DNA from: a virus
Virus record (IMG/VR): IMGVR_UViG_3300029268_000039
Coordinates: 1 to 42,234 of that record
Length of the DNA: 42,234 bases
Direction: 5' to 3' (one strand)
Shown: positions 1 to 42,234 of the stretch, piece after piece
How positions within the stretch are numbered: position 1 is the stretch's first letter
How the letters are laid out: each line of letters opens with the position of its first letter
The notes under the pieces: model-generated
Seen by the model: the letters and a program-made list of their open reading frames with translations, nothing else
The model's database searches: none
What the model was told of the DNA's origin: nothing
Made by a program: the position numbers and the translations under genes

Positions 1-2
1 TT

Positions 3-521
3 ACTTATCCAGGTGGCGGCGGCGGCGGCATGGGTTCCATAGGAGCAAATTCTACTGCCTATTATGGTGGTAATGGGGGAAGCGGTGTAAGTAGCACAAT
101 TCTTGATGGCTCAACTGACTATTATGCTGGTGGTGGAGGTGGCGGTGCATATAATGCAATTACGGGTGGCGGAACTGCTCAACACGGTGGTGGAGCAGGA
201 AGTGCTAATGGCAACGGAACTGCTGGAACTACAAATACTGGTGGCGGTGGTGGTGGAGGAGCTTCGCATGGTGGAGGACAGATAGGAGGAAAAGGTGGCT
301 CAGGAATTGTAATTATTAGATATCTTACTTCTTCTCAAGTCGTAGATACTACTCACGAAATTACACCAAACATTGTTTCGGCTGGTGAATGGCAGACTGC
401 AAAATTAGATTTATCGGCAATTGCCAATGACAATAAAAGTAGTGTTATTTCAATGATAGCAACAGTAACAAATGCGGATGCAGAAAATACATTTTATTTA
501 GATGCACTTAAATACAGATAG
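3..521 (+). CDS. C-terminal part of glycine-rich tail fibre/adhesin (5' truncated by window edge)
   Basis: Open from the window edge, read from base 3, to the TAG at 519-521; 172 residues are visible. The first ~95 are runs of Gly with Ser, Asn and Ala, closed by GGSGIVIIRYLT, the same ending as the first glycine-rich domain in the gene at the right edge (40639 onward). The last ~65 residues form a different, non-glycine domain (EWQTAKLDLSAIA ... FYLDALKYR) that looks like a beta-sandwich tail. Glycine-rich modules in phage fibres can fold as polyglycine-II helix bundles that bind receptors (known for T-even-type adhesins); applying that here is inference. It is best read as the 3' end of the gene that runs off the right edge. 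The direct join is out of frame by one base. A following AGGAGG serves the next gene. Confidence 0.75.
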   Translation, partial: TYPGGGGGGMGSIGANSTAYYGGNGGSGVSSTILDGSTDYYAGGGGGGAYNAITGGGTAQHGGGAGSANGNGTAGTTNTGGGGGGGASHGGGQIGGKGGSGIVIIRYLTSSQVVDTTHEITPNIVSAGEWQTAKLDLSAIANDNKSSVISMIATVTNADAENTFYLDALKYR

Positions 522-532
522 GAGGAATTGAA

Positions 533-856
533 ATGAATTTAAAAGAAGTGTTGGAACAGTCGTTAGTGGTTTTAAAATCAATCCAGGAAAAAGAAGTAGA
601 ATTAAATTCTCAATTAGCGGGGGTTGAGGCTATTGAGTTAGCCCAAGACAAACGAGAGATTGATCTTAAGTCTCGCGAAGAAGTAGTTAAAGATTTAGAG
701 AATGCTAAAGTAGTTCTCCAACAGGCTCAGAAGTTAAGAGATGCTGTTGAGATTGATCGTCAGGCTTTAGTAGAAAAAGAAGTGGCGATGGAAAATAACT
801 TGCTTTTCGGATTTAGGAGAAGCCGATTTTCTTGCTTGGCTCAAAGTCATAACTGA
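533..856 (+). CDS. coiled-coil protein, probably the N-terminal part of a fibre-like protein interrupted by a frame break
   Basis: ATG follows a strong AGGAGG eight bases upstream. Residues 1 to ~90 are a long charged heptad-like helix (Leu/Val/Ile spaced by Glu, Lys, Gln), typical of a trimeric coiled coil. From about residue 92 the character changes abruptly to a short basic tail (FGFRRSRFSCLAQSHN) and a stop at 854-856. Over the same bases the frame of the next gene encodes a more natural sequence (SDLGEADFLAWLKV...). Removing one T from the TTTT at 804-807 would join both into one ~598-residue protein with an N-terminal coiled coil. A real small coiled-coil gene with an eroded end, or +1 ribosomal frameshifting, are alternatives. 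Confidence 0.6.
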   Translation: MNLKEVLEQSLVVLKSIQEKEVELNSQLAGVEAIELAQDKREIDLKSREEVVKDLENAKVVLQQAQKLRDAVEIDRQALVEKEVAMENNLLFGFRRSRFSCLAQSHN

Positions 857-977
857 AGATGTTTCTGCTTCTATTGATTATCACGAAACTGCCTTTACTT
901 TTACTGACGGAGTTTATACTAATGTAATTACTAAACCAGTATGTCCTGATAGCGCTACTACTGGGTGGACTAATCCT
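774..977 (+). other. open continuation of the 978-2330 frame without a start codon (frame-break zone)
   Basis: The reading frame of the 978-2330 gene stays open upstream to the stop at 771-773 but has no ATG, GTG or TTG there. It encodes protein-like sequence (LGEADFLAWLKVITEDV, then IDYHETAFTFTDGVYT) up to the ATG at 978, which has only a poor ribosome site (GGGTGG). The true N-terminus therefore probably lies in the upstream coiled-coil gene, and the two frames are separated by one base. Confidence 0.6.
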
Positions 978-2330
978 ATGACAATAGGTTTATTCGGTGG
1001 TCTTATTCTTGGAGAAAATATAACGCATACGACTAATTATACTAACACAAATGTAAGTAGCATTTTCAAGACTGTGGGATCAGTCAAGGTTGGCAATGGT
1101 GCTTTGCTTGATTTAGTAACTGCCCCATTAGTAATAAATCCAGTATACGGTGAAGCGGGAGCTGGTGGATTGCAATTTGCTATGACGTTTGTGCCAGAAG
1201 TTGTAAGGCTTGGTGGAACACTTGCGGCTCCAGTATACAGTAGTTTATATATGTCTGGTATGTATGGAACAACAATCCTTGAAGGGGCTCATACGAGATT
1301 AAGTGGAATTGCTTTAGGTGGTTGGTGTGCCGTCCAAAATGCTCTTAGTGATGGCGGCAATGTAATTCTTCAAGAAGCAACTGCTATGAGAGCAGGTATG
1401 ACCTATTCAAGTGAAACTGCTGAGAACTTAGTAATTAATAATTTTACTTGCTTTCAAACTGACTTTACAAATCTTAATCAAGGAACATCAAGCCACGACA
1501 ACCTCTATCATTTTCAAGCACGATTATTAACTGACAATGTTTCTGCTGTTACCAATAATTATGCTTTTTATTCGGCAGATAATAGTGCTAAGGCAACTAA
1601 CTCTTGGGGATTATATTCTTTAGAGCCAAGCAATTATGCAAGAAAATTATATCTTGGTCTTACTCCAACCAAGCCTACTGAAGATTTAGAGGTTCAAGGA
1701 AATGCTAAGGCAGCTAAAGTGTTAACCCCCGAAATTAAGACTGATACTGCGGCTGCTACCGACTTGACTATAGCTACTGGAACAGATAAAACTTTAGTAT
1801 TAGCTGAGAGTGTTTGGGACGATATTCAATTTGCTACTGCAACAGGCAAGGTTCCAGCCGCCAATTATCCTGACTTTGATACCCTTACTACAAATACCAA
1901 AGAATATAAATTTACTATTGACGATTATATTGACTTAGAAGCCAATGAACTTGCTCATTGGTGGAAAGAGGGAACGACAGTTTATCCGCACGTTCACGTT
2001 GCTCTTAATGGTGCCAATACAAGTGGCTCAAGTCAGTATGCTAAATTTACAGTTTATTTTGCTTATGCTGATACATCAGAAGTATGGACTGAAACTTCTG
2101 ACACTATTGAAATTGAAATACCTACTGGCACAGCAGACTTAACTCATCTTTTAGGTTCAGGAACTGGAGTAGCTTTAGCCAACAATAAAATAGGTTCACA
2201 GATTAAGATAAGATTAAAAAGAATTGCAGCTACTACTGGCACAGAATATCCAAATCATATATTTGTAACTCAAACAGGATTACATGCCGAAAAAGATACC
2301 ATGGGTTCAAGACAGATAGGAGCTAAATAA
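978..2330 (+). CDS. tail fibre/spike-like structural protein
   Basis: At least 450 residues, and probably more, because open sequence extends upstream of this ATG to 774. The protein is rich in Thr, Asn, Gly and Ser, as fibres are. Its middle has the pattern of fibre-shaft proteins that carry an index-like segment (LGLTPTKPTEDLEVQGNAKA). The C-terminal ~180 residues form a discrete domain (WDDIQFAT..., HWWKEGTTVYPHVHV..., FTVYFAYAD...) that looks like a beta-rich trimeric head domain. The stop overlaps the next ATG by one base (TAATG). It lies directly after the glycine-rich fibre and coiled-coil gene, so a role in host recognition is likely. I cannot assign a named family. Confidence 0.65.
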   Translation: MTIGLFGGLILGENITHTTNYTNTNVSSIFKTVGSVKVGNGALLDLVTAPLVINPVYGEAGAGGLQFAMTFVPEVVRLGGTLAAPVYSSLYMSGMYGTTILEGAHTRLSGIALGGWCAVQNALSDGGNVILQEATAMRAGMTYSSETAENLVINNFTCFQTDFTNLNQGTSSHDNLYHFQARLLTDNVSAVTNNYAFYSADNSAKATNSWGLYSLEPSNYARKLYLGLTPTKPTEDLEVQGNAKAAKVLTPEIKTDTAAATDLTIATGTDKTLVLAESVWDDIQFATATGKVPAANYPDFDTLTTNTKEYKFTIDDYIDLEANELAHWWKEGTTVYPHVHVALNGANTSGSSQYAKFTVYFAYADTSEVWTETSDTIEIEIPTGTADLTHLLGSGTGVALANNKIGSQIKIRLKRIAATTGTEYPNHIFVTQTGLHAEKDTMGSRQIGAK

Positions 2331-2584
2331 TGGAAAAATTATCTGAAATTATAAAGAGAAATATACCGAAGAAAATACAGATGAGTGTTCTGGTTCAAGC
2401 ACCGGAATTAACCGAGCCACAAGTTACTATTCAGACACTAAAAGCAAAGTTAAAGCAAGGCGATTACAAAATTACTAAATGTGCTGAGTACCAATTAGCC
2501 GGAAAAGAATTACCATACAATATTGTAGCACTAAACATAGAAAGGGATGAGATTAGAAACCAGATTAATGGATTGGAGGAGTAA
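2330..2584 (+). CDS. hypothetical protein, 84 aa
   Basis: Starts in a TAATG overlap with the fibre-like gene and has an AGGAG seven bases upstream of the ATG. The short protein has a basic N-terminus (SEIIKRNIPKKIQ), a middle rich in Gln/Thr/Pro and an acidic, helical C-terminus (LNIERDEIRNQINGLEE). There is no membrane segment and no recognisable motif. Its place between fibres and the small membrane proteins suggests a fibre chaperone or accessory protein, but that is positional guesswork. Confidence 0.6.
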   Translation: MEKLSEIIKRNIPKKIQMSVLVQAPELTEPQVTIQTLKAKLKQGDYKITKCAEYQLAGKELPYNIVALNIERDEIRNQINGLEE

Positions 2585-2787
2585 TGGCTGGAGATAATAA
2601 GTGGCAACTAGCATTTTGGATCATAACATCTATTTGTGGAGTTTGGATGTTAACATTAACTAATGGTGTTATCGCTAATGATCGTCTTAATATGACAGAA
2701 CACCGGGATTTAAGAGAATGTTTGTATACTAAGTTAGTAAATATTGATACGCGCTTAACTAGAATTGAAACTAAGTTAGAAAAATGA
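2584..2787 (+). CDS. small membrane protein with C-terminal coiled coil
   Basis: 67 residues, ATG behind GGAGGAG and overlapping the previous stop by one base. Residues ~9-31 form one hydrophobic helix (LAFWIITSICGVWMLTLTNG). The remainder is a charged amphipathic helix ending in IDTRLTRIETKLEK, a short coiled coil. Single-helix plus coiled-coil proteins of this size are common in phage lysis cassettes (XhlA-like or spanin-like). It opens a run of four membrane-protein genes, so a lysis role is plausible but not shown by any specific motif. Confidence 0.6.
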   Translation: MAGDNKWQLAFWIITSICGVWMLTLTNGVIANDRLNMTEHRDLRECLYTKLVNIDTRLTRIETKLEK

Positions 2788-2939
2788 TAAGCCGCACAGA
2801 ATTTATTTGTAGATTCATGGATCGCTTTAATCATAAAACTATTCAGGTACTTGAAGAAAAGTTACCGAAGGAAGGAATTTTGCAAGATATGATTATACAG
2901 GCCAATGAAATTATTCATTGCCTTACAAAGGAGGGGTAA
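2784..2939 (+). CDS. small hypothetical protein, 51 aa
   Basis: Starts in an ATGA overlap with the preceding stop and runs to the TAA at 2937-2939, filling the interval exactly up to the next ribosome-binding site. It begins MISRTEFICRFMDRFN, is helical and mixed-charge, and has no membrane helix. The perfect spacing within the overlapping gene chain is the main argument that it is real. Function unknown. Confidence 0.5.
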   Translation: MISRTEFICRFMDRFNHKTIQVLEEKLPKEGILQDMIIQANEIIHCLTKEG

Positions 2940-2940
2940 G

Positions 2941-3105
2941 ATGGAATGGATTCTAGCAAACTGGACTAAAGTAATTGAAGTACTGTTAGCGATTTTTGGT
3001 GCGTTAGGTTTAATCGTGAAGATGACCCCAACACTTAAAGACGACAACTTCGTGTTGCCGATTATTAAGTTTTTGGGTAATCTAACTAACAAACAGTTAG
3101 AATAA
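2941..3105 (+). CDS. holin-like small membrane protein
   Basis: The start is set at 2941, not at an in-frame ATG 36 bases upstream, because AAGGAGGGG lies about seven bases before it and the upstream stretch belongs to the 51-residue gene. The 54-residue product begins MEWILANWTKVIEVLLAIFG. It has one clear hydrophobic segment (~10-27) and a short basic C-terminus (KFLGNLTNKQLE). Size, single helix and location in a cluster of small membrane genes fit a class-III-type holin or a holin accessory. No sequence signature confirms it. Confidence 0.5.
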   Translation: MEWILANWTKVIEVLLAIFGALGLIVKMTPTLKDDNFVLPIIKFLGNLTNKQLE

Positions 3106-3347
3106 TGAAAATCGATTGGTTAAAGATTATAGGCATTGTTTGCCTGGTGTCTTTACTCGGGCTTATCGGATTCGGAGCGTGGAATTATTATTTCCACAAA
3201 CCGATTCCGGTAGTCAATACCTATACAGCACCCGTTACACAAATTCATAATGAGATTAAGGCTAAACAGCATCTAATGACTGGCGCTTATCTTGGGAGAA
3301 GCGGAGATGCTAATGAAATAGGTATAACTGTGGGGTGGCTATGGTAA
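3105..3347 (+). CDS. small N-anchored membrane protein
   Basis: 80 residues, TAATG overlap with the holin-like gene. Residues ~7-29 are a transmembrane helix (IIGIVCLVSLLGLIGFGAW). It is followed by a probable periplasmic part with a Pro/Thr-rich stretch (HKPIPVVNTYTAPVTQIHNE) and a short beta-like C-terminus (NEIGITVGWLW). The topology is what one expects for a spanin-like or envelope-tethered protein, but there is no lipobox and no long coiled coil, so a spanin call is only a possibility. Confidence 0.55.
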   Translation: MKIDWLKIIGIVCLVSLLGLIGFGAWNYYFHKPIPVVNTYTAPVTQIHNEIKAKQHLMTGAYLGRSGDANEIGITVGWLW

Positions 3348-3841
3348 CTAAAAATAAATTAAAAGCAATTTCAATTCTCACTTGGATTTTATCAGTCCTG
3401 TCCGCGCTTCTTTATCGAGCCGGAGGATGGGGTAAGCCTTTTAAATCCTGGAATAGAGACTGGTTGGTCCCTCCGCTGGCGTACGGGTTCTTGTTTTTTA
3501 TTCATCAACCTAACGTCTGGTACGGATGGTTAATGTTAATCCCAGCGATACTCTTAACTGGCGCAGCGCTTACTACCTATTGGGATAAACTATTTAACGA
3601 CGTAGATAATTTCTATATGCACGGATTCATGGTTGGGCTCGGGGCCTTTCCATTCTTTTGGGCCGGGGTCCACTGGTACATGATTCTGATTCGTGCTATA
3701 ATATTGGGAGCATCTATGGGGTTAATTAATTGGGTAGTAAATAAGTACCACATAAAATTCTCAGACTGGATTGAAGAATTATCCCGAGGATTTTTGATCC
3801 TCATCACCGTAAAAATGTTATGGTGGTTCACGACTCTCTAA
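3341..3841 (+). CDS. polytopic membrane protein, 166 aa
   Basis: ATG at 3341 is preferred; a GTG six bases earlier is in frame but lies inside the GGGGTGG that probably serves as ribosome site. The protein is strongly hydrophobic with about five or six membrane segments (near 8-25, 42-55, 61-79, 95-111, 114-132 and 147-163) and many aromatic residues (WYGWLMLIP, FFWAGVHWYM, MLWWFTTL). It closes the run of membrane genes before the metallophosphoesterase. It could be a holin, a superinfection-exclusion protein or an envelope modifier; nothing decides among these. Confidence 0.6.
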   Translation: MVTKNKLKAISILTWILSVLSALLYRAGGWGKPFKSWNRDWLVPPLAYGFLFFIHQPNVWYGWLMLIPAILLTGAALTTYWDKLFNDVDNFYMHGFMVGLGAFPFFWAGVHWYMILIRAIILGASMGLINWVVNKYHIKFSDWIEELSRGFLILITVKMLWWFTTL

Positions 3842-3850
3842 GGAGGTTTA

Positions 3851-4624
3851 GTGAAAAAGATTGTTATTGTTTCTGACACCCATTGCGGTAGTGTATATGG
3901 ACTTACCCCGCCTAGTCAATTTACAACTCACCATAAAAAAATTCAATTAGAATCCTGGAAGGCCTATCAACAAATGACTCAAGCCTGGGCTAATCCAGAT
4001 ATTCTTGTTATCAACGGAGATGCTATAGAAGGAAGCCAATCAAAACAAGGGAGCGCTGAGTTAATCACGCCCGATAGGAATGTCCAAGCACAGATGGCAG
4101 TAGAATGCGCTAAAGAATGGAAGCCAAAACAAATATTTATGACTTATGGCACAGCGTATCACGTTGGAGAAAAGGCTGAGGATTTTGAATTTACAATCGC
4201 CAATACGCTCAATGAAAAGATACCAACTGTCATTGAGGGTAGATTATTTTTAGAAATCGAGGGAATGACTTTTGATGTTCGACATAAAGTAGGGACTTCG
4301 GGAATTCCTCATGGCCGGGCAACTGCGCTTTTAAAAGAGATGATGTGGGATCTGATCGAAGAAGCTAAAGGCAATGGTCCTAAAGTGGATATCATTATCC
4401 GCAGCCATGCGCATTATCATATCTGGGTAGAGGATCCTGAAAAAACTATGATCATTACTCCCGGACTGCAATTAAAACGTGGGCGTTATGGTACAAGAGA
4501 ATGTCAAGGAGAAATTCATTGGGGCGCGATACGCCTAACAATAGATAAAGGACAAATCATAAATAAGGAAAAAATGATCTGGCGCTTAAAAGCTAATCAA
4601 CCACGAATATTCACTATAAAATAA
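3851..4624 (+). CDS. calcineurin-like metallophosphoesterase
   Basis: 257 residues, GTG start eight bases after AAGGAGG. The metallophosphoesterase metal-binding set is visible: D-x-H in VSDTHCG (Asp9, His11), GD in VINGDAIEG (~56-57), YGTAYHVG in the middle, and the late histidine cluster RSHAHYHIW. Members of this superfamily are two-metal phosphodiesterases or nucleases (SbcD/Mre11, cyclic-nucleotide and phage 2',3'-phosphoesterases). The substrate cannot be read from the motifs. It stands in the late arm between membrane genes and the HNH gene. RNA or DNA end processing is the usual guess for phage members. Confidence 0.8.
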   Translation: MKKIVIVSDTHCGSVYGLTPPSQFTTHHKKIQLESWKAYQQMTQAWANPDILVINGDAIEGSQSKQGSAELITPDRNVQAQMAVECAKEWKPKQIFMTYGTAYHVGEKAEDFEFTIANTLNEKIPTVIEGRLFLEIEGMTFDVRHKVGTSGIPHGRATALLKEMMWDLIEEAKGNGPKVDIIIRSHAHYHIWVEDPEKTMIITPGLQLKRGRYGTRECQGEIHWGAIRLTIDKGQIINKEKMIWRLKANQPRIFTIK

Positions 4625-4626
4625 CT

Positions 4627-5193
4627 ATGCCTACTGGACAATACCCGCGTACACCAACTCACAATTTAAACAACCGATTGGCTCAAATTGGAAAGCCTCA
4701 TAGATGTACCTATGTATTTACCTTAGAGCATAGAAACAAATTAAAAAAGGCTAAGATTGGGTATGTCCCATGGAATAAGGGTTTAACTAAAGAGACTAAT
4801 GAGAGTGTGAAACAGGGTGCCTTAAAAGTTAGTGGCCCCAATAGTCATTGGTTTGGGGTAAGCCGAAAAGGTCCATTAGGCCCATTTTGGAAAGGCGGGA
4901 GATCACCATCAATAAAACTTATGCGGGAAAGTAAAGAGTATAAGACCTGGAGAACGGGGGTATTTAAAAAAGATAAGTATATCTGCCAAGGTTGTGGTCG
5001 CATCGGTGGTTATTTAGAAGCTCACCATATTAAATCTTTTACAAATTACCCAGAATCTAGGTATGATTTGGCCAATGGTACTACGCTATGCTTAAAGTGT
5101 CATAGCAAAACACATAATTATAAAGGGAGGGGTAGAATTGAAAAACAGAAAATGCAAACAAGCCCAGAGTATTCAAGATCGAATAATCTCTGA
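4627..5193 (+). CDS. HNH endonuclease with NUMOD-like N-terminus
   Basis: 188 residues. The N-terminal half carries short modules of the NUMOD3 kind (VPWNKGLTKETNES, then HWFGVSRKGPLGPFWKGG), which bind DNA in phage homing endonucleases. The C-terminal half is a zinc-containing HNH domain: CQGCG, then LEAHHIKSF, then LCLKCHSKTH. No clear Shine-Dalgarno precedes the ATG, as is often seen for free-standing homing endonucleases. The 3' end overlaps the next gene by 56 bases. It is probably a mobile homing-type nuclease; a packaging-associated HNH role is less likely because it lies far from the terminase. Confidence 0.85.
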   Translation: MPTGQYPRTPTHNLNNRLAQIGKPHRCTYVFTLEHRNKLKKAKIGYVPWNKGLTKETNESVKQGALKVSGPNSHWFGVSRKGPLGPFWKGGRSPSIKLMRESKEYKTWRTGVFKKDKYICQGCGRIGGYLEAHHIKSFTNYPESRYDLANGTTLCLKCHSKTHNYKGRGRIEKQKMQTSPEYSRSNNL

Positions 5194-5368
5194 ATTAGAG
5201 GCAGCACCAGCGCAAGGAAAAAGATTTTGGACAGATTTTGAGAGAGCTATGTTAACAAAGTATTATGGTAAAAAGGAAATTAAAACTATAGCTAAAATAC
5301 TGAACCGAACCGTTTCGGCCGTTTCACGACAAGCTAGTTTTATGGGACTAACCCATAAACATTTCTAG
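5138..5368 (+). CDS. SANT/Myb-like helix-turn-helix DNA-binding protein
   Basis: Starts with TTG at 5138 (GGGAGGGG six bases upstream; there is no in-frame ATG before the domain). It is 76 residues long. Residues ~28-72 show a SANT/Myb-like or sigma-like tri-helical pattern: FWTDFERAMLTKYYGKK, TIAKILNRTVSAVSRQ and ASFMGL. Such proteins are frequent small phage regulators. It overlaps the end of the HNH gene but its own ribosome site is strong, so translation is independent. Possible roles are late-gene regulation or host-gene binding. Confidence 0.65.
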   Translation: MKNRKCKQAQSIQDRIISELEAAPAQGKRFWTDFERAMLTKYYGKKEIKTIAKILNRTVSAVSRQASFMGLTHKHF

Positions 5369-5376
5369 GAGGAATA

Positions 5377-5703
5377 ATGAGAGAATTTGAAACCGGAGCA
5401 ACAAGGGATAACGACGACACAAAGAATGACTATGAAGGTTTTCTAAGCCCTTTAGTAATTGAGGCCTATGGAAACTACATGACTAAGCACCGCAAACAAG
5501 CGGATGGTAAATTAAGAGACAGTGATAATTGGCAAAAAGGAATGCCTAAAGATTGCTATATGAAATCTGGTTGGCGACATTTTATGGACTGGTGGAAATG
5601 GCATCGGGGTATTCCCGCGGGAGAGGCCTTAATAGATGCTCTATGCGCCTTGATGTTTAATGTTATGGGGTATCTACATGAAACCCTCAAGGAGAAAACA
5701 TGA
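5377..5703 (+). CDS. DUF5664 / dATP-dGTP diphosphohydrolase N-terminal-type protein
   Basis: 108 residues behind AGGAGG. The pattern is that of the small phage DUF5664 proteins: FETGATRD at the start, then DYEGFLSP, YMTKHRKQADG, RDSDNWQKG, WRHFMDWWKWHRG and a final helix ALCALMFNVMGYLHE. The domain name comes from the N-terminal region of cyanophage S-2L MazZ, an all-alpha dATP/dGTP diphosphohydrolase of MazG-like fold. Whether small stand-alone copies are active enzymes is not established. The stop overlaps the next start (ATGA), which pairs it with a second nucleotide-metabolism candidate. Confidence 0.75.
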   Translation: MREFETGATRDNDDTKNDYEGFLSPLVIEAYGNYMTKHRKQADGKLRDSDNWQKGMPKDCYMKSGWRHFMDWWKWHRGIPAGEALIDALCALMFNVMGYLHETLKEKT

Positions 5704-6029
5704 AGTGCGTCTATGTTGCTGGTAAATTAAACGCTGACGCAGTTGGGTACATCAAAAATGTACACAACATGATTAGGGTATCTAACGAGATCAGGCGCTT
5801 AGGATATTCAGTATTTGTGCCATGCTTGGATATTCTATGTGGGTTGTTAGCCGGAGACTTTACCTATCAGGATTATGCTTTAAATAATATGAAGTGGTTA
5901 GAAAAATCTGATATAGTTTATGTGTTACCGGAGAGTGAAAACTCTAAAGGGACCCAAGCTGAAATAGCCCGGGCCCAAGAGTTAGACATTCCTATTTTAT
6001 ACTCATTAGATATGCTTCTAGTATTTTAA
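5700..6029 (+). CDS. nucleoside 2-deoxyribosyltransferase-like protein (DUF4406-type)
   Basis: 109 residues, ATGA overlap with the DUF5664 gene. It has the Rossmann-like features of the deoxyribosyltransferase superfamily: an N-terminal strand (CVYVAGKL), a helix ending RRLGYSVFVP, W-x-x-x-SDIVYVLPES with the acidic residues that usually sit at the active site, then the SKGTQAEIARAQELDIPI motif. Related enzymes exchange or hydrolyse bases of deoxynucleosides or nucleotides. With its partner it suggests control of the dNTP pool or of unusual nucleotides. It is the last gene of the rightward arm, and its 3' end overlaps the last leftward gene by 38 bases. Confidence 0.7.
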   Translation: MKCVYVAGKLNADAVGYIKNVHNMIRVSNEIRRLGYSVFVPCLDILCGLLAGDFTYQDYALNNMKWLEKSDIVYVLPESENSKGTQAEIARAQELDIPILYSLDMLLVF

Positions 6030-6351
6030 TGGCTACGTCTGTGCTATAAACAATGGCATAGGAGTAGCCATTCGCCATAGCTGCATTTTTAAATTCTATT
6101 TGAGAATCCGCTACTTTACCGTCCGGTGCTTTGAATTCTAAAAATAACCCGTGGTAACAGCCTCTAGGTTCAAAGATCATAACATCGGGCGTACCTTTCC
6201 TATACCCCATTCTCATCATTTTCATAGCCATACCGGCGGACATAATAAATCCAGCCGGAGATATGGTGTAAAGCAGATCCGGGTATTTTAGTTTCACATA
6301 TTGAATAAAGTCCGCCTGGATTTTAAACTCCGGGTCCGTGGCCTTAATCAT
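5992..6351 (-). CDS. VRR-NUC domain nuclease
   Basis: 119 residues, the usual length of a stand-alone phage VRR-NUC protein. The catalytic PD-(D/E)xK core is visible: GTPDVMIF (Pro55-Asp56), then LFLEFKAPDGKVADSQ (Glu72, Lys74) with the downstream Gln. VRR-NUC nucleases cut branched or structured DNA and act as Holliday-junction or flap nucleases in phages. The start overlaps the preceding gene end by eight bases and lacks its own Shine-Dalgarno, so coupled translation is likely. It is the last gene of the leftward replication arm. Confidence 0.85.
   Translation of the reverse strand: MIKATDPEFKIQADFIQYVKLKYPDLLYTISPAGFIMSAGMAMKMMRMGYRKGTPDVMIFEPRGCYHGLFLEFKAPDGKVADSQIEFKNAAMANGYSYAIVYSTDVAIKILEAYLMSIK
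6028..6072. repeat. 9-bp inverted repeat at the convergent end of the two arms
   Basis: AATGGCTAC at 6028-6036 and its exact complement GTAGCCATT at 6064-6072, with a 27-base loop, begin right at the TAA of the last rightward gene. Neither side has a clear U-run, so it is only a weak candidate for a transcription stop between the convergent arms. It lies inside the 3' part of the VRR-NUC gene and may be chance. Confidence 0.3.
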
Positions 6352-6691
6352 TTGATAACGGCGGTAATGCTCGCGCGTCTCCTCTAGTTACTTGGTACGG
6401 TCTATGTCTTTTATCACAGCATTGCATAATCACCAATTTATCCTTACGCACAAAGACCTTCATTGGGCTTTTACATAAAGTACAAAGTGGTTTCTCTATC
6501 ATATCCCATCTCTGAATGCAAGGGTCATTTTTATTAATAGATATCATACAAAGTTCGCGTGTACAAACATAGATAGTATGTTTACCCATTAATACTTCGC
6601 GCATTTTATTGCCACATAGAGGACAGTCTGGTGGTCCTCCGACAACTTTAATTATGGGTCGCTGATGCTGTTGGAATATTCGTTTCGCCAT
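6344..6691 (-). CDS. double zinc-ribbon protein
   Basis: 115 residues; GGAG lies about nine bases before the ATG. Two zinc-knuckle units are seen: CPLCGNKM ... YVCTRELC and CTLCKSPMKV ... MQCC. The rest is basic (KR, RHR, VTRGDAR). There is no catalytic motif. It sits between the polymerase and the VRR-NUC nuclease, so a DNA- or RNA-binding role in replication is reasonable, but no family is recognised. Confidence 0.6.
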   Translation of the reverse strand: MAKRIFQQHQRPIIKVVGGPPDCPLCGNKMREVLMGKHTIYVCTRELCMISINKNDPCIQRWDMIEKPLCTLCKSPMKVFVRKDKLVIMQCCDKRHRPYQVTRGDARALPPLSND

Positions 6692-6833
6692 TGTAATAGC
6701 GCTCCTTCCTTAGTTGGTAGATTCTTCTATTTCTGTCGGCCAGGATCATCCCATTGGCTCCCATTTTATAGGTGATTGTTTTTCCTGAATTCATGTGTTC
6801 GCGTCTAATTCTTTTAGCAACGGTTCCTCTCAT
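6648..6833 (-). CDS. small basic hypothetical protein, 61 aa
   Basis: Follows the polymerase stop directly; AGGAGG inside the polymerase end lies 13 bases before the ATG, a long but AT-rich spacing. A later in-frame ATG at 6794 is an alternative start. The protein is basic and Tyr-rich (MILADRNRRIYQLRKERYY) and overlaps the zinc-ribbon gene by 44 bases. No motif recognised; coding status is moderately supported by position only. Confidence 0.45.
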   Translation of the reverse strand: MRGTVAKRIRREHMNSGKTITYKMGANGMILADRNRRIYQLRKERYYNGETNIPTASATHN

Positions 6834-6834
6834 T

Positions 6835-8754
6835 TTATTTTTTATACCTCCTAGTAGTTTCGCATTCAGCGTTTATTGGACAACCTTTGGCCCAATCCGG
6901 TACTTGTCTTACAATTTTAATTACATCAGCATCAGTCTTATTTCCTATTCTTGCTTCCAATACCAATTCGTCATGCACGGTAAAAAGGATATGGAACCCG
7001 GCGCGGAATAGATTAAACATCGATTCAACCATGATATCCCGGGCAACCGCCTGAGTGGCATTCTCTACTAATTTACCACCCCAGGTTTCTTCGATTTCAT
7101 ATTTATTAGTTACACTATTAACTGCCAGATAAGTTAGCTTTCCTTCGGCGGTGATTTTAGGTTTGTGGTAGTATATACTTCTACCGGAGGGTAGTTCCAT
7201 AACTAGAAATTCTCCCTTCATGTACCAGTTAATTAGCCCACAAGAATGTTCCTTAATGGAACTAACTGCTTTCTTGGCTGCGTCTTCCATAGCATACCAG
7301 AAGCGAGGTACTTTACTAAAGACTTGTCGATAGGATTGCACTGCGCGTTCTGCTAGGGCGCTATCAATTTCAATTTCATAAGTAGCGCACGTCTCGACAA
7401 ATCTTTTTGGCCCCATGCCATAACCACAACCTAAGACGGCTTGCTTACCAAGTTGTCTTTCTTTTTTATTTGCTTTCGTAAGTCCAGGCTTATTGTGTAT
7501 CGCGCGGGCCATGTGTACATAAATATCAGGAATTAATGGGTCCCGATCTTGCTTTTCAAAGATCTCCAGACCTTTAGTTTCGGCTGCGAGCCACATGACG
7601 ACTCTGGCTTCGATAGCCGCGAAGTCCGTAATGAACATTTCACAACCGGGCGAGGCAACGAACATTCCTCTGATGCAAGACGAGAGAGTAGGGAGTGCCT
7701 CATAAAAGCATCGAAAGCCGCTTGCGTCTTCTTTGAGAATGCTAATGGCGGTATCAATCTGCCCTGGCGATATCGTAGCTTTGACCAGATTTTGGATTTG
7801 TACGAGTTTGCCTGACCACCGACCAGTGGACGCTCCATGGTAAATAAGGATATCCCTAATTCTTTCATCCTTTGATGCAGCCGCTTTGAGCGCAATATAT
7901 TTAGCGTTCGACGTGAGGGAGAGTTGCTGTCTAAGTTGAAGGACACGGAGATTATTCCCATCGGAGTTTCTGATCGCTTCTTTGACGGTTGCTTTCGTAA
8001 GATTTGGAAGATCAACACCTTTGGATTCGAGGTACTTTTTGATGGCGTCTCTTTGAGTTCCGGCGTTTACTTGCCCTCCTGTTAAATTAAATAATTCTTC
8101 ATTGAGTGTTTTAGTTTCATCGGCAATCACTTTGATTGCTTTTTCAACAGCATCCATATCAACACAGATACCATTGTCATTTATATACTGGTCCATGAAC
8201 CAGACTTGTTGCTCCTTGGGCGTTAGATCTGAAATTCTTTTATCAATATCTCTTTCAGTTTCAACGTCCTGAATACAATACTTTAGCAACCGGTCTAGTT
8301 TTTCTTTTTCAATAGGACCTTTAGATATACATAGAGATCTCATTACCTTAGCCCCTTCTAAATCTTTTTGGAAGGAACAGCCTAATGCCTGAGCGGCGTG
8401 CTCTAGGCGTCGCGGTAATGAATGAGAAGATACTTTGGCCGCAGTACAGCGCCATTGTTTTATAGGTACCGGGACGGCTCCATACTTGGTTTCTAAGCAG
8501 AATTTCCAGATCCAGCGCTCAAAGAAAGCGTTGTGAGCATGGAATTCGGCTCCTTCTTTTACCAGGGCATTCAATTCAGGTATGGCATTTTTGAGTTCCT
8601 GACCATACAGGACGCCTTTTACGGGTCCGTTATCGATTGCCCAGGCAAGACAAAGGATCTCTGTTGTAGGGTCTTCTGCGTAATGGTAGGCCCCGCCAGC
8701 CCAGATATCTGCCTGACTACGTGATTCGAAGTCAATATATACGCGTTTAGTCAT
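6835..8754 (-). CDS. family A DNA polymerase with 3'-5' exonuclease
   Basis: The replicative polymerase of the phage. The start is set at 8754 (MTKRVYIDF): the first exonuclease motif follows at once and a GGGGG lies upstream, while the longer version adds 22 residues that just read through the methylase end. Of 639 residues, the N-terminal third is a DEDD proofreading exonuclease (YIDFES with Asp8/Glu10, AHNAFFER, CIQDVETERD). The polymerase part shows TGRWSG, motif A TDFAAIEARV (Asp377, Glu382), the O-helix R433-K437-L441-Y445, and motif C TVHDE. The residue matching Escherichia coli Phe762 is Leu441, a variant known from many environmental phage PolA proteins. It overlaps the methylase gene by eight bases. 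Confidence 0.93.
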   Translation of the reverse strand: MTKRVYIDFESRSQADIWAGGAYHYAEDPTTEILCLAWAIDNGPVKGVLYGQELKNAIPELNALVKEGAEFHAHNAFFERWIWKFCLETKYGAVPVPIKQWRCTAAKVSSHSLPRRLEHAAQALGCSFQKDLEGAKVMRSLCISKGPIEKEKLDRLLKYCIQDVETERDIDKRISDLTPKEQQVWFMDQYINDNGICVDMDAVEKAIKVIADETKTLNEELFNLTGGQVNAGTQRDAIKKYLESKGVDLPNLTKATVKEAIRNSDGNNLRVLQLRQQLSLTSNAKYIALKAAASKDERIRDILIYHGASTGRWSGKLVQIQNLVKATISPGQIDTAISILKEDASGFRCFYEALPTLSSCIRGMFVASPGCEMFITDFAAIEARVVMWLAAETKGLEIFEKQDRDPLIPDIYVHMARAIHNKPGLTKANKKERQLGKQAVLGCGYGMGPKRFVETCATYEIEIDSALAERAVQSYRQVFSKVPRFWYAMEDAAKKAVSSIKEHSCGLINWYMKGEFLVMELPSGRSIYYHKPKITAEGKLTYLAVNSVTNKYEIEETWGGKLVENATQAVARDIMVESMFNLFRAGFHILFTVHDELVLEARIGNKTDADVIKIVRQVPDWAKGCPINAECETTRRYKK

Positions 8755-9160
8755 GGTTAATAGGCCCCCTAAAAATTGCAATCGCACTTGGAAACGGTGC
8801 TGAGTTTTTGCTATCCCCAAATTTTAATCTGCCTTTTATAAATCTAATCTCATCTGCTTTCATAATATAATCGTGCCACCATTTTGTATCTGTTCGGCTT
8901 GGGATTAATAAAACACATATTGCTCCACTTTGTGATACTTCATAGGTTTTCTTTAGCCATTTTCCGATAGCACGCCCATAAGGAGGATTAATAAAATTGC
9001 TACTGCCCCACAAACAGGTAAGCCCGTCATAGCCAATAGGATTATGCAAGGGGCAAGGATCAAAGTTGAAATTAAACTCTTTGTTGAGTTCGTCATATAT
9101 TCCTTTCGGTGTAGCCCAATGTGGGCTTAAACTTGTCATTAAACCAGCGAATTTTTTCAT
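8747..9160 (-). CDS. phage DNA N6-adenine methyltransferase (Dam type)
   Basis: 137 residues, somewhat short for the family but with the whole visible core: HWATPKGIYDELNKEF at the start, FDPCP (33-37), and the catalytic NPPYGR (58-63), followed by WLKKTYE and LIPSRTDTKWWHDY. This is the pattern of phage Dam methylases (PF05869). They methylate adenine, possibly to protect phage DNA from host restriction. Ribosome site is weak. The stop overlaps the polymerase start, so both are likely translated together. Confidence 0.88.
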   Translation of the reverse strand: MKKFAGLMTSLSPHWATPKGIYDELNKEFNFNFDPCPLHNPIGYDGLTCLWGSSNFINPPYGRAIGKWLKKTYEVSQSGAICVLLIPSRTDTKWWHDYIMKADEIRFIKGRLKFGDSKNSAPFPSAIAIFRGPINHD

Positions 9161-9202
9161 TTTAAGTTAGGACCGGGACAGTTAAGCCCCGGCCCTAGTC
9201 CG

Positions 9203-9868
9203 TTATTCTAAGAAGGGTAAACCTTCAGTAGTTTCTACTACGCCGGCACCATTAGATTCTGCACCTTCAGCGGCCACAGCATCAAATTCATCCTCTGCTC
9301 TTGGGCGTGAGGAGAATGTGGTATCATCGGCTAATTTCTGAATACCAGCGAGGTAAATAGTTACACCTCTTTGGGGTTTCAAAAATGGAGCAATAGTTAC
9401 AATGGCACGTACCCAGCATCCAGGATATAATTCACCGGGATCAGTGATACGAGTTTTATCCGCTCGAATACAATCCGGACGGTTTTTATCAGAGGAGGAA
9501 GTACGCACAACGATATACCCCTTCTCGTTATCATCGACTTTACCGGAGCCTTCTTTTGGTTTATCGCCGTCTCTAAATTTGGTAAGTTTCAGAGTTTTTA
9601 AATCAGCATCTGGTCCGAAATTTGCGCGTGCTACTTTGCAAATCTCATTGTAGAATCCCGCGCAATTATCGGTAGGGATCCAAGTTGAAGCGGGATGCTT
9701 TGCTGCCTTCATGGCATCAGCGGTTACCTTTTTAGGGAATAGCATTGTAGCGTTGTATTTCTTTTTATTTTCATCGCCCATAGTAGCAACGGGTTCAAAT
9801 AGCGACGGGTAGGATAACCTGAACGCCGGTGTTATGTAGGTAGTTCTGATCTGTTTGGATTGTGTCAT
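9203..9868 (-). CDS. single-stranded DNA-binding protein, DUF2815/Enc34 type
   Basis: 221 residues, ATG preceded by AAGGAGA. The N-terminus (TTYITPAFRLSYPSLFEP), the YNATMLFPKK strand, FRDGDKPKE, PGELYPGCWVRAIVTIAPF and GVTIYLAGIQKL match the phage Enc34-type ssDNA-binding family (PF10991), an OB-fold protein. The C-terminus is acidic and ends in an aromatic tip (EGLPFLE), as in other SSBs that recruit partners. It is encoded two bases from the Cas4-like nuclease, the usual neighbour of this family in phages. Confidence 0.88.
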   Translation of the reverse strand: MTQSKQIRTTYITPAFRLSYPSLFEPVATMGDENKKKYNATMLFPKKVTADAMKAAKHPASTWIPTDNCAGFYNEICKVARANFGPDADLKTLKLTKFRDGDKPKEGSGKVDDNEKGYIVVRTSSSDKNRPDCIRADKTRITDPGELYPGCWVRAIVTIAPFLKPQRGVTIYLAGIQKLADDTTFSSRPRAEDEFDAVAAEGAESNGAGVVETTEGLPFLE

Positions 9869-9869
9869 T

Positions 9870-10937
9870 TTAGTTCTCCTTTAGTTTTTTAAGTGTCATC
9901 CCGTTATCCGGGACCTCGGTTAATTTGGAAACTCTGTCTTTTCCCGCGACCTTTTCCATTTGCGCCGGGGATAGTATCTTCACTGAATAGGCTTTGTCTC
10001 CTAAATCAGCGAACTCTTTTAGGGCCTCAATTTCACTGACCCATTTTCTAATCGAGCGGCGTTTACCTAATTCATATCCCGGTATAACACTGCCTGATTC
10101 GATTGCTTCCTGAGCATATGCTGCAACAGCAGCCATCCAATCCTCAATACGATCTCTGTTGTCAAGGACTTTCTTCACAACATCCAGCGTCAAGGATTTT
10201 ACGTCCGGGAAGATTAACTCGTTATTCTTAATTGGTGCCAAGGCTTGACCTAAATCTTTGCGTAGCGCCGGGCAAACTACTTTAGCCCAGCAGAATTTAC
10301 ACCAAGATCCGGCGCAAACTAAGGCATTCTCCTCCTGAGTTAACTTGATTTTTCTCTCTACTTCAGCGGCGAATCCTTCTAGATATTCCGCGGAGCATTC
10401 CCAAGTACTCAGTTGGCCCTCAGTGCGAGGTTGAATAATAGTTAACTTCATTTTTACTACATCATGTTTTTTAACCAACGGCAAAAGGTATAACAATAAT
10501 TGTTGGTTATCAACCGCCGAGACAATTACTCCTTTGCCGTATTTAAAGTCATAGACAGTAATATCATTGAATTCCCGGATCACTGCAACGTCCAGGGTTC
10601 CGCCGATAATACCGGGGACAATATCTAGTTTCTGCTCGATTAATAATTCTCCGCCATTTTGTAAATCCGCGCGGATAACATCGAGGGCATAAGATACTGC
10701 CTCAGCCATTTCCTCTACAACTTCGTTCCCTTCTAGTTTATCCCCCACAAGATCAAAGGGATTAATAGAAGGATTCTTTAAGCACTTCTCTAACAACGCA
10801 TGCGCCGTTCCACCTTCGGAGGCATACTCACTCTGAGGAGGTTTGGGTACTGTCTTACACAGGGCAATTGAGCCTGGGCAATTCATCCATCGGGACGCAT
10901 TCGATGGTGATAGATCAGTATGTGTTTTTACAGCCAT
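9870..10937 (-). CDS. Cas4-like PD-(D/E)xK exonuclease, DUF2800
   Basis: 355 residues behind AGGAGG. Starts DLSPSNASRWMNCPGS, the classic opening of DUF2800 proteins. Nuclease core: GGTLDVAV (Asp116) and VYDFKYGKG (Asp130, Lys132). Four cysteines fit an iron-sulphur cluster: Cys20, Cys213, Cys216 and Cys222 (WCKFCWAKVVC). Relatives such as Cas4 and AddB-type domains are 5'-3' DNA exonucleases. Together with the SSB and SNF2 genes it forms a recombination and replication module found in many phages. Confidence 0.9.
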   Translation of the reverse strand: MAVKTHTDLSPSNASRWMNCPGSIALCKTVPKPPQSEYASEGGTAHALLEKCLKNPSINPFDLVGDKLEGNEVVEEMAEAVSYALDVIRADLQNGGELLIEQKLDIVPGIIGGTLDVAVIREFNDITVYDFKYGKGVIVSAVDNQQLLLYLLPLVKKHDVVKMKLTIIQPRTEGQLSTWECSAEYLEGFAAEVERKIKLTQEENALVCAGSWCKFCWAKVVCPALRKDLGQALAPIKNNELIFPDVKSLTLDVVKKVLDNRDRIEDWMAAVAAYAQEAIESGSVIPGYELGKRRSIRKWVSEIEALKEFADLGDKAYSVKILSPAQMEKVAGKDRVSKLTEVPDNGMTLKKLKEN

Positions 10938-10945
10938 GGTTCCTC

Positions 10946-11335
10946 CTAGCCTATAATTATGCCTTTAGCATCGGCATAATCACAGATCATTTGAGCCGCC
11001 TCTTGTACATTCTCCACCGGAATGCTTATCAGCTTGGGCTCTTTAGGATTAAACTTCGGACAAACTTCATTCTTTACATACGTTACAAATTCCTGAGTCT
11101 TGCCGGCTTTTTCAGCTGCCGCAGCTACGCGTTGAGCGTAGTCTCTTAACTCTGAGGAATTTTTGATACCTGAAACTTCGATATTCAGTCCCATAGGACC
11201 CGGTACTGCGTCAGCCACTTTTTTGGCTTTCTTCTCTTTAACTGGTTCCGCTGGTACCTCTACTGTCGGGGTACTTGTACCCGCGATTTTTTCCAAAGCA
11301 TCTGCTATTCTCGCTAATTCCTGTTCAATACTCAT
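10946..11335 (-). CDS. hypothetical protein of the recombination module, 129 aa
   Basis: Start set at 11335 (MSIEQELARIADAL): it overlaps the SNF2 stop as ATGA and has GGAG eight bases upstream; a longer frame exists but lies inside SNF2. It has an N-terminal helix typical of small phage proteins, a Pro/Lys linker (PAEPVKEKKAKK), and a C-terminal helical domain (SSELRDYAQRVAAAAEKAG ... QMICDYADAKGIIIG). No catalytic residues stand out. It lies between SNF2 and Cas4-like genes, so it may be a recombination partner; family unknown to me. Confidence 0.65.
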   Translation of the reverse strand: MSIEQELARIADALEKIAGTSTPTVEVPAEPVKEKKAKKVADAVPGPMGLNIEVSGIKNSSELRDYAQRVAAAAEKAGKTQEFVTYVKNEVCPKFNPKEPKLISIPVENVQEAAQMICDYADAKGIIIG

Positions 11336-12723
11336 AGTATACACTCCATGTTTTTTCTGCACTTTGCGCAGACGGTTAGTTTGGCTACCCGTTTTAGTTT
11401 TTGTATCTCTGTTATCTCTCCACAAACTTTGCATCTGGTTTCAACAAATTCTGTTCTCCCCCTTTCGTTTAGTATGGTGTTTATATTCTTCGCTTTCTCG
11501 GTTAGTGAATCTATAACTTTTTCATCTATGCTATTCTCGGCAATTAAAAATTGGGCTAGGATAGGTTTAGTTTGACCCATCCTTGAGAGTCTATCTACTG
11601 CCTGTCTTATCTCTCCAGGTACATAGGACATCTCTACAAAAACACAAATATCACAAACATATTGAAGGCCATCAACACCAATCCCGGCAGAAATTATTTG
11701 ACCAATAAAGATCTTTACATTTGGGGCCTTCTGAAAATCATTTAGTGCCTTCTCTTTCTCTTTGGAACTTTCGGATCCAGTATACATAACTGCCTGACCC
11801 GGGAAAGCATCAAATATATTTTGCGCTACATCTTTATGCCATACAAAAACAACGATCTTATCTTTTTCTTCGAGCAAATCCTTTAAGTGATGGATTGCCG
11901 CGGTTGATTTTAAGACACCCAATGCTCTGCGTATAGAAGAAATCTCTCCAATAGTTTTCTTGGCATCGAATTCTTTCTTCTCTAACTCAGTCAATGAAAT
12001 TAATTTATCCGATGGATCTAAATAGATTTTTTCATACGATACCGGCGGTAACTGTTTTTGTACTTCTGTCTTTAAGCGTCTTAACATAATAGGTTCTAGG
12101 ATCCCAGCTAGTTCTTCTAAGTTAGAGGCGCCGGTACAATCAAAACCAAAGGTCCCTTGGTGTCCGGAGCAATAGCGATACGCGTAATCATAGAAGTTAA
12201 CATACTTACCTAAAAATTCCGGAAACAATGATCGTAATGCCGGGAATAGTTCTACCGGACGATTCAGTATCGGTGTTCCTGTCATCAACCATCTCCTTTG
12301 ACACTTATTATACAAGCCTTTTTTCCCAAGTATTGTCTTGGTACGTTTAGCGTCAATGTTCTTTAAGTAATGGCTTTCATCACAGATTATAACTTGCCAA
12401 TACTGTTCTGTCAAGTAAGAAATTAATGGCTCTTTCCAAATCAAATCATAATTAACAACATTAAAAGCACTAATCTCCGGCACTACCTTTGGCGAAATTA
12501 TTTCTTTTATAAAAACATTGGGCATCTGTTCCCGGATTCTTTTTACCCAGGATCTTCTTATGGATTGTGGGCAAATCACTAATCCCGACGAGATACCTAA
12601 CTTCTTCATAGCCTCTAAGGCCTGATAGGTTTTACCTAGCCCCATATCATCAGCCAAAATGGCATTTTGTCGAAGGGCTAGGAAGTCCCGGCCAACTTCT
12701 TGAAATGGAAGTAACTTAATCAT
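11332..12723 (-). CDS. SNF2-family DNA helicase/translocase
   Basis: 463 residues in an ATGA overlap with the glycosyltransferase. Helicase motifs in order: Walker A DDMGLGKT (25-32), VICPQS, NYDL, DESH box (115-118), LMTGTP, then the second RecA domain with KIVVFVWHKDVA, and QAVDRLSRMGQ (motif VI with the arginine finger). The C-terminus has a four-cysteine ribbon (CKVCGEI ... CAKCRKN). It is compact, like SMARCAL1-type annealing helicases and phage SNF2 proteins that remodel forks or pair strands. The catalytic motifs look intact. A perfect consensus promoter lies inside the gene. Confidence 0.92.
   Translation of the reverse strand: MIKLLPFQEVGRDFLALRQNAILADDMGLGKTYQALEAMKKLGISSGLVICPQSIRRSWVKRIREQMPNVFIKEIISPKVVPEISAFNVVNYDLIWKEPLISYLTEQYWQVIICDESHYLKNIDAKRTKTILGKKGLYNKCQRRWLMTGTPILNRPVELFPALRSLFPEFLGKYVNFYDYAYRYCSGHQGTFGFDCTGASNLEELAGILEPIMLRRLKTEVQKQLPPVSYEKIYLDPSDKLISLTELEKKEFDAKKTIGEISSIRRALGVLKSTAAIHHLKDLLEEKDKIVVFVWHKDVAQNIFDAFPGQAVMYTGSESSKEKEKALNDFQKAPNVKIFIGQIISAGIGVDGLQYVCDICVFVEMSYVPGEIRQAVDRLSRMGQTKPILAQFLIAENSIDEKVIDSLTEKAKNINTILNERGRTEFVETRCKVCGEITEIQKLKRVAKLTVCAKCRKNMECIL
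12386..12414 (-). promoter_or_regulatory. consensus sigma-70 promoter inside the SNF2 gene
   Basis: On the minus strand TTGACA (12414-12409), a 17-base spacer and TATAAT (12391-12386): a full match to both consensus boxes at ideal spacing. It points downstream toward the recombination and polymerase genes. The bases also encode SNF2 residues just before its DESH box, so chance cannot be excluded, but a perfect match is rare. Confidence 0.5.
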
Positions 12724-13430
12724 TTTTTCATAGCCTCTTTTAATTTCTGTAAGTCTTTTTCATAGTGATTAAATAGATAATCTTGTACAGCGTTCCAGCC
12801 AAAAACCTGTTCCTCTTTACCATACACCCAGGAATAGTTATCATCCAGCGGACGACGGCCATTAAGCCAATGGCGATGCTCAATTACTACATCTCTGGTT
12901 AATACTAAACCACCAATCCCTTCGGCAATTTTTGCTAAGAAGGTGTCAGTTCCAATATGGCGCAATCCCGGGTACATAATGTAACCCAGCGTACGAACGA
13001 TATTGCTAGATATAACACAGCCCGACGGGTGTTTACATTTCTCCCAATCAGTTAATAGATCATCCGCGCCAGCGATTCCCCAGCCCCCCATATCCTCGAC
13101 GAGTTTAATTAGTTTCTTATCCCAATCCTGGGTAATGAATACATGATCGTCATTGAGGGTTGAGAAGTATTTATAGTCTAAGTTAGCCATAGCAAATTCA
13201 TTATAAACTTGGGCAATAAATTTTCTAGGACCCCACTGTAAACTAATACCTAGGTTATTCTCAAACCTTTTAAAAGTATTAACATAGTCGGGTAACGTCG
13301 GGTCGTCTTCGGCTACATAGATAACTAAATCCGTCCCCTCATTGCGCGTACGTAAGAAGGTGTCAATCATTTCTCTTATCAGTATAGGCCGCCCTCGGCT
13401 AGGGCAAATGGCTAAGACATTTTTATCCAT
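12720..13430 (-). CDS. glycosyltransferase-like protein, GT-A fold
   Basis: 236 residues. N-terminal VLAICPSRGRP strand-loop and the following helix are typical of GT-A nucleotide-sugar transferases; YVAEDDP and the metal-site-like NDDHVFI (93-99) stand where the DxD motif is expected. GWGIAGADDLL and EHRHW are further family-like pieces. The acceptor is unknown: phage members may decorate DNA bases, virion proteins or host surface sugars. It overlaps both neighbours (SNF2 and the second glycosyltransferase), so it is part of the same early operon. Confidence 0.7.
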   Translation of the reverse strand: MDKNVLAICPSRGRPILIREMIDTFLRTRNEGTDLVIYVAEDDPTLPDYVNTFKRFENNLGISLQWGPRKFIAQVYNEFAMANLDYKYFSTLNDDHVFITQDWDKKLIKLVEDMGGWGIAGADDLLTDWEKCKHPSGCVISSNIVRTLGYIMYPGLRHIGTDTFLAKIAEGIGGLVLTRDVVIEHRHWLNGRRPLDDNYSWVYGKEEQVFGWNAVQDYLFNHYEKDLQKLKEAMKK

Positions 13431-14190
13431 TAGCGTCGCCTCGTTTTAATTGGTATAGGTCTTTCATTCCATCTTCACCAAACATTTCGGATAGTATTTT
13501 ATACATCTTAGACGTCGGGTCAAGCTGTTTTGTGGCCAATAACTCTCGGGCCCTGGAATTAAAAAGAAACAATCTATTCCAGGGAGTAACTTCTCTATGG
13601 TTGACCATGATATCCATGTGTACATGTGGTTGGATCCCTTTGTCTAAACATTTTTGGCAAAACGCAGTATCTGGAGAAGCATCATCTTTGGGGTCAAAGA
13701 ACGGATACGTGAATTGCTTAATCATTGATACTTTAAATAGCGTAAATGGAAACGCAGTTAAATCACAAGGTTGTACCCCGTCGCCATCAAGTTCTGTCAA
13801 TAGCGTACCACCTAACTTTTCTGTTTGCTGTAATGTCAATGACTTATCAATTTTATTGAAGGCACATCTTGAGTATGGGAATCCCCGGATATACATTACA
13901 CCAGAGATAAAATCTTTATCCGCCTCAATTAATTTCATTACATCGCCGGGCCTAACACCCCAGATATCATCATCCATACGGAGGACGTGGGTGTATTTAT
14001 TGACAATCCCGGTTTTAAAGATTGCATTATCCGCCTTACGAATCTCTTGACGATACGGAAACATAAATCCCATTTCTATATTTGCGCGTCTTAGATCTTG
14101 TACCACGACTAACAATGATGCCAGCCATTTTTGTGGGTTGGGATCTAAGTCTAACGTGGGACAAGCTATTAAAATTTTTAGATCACTCAT
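13423..14190 (-). CDS. second glycosyltransferase-like protein, GT-A fold
   Basis: 255 residues, GGGGGAG before the ATG. It begins KILIACPTLD; the acidic metal motif is RMDDDIWG (Asp73-75), followed by EADKDFISGVMYIRGFP. The PFF-DPKDDASPDTAFCQKC and HMDIMVNHREVTPWNR stretches resemble the acceptor side of phage and metagenomic GT-A enzymes. It is clearly different from the other glycosyltransferase, so the two probably act on different substrates or successive steps. Overlaps neighbours by eight bases on each side. Confidence 0.72.
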   Translation of the reverse strand: MSDLKILIACPTLDLDPNPQKWLASLLVVVQDLRRANIEMGFMFPYRQEIRKADNAIFKTGIVNKYTHVLRMDDDIWGVRPGDVMKLIEADKDFISGVMYIRGFPYSRCAFNKIDKSLTLQQTEKLGGTLLTELDGDGVQPCDLTAFPFTLFKVSMIKQFTYPFFDPKDDASPDTAFCQKCLDKGIQPHVHMDIMVNHREVTPWNRLFLFNSRARELLATKQLDPTSKMYKILSEMFGEDGMKDLYQLKRGDANG

Positions 14191-14623
14191 TCTCTCCCCC
14201 TTCTTCTAAAGTTTTGGCTTTATATTCTATGCCCGCGGCTTTATAGAATTTATCATAGGTGTCTTCGGAAAGGTGTTTTATTTTTTCTTCTACTCTTTCT
14301 TTTTTATCTAAGATATTTTTATTTTCCACCCGGATCTTATTAGTATTCCTAATCATTATTGCGCGTCGGCCCACTTCTGCTAACGGTATTGACCCCTCAG
14401 CAGCATTTCTAACGGAATGCTCTAGGTCCCAGATAGATAAATTAGTCTGGGCCAGGCGAATAATAGCTACTAAAAACTCTCCGTCGATTCCCGCTTCATT
14501 GCACCATTCCATAATCTGATCTAATTCCGCTTGCGCTCCCGGTAGTCGGCATAGCGCTTTCTTTGATACTATGCAAAGATAGTCAATGAATTCACCAAAC
14601 GTCAAAGCAAAAGGTTTTCTCAT
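14183..14623 (-). CDS. hypothetical helical protein, 146 aa
   Basis: Start set at 14623 (MRKPFALTFGEF), where GGGAGA stands six bases upstream and the ATG overlaps the preceding tiny gene's stop; a start four codons earlier is possible. Mostly helical with an acidic, Lys-rich C-terminus (KERVEEKIKHLSEDT ... EEGGENE). No catalytic motif. It is embedded between the glycosyltransferases and the radical SAM genes, so it may be an accessory of the metabolic block. Not recognised. Confidence 0.55.
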   Translation of the reverse strand: MRKPFALTFGEFIDYLCIVSKKALCRLPGAQAELDQIMEWCNEAGIDGEFLVAIIRLAQTNLSIWDLEHSVRNAAEGSIPLAEVGRRAIMIRNTNKIRVENKNILDKKERVEEKIKHLSEDTYDKFYKAAGIEYKAKTLEEGGENE

Positions 14624-14730
14624 AGTTTCTCCCATACATGTTTATCAAACCATAAAGCAACCGGAATGATTATCGCATACACCGCGATGATTTCAAAACA
14701 CCCAACAATCAATTTCCAGGTTAGGTCCAT
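14620..14730 (-). CDS. 36-residue single-span membrane peptide
   Basis: A small gene running from ATG 14730 (AGGGGG about seven bases upstream) to a TGA overlapping the next ATG. Residues ~6-27 form one hydrophobic helix (LIVGCFEIIAVYAIIIPVAL) followed by WFDKHVWEKL. Its ribosome site and exact fit between genes argue that it is real. It could be a membrane anchor for the neighbouring enzymes, or an early membrane-active peptide. Confidence 0.5.
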   Translation of the reverse strand: MDLTWKLIVGCFEIIAVYAIIIPVALWFDKHVWEKL

Positions 14731-14738
14731 ATAGCCCC

Positions 14739-15806
14739 CTATATAAAATTAATATGGCCGGGCTTATTCACAAAGTTATGAATAAACTCGTTCGTCGAAT
14801 CATGCCTACAGCATCCGCAGCAATCTTTTCTAACATCAAATACCGTTTGCATCTCTTTAATTACATTCCAATAATGATCGGAGTTTAAAATCTCTCCTAG
14901 GCTTTGGGTATTAAGATCCCCATAACAATACTTCTCATTACCAAACAGATAGCCACATGGATAGCATTTGCCGTCGCCAGATATCTGGAATAATAAAGGG
15001 ACATCTAGGCAATGCTCATACGGGCGGTTCTTCATATTTCTGATTGCCATATACTTAGGGATAATCCGGGTACCAAAGGTTGACATCTGCTCGGCCTTTT
15101 TTAATACTTCTAATACTTCTGGTGAATTAGCCCAATTACTATCAACCTTTGACATTAAATCACAATGGGGATCAGAGAATTGTTTGATCACAAAATAATC
15201 CACCCCGGAATCAATAGCAAATTGCGCTTCTCTTAAAATATATGGGAATGCATTGGGAGTAAGTACCATTTGCAATCCGATTGTAGCTTTAAGATCAAAT
15301 TTCTTTTTAAGTTCCACCGCCAACTGTATGTTATGTTTTACAGTTTCCCAATATGGTCTACCATGTACTACTTCATACCCTTCTTCAATAGCAGATAAGT
15401 TAAATCGTAGCCAGGTAAGCCGAGCGACTAATTCGGCTAAGCCATTCATATCTAATTTTACTCCATTAGTCGCAACAGCCATATCCAAACCGTTATCAGT
15501 CCCTGTTACAACGGCGTTAATAAAATCCGGATGCAGCGTAGGTTCTCCATCGCCGACAATAGCAATAGCTTTTACTCCGGCTTTCGGAGCATCATTCATT
15601 AATTGCAATAACTTATCGCCGGGGATCATGGATCCATTCATATTCTGGAAGTAGCCGTAACAAAATTCGCATTTTATATTACAAAATTTAGTTAGGCCCA
15701 TATCAATCATAATCGGGGCAATTCTTTTTCCTTGCACGTAGTGTTTATGCACCCGGTCCATGTGCCACAAAAGTTTATTCCCATCTAACTTCCACTTGTC
15801 AATCAT
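14739..15806 (-). CDS. radical SAM enzyme with SPASM-like C-terminus
   Basis: Start set at 15806 (MIDKWKLDGN), with AGGAGG just upstream and an ATGA overlap. Of 355 residues, the [4Fe-4S] motif is FCNIKCEFCYG (Cys42, 46, 49), followed by IVGDGEPTLHPDF, the GGE-type SAM motif, and VATNGVKLD. The C-terminal ~80 residues hold further cysteines (CYPCGYLFG, then DCCGCCRH) as in SPASM or twitch extensions that bind extra clusters, used in peptide, sugar or cofactor modification. The substrate is not readable. It follows another radical SAM gene; the two are not copies of each other. Confidence 0.85.
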   Translation of the reverse strand: MIDKWKLDGNKLLWHMDRVHKHYVQGKRIAPIMIDMGLTKFCNIKCEFCYGYFQNMNGSMIPGDKLLQLMNDAPKAGVKAIAIVGDGEPTLHPDFINAVVTGTDNGLDMAVATNGVKLDMNGLAELVARLTWLRFNLSAIEEGYEVVHGRPYWETVKHNIQLAVELKKKFDLKATIGLQMVLTPNAFPYILREAQFAIDSGVDYFVIKQFSDPHCDLMSKVDSNWANSPEVLEVLKKAEQMSTFGTRIIPKYMAIRNMKNRPYEHCLDVPLLFQISGDGKCYPCGYLFGNEKYCYGDLNTQSLGEILNSDHYWNVIKEMQTVFDVRKDCCGCCRHDSTNEFIHNFVNKPGHINFI

Positions 15807-16633
15807 ATATCCTCCTTTATGGTTACTGAACAATGGCCACTCTCTTGTAGCCGGTTAGTTTTTAATTTAATATCACAGGGGTTACAATGCCCAAAATAAT
15901 CACAGTGCCTAAACGACGGAAACTTAATATCTGTATCGAGAATGTGCCCAATCGCTCCTCGGGCCGCATATAGATCAGCATGGCATCTATAGATTAATCC
16001 GTCGGGGGCAATCAATAATTCTGAGGGTTTACATAAAACTCTCTTGGTGAATGACGATCCAACAGCGCGAGGATATTTATAAGTACCTCGTTTATCGTCG
16101 AGGTATTCTTTTACTCTATAATCAATTCCTAAATTTTCGCATAGACGCCTTACCTGACCATCTTTGTGGTTATTTAATCCCCATATACCAACAGAATAAT
16201 CTCTTTTATTGAGATAGTCGATTTTACTAACTAATCCTACTAAATCAAAACCTTGCTGCCCATGAAAACTGAATCTAATCGAGGCATAAGGTGCCTCTCT
16301 TAAAAATATTTGTGAATGTATTCTCTTAGTAAAATGCTCTAATTCAAAAGTCCCATTAGTTAATAGATCTACGGTCTTTCCCGCGCGGTATAGCTCAACA
16401 GCTAAATCATAGAAACCTGGATAGATGGTTGGTTCTCCACCTTGTAGGGTAATTGGAAGGTCATTGCGTGTTTGAATCCTACTTAATCCCCGGATCCAAT
16501 CCTCAGTGCCCATTTCTTTTGGCACCTTAAAATCCCCTTGTCTGTTAATACAATAGGGGCAATTTAGATTGCAGCGCAAAGTTAAAAAGGCTGCTACATA
16601 ATTATAATGATCAGGTAGTACAATCGTTTTCAT
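15803..16633 (-). CDS. radical SAM enzyme (shorter)
   Basis: Start placed at the second of two nearby ATGs (16633) because AAGGA is then nine bases away; 16639 is the alternative. Of 276 residues, the cluster motif is RCNLNCPYCIN (Cys21, 25, 28), followed by LQGGEPTIYPGF (SAM-binding) and LLTNGTF. The C-terminus has more cysteines (VLCKPSELLI ... YRCHADLY ... CDYFGHCNPCD), suggesting an auxiliary cluster or zinc. It overlaps the TPP-enzyme beta gene by 23 bases. Radical SAM enzymes of this type are seen in sugar, nucleotide and peptide modification; which applies here is unknown. Confidence 0.83.
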   Translation of the reverse strand: MKTIVLPDHYNYVAAFLTLRCNLNCPYCINRQGDFKVPKEMGTEDWIRGLSRIQTRNDLPITLQGGEPTIYPGFYDLAVELYRAGKTVDLLTNGTFELEHFTKRIHSQIFLREAPYASIRFSFHGQQGFDLVGLVSKIDYLNKRDYSVGIWGLNNHKDGQVRRLCENLGIDYRVKEYLDDKRGTYKYPRAVGSSFTKRVLCKPSELLIAPDGLIYRCHADLYAARGAIGHILDTDIKFPSFRHCDYFGHCNPCDIKLKTNRLQESGHCSVTIKEDI

Positions 16634-17126
16634 AGTCATCTTTCCTTTCTATAATTATAATGGGGTTTGGTTTGCTAAAATTTTCTAAATAAGCTCCGGG
16701 TCTATAATCTATACATTTAATGTATGGTGAAAATACATGTCGATAATCTGCGCAATGTTGTGGCCCCATTTCAAATTTCTTTGATGTGCTACCTAAAATT
16801 GTGCGTATTACAATAGGCATAATTATTTGATTGCCTGACATCTCTGGTAGTTTAGCAATGTGATTAATAATTGCGTCTGCTGCTACTAACATAAAATCCA
16901 TTCTCTGAAAAACTACAATAGGATAATATCCGGCAAGTGCTAATCCGATGGCAGATCCTACTATGAGATTCTCCGCGATAGGCATTTCAATACACTTTGT
17001 CAAGGGAACCTCGTTAAGTGTATCGTAGCACCGGCCGGCGTTTATGATACCCTCTCCTAGGAATATTGTATGATCGAGGGTACCAAGTTTAGCTAACTCA
17101 TTTCCAATATGCTGTTTATACTTCAT
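16611..17126 (-). CDS. thiamine-diphosphate enzyme, E1 beta-like (pyrimidine-binding) half
   Basis: Start set at 17126 (MKYKQHIGNEL), an ATGA overlap with the alpha half; the longer frame is part of that gene. The 171 residues match the pyrimidine-binding domain of E1-beta: MPIAENLIVGSAIGLALAGY (the Glu51 that activates the TPP ring), VVFQRMDFMLVAADAIINHI, then PIVIRTILGS and GPQHCADYRH (His124). The usual C-terminal transketolase domain is missing; ordinary E1-beta chains are about 325 residues. Paired with the next gene it should form the TPP site at the subunit interface. The substrate is unknown and no E2 lipoyl protein is encoded in the window. Confidence 0.82.
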   Translation of the reverse strand: MKYKQHIGNELAKLGTLDHTIFLGEGIINAGRCYDTLNEVPLTKCIEMPIAENLIVGSAIGLALAGYYPIVVFQRMDFMLVAADAIINHIAKLPEMSGNQIIMPIVIRTILGSTSKKFEMGPQHCADYRHVFSPYIKCIDYRPGAYLENFSKPNPIIIIERKDDYENDCTT

Positions 17127-17722
17127 AGTGATACATGCTCCCCAATGCCGACATGCGGCCAAGTCCTCGCATAATAATAATGTATTATATTTGGTAATGT
17201 AACTGGGTGATAGTTACCCCAGCGTTCTTCGGTTGTAGTTTCTACCGCTAAATCATTATGCTCGACAATAAATAATACTGGCAATTCTTTTGAATAGCAA
17301 TATCTAGCTGCTTCAAAGAAATAGCCGGAGTCTTCTGCACCATCACCAACAAACACCCAAACCTTTTTTCCGGCTAATCCTAGCCCACAAGCTATCGCGC
17401 AAGTTCCACCAATGATCGCGGAAGAATAAAAATTAATTGACGGGTCAATGATGTGCATTGATCTACCCTGGCCACCGCAGCAACCATCATAATACCCAAC
17501 AATTTCAGATTCTAATTTATGTGGGCTACCACCTTTTAAAAGATAATGATAATGGGATCTATGTGTAGATAAAACATAGTCCTCTGGTTTTATATTCTTA
17601 AATATTTTAATCAACTGATTTTCATTTCCACCCGAGAGATGTATAGGGCAATTAATCAGTCCGTTTTTAAAGGCATCTGCAATTCTTTGTTCAAAAGCTA
17701 TTAATTCTTTTTTAGTCATCAT
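17123..17722 (-). CDS. thiamine-diphosphate enzyme, E1 alpha-like (diphosphate-binding) half
   Basis: 199 residues, ATGATG start five bases after GGAG and overlapping the primase-helicase stop. Conserved E1-alpha pieces: STHRSHYHYLLKGG (52-65), GGQGRSMHI (83-91), IIGGTCAIACGLGLA, then the TPP/Mg motif GDGAEDSGYFFEAARY (GDG 126-128) closing at Asn156 in VEHNDLAVET. It is shorter than the typical 320-360 residues at both ends, yet every cofactor motif is present. This looks like a minimal, probably active half of an E1-like ketol-transfer or decarboxylating enzyme. Family-level identity is firm; reaction unknown. Confidence 0.85.
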   Translation of the reverse strand: MMTKKELIAFEQRIADAFKNGLINCPIHLSGGNENQLIKIFKNIKPEDYVLSTHRSHYHYLLKGGSPHKLESEIVGYYDGCCGGQGRSMHIIDPSINFYSSAIIGGTCAIACGLGLAGKKVWVFVGDGAEDSGYFFEAARYCYSKELPVLFIVEHNDLAVETTTEERWGNYHPVTLPNIIHYYYARTWPHVGIGEHVSL

Positions 17723-19776
17723 AGTTGCTCCAACTGTTCCCTTAACGGCCGACGGTATTTGGTAGTAAATACCCCACTGTCGCGCATAATTACTTTATCC
17801 CAACCCATTTCTACTAAGGCTTGCGCGATTCTGCTTTGATCCGCGCGGTTAATTGATTTCATTGGCACCCCTAAATATTCTAAAATTCCGTCCGTAGTAA
17901 TTTCCATAGTTTCAGGATTATCCCGGACCCAACGTACCACATTAGATCTCATTGGATCTTCCGGCATTCTAGCCTGAGCCTCTAGTACTTGTAATTTTTC
18001 AGCGTCCCCGGATAGGTAAGGTTTTTCGTCTTCATAGCGCAATCTAGCCTCAGCCCATAATTGGTCGCAATCATTTTCTAAACTGACTAAATCAACCTGG
18101 CCATTAAATCTAACAATCCAATATCTTCGGTTTCCAGTGATATCATTTAGGTAGCCTACATGTTCCGGATTAACTGTACCAATAAAAATACTTTGTCTTG
18201 GGAAGTCCTTAGCGTGTCTTTCATAGGCTAGGCGCACTGTATCTTTTTCGCGTGTTATAAAAGATTTTAGAGAGTTCGCGTCATGCCAACGTAAAGCCGT
18301 CATTTCTGATAATTCAATTACCCATTTACCCAACATCATAGCAATTGAATCCTTAGCATGCGGATCTAGCTGCATATCCCCGGCCCAATTACGGCCTAAA
18401 ATTCTACAGGCCGTAGATTTTCCAATCCCCTGGCTGCCTTCTACAATCAAAACATAATCCCATTTACAGCCCGGTTCAAATACCCGGCGTACTGCAGCGC
18501 ATAATATCTTGCGCCCAACGTCCCGGGTGTAAACTGTATCAATGGCATGGCCATATTTGATCATCCAAGTATCAATTCGTGGTACCCCGTCCCATTTTAG
18601 GGCATTAAGATAATTTCTAATTGGGTGATAATGGCGTTTATGCGCTACAACAATGATAGCTTCTAGTACAGATTGCTGCGAGAATTCTACTTGCATAGTT
18701 TTAGCTAGGAAGTATTTTAATAAAACAATATCCTCATCACTTAGGTTTGGTCCCCGGCTTCCGCGTTCTTTATACCACGGTGCGCTTGAATTAATCTCAA
18801 TCATGCCACTAAACACATTGAATCTAAAAGCGTCTTGAATTTGTGGTAATGTGATTAAGTAATTTACCGCATTATTTAAAGTCTTCAATGGCCTATTATC
18901 TTTATTCATATCATAGGCTATTTTACCAAAGTTTATAGGTTCCCCAACTTCGGCAACTTTAAAGATAGCACTAGCATTGAGCGTCCCGGCCGGACGTTTG
19001 GCATATCTATAAGCACTATTGACAGAATGTTCCAGTTCGTCGTTTGGTAATGGCGGTTCTAATTTAGGATTATAATTTTCTATGATAACTTCAAGGCATT
19101 TAGCCTTAGATATTCCAAGGTCCCGGCCTCTACATGCAGCAATATAGGTTGAATCTGCGCGTCCGCCTTCTTTAACCGGAGGCATTAGCGCTAATGTTTC
19201 TTGAAAGCGTTCTATATTTAAAGGGTCATCATCAACAAAGGCATTTTCAGGTTGATTCCCGGTAACTTCAATTTTAGGTTGCCCAAGGATCTCTAGAATG
19301 CCACCCGGAACGTCTAGGAGTTTGTCTGGGGTGCCAAAGATAACAGAATAGGGCATATCATTGTCTGGGTGTATACTTTCCGGGCCTACCACGTAACAGG
19401 CGCCACTTAGGAAGTCAATTCCCGGGTAGCCATCGTAATGTTTACGGATAGCCATGCGTACGGGTAAATTGAGATAAACATGAAAGCCACCGGTTCCCGT
19501 GCGTACCACAAAAGTATCTTTTTCCCACCCTTTAACTAAACCAACATCATTAGTTAGTTTAACAAAAGATTCTTTTCCTTTAGCGCCATTTTTGCAATCA
19601 ATATCTAGTACTAATCTATGGGCTGCAACTACCGCTCCATAATTACCTAAAAAATCTATCTTGCAAAGATCAGGATTAACTTTAGTTTCGCGCCAATCCC
19701 CTTTTTCCGCCGGCTTTTTCCCGTTTAGAGGGAATAGCGCATACCCGGCTTGCGCATATTTCTGAATTATACCCAT
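17719..19776 (-). CDS. primase-polymerase with VirE-type helicase domain
   Basis: 685 residues, two domains. The N-terminal prim-pol (archaeo-eukaryotic primase fold) shows FPLNGKKPAEKGDW, the acidic LDID (57-60) and TGTGGFHVYL (His99). From ~380 a VirE-like superfamily 3 ATPase follows: LNALKWDGVPRIDTW, Walker A EGSQGIGKST (446-455), Walker B WVIELSEM and FIGTVNPE, with GNRRYWIV. Such fusions prime and unwind phage or plasmid DNA. It starts in a TAATG overlap with the small HTH gene. It is the probable replication initiator enzyme, so the iteron region upstream of this arm is a candidate site of action. Confidence 0.9.
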   Translation of the reverse strand: MGIIQKYAQAGYALFPLNGKKPAEKGDWRETKVNPDLCKIDFLGNYGAVVAAHRLVLDIDCKNGAKGKESFVKLTNDVGLVKGWEKDTFVVRTGTGGFHVYLNLPVRMAIRKHYDGYPGIDFLSGACYVVGPESIHPDNDMPYSVIFGTPDKLLDVPGGILEILGQPKIEVTGNQPENAFVDDDPLNIERFQETLALMPPVKEGGRADSTYIAACRGRDLGISKAKCLEVIIENYNPKLEPPLPNDELEHSVNSAYRYAKRPAGTLNASAIFKVAEVGEPINFGKIAYDMNKDNRPLKTLNNAVNYLITLPQIQDAFRFNVFSGMIEINSSAPWYKERGSRGPNLSDEDIVLLKYFLAKTMQVEFSQQSVLEAIIVVAHKRHYHPIRNYLNALKWDGVPRIDTWMIKYGHAIDTVYTRDVGRKILCAAVRRVFEPGCKWDYVLIVEGSQGIGKSTACRILGRNWAGDMQLDPHAKDSIAMMLGKWVIELSEMTALRWHDANSLKSFITREKDTVRLAYERHAKDFPRQSIFIGTVNPEHVGYLNDITGNRRYWIVRFNGQVDLVSLENDCDQLWAEARLRYEDEKPYLSGDAEKLQVLEAQARMPEDPMRSNVVRWVRDNPETMEITTDGILEYLGVPMKSINRADQSRIAQALVEMGWDKVIMRDSGVFTTKYRRPLREQLEQL

Positions 19777-19985
19777 TACATCTCCATTGGCAGAGTAATT
19801 TGCTTTTGAATATCAGATCCTTGAATAAAATATCGCGCGCCATTCTTACCGGCGTTAATTTTGCCTCCTAAAATTCTTAGGCGTAGTCCATTGTGCGTTA
19901 GCCCTAGTAATTGCGCTGCTTCTGCAATAGAAAATACAGCCGTAGGATCTAAAGTTTTAATTGCTTCAAAATCAGGTGTTTTCAT
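19776..19985 (-). CDS. small excisionase-like helix-turn-helix protein
   Basis: 69 residues behind AAGGAGG. FSIAEAAQLLGLTHNGLRLRI is the helix-turn-helix of the MerR/excisionase (HTH_17) type, followed by the wing INAGKNGARYFIQGSDIQKQI. In phages such proteins bind DNA as excisionases or regulators, and in some prim-pol operons as partners for the initiator. No integrase is seen in the window, so regulation or origin recognition is likelier than excision. One-base overlap with the primase gene. Confidence 0.75.
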   Translation of the reverse strand: MKTPDFEAIKTLDPTAVFSIAEAAQLLGLTHNGLRLRILGGKINAGKNGARYFIQGSDIQKQITLPMEM

Positions 19986-19997
19986 ATTAACCTCCTT

Positions 19998-20225
19998 TCA
20001 GTCTTCATTATATCTACCACGTTTGCCAATAATTTGCCGGCGTTCGTAATTTGTACCACCGGAGGCGCGTCTGTAATAAATTACTAATGATTGCGCGTCC
20101 GCTGCAGTTAATGTAGCCGGTTCCATTGCTTCTAATCTAGCGATCAGGCCCTTTTCCCAATCCGTGCCTTTATAGCCCAAGGATTTTGCTTCTTTGATTA
20201 TAGCTTGTGCGTCCTTCCAAATCAT
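19998..20225 (-). CDS. hypothetical protein, 75 aa
   Basis: Starts in an ATGA overlap with the RlpA-like gene and ends 12 bases before the HTH gene. Helical, with WEKGLIARLEAMEPATLTAADAQSLVIYYRRASGG and a basic end (RRQIIGKRGRYN). No membrane segment or catalytic motif. Not recognised. The clean fit between neighbours supports coding. Confidence 0.55.
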   Translation of the reverse strand: MIWKDAQAIIKEAKSLGYKGTDWEKGLIARLEAMEPATLTAADAQSLVIYYRRASGGTNYERRQIIGKRGRYNED

Positions 20226-20599
20226 TCTAGTTCTCTTATTTTACAGAGTACAATACCCTGTTCAAGGTTAGCAATTTTACTAAAAGCCTTTTTTGATAAA
20301 TCAATTCTTTTGTTTGTAAATCTTTTTGAGATCCGATCTGTAACTTTAACCAAAACTGTTTTACCATTCTGCGTATTAGTAACCAATAACCAAGTCCCCA
20401 GAGCATGAATATTACTAGCGGCAGTAAAATTATCGTCCAAAAATTTTTCTCCATTTGCCATTACTCCTTTAGAGGTTTTCCAGGTACCTTCAGTTTTCAG
20501 GCTTTCGATAGAGTACCAGGCTACAATTCTTTTGATTTCGGTTGCTTCTAGTTTAGCCGGCAGTAAAAGTACTGCGATAATTAAAATCAAATATTTCAT
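20222..20599 (-). CDS. exported RlpA-like double-psi beta-barrel protein
   Basis: 125 residues with a signal peptide (MKYLILIIAVLLLPAKLEA, cleavage likely after residue 19). The mature part follows the RlpA/DPBB pattern: IVAWYSIES, GVMANGEKF, NFTAASN, LGTWLLVTNTQNGKTVLVKVTDR, and RIDLSKKAFSKI. RlpA proteins are periplasmic and some are lytic transglycosylases acting on naked glycan; smaller DPBB proteins bind or cut peptidoglycan. There is no Shine-Dalgarno: the predicted transcript start is within a few bases of the ATG, so it may be leaderless. Being in the early arm, it may act on the envelope during infection, or be the missing lysis enzyme. Confidence 0.75.
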   Translation of the reverse strand: MKYLILIIAVLLLPAKLEATEIKRIVAWYSIESLKTEGTWKTSKGVMANGEKFLDDNFTAASNIHALGTWLLVTNTQNGKTVLVKVTDRISKRFTNKRIDLSKKAFSKIANLEQGIVLCKIRELE

Positions 20600-20608
20600 A
20601 GTAATGTT

Positions 20609-20637
20609 AATATTAACAAAAATTAAAGTTTTGTCAA
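20609..20637 (-). promoter_or_regulatory. promoter with palindromic -10 region for the RlpA-like gene
   Basis: Minus strand: TTGACA (20637-20632), a 16-17 base spacer and a weak AT-rich -10 (TAATAT or AATATT, around 20615-20609). The predicted start falls about 20602, beside the ATG at 20599. The palindrome GTTAATATTAAC (20606-20617) covers the -10 and could be an operator. The -35 overlaps the stop of the zinc-ribbon gene. Confidence 0.5.
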
Positions 20638-20777
20638 GTATTTATTTTCCATGATAATTTATATCCGCAAGATTTATTTAAACAGAATTCTACTACCCGT
20701 CGCTGCGGTTCTTTTTTCTTTGTGTAAACCTTGCGCGTGCAAGAGTTTTCTTTACAGTTCGGACAGGGTTTTAGCAT
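20634..20777 (-). CDS. 47-residue zinc-ribbon protein
   Basis: Starts in a TAATG overlap with the repeat peptide and runs to the TGA at 20636-20634. Cysteines are arranged as CPNC (5, 8), C13 and C32...C37 with lysine-rich sequence between them (KVYTKKKEPQRRVV) and a terminal GYKLSW: a small zinc ribbon, Com/DksA-like in size only. It is probably a nucleic-acid-binding regulator. Confidence 0.6.
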   Translation of the reverse strand: MLKPCPNCKENSCTRKVYTKKKEPQRRVVEFCLNKSCGYKLSWKINT

Positions 20778-20953
20778 TAATCATTACTCCCATCACCAAT
20801 ATATTTCCCGTCCGGCGTGATAATTACTTTTCCGCCAACATAACTTCCGTCCGGCGCGATCGTGGGAGTTCCGTTAACATAGGTACCGTCCGGCGCTACT
20901 TGTACAATTGTTATTGAAAGTAAAGCAATCAGAAAAAATATTTTTAGTAACAT
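20777..20953 (-). CDS. 58-residue exported peptide with three tandem PDG-Y repeats
   Basis: ATG at 20953 after AGGGGG (spacing about five). The hydrophobic N-terminus (MLLKIFFLIALLSITIVQV) is a signal peptide or anchor. The rest is three repeats: APDGTYVNGTPTI, APDGSYVGGKVII and TPDGKYIGDG. The repeat spacing of 13 residues is exact between copies 1, 2 and 3. Short secreted repeats of this form can build a small beta-sheet or solenoid. The corresponding bases repeat the octamer CGTCCGGC in each unit. The overlap with the zinc ribbon and the ribosome site make coding likely. Function unknown. Confidence 0.6.
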   Translation of the reverse strand: MLLKIFFLIALLSITIVQVAPDGTYVNGTPTIAPDGSYVGGKVIITPDGKYIGDGSND

Positions 20954-20963
20954 TAATCCCCCT

Positions 20964-21263
20964 TTAGTTTTTGATCAAAAACATATAGTTTCCCAATCTG
21001 TATTTTTTAATTTTAAACTTATGTACCAATTTTTGCGTGGCGTTAACTCTTATATTAACTAATGTACCGGCTTTCGTAATAATCAAGCGCTTTATATCCT
21101 CCTTTAGTATGCGCTTGTCAATATCCCAATCGATTATCTCAACGGCCGGATTGAAAAGGTATTTAAGCATTCGTACCCATAATTGTTTGCTAACTACAAT
21201 TTTTCCGTGAATGCAAGTGTTGAAGGTGTTATTGTACCCATAATTGTAGTTTATTAATTTCAT
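20964..21263 (-). CDS. hypothetical protein, 99 aa
   Basis: GGGAGG lies about eight bases before the ATG, inside the end of the upstream gene. It opens MKLINYNYGYNNTFNTC; the middle contains VEIIDWDIDKRIL, and the end is basic and beta-like (LVHKFKIKKYRLGNYMFLIKN). There is no export signal or known motif. Codon use is AT-rich like its neighbours. Not recognised. Confidence 0.55.
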   Translation of the reverse strand: MKLINYNYGYNNTFNTCIHGKIVVSKQLWVRMLKYLFNPAVEIIDWDIDKRILKEDIKRLIITKAGTLVNIRVNATQKLVHKFKIKKYRLGNYMFLIKN

Positions 21264-21266
21264 ATT

Positions 21267-21458
21267 TTATGCCCTCCCAAGTAAAAAGTTAAGCGCTTTA
21301 ATCTTATCCTCGCGCTGTTTAGTAGTTTCAAAAATGCTCTGTTGCTTTTTAAGCCGTCGTAAAGTTTCCCGTTGATATTTTTTAGTTCTTGGCTTAAACA
21401 TATTAACCCAGAATTCAAATTCTGTTATTGAGTGTACTTTAATTATTTTCTTTGGCAT
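21267..21458 (-). CDS. small basic hypothetical protein, 63 aa
   Basis: Start set at 21458 (MPKKIIKVHSITEFEFW) because GGAGGGCGG stands just before it; a longer frame to 21494 lies within the upstream gene. The protein is strongly basic in the middle (KPRTKKYQRETLRRLKKQQ) and helical throughout. It could bind nucleic acid. No family recognised. Confidence 0.5.
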   Translation of the reverse strand: MPKKIIKVHSITEFEFWVNMFKPRTKKYQRETLRRLKKQQSIFETTKQREDKIKALNFLLGRA

Positions 21459-21627
21459 GATCCGCCCTCCAGTTAGCGTTAATAAATTCAGCAATCATTT
21501 TTTCACCCATGTACGCAGTAGCAAAATCATTTACTAAAAAATCGATCAATTCGGCTTTACCCATTCCCATGATATACGCCTGGTCAATTGACTCTTGCAA
21601 TAAATCCGCAGCCGTTGTATTTTTCAT
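21439..21627 (-). CDS. small hypothetical protein, 62 aa
   Basis: Begins one base after the stop of the 276-residue gene (AAGGAA upstream of ATG). Helical, acidic: LLQESIDQAYIMGMGKAELIDFLVNDFATAYMGEKM. Overlaps the next gene by 20 bases. No motif recognised; a typical early small phage protein. Confidence 0.5.
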   Translation of the reverse strand: MKNTTAADLLQESIDQAYIMGMGKAELIDFLVNDFATAYMGEKMIAEFINANWRADHAKENN

Positions 21628-21628
21628 A

Positions 21629-22459
21629 TCATTTTATTCCTTCCATTAATGATTCAATCTCTTTTATTGCTATCTTGTGGCAGCCAATAGTTAAAAATTC
21701 AGCGTCCGCGCCAGTTACCGGAAAGCCGTTGATCTCTTGCCCGGTTAAATCTTGCCCGGCTTTAAATCGTTTATATAATGCTTTAGCGCTCAATATTCCC
21801 ACGCGTGCGCCTTTGCTAGTTTCAATTTCCTTTTTATCTTTGCTAAGCCTCAGCGCTGTAATATGGTAAAAATATTTATTATTGAGCCCTTTGCGCCAGT
21901 CTTCTAAGTCTTTAATTTCGGCTAGCCTTGCGCGTTCTTCTTTTTTAGCTTGCGCGATTGCAGCCTTTTGTTTATATAGTTCCCAGTCAGCTTTATATGC
22001 TTCAACTTCTTTAGAGGTTAAACCCGGCAATTTCCCGGCTGTAGCCTTAAAATGTTTGGCATATTGGATCAAATTATATTGCTGCGTTTCTAGGTTAACT
22101 AATAAATCCCCTAAGCGTACGCGCGCGGTTTTAATCTTGGCTAATGTTTCCACGGCTTGCGCGTGTAAATATTGAGCGTTGGCTTTGTGTTCTTCTTTAG
22201 ATTCTGCGCCCGGGTTTGGTACTTGGATTATTACCCATTGACTAGATAAAGCCTTAAGCGCTTGGTGTTTATGTTTTGCTGTTGTTACGCTGTACCCGTT
22301 GCTATTAATAAGCGCAAGGTTTTTATCCGGGTATAAATTGCCTAAAAGATAATGACTACCATAAGAATAAATCTTTGCGCCGTCGAAATAAAAATTGTTG
22401 CCCTCGGCCTTTTCTTTGGTTTGGTTTGCCCATTCATGAGCAACTTGTTGATTATTCAT
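21629..22459 (-). CDS. conserved phage protein of unknown function, 276 aa
   Basis: First sizeable gene of the leftward arm, with GGGGG before the ATG. It opens with the pattern of a widespread phage hypothetical family: VAHEWANQTKEKAEGNNFYF, then IYSYGSHYLLG and a TTAKHKHQALKAL segment. A long lysine-rich helix (about 150-190, KQKAAIAQAKKEERARLAEI) links it to a smaller C-terminal domain (ILSAKALYKRFKAG). I do not know a function. Being early and large, it may counter a host function or regulate replication. Confidence 0.65.
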   Translation of the reverse strand: MNNQQVAHEWANQTKEKAEGNNFYFDGAKIYSYGSHYLLGNLYPDKNLALINSNGYSVTTAKHKHQALKALSSQWVIIQVPNPGAESKEEHKANAQYLHAQAVETLAKIKTARVRLGDLLVNLETQQYNLIQYAKHFKATAGKLPGLTSKEVEAYKADWELYKQKAAIAQAKKEERARLAEIKDLEDWRKGLNNKYFYHITALRLSKDKKEIETSKGARVGILSAKALYKRFKAGQDLTGQEINGFPVTGADAEFLTIGCHKIAIKEIESLMEGIK

Positions 22460-22486
22460 AGATCCCCCTTTTGTTATATTGCGTTA

Positions 22487-22561
22487 TTAATATAATCGAT
22501 AAACTTTAAACACTATTAAAGCAACGGCCAAAAACATTATCGCAAATACTAATGATCCCAT
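22487..22561 (-). CDS. 24-residue membrane peptide, first gene of the early arm
   Basis: ATG at 22561 with a good AAGGAG eight bases upstream, about 45 bases from the predicted start of the strong early promoter. The 24 residues are almost entirely one helix (MGSLVFAIMFLAVALIVFKV) with a short basic-aromatic end (YRLY). Too short for homology, but position, ribosome site and composition all support a real membrane peptide. Confidence 0.5.
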   Translation of the reverse strand: MGSLVFAIMFLAVALIVFKVYRLY

Positions 22562-22577
22562 TCTATTTTCTCCTTGC

Positions 22578-22601
22578 GCGGTTCACGGGTACCGCTTACC
22601 C
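22578..22601 (-). promoter_or_regulatory. two mutually exclusive hairpins in the early leader
   Basis: In the untranslated leader of the early transcript GGGTA pairs with TACCC (22601-22587, five-base loop), while GCGGT pairs with ACCGC (22595-22578, eight-base loop). The two stems share bases, so only one can form. The second ends just before AAGGAG of the 24-residue gene. Could be a switch or an operator; stems are only 5 bp. Confidence 0.3.
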
Positions 22602-22613
22602 TTTACAATTAAT

Positions 22614-22641
22614 AGTATAACATTTATTTATTTGTTGTCAA
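22614..22641 (-). promoter_or_regulatory. strong early leftward promoter
   Basis: Minus strand TTGACA (22641-22636), 16-base spacer, TATACT (22619-22614). Near-consensus sigma-70 promoter reading into the whole leftward arm. Transcript start expected near 22607. Confidence 0.75.
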
Positions 22642-22744
22642 GTATTATTTTATTTATTTTTATTACTTGTATTAATGATATCATTGAGCGTGTAAAGCAT
22701 AGAATTGAGCGTATTAATACACCATAAACACGTCGGAGTTTCAT
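22628..22744 (-). CDS. possible leaderless 38-residue reading frame
   Basis: ATG at 22744 follows the TATAAT of the second leftward promoter by only seven bases, so a transcript would start at or beside the ATG. The frame reads MKLRRVYGVLIRSILCF and on to a TAA at 22630-22628, within the first iteron cluster. No Shine-Dalgarno. It may just be an open stretch in regulatory DNA. Confidence 0.2.
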   Translation of the reverse strand: MKLRRVYGVLIRSILCFTRSMISLIQVIKINKIILDNK

Positions 22745-22751
22745 TAATTAT

Positions 22752-22779
22752 ATTATATTGAATAGTTTAAAGAAGTCAA
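22752..22779 (-). promoter_or_regulatory. second leftward promoter
   Basis: Minus strand TTGACT (22779-22774), 16-base spacer, TATAAT (22757-22752): 11 of 12 consensus bases. It lies about 140 bases upstream of the first and reads through two TTGAGCG motifs on the way, which would let a motif-binding protein control it. Confidence 0.55.
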
Positions 22780-23189
22780 CATTTATTTCTTATTGTTATA
22801 TAGTTACTTAAAACCAATAAAAAAGAGATATAATATATATGTGCGCGTATAAGTGTTATAAAAAACGGAGATAATTGGCATACTTCTCAAAAGAAATCAA
22901 ATAAATCAAATACACGCTCAATGATGTATTTTGTTTAATCATTTAATTAATTGTATTACTTTGATTAATTAACTTGTTAAGCTCAATTGGGTACATTTCA
23001 CGCTTGAGCGTGTAAATTATACGCTCTAATAGCCTCAAGGCTGCATGATCTTTAATTAGTTAATATACTTACATTACTTGCATAACGCTCAATGATATCA
23101 TATAAGCGTACACAACACGCTTTAATCTTGAGCGTGCCCATGCGTTGGCTAATTGAGCGGATCAATTCATAAAACTCAAACCCACCCCC

Positions 23190-23206
23190 GGGTCAATTTT
23201 TGACCC
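23190..23206. promoter_or_regulatory. 17-bp palindrome GGGTCAA-TTT-TTGACCC
   Basis: A perfect 7-bp dyad with a 3-base centre, about 120 bases upstream of the rightward promoter. No U-run follows on either strand, so it looks more like a dimeric protein-binding operator than a terminator. It interrupts the iteron array in a local C-rich patch (CCCACCCCCGGG). Confidence 0.45.
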
Positions 23207-23325
23207 TATATGGGATCTTCCGATACGTGCGGGTTCGGAATGGAAGCCACCCTACGCTCAATTTCAATTCACAAAAATTCTGAAAAACAATTTTTCTAAT
23301 TATTCATATAAATAAAAAATTTTAC

Positions 23326-23353
23326 TTGACAAAAATAATTTTTCAAATATAAT
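23326..23353 (+). promoter_or_regulatory. strong rightward promoter of the structural arm
   Basis: TTGACA (23326-23331), 16-base spacer, TATAAT (23348-23353): full consensus boxes. It points into the packaging and head genes; transcript start expected near 23360. Confidence 0.8.
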
Positions 23354-23361
23354 TAACTCAA

Positions 23362-23383
23362 CCCTCAAGGAATAGTCCTTGGG
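23362..23383 (+). promoter_or_regulatory. 5'-terminal hairpin in the rightward leader
   Basis: CAAGGA-ATAG-TCCTTG (23366-23381), extended by CC/GG around a bulged T. It should form at the very 5' end of the late transcript, a few bases before AGGAGG (23392). 5' hairpins like this can stabilise phage mRNA or gate the ribosome site. Confidence 0.45.
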
Positions 23384-23402
23384 AAAAAATAGGAGGTAAC
23401 AA

Positions 23403-23987
23403 ATGGCAAAAGGACAACAGGGCATTTTAATAAAATGTCATGGTATGTATTACTACAAAACAGAAACAGCAAAAGGGACTAAGCCTTTTGATTATGAAGT
23501 ACGCGCTCCGTCGCTGGAATTCTTCCGTGAGACGACAACTAAGTACATGGGTACTGATGAGAAGGGACGCGCAAAGGCAGAAGAAAGATCTTTTATAAAT
23601 ATCAGAGGTCAATTAAAGAAAAGGTTATTGCCTTTGTTATTAAGTAGAAAGTTTACGGATTTTGCGAGAGTTAAATATGTTACGATTGATGAGATTATTT
23701 CTGAAACTAAAGAAAATCTTGATCTTCCTATTGCTCTGCGTTCGAAAAAACAGTTGGCGGTTTTGATTAATGAAGGGAGAATGCCAATTGACGTCGAGGA
23801 TTACATGGACATAGACGAGTTACGCACAGATATATTGGAGTATCAAGAAGACCCAGAGGCATTTAATCGGGACAAAGGCCGCAGAGATAAGAGACGCGGT
23901 GAGGAAAGATCCTTTATTGAGATGAACAATCTTAATGAGACTCTACCTCCAGTTAAGAAAACGTCCAGTGGTATAGCGGATATGTAA
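23403..23987 (+). CDS. hypothetical protein opening the structural operon, 194 aa
   Basis: First gene behind the rightward promoter, with AGGAGG before ATG. Opens MAKGQQGILIKCHGMYYYKT; then EERSFINIRGQLKKRLLPLLL and an acidic region (DVEDYMDIDELRTDILEYQEDPE). A second EERSFIEM follows a basic patch (RDKGRRDKRRGEE). No catalytic motif. It stands directly before the terminase genes, so a packaging-associated or DNA-binding role is possible. Not recognised as a known family. Confidence 0.65.
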   Translation: MAKGQQGILIKCHGMYYYKTETAKGTKPFDYEVRAPSLEFFRETTTKYMGTDEKGRAKAEERSFINIRGQLKKRLLPLLLSRKFTDFARVKYVTIDEIISETKENLDLPIALRSKKQLAVLINEGRMPIDVEDYMDIDELRTDILEYQEDPEAFNRDKGRRDKRRGEERSFIEMNNLNETLPPVKKTSSGIADM

Positions 23988-23989
23988 AT

Positions 23990-24367
23990 ATGGCAGATGA
24001 ATTGATTGAATACCCAGAAGGAAGTAATGTGGCCATTGCGGGGGGCAAGGTTATGCCCGTAGGCAAACCACCCATTACCCCTTCTGAGGTACTCAGTCAG
24101 CTCAAGGATGTGTTCCGTATGCCCTACATGGGCAAGGATTTGGACAAGGTGGGAATGTCTTTAATTGAAGCGGCGCTATATTCGGCAATGAAGGCGGCTG
24201 CGGATGGAGACACTGACGCTCTGGAAAAAATGTTGAATAGAATTATGGGACGTCCTTTACAATCAGTACAAAATCTAAACGTCAATGGGACGCTAAAGGA
24301 GTTATTGGATGGAATCGCTCGATCTGACACAATCACAGTTGAAGGCACTGACCCGTTTAGCGGGTAA
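23990..24367 (+). CDS. putative small terminase subunit
   Basis: 125 residues, two bases after the previous stop. The central helices (LIEAALYSAMKAAADGDTDALEKMLNRIMGRPLQSV) resemble the nucleic-acid-recognition or oligomerisation part of small terminases of DUF5681 kind, in which 'GD..A...L..R..GKP' is typical. The gene overlaps the large terminase by 59 bases, the usual order. The N-terminal DNA-binding domain is short, so the call rests on context as much as sequence. Confidence 0.55.
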   Translation: MADELIEYPEGSNVAIAGGKVMPVGKPPITPSEVLSQLKDVFRMPYMGKDLDKVGMSLIEAALYSAMKAAADGDTDALEKMLNRIMGRPLQSVQNLNVNGTLKELLDGIARSDTITVEGTDPFSG

Positions 24368-25901
24368 TTTAGAGTTCTTCTCTAAGCATTGTTTAAAAAT
24401 TGTAGACAAAGCGGGGGAAGTTCAGCCTTTGGTGTTTAATAGAACGCAGCAGTATATCCATCAATGTCTGGAGAAACAACTCCAAGAGACCGGAATGATA
24501 CGCGCTATAATCCTAAAAGGAAGACAGCAAGGTTGTACTACGTACATTCAGGCTAGGTATTTCCATAAAACGAGTTTTAAGTCAAATCTTTCAGCGTTTG
24601 TACTTGCCCACCAGGTTGAGTCTACAATTAAAATATTCGGAATGGCCCAGAGGTTTAGGAGAAATCTACCCCAGGCATTGCAACTTCCGTTGTTAAAAGA
24701 CACGGAGCGTGCCATGTCTATGGACAATGGGTCTAGTTATACCGTAGGGACCGCGGGGAGCGCCCAAATAGGGAGAGGTATGACCGTACAGCTATTTCAT
24801 GGTTCTGAGGTTGGGTTCTATGAGAATGCCGATGAACTAAGTACCGGATTGATGCAAACGGTGGCGGATGTGATGGGGACAGAACTTATCTTTGAAAGTA
24901 CGGCTAATGGTCCGGGGAATCTGTTTTATGAATTAGTCATGGGGGCAATTGCTGGAAAGAATGGCTTTCAGTTAATCTTTGCCCCGTGGTATTGGGATCC
25001 GGGATATCGTGATGAGACAGCACTTTTGGAAACGGATTTGGACGAGAAGGAACGCAAATACTACGAAACGTACAAGGATGATGGACTAACTCTCAATCAC
25101 CTTTCGTGGAGGCGTAGGAAAATTGCGGCCTTTGGTGGACACGAATATAAATTTTTACAGGAGTACCCATTTAATCCCGAAGAAGCCTTTGTGAAAGCGG
25201 AAGGTAGATTTTTTGATTTGGCTAAGGTTTATGCTGCAAAAGGCAAAAAGACAAAGGTAAATAATGAGTCTCCGTTAATTTTGGGTATCGACCAAGGTAG
25301 AACTGGTGATGATACTACGATTGCCCGAAGGATTGGGAATGTTATTCTTCCGTTTGAAGTTATCCCGGGTGATGATGGAATCGAGAGGGATATGCGATTA
25401 GCCGGAAGGGTGGCTAAAATTATTGATATTGAGAAACCAGACCTGGTGGTATTTGACGTTACTAATGAACACGGCGCTATGGACCGGCTGCATGAAATGG
25501 GGTATAGTCGTCGGCTGGTTAAAGGGGTACACTTTGGGGAGAAGGCTAATGATTCCACTCGGCATAGAAATAAAAGGGTGGAGATGCACTTTGAGTTTAG
25601 GGAGTGGTATGAGGATCCGGATGCCGCGATCCCGAATGACCAGCAATTTATTACGGAGATCGGTGCAGTTCCGATTGAAAAAGAATCTAGTAATAACGTG
25701 GCCTATCTAGTTCCCAAGGATGATATCAAAAAAGATTTAGGATGGAGCCCTAATAAATTAGATGCTACAGTTTTAACTTTTTCTTTTCCGGTTAAGAAAC
25801 GCGCGAATCAAGATAATCAAAATAGATCAACACTCTCTGTCAAGACAGGATTTAAGTCCACACTCAGAAGTAAACAAGGATTGGATTATGCAAGAAGATA
25901 A
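24309..25901 (+). CDS. terL: large terminase subunit (packaging ATPase/nuclease)
   Basis: 530 residues; ATG at 24309 has AGGAG seven bases upstream, so the overlap with the small subunit is real. ATPase: Walker A-like GRQQGCTT (71-78), then VQLFHGSEVGFYENAD (Walker B region with the catalytic Glu), and FESTANGPGN (motif III). Nuclease: ILGIDQGRTGDDTT with the first Asp of the RNase H fold, LVVFDVTNEHG and a late Asp in LGWSPNKLDAT. It powers DNA packaging into the head through the portal. Length and motif order are normal for the family. Confidence 0.92.
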   Translation: MESLDLTQSQLKALTRLAGNLEFFSKHCLKIVDKAGEVQPLVFNRTQQYIHQCLEKQLQETGMIRAIILKGRQQGCTTYIQARYFHKTSFKSNLSAFVLAHQVESTIKIFGMAQRFRRNLPQALQLPLLKDTERAMSMDNGSSYTVGTAGSAQIGRGMTVQLFHGSEVGFYENADELSTGLMQTVADVMGTELIFESTANGPGNLFYELVMGAIAGKNGFQLIFAPWYWDPGYRDETALLETDLDEKERKYYETYKDDGLTLNHLSWRRRKIAAFGGHEYKFLQEYPFNPEEAFVKAEGRFFDLAKVYAAKGKKTKVNNESPLILGIDQGRTGDDTTIARRIGNVILPFEVIPGDDGIERDMRLAGRVAKIIDIEKPDLVVFDVTNEHGAMDRLHEMGYSRRLVKGVHFGEKANDSTRHRNKRVEMHFEFREWYEDPDAAIPNDQQFITEIGAVPIEKESSNNVAYLVPKDDIKKDLGWSPNKLDATVLTFSFPVKKRANQDNQNRSTLSVKTGFKSTLRSKQGLDYARR

Positions 25902-26304
25902 AGTTGTTGACAAAAATACAATATGTGGTAATCTAAAATACAAGCAGAAGTTTTATGTTGTTTTCAAAGATACTGGTGAAAATAAGTGGTGGAATTTCTT
26001 GTTAGATAAAAATTTTAAACATTGTTTTTTGTTATTTGAGAATCCGGTCGGGGGGAGCATAGTAATCAATCCTAGTGAAGGCGGGATGGGGGTTTATTTT
26101 TATGCTAAAGACGCCAAGACGATGGCAGCAGATGCTAGGTTTGCAAATTTTATTGTTGTGGAATATATTACCCGTGGGATGGAAACACGCTATTTTAAAT
26201 TTTTTAGAACATGCGTTGGGATTTGTAAAGATTTTCTGGGGATTCATAAATGGTGGATAATAACCCCAAAACAATTATACAGGGAGGTAGCCAAAAATGG
26301 GTGA
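25888..26304 (+). CDS. conserved phage protein between terminase and portal, possible permuted NlpC/P60-like fold
   Basis: 138 residues; AAGGA lies seven bases before the ATG, and the gene overlaps the terminase end by 14. Such a protein between terminase and portal is common in phages: a WWNFLLDKNFKHCFLLFE segment with a conserved His, and a C-terminal TCVGICKDFLGIHKWWIITP with a Cys in helix-start position. The His-then-Cys order is that of circularly permuted NlpC/P60 peptidases, so a peptidase or amidase fold is imaginable. There is no proof, and it may be purely structural. Confidence 0.55.
   Translation: MQEDKVVDKNTICGNLKYKQKFYVVFKDTGENKWWNFLLDKNFKHCFLLFENPVGGSIVINPSEGGMGVYFYAKDAKTMAADARFANFIVVEYITRGMETRYFKFFRTCVGICKDFLGIHKWWIITPKQLYREVAKNG
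25907..25934 (+). promoter_or_regulatory. possible internal promoter with extended -10
   Basis: TTGACA (25907-25912), 16-base spacer, TAATCT (25929-25934) preceded by TGG, an extended -10. It has the same layout as the capsid and fibre promoters but lies inside the coding start of the next gene, so it needs caution. Confidence 0.35.
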
Positions 26305-26539
26305 AGAATTTTCAAGAATAATGACATGGCCTTTCGGGGATTTATTATTTCCAGAAAAAGATACAAGTGGCGGCGGTCAATCGGCGCCCGCAGAAACCGT
26401 TGACACTGGTACGGTAACTCCAGAAAATCCTGAAGTTCAGGCTTCACAACGAAGATTAGCTAGAATGAGTAAATATTTTACAACCCCGACTGGTGTTTTG
26501 GCGGAAGCTGCCACGGGCAAAACCGGAGTATTCTCTTAA
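26297..26539 (+). CDS. small protein preceding the portal, 80 aa
   Basis: GGGAGG stands about ten bases before the ATG. The middle is low-complexity (SGGGQSAPAETVDTGTVTPENPE). The C-terminus QRRLARMSKYFTTPTGVLAE followed by TGKTGVFS resembles the small tail/head-associated proteins that precede the portal gene in many podoviruses and siphoviruses. Overlaps the portal start by one base (TAATG). Confidence 0.6.
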   Translation: MGEEFSRIMTWPFGDLLFPEKDTSGGGQSAPAETVDTGTVTPENPEVQASQRRLARMSKYFTTPTGVLAEAATGKTGVFS

Positions 26540-28323
26540 TGGAAATTAATATTGATGCAACACTGAAGGAATTTTCTGCGGTTAAAACTCGCCGAGCACC
26601 TTGGGAGCCAGTATGGGAATTGATTGCTAGATTTATGTTTCAAAGAAAAACAGGATTTACTACGACTACCCTCCCGGGGGATTTTTATGGTAGTGAAGAC
26701 GTTTGTGATAATACCGCGGGTCAGGCTTTGCAGCAAATGGTTTCGTCTTTAGATGGGGCGCTTTGGAAAAATGGTGCTCGTACTTTTAGGATTAAAAAAC
26801 CTCGCCAAGCTAGAGACAGTGAGGAAATTAAAAAATTTTATAACGAAATAAATGCCCGAGTAGTTTATCAAATGGAACACGAAAAGGCGTCTTTTGGTAC
26901 TGCTCGTCAAGAAGCATTTTATGAAGGCGCAGCTTTTGGTACAGACGCCCTAGGAGTTTTTGCGGCTCCCGAGGGATCCGATCATAAAGTAGAATATAAA
27001 GCAATGTCTTTGAAAAAACTTTATGTAGTTGAGGATGCTAAAGGTCGGGTGTACAAAGAGTTTTATGAGGATGAGTTTGATGCCTTTCAATTAGTCGCGG
27101 AGTATGGCGAAGTGGCGTTGACGGAAAAAGTAAAAGCCTTATTAGATTCTAACAACCATGGTACAAAATTAAAAGTCTTATGGGTGATTCGTCCACGCGG
27201 GGATTACCAACCGGATGGTCCGGGTCAGACTAAGTATTCTTACGAGTCTATCCATATTTTAATGGATGAAAAAATAGTTTTACGCCAAGCGGGCTTTAGC
27301 GGCAATTCTATTATTGTTAGCAGATTCTTTAAAAATGAAGGTGAGGAGTATGGAAGATCACCCGGATATAATGCTCTTACTCCGACAGTTAAATTAAACG
27401 CCCTAGTAGAATTAGTTGAGAAGGGTGGGGAGTTAACAGCACTTCCATCATGGTATGTTTTAGATGACGGAACCTTTGGTAACGGCACGATTGATAGATC
27501 TCCGGGTTCAGTTATTCCGATTGATGTTACATCGTCTAAGATTAGTGGCATGGCGCCTATTGGACAAATTGGTTCCGTTGGTGATTTGAATGTTGTTATT
27601 AAAATGATTGAGTATTTGATTGCTGAGATTAAAGGTCATTTCTTTATTGATCGGTTAACTGATCTTAATAATAAAACTCGTATGACTTTAGGTGAGGCCC
27701 AGATCCGTAATGAGATGCGCGCGGATTCAGTGGGGTCTATTTTTAGTCGACAGATTGACGAAAAACTTACACCTACAATTCGTCGAACGATTTCTGTTTT
27801 AGATGAATCTGGGGAATTAGGTATTGTCCCTAATTCAGATATGCACGTTATGAAAGTTGCGGAAGAAAAAGAGGCTTTGTTGATTCCGGAAGATCTTTTA
27901 AAATTAAAGGTTCAGGGTATTGAAATTTATGAAATTGAATATATTTCTCCAGCGGCTCGTATTCTTCGGTCTGAGGAATTACGTGGAGTAATTTCTACAT
28001 GGCAATTCGCCGCCGGTTTTAGTGGAGTGGATCCTAAATTAATGTTATGGTTAGATGGGGATGCTACTATGAAAACCGTCCGTGATTTGTATGGTGCTCC
28101 GGGAGAAATTCTAGTTTCCCAAGATATGTATGACAAAAAATTAGCTGCGTATAATGAATCACAACAAATGATGAGTCAGGCGCAGTTGATGCAAGCAGCA
28201 GCGGACATAAAAGCTAAAGAGGCTTCAGCCAATCAGCAAAACGCCCAAGCGGAGGCGACTGTCAGTGGTATGAATGGTATGACTAATGGAGGAGGAGCGG
28301 GTTACGCTTCTATGATAAGTTGA
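26539..28323 (+). CDS. head-tail connector (portal) protein
   Basis: 594 residues, normal for podovirus portals of the 'head-to-tail connecting' family (PF12236). Typical pieces are present: RRAPWEPVWELIARFMFQRK near the start, DNTAGQALQQMVSSLDGALW, the SKLYVVEDAKGRVYKEF-like beta region (residues ~155-175), GRSPGYNALTPTVKLNAL, and LNNKTRMTLGEAQIRNEMR with the crown/clip helices. The C-terminus is Gln/Ala-rich (SQQMMSQAQLMQAAADIKAK) and forms the barrel helix. The dodecamer forms the DNA channel between head and tail and docks the terminase. Confidence 0.92.
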   Translation: MEINIDATLKEFSAVKTRRAPWEPVWELIARFMFQRKTGFTTTTLPGDFYGSEDVCDNTAGQALQQMVSSLDGALWKNGARTFRIKKPRQARDSEEIKKFYNEINARVVYQMEHEKASFGTARQEAFYEGAAFGTDALGVFAAPEGSDHKVEYKAMSLKKLYVVEDAKGRVYKEFYEDEFDAFQLVAEYGEVALTEKVKALLDSNNHGTKLKVLWVIRPRGDYQPDGPGQTKYSYESIHILMDEKIVLRQAGFSGNSIIVSRFFKNEGEEYGRSPGYNALTPTVKLNALVELVEKGGELTALPSWYVLDDGTFGNGTIDRSPGSVIPIDVTSSKISGMAPIGQIGSVGDLNVVIKMIEYLIAEIKGHFFIDRLTDLNNKTRMTLGEAQIRNEMRADSVGSIFSRQIDEKLTPTIRRTISVLDESGELGIVPNSDMHVMKVAEEKEALLIPEDLLKLKVQGIEIYEIEYISPAARILRSEELRGVISTWQFAAGFSGVDPKLMLWLDGDATMKTVRDLYGAPGEILVSQDMYDKKLAAYNESQQMMSQAQLMQAAADIKAKEASANQQNAQAEATVSGMNGMTNGGGAGYASMIS

Positions 28324-28619
28324 TCGAAAAAAAGACGGAAGAATTAGAGGCTATAAAAGCAGCTAAAGCTAAAGCCAAAGCAAAGTTAGACAAAATTAAA
28401 GTAGCAATTAATGGGGCAAAAGAGGACGAAAATCTACGGATTGTGTTGACTTATTTAGTCGACCTATGTGGCTTTAGGTCTAATCCAGTGGTACTTAGTC
28501 CTAAGAATGAAGTAACTAATGCAACAGAGTACAATGTAGGTAGATTATCGGTGTTTCATGATCTACGAAAATTAATGTCCGCAGAGACGGAGAATCTAAT
28601 TCTAAGGAGGGAAGAATAA
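28320..28619 (+). CDS. Bbp19-like small phage protein
   Basis: 99 residues starting with TTG in an overlap with the portal stop (TTGA); there is no clear Shine-Dalgarno, so translation probably couples to the portal gene. An N-terminal Lys/Ala helix (AIKAAKAKAKAKLDKIK) is followed by VLTYLVDLCGFRSNPVV and YNVGRLSVFHDLRKLM, the pattern of Bbp19-like proteins found between portal and scaffold in Bordetella-type podoviruses. Probable virion morphogenesis role. Confidence 0.65.
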   Translation: MIEKKTEELEAIKAAKAKAKAKLDKIKVAINGAKEDENLRIVLTYLVDLCGFRSNPVVLSPKNEVTNATEYNVGRLSVFHDLRKLMSAETENLILRREE

Positions 28620-29509
28620 TGGAAGGACCAAACGGAGGAGCACCAGCAGCAGGAGCAGCACCAGCAGCGGGAGCAGCAGCGCCAGCAGCAGTTACATTTG
28701 AGAGTTTAAAAGGTTTACAAGGGGATGCGTTTACAGCTATTCTCCCGGATGATATTAAAGCTAAACCTTATGCTAAAGATATAAAAAATTATGAAGATTT
28801 TGTTAAGAAATTCGACGGGGCCCAGACTTTATTAGGGCAACGTAATTTACCAGCAGCTACGGATCCTGACGAGAAGTGGGCTGAGTTCCATGGTAAAACA
28901 AGACCAGAAAAACCTGAAGGTTATGCTATTCCTGAGATCCCTGGTGTACCTAAAGAGTTTGTCCAGAAGGCAGTTGAGGGCCCAATTTTAAAAGGCCTTT
29001 TACACAAAGCCGGAGCGAGTCCATATCAGGCTAAAGTTTTAACGACGGAAATCATGGGTATTCTATTCAAGGCCCAACAGGATATGGAAGCAGAAAAGGT
29101 GAAATCCACAAAAGCTAAAGATGAGTCTTTTGCTAAAATGGCGGGAGATTTATTTGGGGCAAATAAAGACAATGTGTTAGCCAATGGTAAAAAGTTTTTG
29201 GCTGCAAATTTACCAGAGAAGGTTCGTCCGTTATTAGAAAGTTTAGATGAGAAACAATTAACAGTAGTTTTAGCAGCGACGGATGGTATGGCTAAAAAGT
29301 TTACGGGTGAAGATCCTTTCCGTGGCGGTGGTGGTAACGGCGGCGGGGGAAGTGGTGAAACAAAAGAGGCGCTTATCGCCGAGATGCAAAATATTATGAA
29401 AGATCCCGCGTATGCGGATCCATTAAAAGATCGAGTTAAAAATACAGAATTAAATCAAAAAATGGAAGTGATTCGAGGTAAGTTAAAAGTATTATCAGTG
29501 GGCAAATAA
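28619..29509 (+). CDS. capsid scaffolding protein
   Basis: 296 residues, overlap of one base with the preceding stop. It lies immediately upstream of the major capsid gene. The N-terminus is a flexible Ala/Gly/Pro stretch; the body holds WAEFHGKTRPEKPEGYAIPE, a common motif of phage scaffolds, and long helices. A Gly linker (RGGGGNGGGGSGET) precedes the C-terminal helix-loop-helix (MQNIMKDPAYADP ... NQKMEVIRGKLKVLS), which should contact the capsid shell. It guides procapsid assembly and then leaves the head. Confidence 0.82.
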   Translation: MEGPNGGAPAAGAAPAAGAAAPAAVTFESLKGLQGDAFTAILPDDIKAKPYAKDIKNYEDFVKKFDGAQTLLGQRNLPAATDPDEKWAEFHGKTRPEKPEGYAIPEIPGVPKEFVQKAVEGPILKGLLHKAGASPYQAKVLTTEIMGILFKAQQDMEAEKVKSTKAKDESFAKMAGDLFGANKDNVLANGKKFLAANLPEKVRPLLESLDEKQLTVVLAATDGMAKKFTGEDPFRGGGGNGGGGSGETKEALIAEMQNIMKDPAYADPLKDRVKNTELNQKMEVIRGKLKVLSVGK

Positions 29510-29516
29510 AAATATC

Positions 29517-29545
29517 TTGACAAAGAAAATAATATATGCTACAAG
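29517..29545 (+). promoter_or_regulatory. capsid gene promoter with extended -10
   Basis: TTGACA (29517-29522), 17-base spacer, TACAAG (29540-29545) preceded by TGC. It sits just after the scaffold stop and gives the capsid gene its own transcript, fitting the need for many copies of capsid. Confidence 0.6.
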
Positions 29546-29578
29546 TATATTAAATTAAGTTAGCGACATTCTAGTAAT

Positions 29579-29653
29579 CGTCCGGCTCGCCGGGGATCGA
29601 CGAAAAAATAGCTGATGCCACTCAAAGATACACGTCCGGATTTCCGGGGATCG
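29579..29653 (+). promoter_or_regulatory. duplicated hairpin motif in the capsid mRNA leader
   Basis: Two 21-base copies, CGTCCGG-CTCG-CCGGGGATCG (29579-29599) and CGTCCGG-ATTT-CCGGGGATCG (29633-29653), start 54 bases apart. All 17 non-loop bases are identical and the four that differ are exactly the loop of the CCGG/CCGG stem. This is what a conserved RNA hairpin or a double protein-binding site looks like. They lie between the promoter and the capsid ribosome site (ACGGAGGAATTC). Confidence 0.6.
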
Positions 29654-29700
29654 TCAATCGCTGAGACAATCGCAGTTTAACCTTTAACACGGAGGAATTC

Positions 29701-30585
29701 ATGTCTTACGATACAGTTCAAATTACGGAGTTTAATGCTGCTCTCGATGTTCAAGAACAGCAGATGACCTCTCGTCTTTTGCCTTACGCGATTCGTAAAC
29801 CCATCTCGGGCGATGATTTTGCGTATGATGGTTTGACTGAAGTTCAGGCTTACCATGCAAACGGGAGAAACCCGGATATTCAACCGGTCGAAGCAAACTT
29901 TACTCGCAGAAAAATGTCTCGCGATAGAGTAGTTGTAACTTTGTTAGTTGATAACAAAGATGTTCGTGGTATGTTAACGGATCCTCAGAGCGAATTAGCC
30001 AAACTGTGCATTGCCGCAGTTGAGAGAGAAACAGACCGTATTATTTATGATGCTCTGTTTGCGACCGTTTACACCGGACGTAGTTTTGCGACATCAGTGT
30101 CGTACACTACAGACGGAGTTACAAGCGTAGATGCCACCGCTGGATTTACGTATGAGAAGTTGTTAGAAATTCGCGCCAATTTTATTGACGCTGAAGTAGG
30201 AAATCAGGGTGTGGTCCCGATCGCTATTGGTATTTCCGGCGATGAGCATACTGATCTGATGAGCGAAGTTGAACTCACCAGCGGAGACTATACATCTCAG
30301 TATGTTATTTCCAAAGGTATTATCACCAACGCCATGGGCATGGATTTAGTGGCTTTTGGTGCCGGTTCAAACATCACGGATCCTATTTTGGAAACAGTTA
30401 GTGCTGAGAGAATTTCTTTCGCCCTGTCTGCTCGCGGTGTTGCTTTAGGTATTTCTCTTGAAAGAAAGGTAGAGGTTAAGGACTACCCGACTAAGATTGA
30501 AACTAGCATCATTAACGTAATCAAAGAGATGGGTGCCGTTCGTACCGCTGGCGTCCGTATCCAGAGAATACGTTTAACCCCGTAA
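29701..30585 (+). CDS. major capsid protein
   Basis: 294 residues behind a strong GGAGG. It follows the scaffold and has its own promoter and leader. TRRKMSRDRVVVTLLVDNKDV, CIAAVERETDRIIYDALFAT and SFALSARGVALGISLERKVEV are typical of HK97-fold podovirus capsids: an N-terminal arm, the long spine helix and the P-domain. The final strand region (VRTAGVRIQRIRL) closes the A-domain. Its bases are richer in G and C at third positions than the neighbours (many CGT, GGC and ACC codons), as expected for the most highly expressed gene. Confidence 0.88.
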   Translation: MSYDTVQITEFNAALDVQEQQMTSRLLPYAIRKPISGDDFAYDGLTEVQAYHANGRNPDIQPVEANFTRRKMSRDRVVVTLLVDNKDVRGMLTDPQSELAKLCIAAVERETDRIIYDALFATVYTGRSFATSVSYTTDGVTSVDATAGFTYEKLLEIRANFIDAEVGNQGVVPIAIGISGDEHTDLMSEVELTSGDYTSQYVISKGIITNAMGMDLVAFGAGSNITDPILETVSAERISFALSARGVALGISLERKVEVKDYPTKIETSIINVIKEMGAVRTAGVRIQRIRLTP

Positions 30586-30601
30586 GAAAGGAGCGATTTA
30601 G

Positions 30602-31099
30602 ATGGCAGCATATAATGAATTTGTTACTCAGAATGCGTCAAGTAAAGCTGTTGACGTAGATGTTGCGGCCCGTTTCTGTGGGGCCCCGGTGAAGAAATTA
30701 GCTTTCTCTTTTGAGAAGGCCGCCGCTGATATTGATGGTTCAGTATGGCGTGTAGCTAGAATTTCGCCATTCGCAAAAATCATCAGTATCAAATTAGGCT
30801 ATGATAATATCACTAGCTTAACGGATCTTGATATTGGTGTGTACAAACCTTTAGAGCTTGATGGTGCAGCTATTTCAGCCGCCTGTTTTAAAGATGGTTT
30901 GGATCCCCATACTGGAGTAGCGGCTATTACTTCTCAGTATGAACCAGCATTAGCAGATTTAGGCAAAGAAGCATATCTGATTGCTGGTATAACCGCTGCA
31001 AATGCCAAGAAATACGGTGCATTTGACATCGCGTTAACGGGTAATACAGCTGGTGCCGATGTCGGTACTATCGCTGGTGTAATTGAGTACATCGAATAA
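30602..31099 (+). CDS. minor capsid / decoration-like protein, 165 aa
   Basis: AAAGGAG precedes the ATG, 16 bases after the capsid stop. Ala-rich, beta-like (AAYNEFVTQNASSKAVDVDV; IDGSVWRVARISPFAKIIS; LDIGVYKPLELDGAAI; KYGAFDIALTGNTAGADV). Small proteins of this type follow the capsid gene in roseophage-like podoviruses and stud or cement the head. It shares the GC-shifted codon use of the capsid gene. The decoration role is from position and composition. Confidence 0.65.
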   Translation: MAAYNEFVTQNASSKAVDVDVAARFCGAPVKKLAFSFEKAAADIDGSVWRVARISPFAKIISIKLGYDNITSLTDLDIGVYKPLELDGAAISAACFKDGLDPHTGVAAITSQYEPALADLGKEAYLIAGITAANAKKYGAFDIALTGNTAGADVGTIAGVIEYIE

Positions 31100-31120
31100 A
31101 AAGAAAGAGAGGGATAAGTT

Positions 31121-31756
31121 ATGAGCGCTCCATCAGCACCGGTAGAAGTTTGTAACTTATCCCTCGATTTATTACGTCATAATGCTCTTATGACGGATAT
31201 TGAAACTCCCACTACTGATGAAGAATCATTAGGTTCTCGTTGGTATGATGCAACCCGCCGGTCCTGTCTTAGAATGTTTCCCTGGAATTTTGCCCGTAAA
31301 CGTCGTTCAATCCCCCGGTCTTCTGTGGCCCCTAGTTTTGGGTATGCGGATGCCTACGAACTACCTAATGACTATTTAGGTTTAGTTTTTATTGGAGAAA
31401 GCGCGGAAGAAAAAGAATTAGATTATTTAGTTGAAGGTGGGAAACTTTTAATTGATAACGACGGAGCATCTTCACTTCAGATTTGCTATATTTGGGATGT
31501 TACGGATGTTACTAAATTTGACCCCATTTTTCTTATGTTGTTAGTTGCCGAACTGGCAGTAGTTTTTGGCAACGCAATTACCGGATTAAATAAAAGTATT
31601 AAAGGGATGGAATTACTTAGAGACCGCTGGGAAGCTAAAGCCCGCAGTAAAAATGGCCAAGAAAATCCCCCTAGAGTTATTTACAATAGTCCTTTACAAA
31701 CTAAAGCTAGTATCAGCAGACGTACTTCGTCTGATGGTATACATCTATTTCCTTAA
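31121..31756 (+). CDS. tail tubular protein A (gp11-like adaptor)
   Basis: 211 residues. Opens with VEVCNLSLDLLRHNALMTDI, a hallmark of T7 gp11-type proteins, then a CLRMFPWNFARKRRSI segment (common 'R..a L..hPWnFA..R' motif) and YELPNDYLGLVFIGE. A following helix (LLVAELAVVFGNAITG) completes the dodecameric adaptor fold. It joins the portal to the nozzle. The stop overlaps the next ATG by one base. Confidence 0.88.
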   Translation: MSAPSAPVEVCNLSLDLLRHNALMTDIETPTTDEESLGSRWYDATRRSCLRMFPWNFARKRRSIPRSSVAPSFGYADAYELPNDYLGLVFIGESAEEKELDYLVEGGKLLIDNDGASSLQICYIWDVTDVTKFDPIFLMLLVAELAVVFGNAITGLNKSIKGMELLRDRWEAKARSKNGQENPPRVIYNSPLQTKASISRRTSSDGIHLFP

Positions 31757-34575
31757 TGCTAACGAATAGTCTGCAAAATAATTTTGCTTCCGGTGAGCTG
31801 TCCCCTAATCTCTGGGGACGGACGGATAGACCTTTCTATAAAAGTGGTGTTGAGATATGTAAGAATTTTTTCCCCCTATTGACAGGGGGTTTATTATTTA
31901 GACCGGGTTTTGAGTATAGTGTCCATACACGTTTGAACCAAGACGCTTGGGGTGTACCTTTTAGATTTAATGTCGAGCAAGCCTACACATTAGAATTTAC
32001 GGACTATAAATTACGTATTCATAAAGATGGTGGGGTAATTTTAGAAACAGCTAAAACCATTACTGGGATCACTAAAGCTAACCCTGGTGTTATTACGTCG
32101 GCGACGCATGGGTTTTCCACAGGAGATGAGGTTTTTATTTCCGGTGTTGTGGGGATGACAGAATTAAATAGTCAATTCTTTTTAGTAGTTAGAATTGATG
32201 CAAATACATTTTCATTAAAAGACATCGATGGAAATGCAATAAATACTACAGCGTATACTACATACTCATCCGCTGGGTCTGTGGCAAGAGTTTATGAAAT
32301 TGCCTCCCCGTATACAGCAGTTGAAGGGAAGACTTTAAAGTATTGCGGGACAGCAGATTTAATGTATTCGACTCACCCAAAACACGAGCCGAGAGTTTTA
32401 ATTAGATCAGGAGAAACTAGCTGGGCTATTGCTACGTATACTCGGTATTCTTCCACTAAAGTTATTACTGCAGTTTCTAAGGCTAGTCCTGGGGTAGTTA
32501 CTTCCGCGGGTCATGGATTTGCTGGTGGTGAACGGATTTTTATTTCTCATATTTTAGGAATGACAGAATTAAACGACCAGGAATACTTAGTTGTTTATAT
32601 TAATGCTAGTACTTTTAGTTTAACTACAGTAGCCGGAGTAGCGATAGACACAACAGCCTATACTACTTATGCTTCCGCCGGAGATATTGCAGTAGTTCGT
32701 ACGGTCCCTAAAGCGATAACTGGAATTACAAAAGCCAATCCCGGAGTAATTACAATTAATGGCCACGGGTTATTAACTAAAGATAAAGTATATATCGCCG
32801 GTATTGTTGGCATGACTGAACTCAATGGAAGTTTTTATTGGGTTAAGAAAATTGATGCCAATACATTTTCTTTAACAAATGAATTAGGAGTAGACATAGA
32901 TACTACGGGTTACACTACCTGGTCTTCCGCTGGTACAGTAACTTACATCGCCGGTGAATTTACAAAAATTGGGGATTTCCCCGGTGCATGCGGATTTTAT
33001 GGTGGAAGATTTGTTGCCGGTGGAACAGATAATGACCCGGATGTTTTTTGGCTTTCTATGGGTCCGGATGGGGCTACGGGGGCTTCTCAATATGATGACT
33101 TTACGACGGGTACTGCTGATGATAAAGGAATGGTTTATACATTATCATCTCAGAATTTTTCTGCGCATCGTATTTTTTGGTTTAGTGGTACGTCGGGATT
33201 TATGGTTATTGGGGCTTCCAGTGGAGTATACAAAGCTAATGGTGGAGCGGATAGCGCAGCAATCACTCCGTCAGCAATTTATGTAACTCCAGTATCTAGT
33301 GTTGGGGTTGCAGATTTAATGCCTTTATTTATTGACAACCAAACGTATTATTTAGAGCAAGGGTCCCTTACTATTCGTGGTTTTGGCTATAGTTTAATGG
33401 ATGATAATTACAAGTCTTTTGATAAAAATGTTCTGGCCGAAGAAATTACTAAGGGTGGGATTGTACAAATTGCTTATGCCAAAGGAAGACCAGAATTAGT
33501 TTATGCTATTCGCGCAGATGGGGTTTTATTATCGTGTACGATTCTTGAGCAAAATGATGTAGCGGGATGGGCGAGACACCCTATCGGTGGGGATGGTAAA
33601 GTGTTGAGTATTATAACAGAACCTCAGACTTCAGGTTTTGATAGAGTAGGGATTTTTGTCGAAAGAACTATTGATGGTGTTACCCGACGATATGTGGAGT
33701 ATCTTTCTGAAGATCCGTTGATTCCAGATATTTCAGATTATTATTCTGGAGCAGCTAATGCTGATACGGATAAAGCTAAATTTGAAAAGATAGTATTCGA
33801 ATTACAAAAACAGTTTGTCCGTTTAGACAGCGCTTTAATTTTGGATAATACTAAAGCTGGAATTCTCACTTTAGGAGCGGTTTCGGGAACCGGGGTTTCC
33901 GTAACTTCTACCGTCGCGGTATTTGAAGCCGATGATGTTGGTAAATATATTTATGTTAAATTTTTAGTAGGAACAGAAACAGGCATAGCACTAATTACTG
34001 AATTCACGTCTTCTACTCTAGTAACCGTTGATGTCCTTGAGACTTTTATGTCCGTTACGGTTCCCACTCTAGGTTGGTATTTGGCATCACCGGATGTCAA
34101 AGGTTTAGGCCATCTAGAAGGAGAAACTGTTGGGATTTTAACCGACGGTGGAGTGCATTCCGATGAGGTCGTTGCCGACGGGGTAATAACATTGGATTAT
34201 CCTACAAGATATGCTATAATAGGTAAAAAGTATGAGGGTGTTATTCGAACTTTAGATTTGGATATAGCATTTTCCGGTGGTGTCGTTTCTAGTAGATTAC
34301 ACAACATTGAAAAATTGTTTGTTAAATTTAGAAATACTTTAGGTGGTAAATTTGGTAGTACAATTAAAGGACTTTATTCAGTATTAGAATTAATGTTTCG
34401 TCGCGCGGGCCATAGTTATTATGATCGACCGCCGGTTTTATTTTCCGGGTTAAAACAAATACCCATTCGTGATAAATGGGAAAATGAAAAGAAAATTTAT
34501 ATCATTCAGGATCAACCCTTACCGATGGAAATTTTAAGTATTATTCCGTCGGAAGATATAGGTGAGGAGGAGTAA
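31756..34575 (+). CDS. tail tubular protein B-like nozzle / stabilisation protein
   Basis: 939 residues. The start NSLQNNFASGELSPNLWGRT, then GVEICKNFFPLLTGGLLFRPGF is the signature of gp12-type tail nozzle proteins. The common body continues through FPGACGFYGGRFVAGG and FWLSMGPDG. Three ~76-residue repeats (residues about 102-178, 237-312 and 321-397) are inserted near the N-terminal region; they resemble the E1-FCCH-like modules seen in phage tail proteins. It forms the hexameric tail nozzle that holds back DNA. It is longer than T7 gp12 (~790 residues), largely through the repeats. Confidence 0.85.
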   Translation: MLTNSLQNNFASGELSPNLWGRTDRPFYKSGVEICKNFFPLLTGGLLFRPGFEYSVHTRLNQDAWGVPFRFNVEQAYTLEFTDYKLRIHKDGGVILETAKTITGITKANPGVITSATHGFSTGDEVFISGVVGMTELNSQFFLVVRIDANTFSLKDIDGNAINTTAYTTYSSAGSVARVYEIASPYTAVEGKTLKYCGTADLMYSTHPKHEPRVLIRSGETSWAIATYTRYSSTKVITAVSKASPGVVTSAGHGFAGGERIFISHILGMTELNDQEYLVVYINASTFSLTTVAGVAIDTTAYTTYASAGDIAVVRTVPKAITGITKANPGVITINGHGLLTKDKVYIAGIVGMTELNGSFYWVKKIDANTFSLTNELGVDIDTTGYTTWSSAGTVTYIAGEFTKIGDFPGACGFYGGRFVAGGTDNDPDVFWLSMGPDGATGASQYDDFTTGTADDKGMVYTLSSQNFSAHRIFWFSGTSGFMVIGASSGVYKANGGADSAAITPSAIYVTPVSSVGVADLMPLFIDNQTYYLEQGSLTIRGFGYSLMDDNYKSFDKNVLAEEITKGGIVQIAYAKGRPELVYAIRADGVLLSCTILEQNDVAGWARHPIGGDGKVLSIITEPQTSGFDRVGIFVERTIDGVTRRYVEYLSEDPLIPDISDYYSGAANADTDKAKFEKIVFELQKQFVRLDSALILDNTKAGILTLGAVSGTGVSVTSTVAVFEADDVGKYIYVKFLVGTETGIALITEFTSSTLVTVDVLETFMSVTVPTLGWYLASPDVKGLGHLEGETVGILTDGGVHSDEVVADGVITLDYPTRYAIIGKKYEGVIRTLDLDIAFSGGVVSSRLHNIEKLFVKFRNTLGGKFGSTIKGLYSVLELMFRRAGHSYYDRPPVLFSGLKQIPIRDKWENEKKIYIIQDQPLPMEILSIIPSEDIGEEE
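32059..32946 (+). repeat. three ~76-residue protein repeats inside the tail nozzle gene
   Basis: Encoded repeats at about 32059-32289, 32464-32691 and 32716-32946. Each runs: K-A-x-P-G-V-(I/V)-T, HG(F/L), (V/I)(F/Y)I, GMTELN, (I/V)(D/N)A(N/S)TFSL, and D/N-TT-(A/G)-YTT-(Y/W). Copies 1 and 3 are the closest. Copies 2 and 3 are adjacent, while copy 1 is separated by native nozzle sequence. The DNA copies have diverged, so duplication is not recent. Confidence 0.75.
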
Positions 34576-34982
34576 TGGCTAAATCTGGGGTTGGTGCGGG
34601 GAGTCTTTTATCTGCGGGGGCGAGTCTTTTTTCAGGAATTTCATCCTACATGTCTGGAATGGATTCCGCTTCTTTATTAGAGGAGCAAGGGGCCCTTTCC
34701 CAGGATGACTATTACCGTCAAGCTGCTTTAACAGTGGAGAAGGGATCTCGTCTTAGATCAAAACAGACAATGGAATATATTAGCGCCGGTGTTGAGATTG
34801 CTGGTACACCGCAGTTAATGTTAAAAGAGACTTTATCTAAATCAAGGGTTGAAGCAGCGGCTTTAAGAACTACGGGAGATAATGTACGACGTTTATATAA
34901 TAGGAAGGCCGAGATCCAAGAAAATGAAAGTCGGTCTTCTCTAATTGGAGGTATTTTAATCGCGGGGGCATTGTTACTCTAA
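34575..34982 (+). CDS. internal virion protein, small (gp14-like)
   Basis: 135 residues, TAATG overlaps on both sides. A Gly/Ser/Ala-rich hydrophobic N-terminus (SLLSAGASLFSGISSYMSGM), a basic middle helix (YRQAALTVEKGSRLRSKQT), and a hydrophobic C-terminus (LIGGILIAGALLL). This is the build of the smallest ejection protein of T7-like phages, which forms the outer-membrane part of the ejectosome. It heads the run of three ejection genes. Confidence 0.65.
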   Translation: MAKSGVGAGSLLSAGASLFSGISSYMSGMDSASLLEEQGALSQDDYYRQAALTVEKGSRLRSKQTMEYISAGVEIAGTPQLMLKETLSKSRVEAAALRTTGDNVRRLYNRKAEIQENESRSSLIGGILIAGALLL

Positions 34983-36703
34983 TGGCTAAAGGACAGATTT
35001 CTCAATATGATATTGGTTCACTTTCTAAACAGGCAGTAGGGGTCCCGGGAGAAGATCGCTCTGGGGAAATTATTGCCCAAGGAATTATGAATGTTGGAAA
35101 GGCCTTAAAGCAACGTGAAGATGCTACGAGTACTGTCGCGGCTACTGCTAAATTTGGGGATTTTCGGGTAGATTATGAAACTCAGAAATTAGAATTGCAA
35201 AAACAATTTAGGGATAAACCTGGTGAATATCCTGAAGCGGTCAAGGCTTTAGGTTCAAAATTGGTGGATCAATATGGCCAGGGTATGTCGGGCATGATTT
35301 TCCAAAAATTTCAGTCCATCACTACTAATGCTATGGCTCAAGATGCCGACAATTCGGTTGCTTGGGCTAATAAGAGGGACAACGAAATTCAGATTGGCAA
35401 TATCATGTCAGTTAAACAAAATATTGCCCTGGATGCCCAACGAGTACAGTCTCCGGAACAATTAAAAAGGGTGCTTTCTGGTTTTAGTTCCGCTAGTTTA
35501 GATGCTCAAAAATTAATTTCTCCAGAATCTGATGCGGCGTTGACTACAAAATATGCAGCATTAGCTAAAGAGAATGCCATGTATTCTCAAATTTATGCTC
35601 AACCTTCTAAAGTATTAAGAGATTTAGAGGGAGGCGCTTATCAGGGGGTGCTATCACCGGAAGAAATTTCAACATATTCTGGTAAGGCCCGAACAGCTAT
35701 TCAAAATAGGGCCTATGATGATTCATTCCGCAGTATGTATTCTGCGCAAGGGGAGATCTTAGATCTTCAACAGAAGGTAGATAGTCAGTCTATCACTCCG
35801 GCTGAATTAATTGCTCGTAGACAAGCCGCTTGGGCAAATAAGGACCAAAAAGATGCTCTGGGCAATAGTGTTGTGGATCCTGAATATATCAAATCACTCG
35901 ATACTTTAATCTCTCAGGTTTTAAATACCGAGAGAGATGTTAAAAAACAAATTGACCCGGTAGCACGTACGGGAAAATTAACAGAATTAAAAAACGCTTG
36001 GGACCAGTATTTACAGGAGAAGGGTCCCGGGGCTCAACCCGATAGAAATGATGTTGTCAAAGAATTAGAATTGTATAATAAAATTTCAGACGCTTACAGT
36101 CAGGGATATATTACGGAATCGGATCGTAATTCTCAGATAGATATTATGCGGACTAAGTTAAACATGAAGGCTTCAGGCAGTCCTCGAGTAAGGTCATTTA
36201 ATGAGGCCATAGAAAAAGCGGGCCCGAGCCCATGGTGGTGGGATAAGAATGATGTTTTTGCTTACGGCTATGGTGAAATCAAAAATTATGTAGATAAAGC
36301 CTATGCTACGTTAGATCCGACGAGTAAACTGGATTTAACTACTCAGATGATGTCTCAATACACAAAACAAATTAAAGAGTTACCAGATACTATGATTAGT
36401 GGAATTAAAGATGACCAAGCAAAACGAAAATTTGCTCATGATACAGTGATTGGACAGACCTCTTCTGATGGGAAAGTGGTTCCGGGGATTTTGGCTAAAT
36501 TTTCGGCCTACAAAGATGCCCCGTCTGGAAGAACATTATATTTTGGGGACACTACAACCGAAAACGGAGTGAGGAAACAATTTATGGGTATGAATCCAGA
36601 AACCGGAGCGCCCAGATGGAAATATGTAGAGGGGGAAATCATTACCAACACTAAAGGACAGCGCGCTAGAGTTTTAGCGGATGGAAAACTTGAGGTATTA
36701 TAA
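34982..36703 (+). CDS. internal virion / ejection protein, 573 aa
   Basis: TAATG overlap with the previous gene. Long helical, Gln- and Lys-rich protein (QREDATSTVAATAKFGDFRV, AQRVQSPEQLKRVLSGFSSA) without membrane segments or a catalytic motif, with a small beta-like C-terminus (TNTKGQRARVLADGKLEVL). Place and length correspond to the middle ejection protein (gp15-like) of podoviruses, which builds the periplasmic tube for DNA entry. Sequence alone does not give a family. Confidence 0.6.
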   Translation: MAKGQISQYDIGSLSKQAVGVPGEDRSGEIIAQGIMNVGKALKQREDATSTVAATAKFGDFRVDYETQKLELQKQFRDKPGEYPEAVKALGSKLVDQYGQGMSGMIFQKFQSITTNAMAQDADNSVAWANKRDNEIQIGNIMSVKQNIALDAQRVQSPEQLKRVLSGFSSASLDAQKLISPESDAALTTKYAALAKENAMYSQIYAQPSKVLRDLEGGAYQGVLSPEEISTYSGKARTAIQNRAYDDSFRSMYSAQGEILDLQQKVDSQSITPAELIARRQAAWANKDQKDALGNSVVDPEYIKSLDTLISQVLNTERDVKKQIDPVARTGKLTELKNAWDQYLQEKGPGAQPDRNDVVKELELYNKISDAYSQGYITESDRNSQIDIMRTKLNMKASGSPRVRSFNEAIEKAGPSPWWWDKNDVFAYGYGEIKNYVDKAYATLDPTSKLDLTTQMMSQYTKQIKELPDTMISGIKDDQAKRKFAHDTVIGQTSSDGKVVPGILAKFSAYKDAPSGRTLYFGDTTTENGVRKQFMGMNPETGAPRWKYVEGEIITNTKGQRARVLADGKLEVL

Positions 36704-39609
36704 TGGCCGGTGAAATTCTTACTGAATCTGAATTTTTTGCTGGGGAAGCCCCGGTCCAAGAGTCTGCTCCCGCGGGAAAAAAGATTGTTACAGTTGAATC
36801 TTTTATGGGGGATGAGGTTGAGAAGCCTACGGCAGTTATTCCAGCAGTTCCGGAACAACATAAAAATGAATTTATAAAAACTATTGGTGATAGTATCTAT
36901 GGGGTTATGGTAGATTCAGCCCTTACTATCGGTGGTTCGGCCCAAGGCGGGATATCAAATATCAATAACTTTATAGGGGTCATAACGGGTCTTAATTCTT
37001 TTCAAAAATATAGAGAGACTTTTGTTGCACCGGGACAAGAAGCCGCACAACAGGCAGATCTTGCAGTCCCAAAAGAAAACCTTTTCTCTAAGGCTTATTA
37101 TGATACTTTAAGTGCATTAGGGGGAATGGCGCCTACTATTCCCTTTGATGTTCTTACTGGTGGGACAACAAAGTTACTGTTGGCTGGCCGAATTATACCT
37201 AAAATGGAATCAATGCTCGCTAGACTACCTAATTTTACTATTGGTATGGGATGGCGTGGAATGGTAGAAGGAATTGAGGGATCTTCTAATCCAGGTGAAG
37301 CAGTTGTTAAAGGTATTGTCGGCGCAGCTGAAAGTACTGGAATTGGATTATTATTTGCAAATGCTGGGGTGGGTTTAAAAGGTATTGGAAAAATGGCGGC
37401 ATTAGGTTTGGGAGAAAAAGTTTACAATGCCACTAAAGAAGGTCGTCCGCCCACTTCTGATGAAATGCTTGAAGGGATAACTGGTGGTGCGATGCTCGGG
37501 TTAGTGTTTACTGCAGTTCCGCATTTAATAGAAGGCACCCAGATTGCTGCTGAAAAAGTTGCTTTAAAGGAACACCAAACTAAATTTGAAAGCACAAAAG
37601 ATATGTCTAAAGTTTTAGAGATTACAGACAATCTTTTAAAGGATGAACGAATTCGTCCAGAGATAAGAGAATCTTTGGCCCAACCTTTTGTGGATATGCT
37701 AAACAAGAGGGGTAAATTAGTAGTCCCTGAATTAAAAGCGGGGACTTGGAAAGATGCCAGTTCGTTGTCTTTGCTTCGTGAAACTACGGAACGTAATCTT
37801 GAAGGGGTTGCTAAAGCGGAAGCCCCTAAAGTAAAAGAATTTACTACCGAACGAATTAAAGAGAATGAAACTATGTCTGCTAAATGGCAAACGGATTATC
37901 GTCAGTTAATAGAGCAAAAAATTAAAGAATGGGGAATTAAACCCAATAGTTTAGCTGATAAATTAATTCAGCGCTTTGGTGAAAAGAGAATGACCTTAGA
38001 GGAATTGAAGGCGGAATCACCAAAGAATTGGGGTAATGTAGTTACCGCTGCTGGGTGGTTTAAAGAGCAATACGGTGATTTATTAAAGACAGTTAATGGT
38101 ATTCGTGATCGCTATGGGTATGAGCCAATTCCTGAAAGAGAGGATTATTTTAGACACTTTCAAGAATTAAGTACCGTCTCTGAAGTTTTTGGTTTAGATT
38201 TAGGGGGCACAAATCCTCCAACTTCGATTGCTGGTATTGTTAGAAAGCCTAAACCTGGCAAGCCTTTTACTCCCGTCGAGTTAAAACGATTAGGTGGTAA
38301 ATTTACTGAATCCGCTATTGGCGGTTTTGATAATTATTTAAGTTCTGTTGCCAAACAAATTTTTCATACTGATAGTGTACAACGTATGAGAATGTTAGAT
38401 AACTATATTCGTGGCCAGGCAGAAACAAATGAGAATATAGATCTCTCAAATTTTATGACTAATATCCGGGATTACACAGATATTCTCGCCGGACAGCCAG
38501 CAGATATTGATAGAACAATTCAACGCACCGTCGGACGTACGGCTTATGGACTTATGAGATGGTTAGATAAACGAACCGCGGCGAATATGATTGGAGCAAA
38601 TATTTCTGCAGCAGTGTCGAATAATATTGCTTTTGTAACATCAATCCCGACTACGGCAAAAGTTCCGGCGCTAAAAGGACTTTTTACTTCTGTTATGACT
38701 CCTTTTGTTAAACCGGGTTTTAAAGTAGATGGGGTTAGTAGTGAACTGTATACTCGTCGTTATCTGGATCAAAAAATAAATCTAACTTTTACAGATAATG
38801 CTGCGGAAGTTGCGGCTAATGTCTTTCAAGTAGCGGATCAATTTGCGGTAAAAGCAATTATTGCTGGAAAATATTATGAAGGCCGCAGTAAAGGTTTGGA
38901 TGCAAAAACAGCTATGCGCGAAGCAGATAATTATACAAGTGGTCTTGTTACGGATAGAAGTACGGGGCAATTACCGGTGTTGATGGAGTCAAAAAGTTTA
39001 AGGGTATTTACCAGATTTCAAACCGAAGTTAATAACATGGTTTCATTTTTACAAAAAGATGTACCGGAACAATATCACGGGGACATTAAAAAATTAGTTG
39101 GGGTGTATGCTCAATTTGCGGTTTATTCTTGGATATTTAATAATTTGTTTGAAGAAGTCGCGGGTCGTCGTCCGACGATTGACCCTATTTATATGGCTTC
39201 AACGCTATTAGGAATAAATAAATCCGGTCGGGGAAAAGAATTAACTGAACGTATACAGACAGCTTCAAAAGATTTTGTAGGTAGTTTGCCTTTTGGGAAT
39301 ATGTTTCTTGAAGGTGGCCGTCTCCCGGTACAGGCGAGTCTTCCTAACCCAAGTAAAATGTTTGATGATCCATTAGGAGAATTCTCTAAACCGTTGTTTT
39401 ATTTAGGACTTCCTTTTGGTGGGGGGCAGATAAAGAAAACTTTAGGGGGTATGGTAGATTTTGCTAAAGGTTATTCCGCTACTCCTAAAGGTGAAGAAAG
39501 ATATGGCATACATCAAGATGTTAGAAATTTTATGCAAGGATTTGTCTTTGGGAAGAATGCTTTTCCCGAGGCTGTTAGATACTGGAGTTTACCGGAAAAT
39601 GAAAGATAA
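36703..39609 (+). CDS. large internal virion / ejection protein, 968 aa
   Basis: TAATG overlap. Position and size match the largest ejection protein (gp16-like). The N-terminus is acidic (FFAGEAPVQE, VESFMGDEVEKPTAV). Hydrophobic and glycine-rich helices (about 180-260, TIGMGWRGMVEGIEGSSN, GIGLLFANAGVGLKGIGKMA) could cross a membrane after ejection. The C-terminal ~350 residues (TAYGLMRWLDKRTAANMIGA ... FTRFQTEVNNMVSFL) are of the kind found in large polyvalent phage virion proteins. I see no lytic-transglycosylase Glu motif at the N-terminus, unlike T7 gp16, so wall cutting would have to come from elsewhere. Confidence 0.65.
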   Translation: MAGEILTESEFFAGEAPVQESAPAGKKIVTVESFMGDEVEKPTAVIPAVPEQHKNEFIKTIGDSIYGVMVDSALTIGGSAQGGISNINNFIGVITGLNSFQKYRETFVAPGQEAAQQADLAVPKENLFSKAYYDTLSALGGMAPTIPFDVLTGGTTKLLLAGRIIPKMESMLARLPNFTIGMGWRGMVEGIEGSSNPGEAVVKGIVGAAESTGIGLLFANAGVGLKGIGKMAALGLGEKVYNATKEGRPPTSDEMLEGITGGAMLGLVFTAVPHLIEGTQIAAEKVALKEHQTKFESTKDMSKVLEITDNLLKDERIRPEIRESLAQPFVDMLNKRGKLVVPELKAGTWKDASSLSLLRETTERNLEGVAKAEAPKVKEFTTERIKENETMSAKWQTDYRQLIEQKIKEWGIKPNSLADKLIQRFGEKRMTLEELKAESPKNWGNVVTAAGWFKEQYGDLLKTVNGIRDRYGYEPIPEREDYFRHFQELSTVSEVFGLDLGGTNPPTSIAGIVRKPKPGKPFTPVELKRLGGKFTESAIGGFDNYLSSVAKQIFHTDSVQRMRMLDNYIRGQAETNENIDLSNFMTNIRDYTDILAGQPADIDRTIQRTVGRTAYGLMRWLDKRTAANMIGANISAAVSNNIAFVTSIPTTAKVPALKGLFTSVMTPFVKPGFKVDGVSSELYTRRYLDQKINLTFTDNAAEVAANVFQVADQFAVKAIIAGKYYEGRSKGLDAKTAMREADNYTSGLVTDRSTGQLPVLMESKSLRVFTRFQTEVNNMVSFLQKDVPEQYHGDIKKLVGVYAQFAVYSWIFNNLFEEVAGRRPTIDPIYMASTLLGINKSGRGKELTERIQTASKDFVGSLPFGNMFLEGGRLPVQASLPNPSKMFDDPLGEFSKPLFYLGLPFGGGQIKKTLGGMVDFAKGYSATPKGEERYGIHQDVRNFMQGFVFGKNAFPEAVRYWSLPENER

Positions 39610-39637
39610 TTGACAACCACTATTTTTATGATAAGAT
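39610..39637 (+). promoter_or_regulatory. fibre gene promoter with extended -10
   Basis: TTGACA (39610-39615), 16-base spacer, TAAGAT (39632-39637) preceded by TGA. It lies in the 49-base gap before the fibre genes and is followed by AAGGAGGG. Confidence 0.6.
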
Positions 39638-39658
39638 ATAACAAGGAGGGTTTTTAAA

Positions 39659-40639
39659 ATGACAGTTACAGCTTCGTACACACCAGTTTTAGATGAGGCC
39701 GATGGAGTAGAGACAGATTATGATTTTGGTTTTAAAGCCTTAGGATCGTCGGATGTAGTGGTTGCATTAGTAGATAAAATTACTTTAGTTGCCACGCCCC
39801 AGAGTATATCTACGCATTATACAGTAGAATTAAATGTGTCTACTCCTGGAGGGACAATTAAGTTTCTTAGTGCCCCCGCGGATACAAACTATGTTTCAAT
39901 TCGCCGTGGTGTAGCCGTTACACAAACAGCTGATATCCCTTCTGGTGGTTTATTCCGAGAAGTTCAAGTTGAGAATGCTTTAGACAAAGCAATTATGATT
40001 TTACAAGAATTACAAGAGGTTATTGGTAGGGCCCTTTTACAAAGTCCGTACAGTTCAACTGTAAATTTGGCATTGCCAATAGCAGTTGCGAATAAAATTA
40101 TTGGTTGGGATGCCACGGGAACGGCGTTAGAGAATAAAATTGCTATTGATGCGGATGTTGTGGCGGCAGCGGCAGCGAGTGCTTCAGAAGCCGCGGGATA
40201 CGCGAGTTCTGCTAATACCTCAAAAACAAACGCGGAAACTGCAGAGACAAACGCTGAGACAGCTGAAACAAATGCTGAGACAGCTCAGACAGCAGCAGAG
40301 GCAGCAGCAAGTGATGCAGCTACTTATTCGTCTTTGGTTACCCTAAATGCTCAAACCGATAATTATACTTTAGTTTTAACTGATCGAAATAAATTAGTAG
40401 ATATGAATAAGGCTACAGCAGTCAATCTTACAATTCCATTAAATTCATCCGTAGAATTTCCTGTTGGTTCAGTAGTTAATTTACGTCAATTAGGTGCCGG
40501 TCAAGTTACAATTGTTGCAACAGGCGGAGTAACAATAGTGAAAGAAATCGGATTACAAACTACCGGACAATATGCAGTTGCAGCTTTACTGAAAACAGCT
40601 ACTGATACTTGGTTAGCTTATGGAGCTCTGGAGGCTTAA
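39659..40639 (+). CDS. tail fibre anchor, T7 gp17 N-terminal type
   Basis: 326 residues behind AAGGAGGG. The first ~130 residues match the T7-fibre N-terminal domain (YTPVLDEADGVETDYDFGF, TPGGTIKFLSAPADTNYVSI, GLFREVQVENALDKAIMIL) that binds the tail. Then comes a coiled coil with a near-perfect heptad NAETAET repeated three times (about 195-218, encoded by 21-base repeats at 40230-40295), and a small C-terminal beta domain (NYTLVLTDRNKLVDMNKATA). This short anchor probably carries the glycine-rich adhesin encoded next. Confidence 0.85.
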   Translation: MTVTASYTPVLDEADGVETDYDFGFKALGSSDVVVALVDKITLVATPQSISTHYTVELNVSTPGGTIKFLSAPADTNYVSIRRGVAVTQTADIPSGGLFREVQVENALDKAIMILQELQEVIGRALLQSPYSSTVNLALPIAVANKIIGWDATGTALENKIAIDADVVAAAAASASEAAGYASSANTSKTNAETAETNAETAETNAETAQTAAEAAASDAATYSSLVTLNAQTDNYTLVLTDRNKLVDMNKATAVNLTIPLNSSVEFPVGSVVNLRQLGAGQVTIVATGGVTIVKEIGLQTTGQYAVAALLKTATDTWLAYGALEA

Positions 40640-42234
40640 TGTTTGCCAACAACAGATTCACATTTGGAGTAACTGCAATCAAGTCAATTTATGTGTTTGA
40701 TTTGATGGAATATATTTCTGATGCTCTAGCGCAAGAAGCTTATGTAACAAATGCTTCGGCAGTTTCAGCTCCAACTGGTGGCACAATTATTACTGATGGC
40801 GCTTATACAATACATAAATTTACTTCAGACGGAACATTTACGCCATCTAAGTTAGGAAGCGTTCAAGTTTTAGTAGTTGCTGGTGGCGGTGGTGGTGGCT
40901 ATAAGAGTCCTTATCTTGGAGGTGGTGGTGGAGCAGGAGGAGCACAATATTCGTCTTCTACTGCAATCACTGCTCAAGCATACACTATAACTGTTGGTGA
41001 TGGTGGCGCAGCAGACAATAATGGTGAAGATTCTTCAGCTTTAGGAATAACGGCAACTGGCGGAGGAAGAGGAGCTAACGCGCAATCTACTGGATATAAT
41101 GGTGGTTGTGGAGGAGGCGCAGGAAGAGGAGCTGGTGGTACTGGTTCTCAGGGATATGATGGGGGAGACACTGGAGGTAGTGGTGATGCAGGATGCGGTG
41201 GTGGTGGAGGAATGGGTTCTGCAGGTGGCGATGGAAATGACTCAGGAAATTGCGGAGATGGTGGAAACGGAACAAGTACTTATTCTGATTTATTGATTGC
41301 TGCAAGCGCTGGAGTTGATGTAGGTGGAGTTCATTATATTGCTGGTGGAGGTGGTGGCGGTAGAAATTATAACGTATCTAGTGGGTATCGTGGTATAGGA
41401 ACTCACGGTGGTGGTTCAGGAGCAATGAATGATGTTGCCTCTACAGCAGGAACGGCTAATACGGGTGGTGGTGGTGGAGGTGGTGGCGGTAGTGGTGCCG
41501 GCAAAGCAGGTGGATCAGGCATAGTAATTATTCGCTACTTAACAACAGCTTTTACTGATCCAGTTCTCCAATGCTACTCAGAATCTACAATAAAAACTCA
41601 AGGATCTTATTCGCTCAAATCTGTTGCAGCAATTACGGCTTCACTAAATAAAACTTTAACAAAAACTTTATCAAGTCCATTAGATTTATCTAATATAAAA
41701 AGTTTCAATATTCTTATTCGTGCAAGTCGAACTGGAAGCAATATAAAAATAGGATTGCATTGTTTAGGTTCAACAACAAAAGCAACAGGCGGGACTATTT
41801 CGACCGATGGAGATTATACAGTACATAAATTCGACACTGTTGGAAACGCAACATTCACTCCATATAAGGCCGGCAATGTATCTTGTTTAATTGTCGCTGG
41901 TGGTGGTGGTGGTTGTGTGGGAGGTGGTGGTGCTGGTGGAGTTGTTTCAAATGCTTCTTCTGCTGTTACTGCACAAGCATATACAATTGTTGTTGGCGAT
42001 GGTGGAAATGGTGCAGTAATTGCCACAAACGGTTCAAAGGGTTCTAATGGTGGAAACTCTTCTTTTAATAGTCAAACTGCAATTGGCGGAGGTGGCGGCG
42101 GTAACTGTTCTGATAATAGTATGGATACTGGTGCTAATGGTGGTTGCGGAGGTGGAGGCGGAACACACCCAACTGCTTCAACGGGAGGGACAGGTTCTCA
42201 GGGCTACAATGGTGGACAAGGGGTTAAAGAAGGA
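40639..42234 (+). CDS. glycine-rich tail fibre/adhesin, 5' part (runs off the window)
   Basis: TAATG overlap with the fibre anchor; 532 codons to the window edge without a stop. Layout: a short N-terminus (MFANNRFTFGVTAIKSIYVF), glycine-rich domain 1 (about 45-300) starting TDGAYTIHKFTSDGTFTP and ending GGSGIVIIRYLTT, a beta-like linker of ~70 residues (DPVLQCYSESTIKTQGSYSL), then glycine-rich domain 2 starting TDGDYTVHKFD. Domain 2 is cut by the edge; its missing end matches the sequence at 3-521. Complete length would be about 705 residues. GGT/GGC tracts are prone to slippage. It is the probable receptor-binding protein. Confidence 0.78.
   Translation, partial: MFANNRFTFGVTAIKSIYVFDLMEYISDALAQEAYVTNASAVSAPTGGTIITDGAYTIHKFTSDGTFTPSKLGSVQVLVVAGGGGGGYKSPYLGGGGGAGGAQYSSSTAITAQAYTITVGDGGAADNNGEDSSALGITATGGGRGANAQSTGYNGGCGGGAGRGAGGTGSQGYDGGDTGGSGDAGCGGGGGMGSAGGDGNDSGNCGDGGNGTSTYSDLLIAASAGVDVGGVHYIAGGGGGGRNYNVSSGYRGIGTHGGGSGAMNDVASTAGTANTGGGGGGGGGSGAGKAGGSGIVIIRYLTTAFTDPVLQCYSESTIKTQGSYSLKSVAAITASLNKTLTKTLSSPLDLSNIKSFNILIRASRTGSNIKIGLHCLGSTTKATGGTISTDGDYTVHKFDTVGNATFTPYKAGNVSCLIVAGGGGGCVGGGGAGGVVSNASSAVTAQAYTIVVGDGGNGAVIATNGSKGSNGGNSSFNSQTAIGGGGGGNCSDNSMDTGANGGCGGGGGTHPTASTGGTGSQGYNGGQGVKEG

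Follow-up and report, generated by a model that had tools for sequence, protein, structure and literature searches.

What are a TPP enzyme, two radical SAM proteins and two glycosyltransferases doing inside the replication operon of a phage? We addressed this question in a virus record of 42,234 bases, analysed over its whole length and hereafter called the window. Our preferred answer, to which we give a probability of about 0.6, is that the block is a mobile glycan cassette, in which an E1-alpha/E1-beta pair would transfer a two-carbon unit, the radical SAM proteins (rSAM1 and rSAM2) would carry out further steps, and the glycosyltransferases would attach the product to the virion or to the host surface.

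Gene content and setting of the block

The block consists of eight tightly packed open reading frames (ORFs, called mechanically) at positions 12720-17722 on the minus strand, flanked by genes for a VapE primase-helicase, upstream in the direction of transcription, and an SNF2 helicase, downstream (Table 1). All eight genes of the original prediction were present between these two neighbours and on the same strand. Its further claim, that overlaps of 4-29 bases tie the genes into the operon rather than leaving them as loose cargo, was upheld at the junctions, apart from one short gap. The replication genes run leftward, from VapE through the block to the SNF2 helicase and then an exonuclease, a Gp2.5-like SSB, a Dam-like methylase and PolA; the genes for virion proteins have the opposite, rightward orientation and resemble those of podoviruses (terminase, head-tail connector, capsid and tail proteins). 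The cassette of the window lies in the replication module, apart from the structural genes.

Table 1. Features of the block in order of transcription, with the junction of each to the gene before it
Feature	Position	Strand	Matches and models	Junction
E1-alpha-like TPP-binding subunit, minimal, 199 aa, GDG...N TPP motif	17123..17722	-	PF00676 (E1_dh) E 1.8e-16; PHROG 34187 E 1.5e-51	4-base overlap with VapE
E1-beta-like pyrimidine-domain subunit, 172 aa	16611..17129	-	PF02779 (Transket_pyr) E 3.5e-10 only; PHROG 34187 positions 237-371	7-base overlap; ATG start at 17129
rSAM2, radical SAM, SPASM/twitch-like cysteine-rich C-terminus	15803..16639	-	PF04055 E 9.8e-11	29-base overlap
rSAM1, radical SAM/SPASM, 355 aa	14739..15806	-	PF04055 E 2.1e-13; PF13186 (SPASM) E 2e-6, above cut-off	4-base overlap; ATG start at 15806
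36-codon ORF, one apparent membrane helix	14620..14730	-	PHROG 32395 E 4.7e-4	8-base gap, the sole gap in the block
DUF4254/DUF6165-like five-helix protein, 150 aa	14183..14635	-	alignment with relatives; AlphaFold pLDDT 82, five helices	16-base overlap
GT2-like glycosyltransferase, DDD motif (D73-D75)	13423..14190	-	PHROG 1574 (unknown function) E 1e-4; weak Anp1 E 0.2	8-base overlap
GT1-like glycosyltransferase, DD motif (D94-D95)	12720..13430	-	PHROG 14945 glycosyltransferase E 1.7e-25	8-base overlap; 4-base overlap with SNF2

Pfam and PHROGs bore out the protein families first assigned, with the qualification that the E1 subunits are truncated relative to those of PDH. Both glycosyltransferase-like proteins are weak in Pfam, and the GT1-like protein is clear in PHROGs. 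The latter had no relative among solved structures; tblastn found relatives in 69 phage records, and its gene is conserved beside radical SAM and TPP-enzyme genes in other phages. The DDD motif of the GT2-like protein is kept in relatives from loci L173 and L013/L178.

The gene originally listed as unknown can tentatively be grouped, through its relatives, with the DUF4254/DUF6165-like proteins, and it is a conserved companion of the phage cassette. In Pfam the window protein itself matched neither PF14063 nor PF19662; relatives match PF14063 at E 4.7e-6 and 1.1e-10. Against the PF14063/PF19662 gathering score, the L010 relative falls just short (26.9 against 27 bits), and an L005 protein, linked only indirectly to the window protein, exceeds it at 42 bits. 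The AlphaFold model of the window protein retrieved nothing significant from the PDB or from viral structures. The 36-residue membrane peptide of the original prediction does exist as an ORF, but it had no credible match in any fetched locus and probably stands outside the conserved set.

Recurrence in phages and cells

A search for the same gene set in other phage genomes had been proposed at the outset as a check, and the set proved to recur strongly, in phages and also in cells. At least seven further, non-identical phage contigs carry the genes for E1-alpha, E1-beta, rSAM2, rSAM1 and the DUF4254/DUF6165-like protein as a group, at ~33-63% identity in most. All five are found in L006, L010, L011 and L102; L100 and L122 carry them with an additional rSAM1-type gene, and L173 matches the window in all seven conserved genes, both glycosyltransferases included. 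Parts of the set occur in L009 and L182, and L013 carries extra genes for a sugar-type formyltransferase and a DegT aminotransferase. Phage relatives of rSAM2 are 41-60% identical, and a scan of viral contigs for rSAM1 found nine loci at 47-55% identity. Identity to the window depends strongly on the gene (73% for the DUF protein and 38% for E1-beta in L173; 60% for rSAM2 and 36% for E1-beta in L010), which suggests that cassettes swap some of their parts.

The cassette is found in both structural and replication regions. It adjoins a portal gene in L010, L174 and L180, and in the many near-identical viral contigs of the L130 group a GT1-containing ORF, E1-beta, a radical SAM gene and E1-alpha lie between capsid and tail genes, together with a GT9-like ORF recognised by inspection. 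As in the window, the cassette occupies the replication region, beside exonuclease and polymerase genes, in L006, L011, L102, L122, L175 and L182. The nearest recognised marker was structural for 29 viral loci (mostly from one phage group), replicative for 18 (several of them duplicates) and absent for 57, in collections that contain near-duplicates.

The cellular sets, with taxa as stated in the record titles, lie in surface-glycan loci of bacteria and archaea, twice beside pilin-like genes. The 71 proteins neighbouring cellular cassettes include epimerases (9), GT2 (9), methyltransferases (9), B12-binding/radical SAM proteins (6), GT9 heptosyltransferases (4), PfkB (3), flippases (2) and PMT_2 (2). 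Around cellular loci with E1 only, 99 neighbours include 26 epimerases, 25 GDP-mannose dehydratases, six GHMP kinases, five DegT and four SIS proteins. L282, whose set contains GT9, GT2 and B12-radical SAM genes, is adjoined by a PMT_2 gene and a gene with a pilin N-terminal methylation motif, and prepilin-like sequences were seen by inspection in L286. A tree of E1-alpha placed the window inside a supported clade of seven phage rows (100/87), nested in a larger group that includes cellular rows with the same gene set; since bootstrapping was unsettled and some rows are long-branched, we make no claim about the direction of transfer. The recurrence of the set in phages and in surface-sugar clusters of bacteria and archaea indicates that an unusual sugar is probably made and attached during infection. 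The original prediction was right to leave a sugar or surface modification open.

It had leaned, however, towards DNA hypermodification, a lean that our results do not support, whereby the enzymes would build a base group or sugar that the glycosyltransferases put on phage DNA against restriction or CRISPR. The position of the cassette inside the replication operon, here and in the six phages listed above, makes DNA a possible acceptor. Furthermore, Streptomyces phages have GT1-type genes in a replication region, one PHROG match of the GT1-like protein is a family labelled DNA methyltransferase, and the glycosyltransferases of the window have no membrane or lipid-carrier partner. On the other hand, the absence of a thymidylate-synthase-like hydroxymethylase, remarked on from the start, holds throughout: PF00303 matched in none of 20 cassette-type phage records (the window and 19 related ones, which may be incomplete). 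Tet/JBP (PF12851) gave no match over cut-off in the same 20 records, a sub-threshold match in L102 (E 9e-4, 13 bits against a cut-off of 34.9) containing an internal stop. Other routes to DNA hypermodification exist and the records may be incomplete, so that these absences lower the case for DNA and do not remove it. The same set is found in cells, in glycan and pilin loci where modification of phage DNA makes no sense; many of the viral relatives, too, are in glycan loci, and several other phage lineages carry the cassette in a head-tail structural operon. We consequently consider DNA hypermodification unlikely, and DNA glycosylation less likely than a virion or host-surface acceptor. Decidedly improbable is a pathway common to phages, DPANN archaea and bacterial pilus or surface-glycan loci, with radical SAM enzymes and an exchangeable TPP carboligase remodelling a sugar before or after its attachment, whose product here would be a new glycosylated DNA base.

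An exchangeable TPP enzyme beside rSAM2

The E1-alpha residues G126, D127, G133, E137 and N156 are conserved in at least 95% of 136 relatives, and two Glu residues in the EMPIAEN motif of E1-beta are conserved among 89 beta relatives. Counts of viral E1 relatives are lower bounds; alignment queries recovered many more viral E1-alpha and rSAM2 relatives than did single-sequence queries. PHROG 34187 and the proteins of cyanophages S-SM2 and P-TIM68 also belong to this minimal E1 subfamily, with alpha and beta joined in a single protein.

A PDH complex has a full-length E1-beta with a C-terminal domain, and an E2 partner. The E1-beta of the window has 172 residues with PF02779 as its only domain, a Pfam search of the protein found no Transketolase_C domain, and neither E2 nor E3 was found among the window proteins scanned with Pfam and PHROGs. 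The Transketolase_C domain of PDH E1-beta contacts E2, so that a subunit without it probably does not supply an ordinary PDH complex, and we infer that the two-carbon intermediate must go elsewhere. Two features of an AviB1/AviB2-type system are present, namely a homologous E1-alpha/E1-beta pair with the TPP motif and catalytic Glu, encoded beside glycosyltransferase or sugar genes without E2/E3; relatives also lie in sugar clusters.

Three types of TPP enzyme were found beside rSAM2: the E1 pair, a split transketolase and an acetolactate-synthase (ALS)-like enzyme. Counting only loci found via rSAM2, independently of E1, a TPP enzyme adjoined it in 9 of 11 evaluable, non-redundant viral loci, as against 4 of 67 other radical SAM loci in the same scan (Fisher p ~2e-7, some control loci being near-duplicates). 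A split transketolase-type pair replaces the E1 pair in L013, L177 and L185, and a 563-residue ALS-type enzyme with all three TPP_enzyme domains does so in L181. A cellular search for rSAM2 covered 371 and 395 genomes from two phyla, those of the L017 Nanoarchaeota genome and the L023 Desulfobacterales genome, and matched 20 genomes once each. Eighteen regions were fetched, one of which (L277) is from the L017 genome already found via E1. Thirteen had a TPP enzyme near rSAM2 (nine E1, two transketolase-type and two ALS-type), and four of the five without one were on short contigs. By inspection the ALS type is accompanied by an aminotransferase in L181, L278 and L287, confirmed by Pfam (Aminotran_1_2) for L287. 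The presence of a TPP enzyme of one of three types in most loci suggests that the TPP step is required and that the enzyme is swappable.

These findings also bear on host metabolism, in which E1 would divert pyruvate or feed central carbon and the radical SAM and glycosyltransferase genes would be mere neighbours. Although the E1 proteins are homologous to PDH E1 and metabolic genes are frequent in phages, such a role is very unlikely, given the lack of an E2-docking domain and of E2/E3, the transketolase-type or ALS-type enzymes that fill the E1 slot in sister cassettes, and genome contexts that are sugar clusters. The missing C-terminal domain of E1-beta led us to drop this reading.

Both radical SAM proteins have the CxxxCxxC and SPASM cysteine motifs, rSAM1 by its two Pfam matches and rSAM2 by PF04055 and a CX10GX4C motif (C203-x10-G214-x4-C219, plus C246, C252 and C255, all conserved). 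The solved sequences closest to rSAM1 include MoaA and others as well as DesII, BlsE and BtrN. Sugar enzymes score no higher than MoaA and SkfB against the window proteins, whose substrates sequence does not reveal. A single-sequence structure prediction for rSAM2 (pLDDT 36) was unfit for a fold search. SPASM enzymes frequently mature peptides, such NCBIfam families match weakly and a small peptide ORF adjoins rSAM1, but RiPP-like maturation of the 36-residue peptide or another small protein is barely credible and was dropped because that ORF is conserved in no relative, with no precursor-recognition domain or peptidase seen and every NCBIfam peptide-maturase match far below cut-off.

A candidate route to a glycan and its precedents

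The analysis shows what the genes are, that they form an operon, that the set recurs, that three kinds of TPP enzyme replace one another and that the cellular setting is one of glycan genes; for the substrate, product, acceptor and benefit of the glycan cassette we infer the following. Pyruvate is the probable 2-oxoacid that the minimal E1 pair would decarboxylate with bound TPP; in the absence of an E2-docking domain, the pair would pass the two-carbon unit to a sugar, as a carboligase of the kind proposed for AviB1/AviB2. rSAM2 and rSAM1 may act on that sugar by radical chemistry, whether oxidation, deoxygenation, epimerisation or formation of a C-C bond, before or after E1, although co-location of the genes does not prove that E1 and the two radical SAM enzymes share a substrate molecule. 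By analogy, the sugar is probably two-carbon-extended. No nucleotide-sugar synthesis gene is present in the cassette of the window, which would thus depend on host sugar nucleotides. The acceptor, a virion protein or a precursor of the host envelope or pilus, would probably receive the product in the cytoplasm from the two soluble GT-A-like transferases, with the DUF4254/DUF6165-like protein as a putative accessory. The solubility of the transferases, and the structural genes lying close to the cassette in several phages, favour virion proteins as the acceptor; the cellular pilin and surface loci favour the host surface. The benefit may be masking of the virion or exclusion of competing phages.

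The combination with a TPP enzyme, which was not recognised originally, does have biochemical precedent. AviB1/AviB2 and Pau11/Pau12 are PDH-E1-like pairs that have been connected with adding two-carbon branches to ketosugars (PMC4425429, PMC4753412), and for the AviB1/AviB2-type step the ketosugar is proposed to be already chain-attached (PMC4425429). Pau11/Pau12, likened here by description, are of full length (325/345 residues) and come from antibiotic clusters, whereas the window subunits (199/172 residues) are phage-borne and accompanied by rSAM1 and rSAM2. YerE, a TPP flavoprotein, attaches two carbons in the case of yersiniose, an O-antigen sugar (PMC4753412). The window has an E1 pair instead, and the ALS-type replacements in L181, L278 and L287 are likened to YerE by enzyme type only.

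Phage precedents were also found. The 'transketolase central region' proteins of cyanophages S-SM2 and P-TIM68 (PHROG 34187) belong to the same minimal E1 family (44-49% identical) and are encoded beside a sugar kinase, a nucleotidyltransferase, a phosphoheptose isomerase, epimerases and glycosyltransferases, in cyanophage sugar clusters that Sullivan et al. termed LPS clusters (PMC3037559). They differ from the window in their fused alpha and beta halves, in having their own sugar-nucleotide genes and in that no radical SAM gene was recognised nearby. In their variable regions, pelagimyophages likewise have host-recognition clusters with genes for radical SAM proteins and glycosyltransferases, the latter read as modifying the host O-chain (PMC7029224); transketolase is unmentioned there, and the likeness is one of description, not gene by gene. 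A literature search combining radical SAM, phage and transketolase or glycosylation, with most subscription journals outside its coverage, found nothing on this system.

Although glycan genes have been described in phages, most of them lack an explanation. As the core of rSAM2, rSAM1 and a TPP enzyme is shared by viruses and cells, its chemistry can be worked out once, with few genes, taken either from a phage or from a cellular relative whose set adjoins a pilin gene. The cassette points to radical SAM and TPP-derived sugars that are named by none of the curated families used here, and to a possible route by which phages recast virion or host surfaces.

Ends of the record and accessory genes

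The glycine-rich tail-protein ORFs at the two extremities of the window run off its ends and have the motif GGSGIVIIRYLT in common, so the record may represent a genome opened within this tail-protein gene region. Two other window genes, for a Dam-like DNA methylase and for a protein resembling nucleoside 2-deoxyribosyltransferase, are common in phages and have little bearing on DNA modification.

Features located by coordinates
Sequence	Positions	Feature
Window	3-521	glycine-rich tail protein, open ORF
Window	40609-42234	glycine-rich tail protein, open ORF
Window	5700-6029	nucleoside 2-deoxyribosyltransferase-like protein
Window	8747-9160	Dam-like DNA methylase
Locus L011	8894-10927	rSAM1 split by apparent intein, 677 aa
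Locus L002	1592-4306	terminase large subunit, apparently intein-bearing, 904 aa

Intein-like inserts

In L011, the intein-like insert of rSAM1, one of the cassette's two radical SAM enzymes, falls in the part of the radical SAM domain that holds the catalytic CxxxCxxC motif (CNAKCIYC / ...VHNCYG). Loci L012, L094 and L176 have the same arrangement. The insert in the L002 terminase begins CLRGDTLITM....

Related gene sets in viral and cellular genomes

A phage-like region with an SU10-type portal and Terminase_3 (L287) was found inside a cellular genome of the phylum to which the Desulfobacterales locus L023 belongs. It contains rSAM1, an acetolactate-synthase-like (ALS-type) TPP enzyme split over two ORFs, a class I aminotransferase, a DUF4254-like gene and rSAM2, and represents the ALS variant of the cassette, carried by a probable provirus or phage contig. 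On four further viral contigs (L222, L223, L225, L238), radical SAM genes accompany split transketolase-type genes, in most cases together with GT1-like genes. From this gene content, radical SAM, TPP enzyme and glycosyltransferase sets may form a broader class.

L282 and L286 each combine in a single locus an E1 pair of full length (about 335/350 aa), a B12-radical SAM protein, GT2, GT9 and rSAM2, with pilin-like and PMT/TPR membrane proteins next to it; E1 and rSAM2 are also paired in L284, L288, L290 and L291. These loci likely serve pilin or surface glycosylation.
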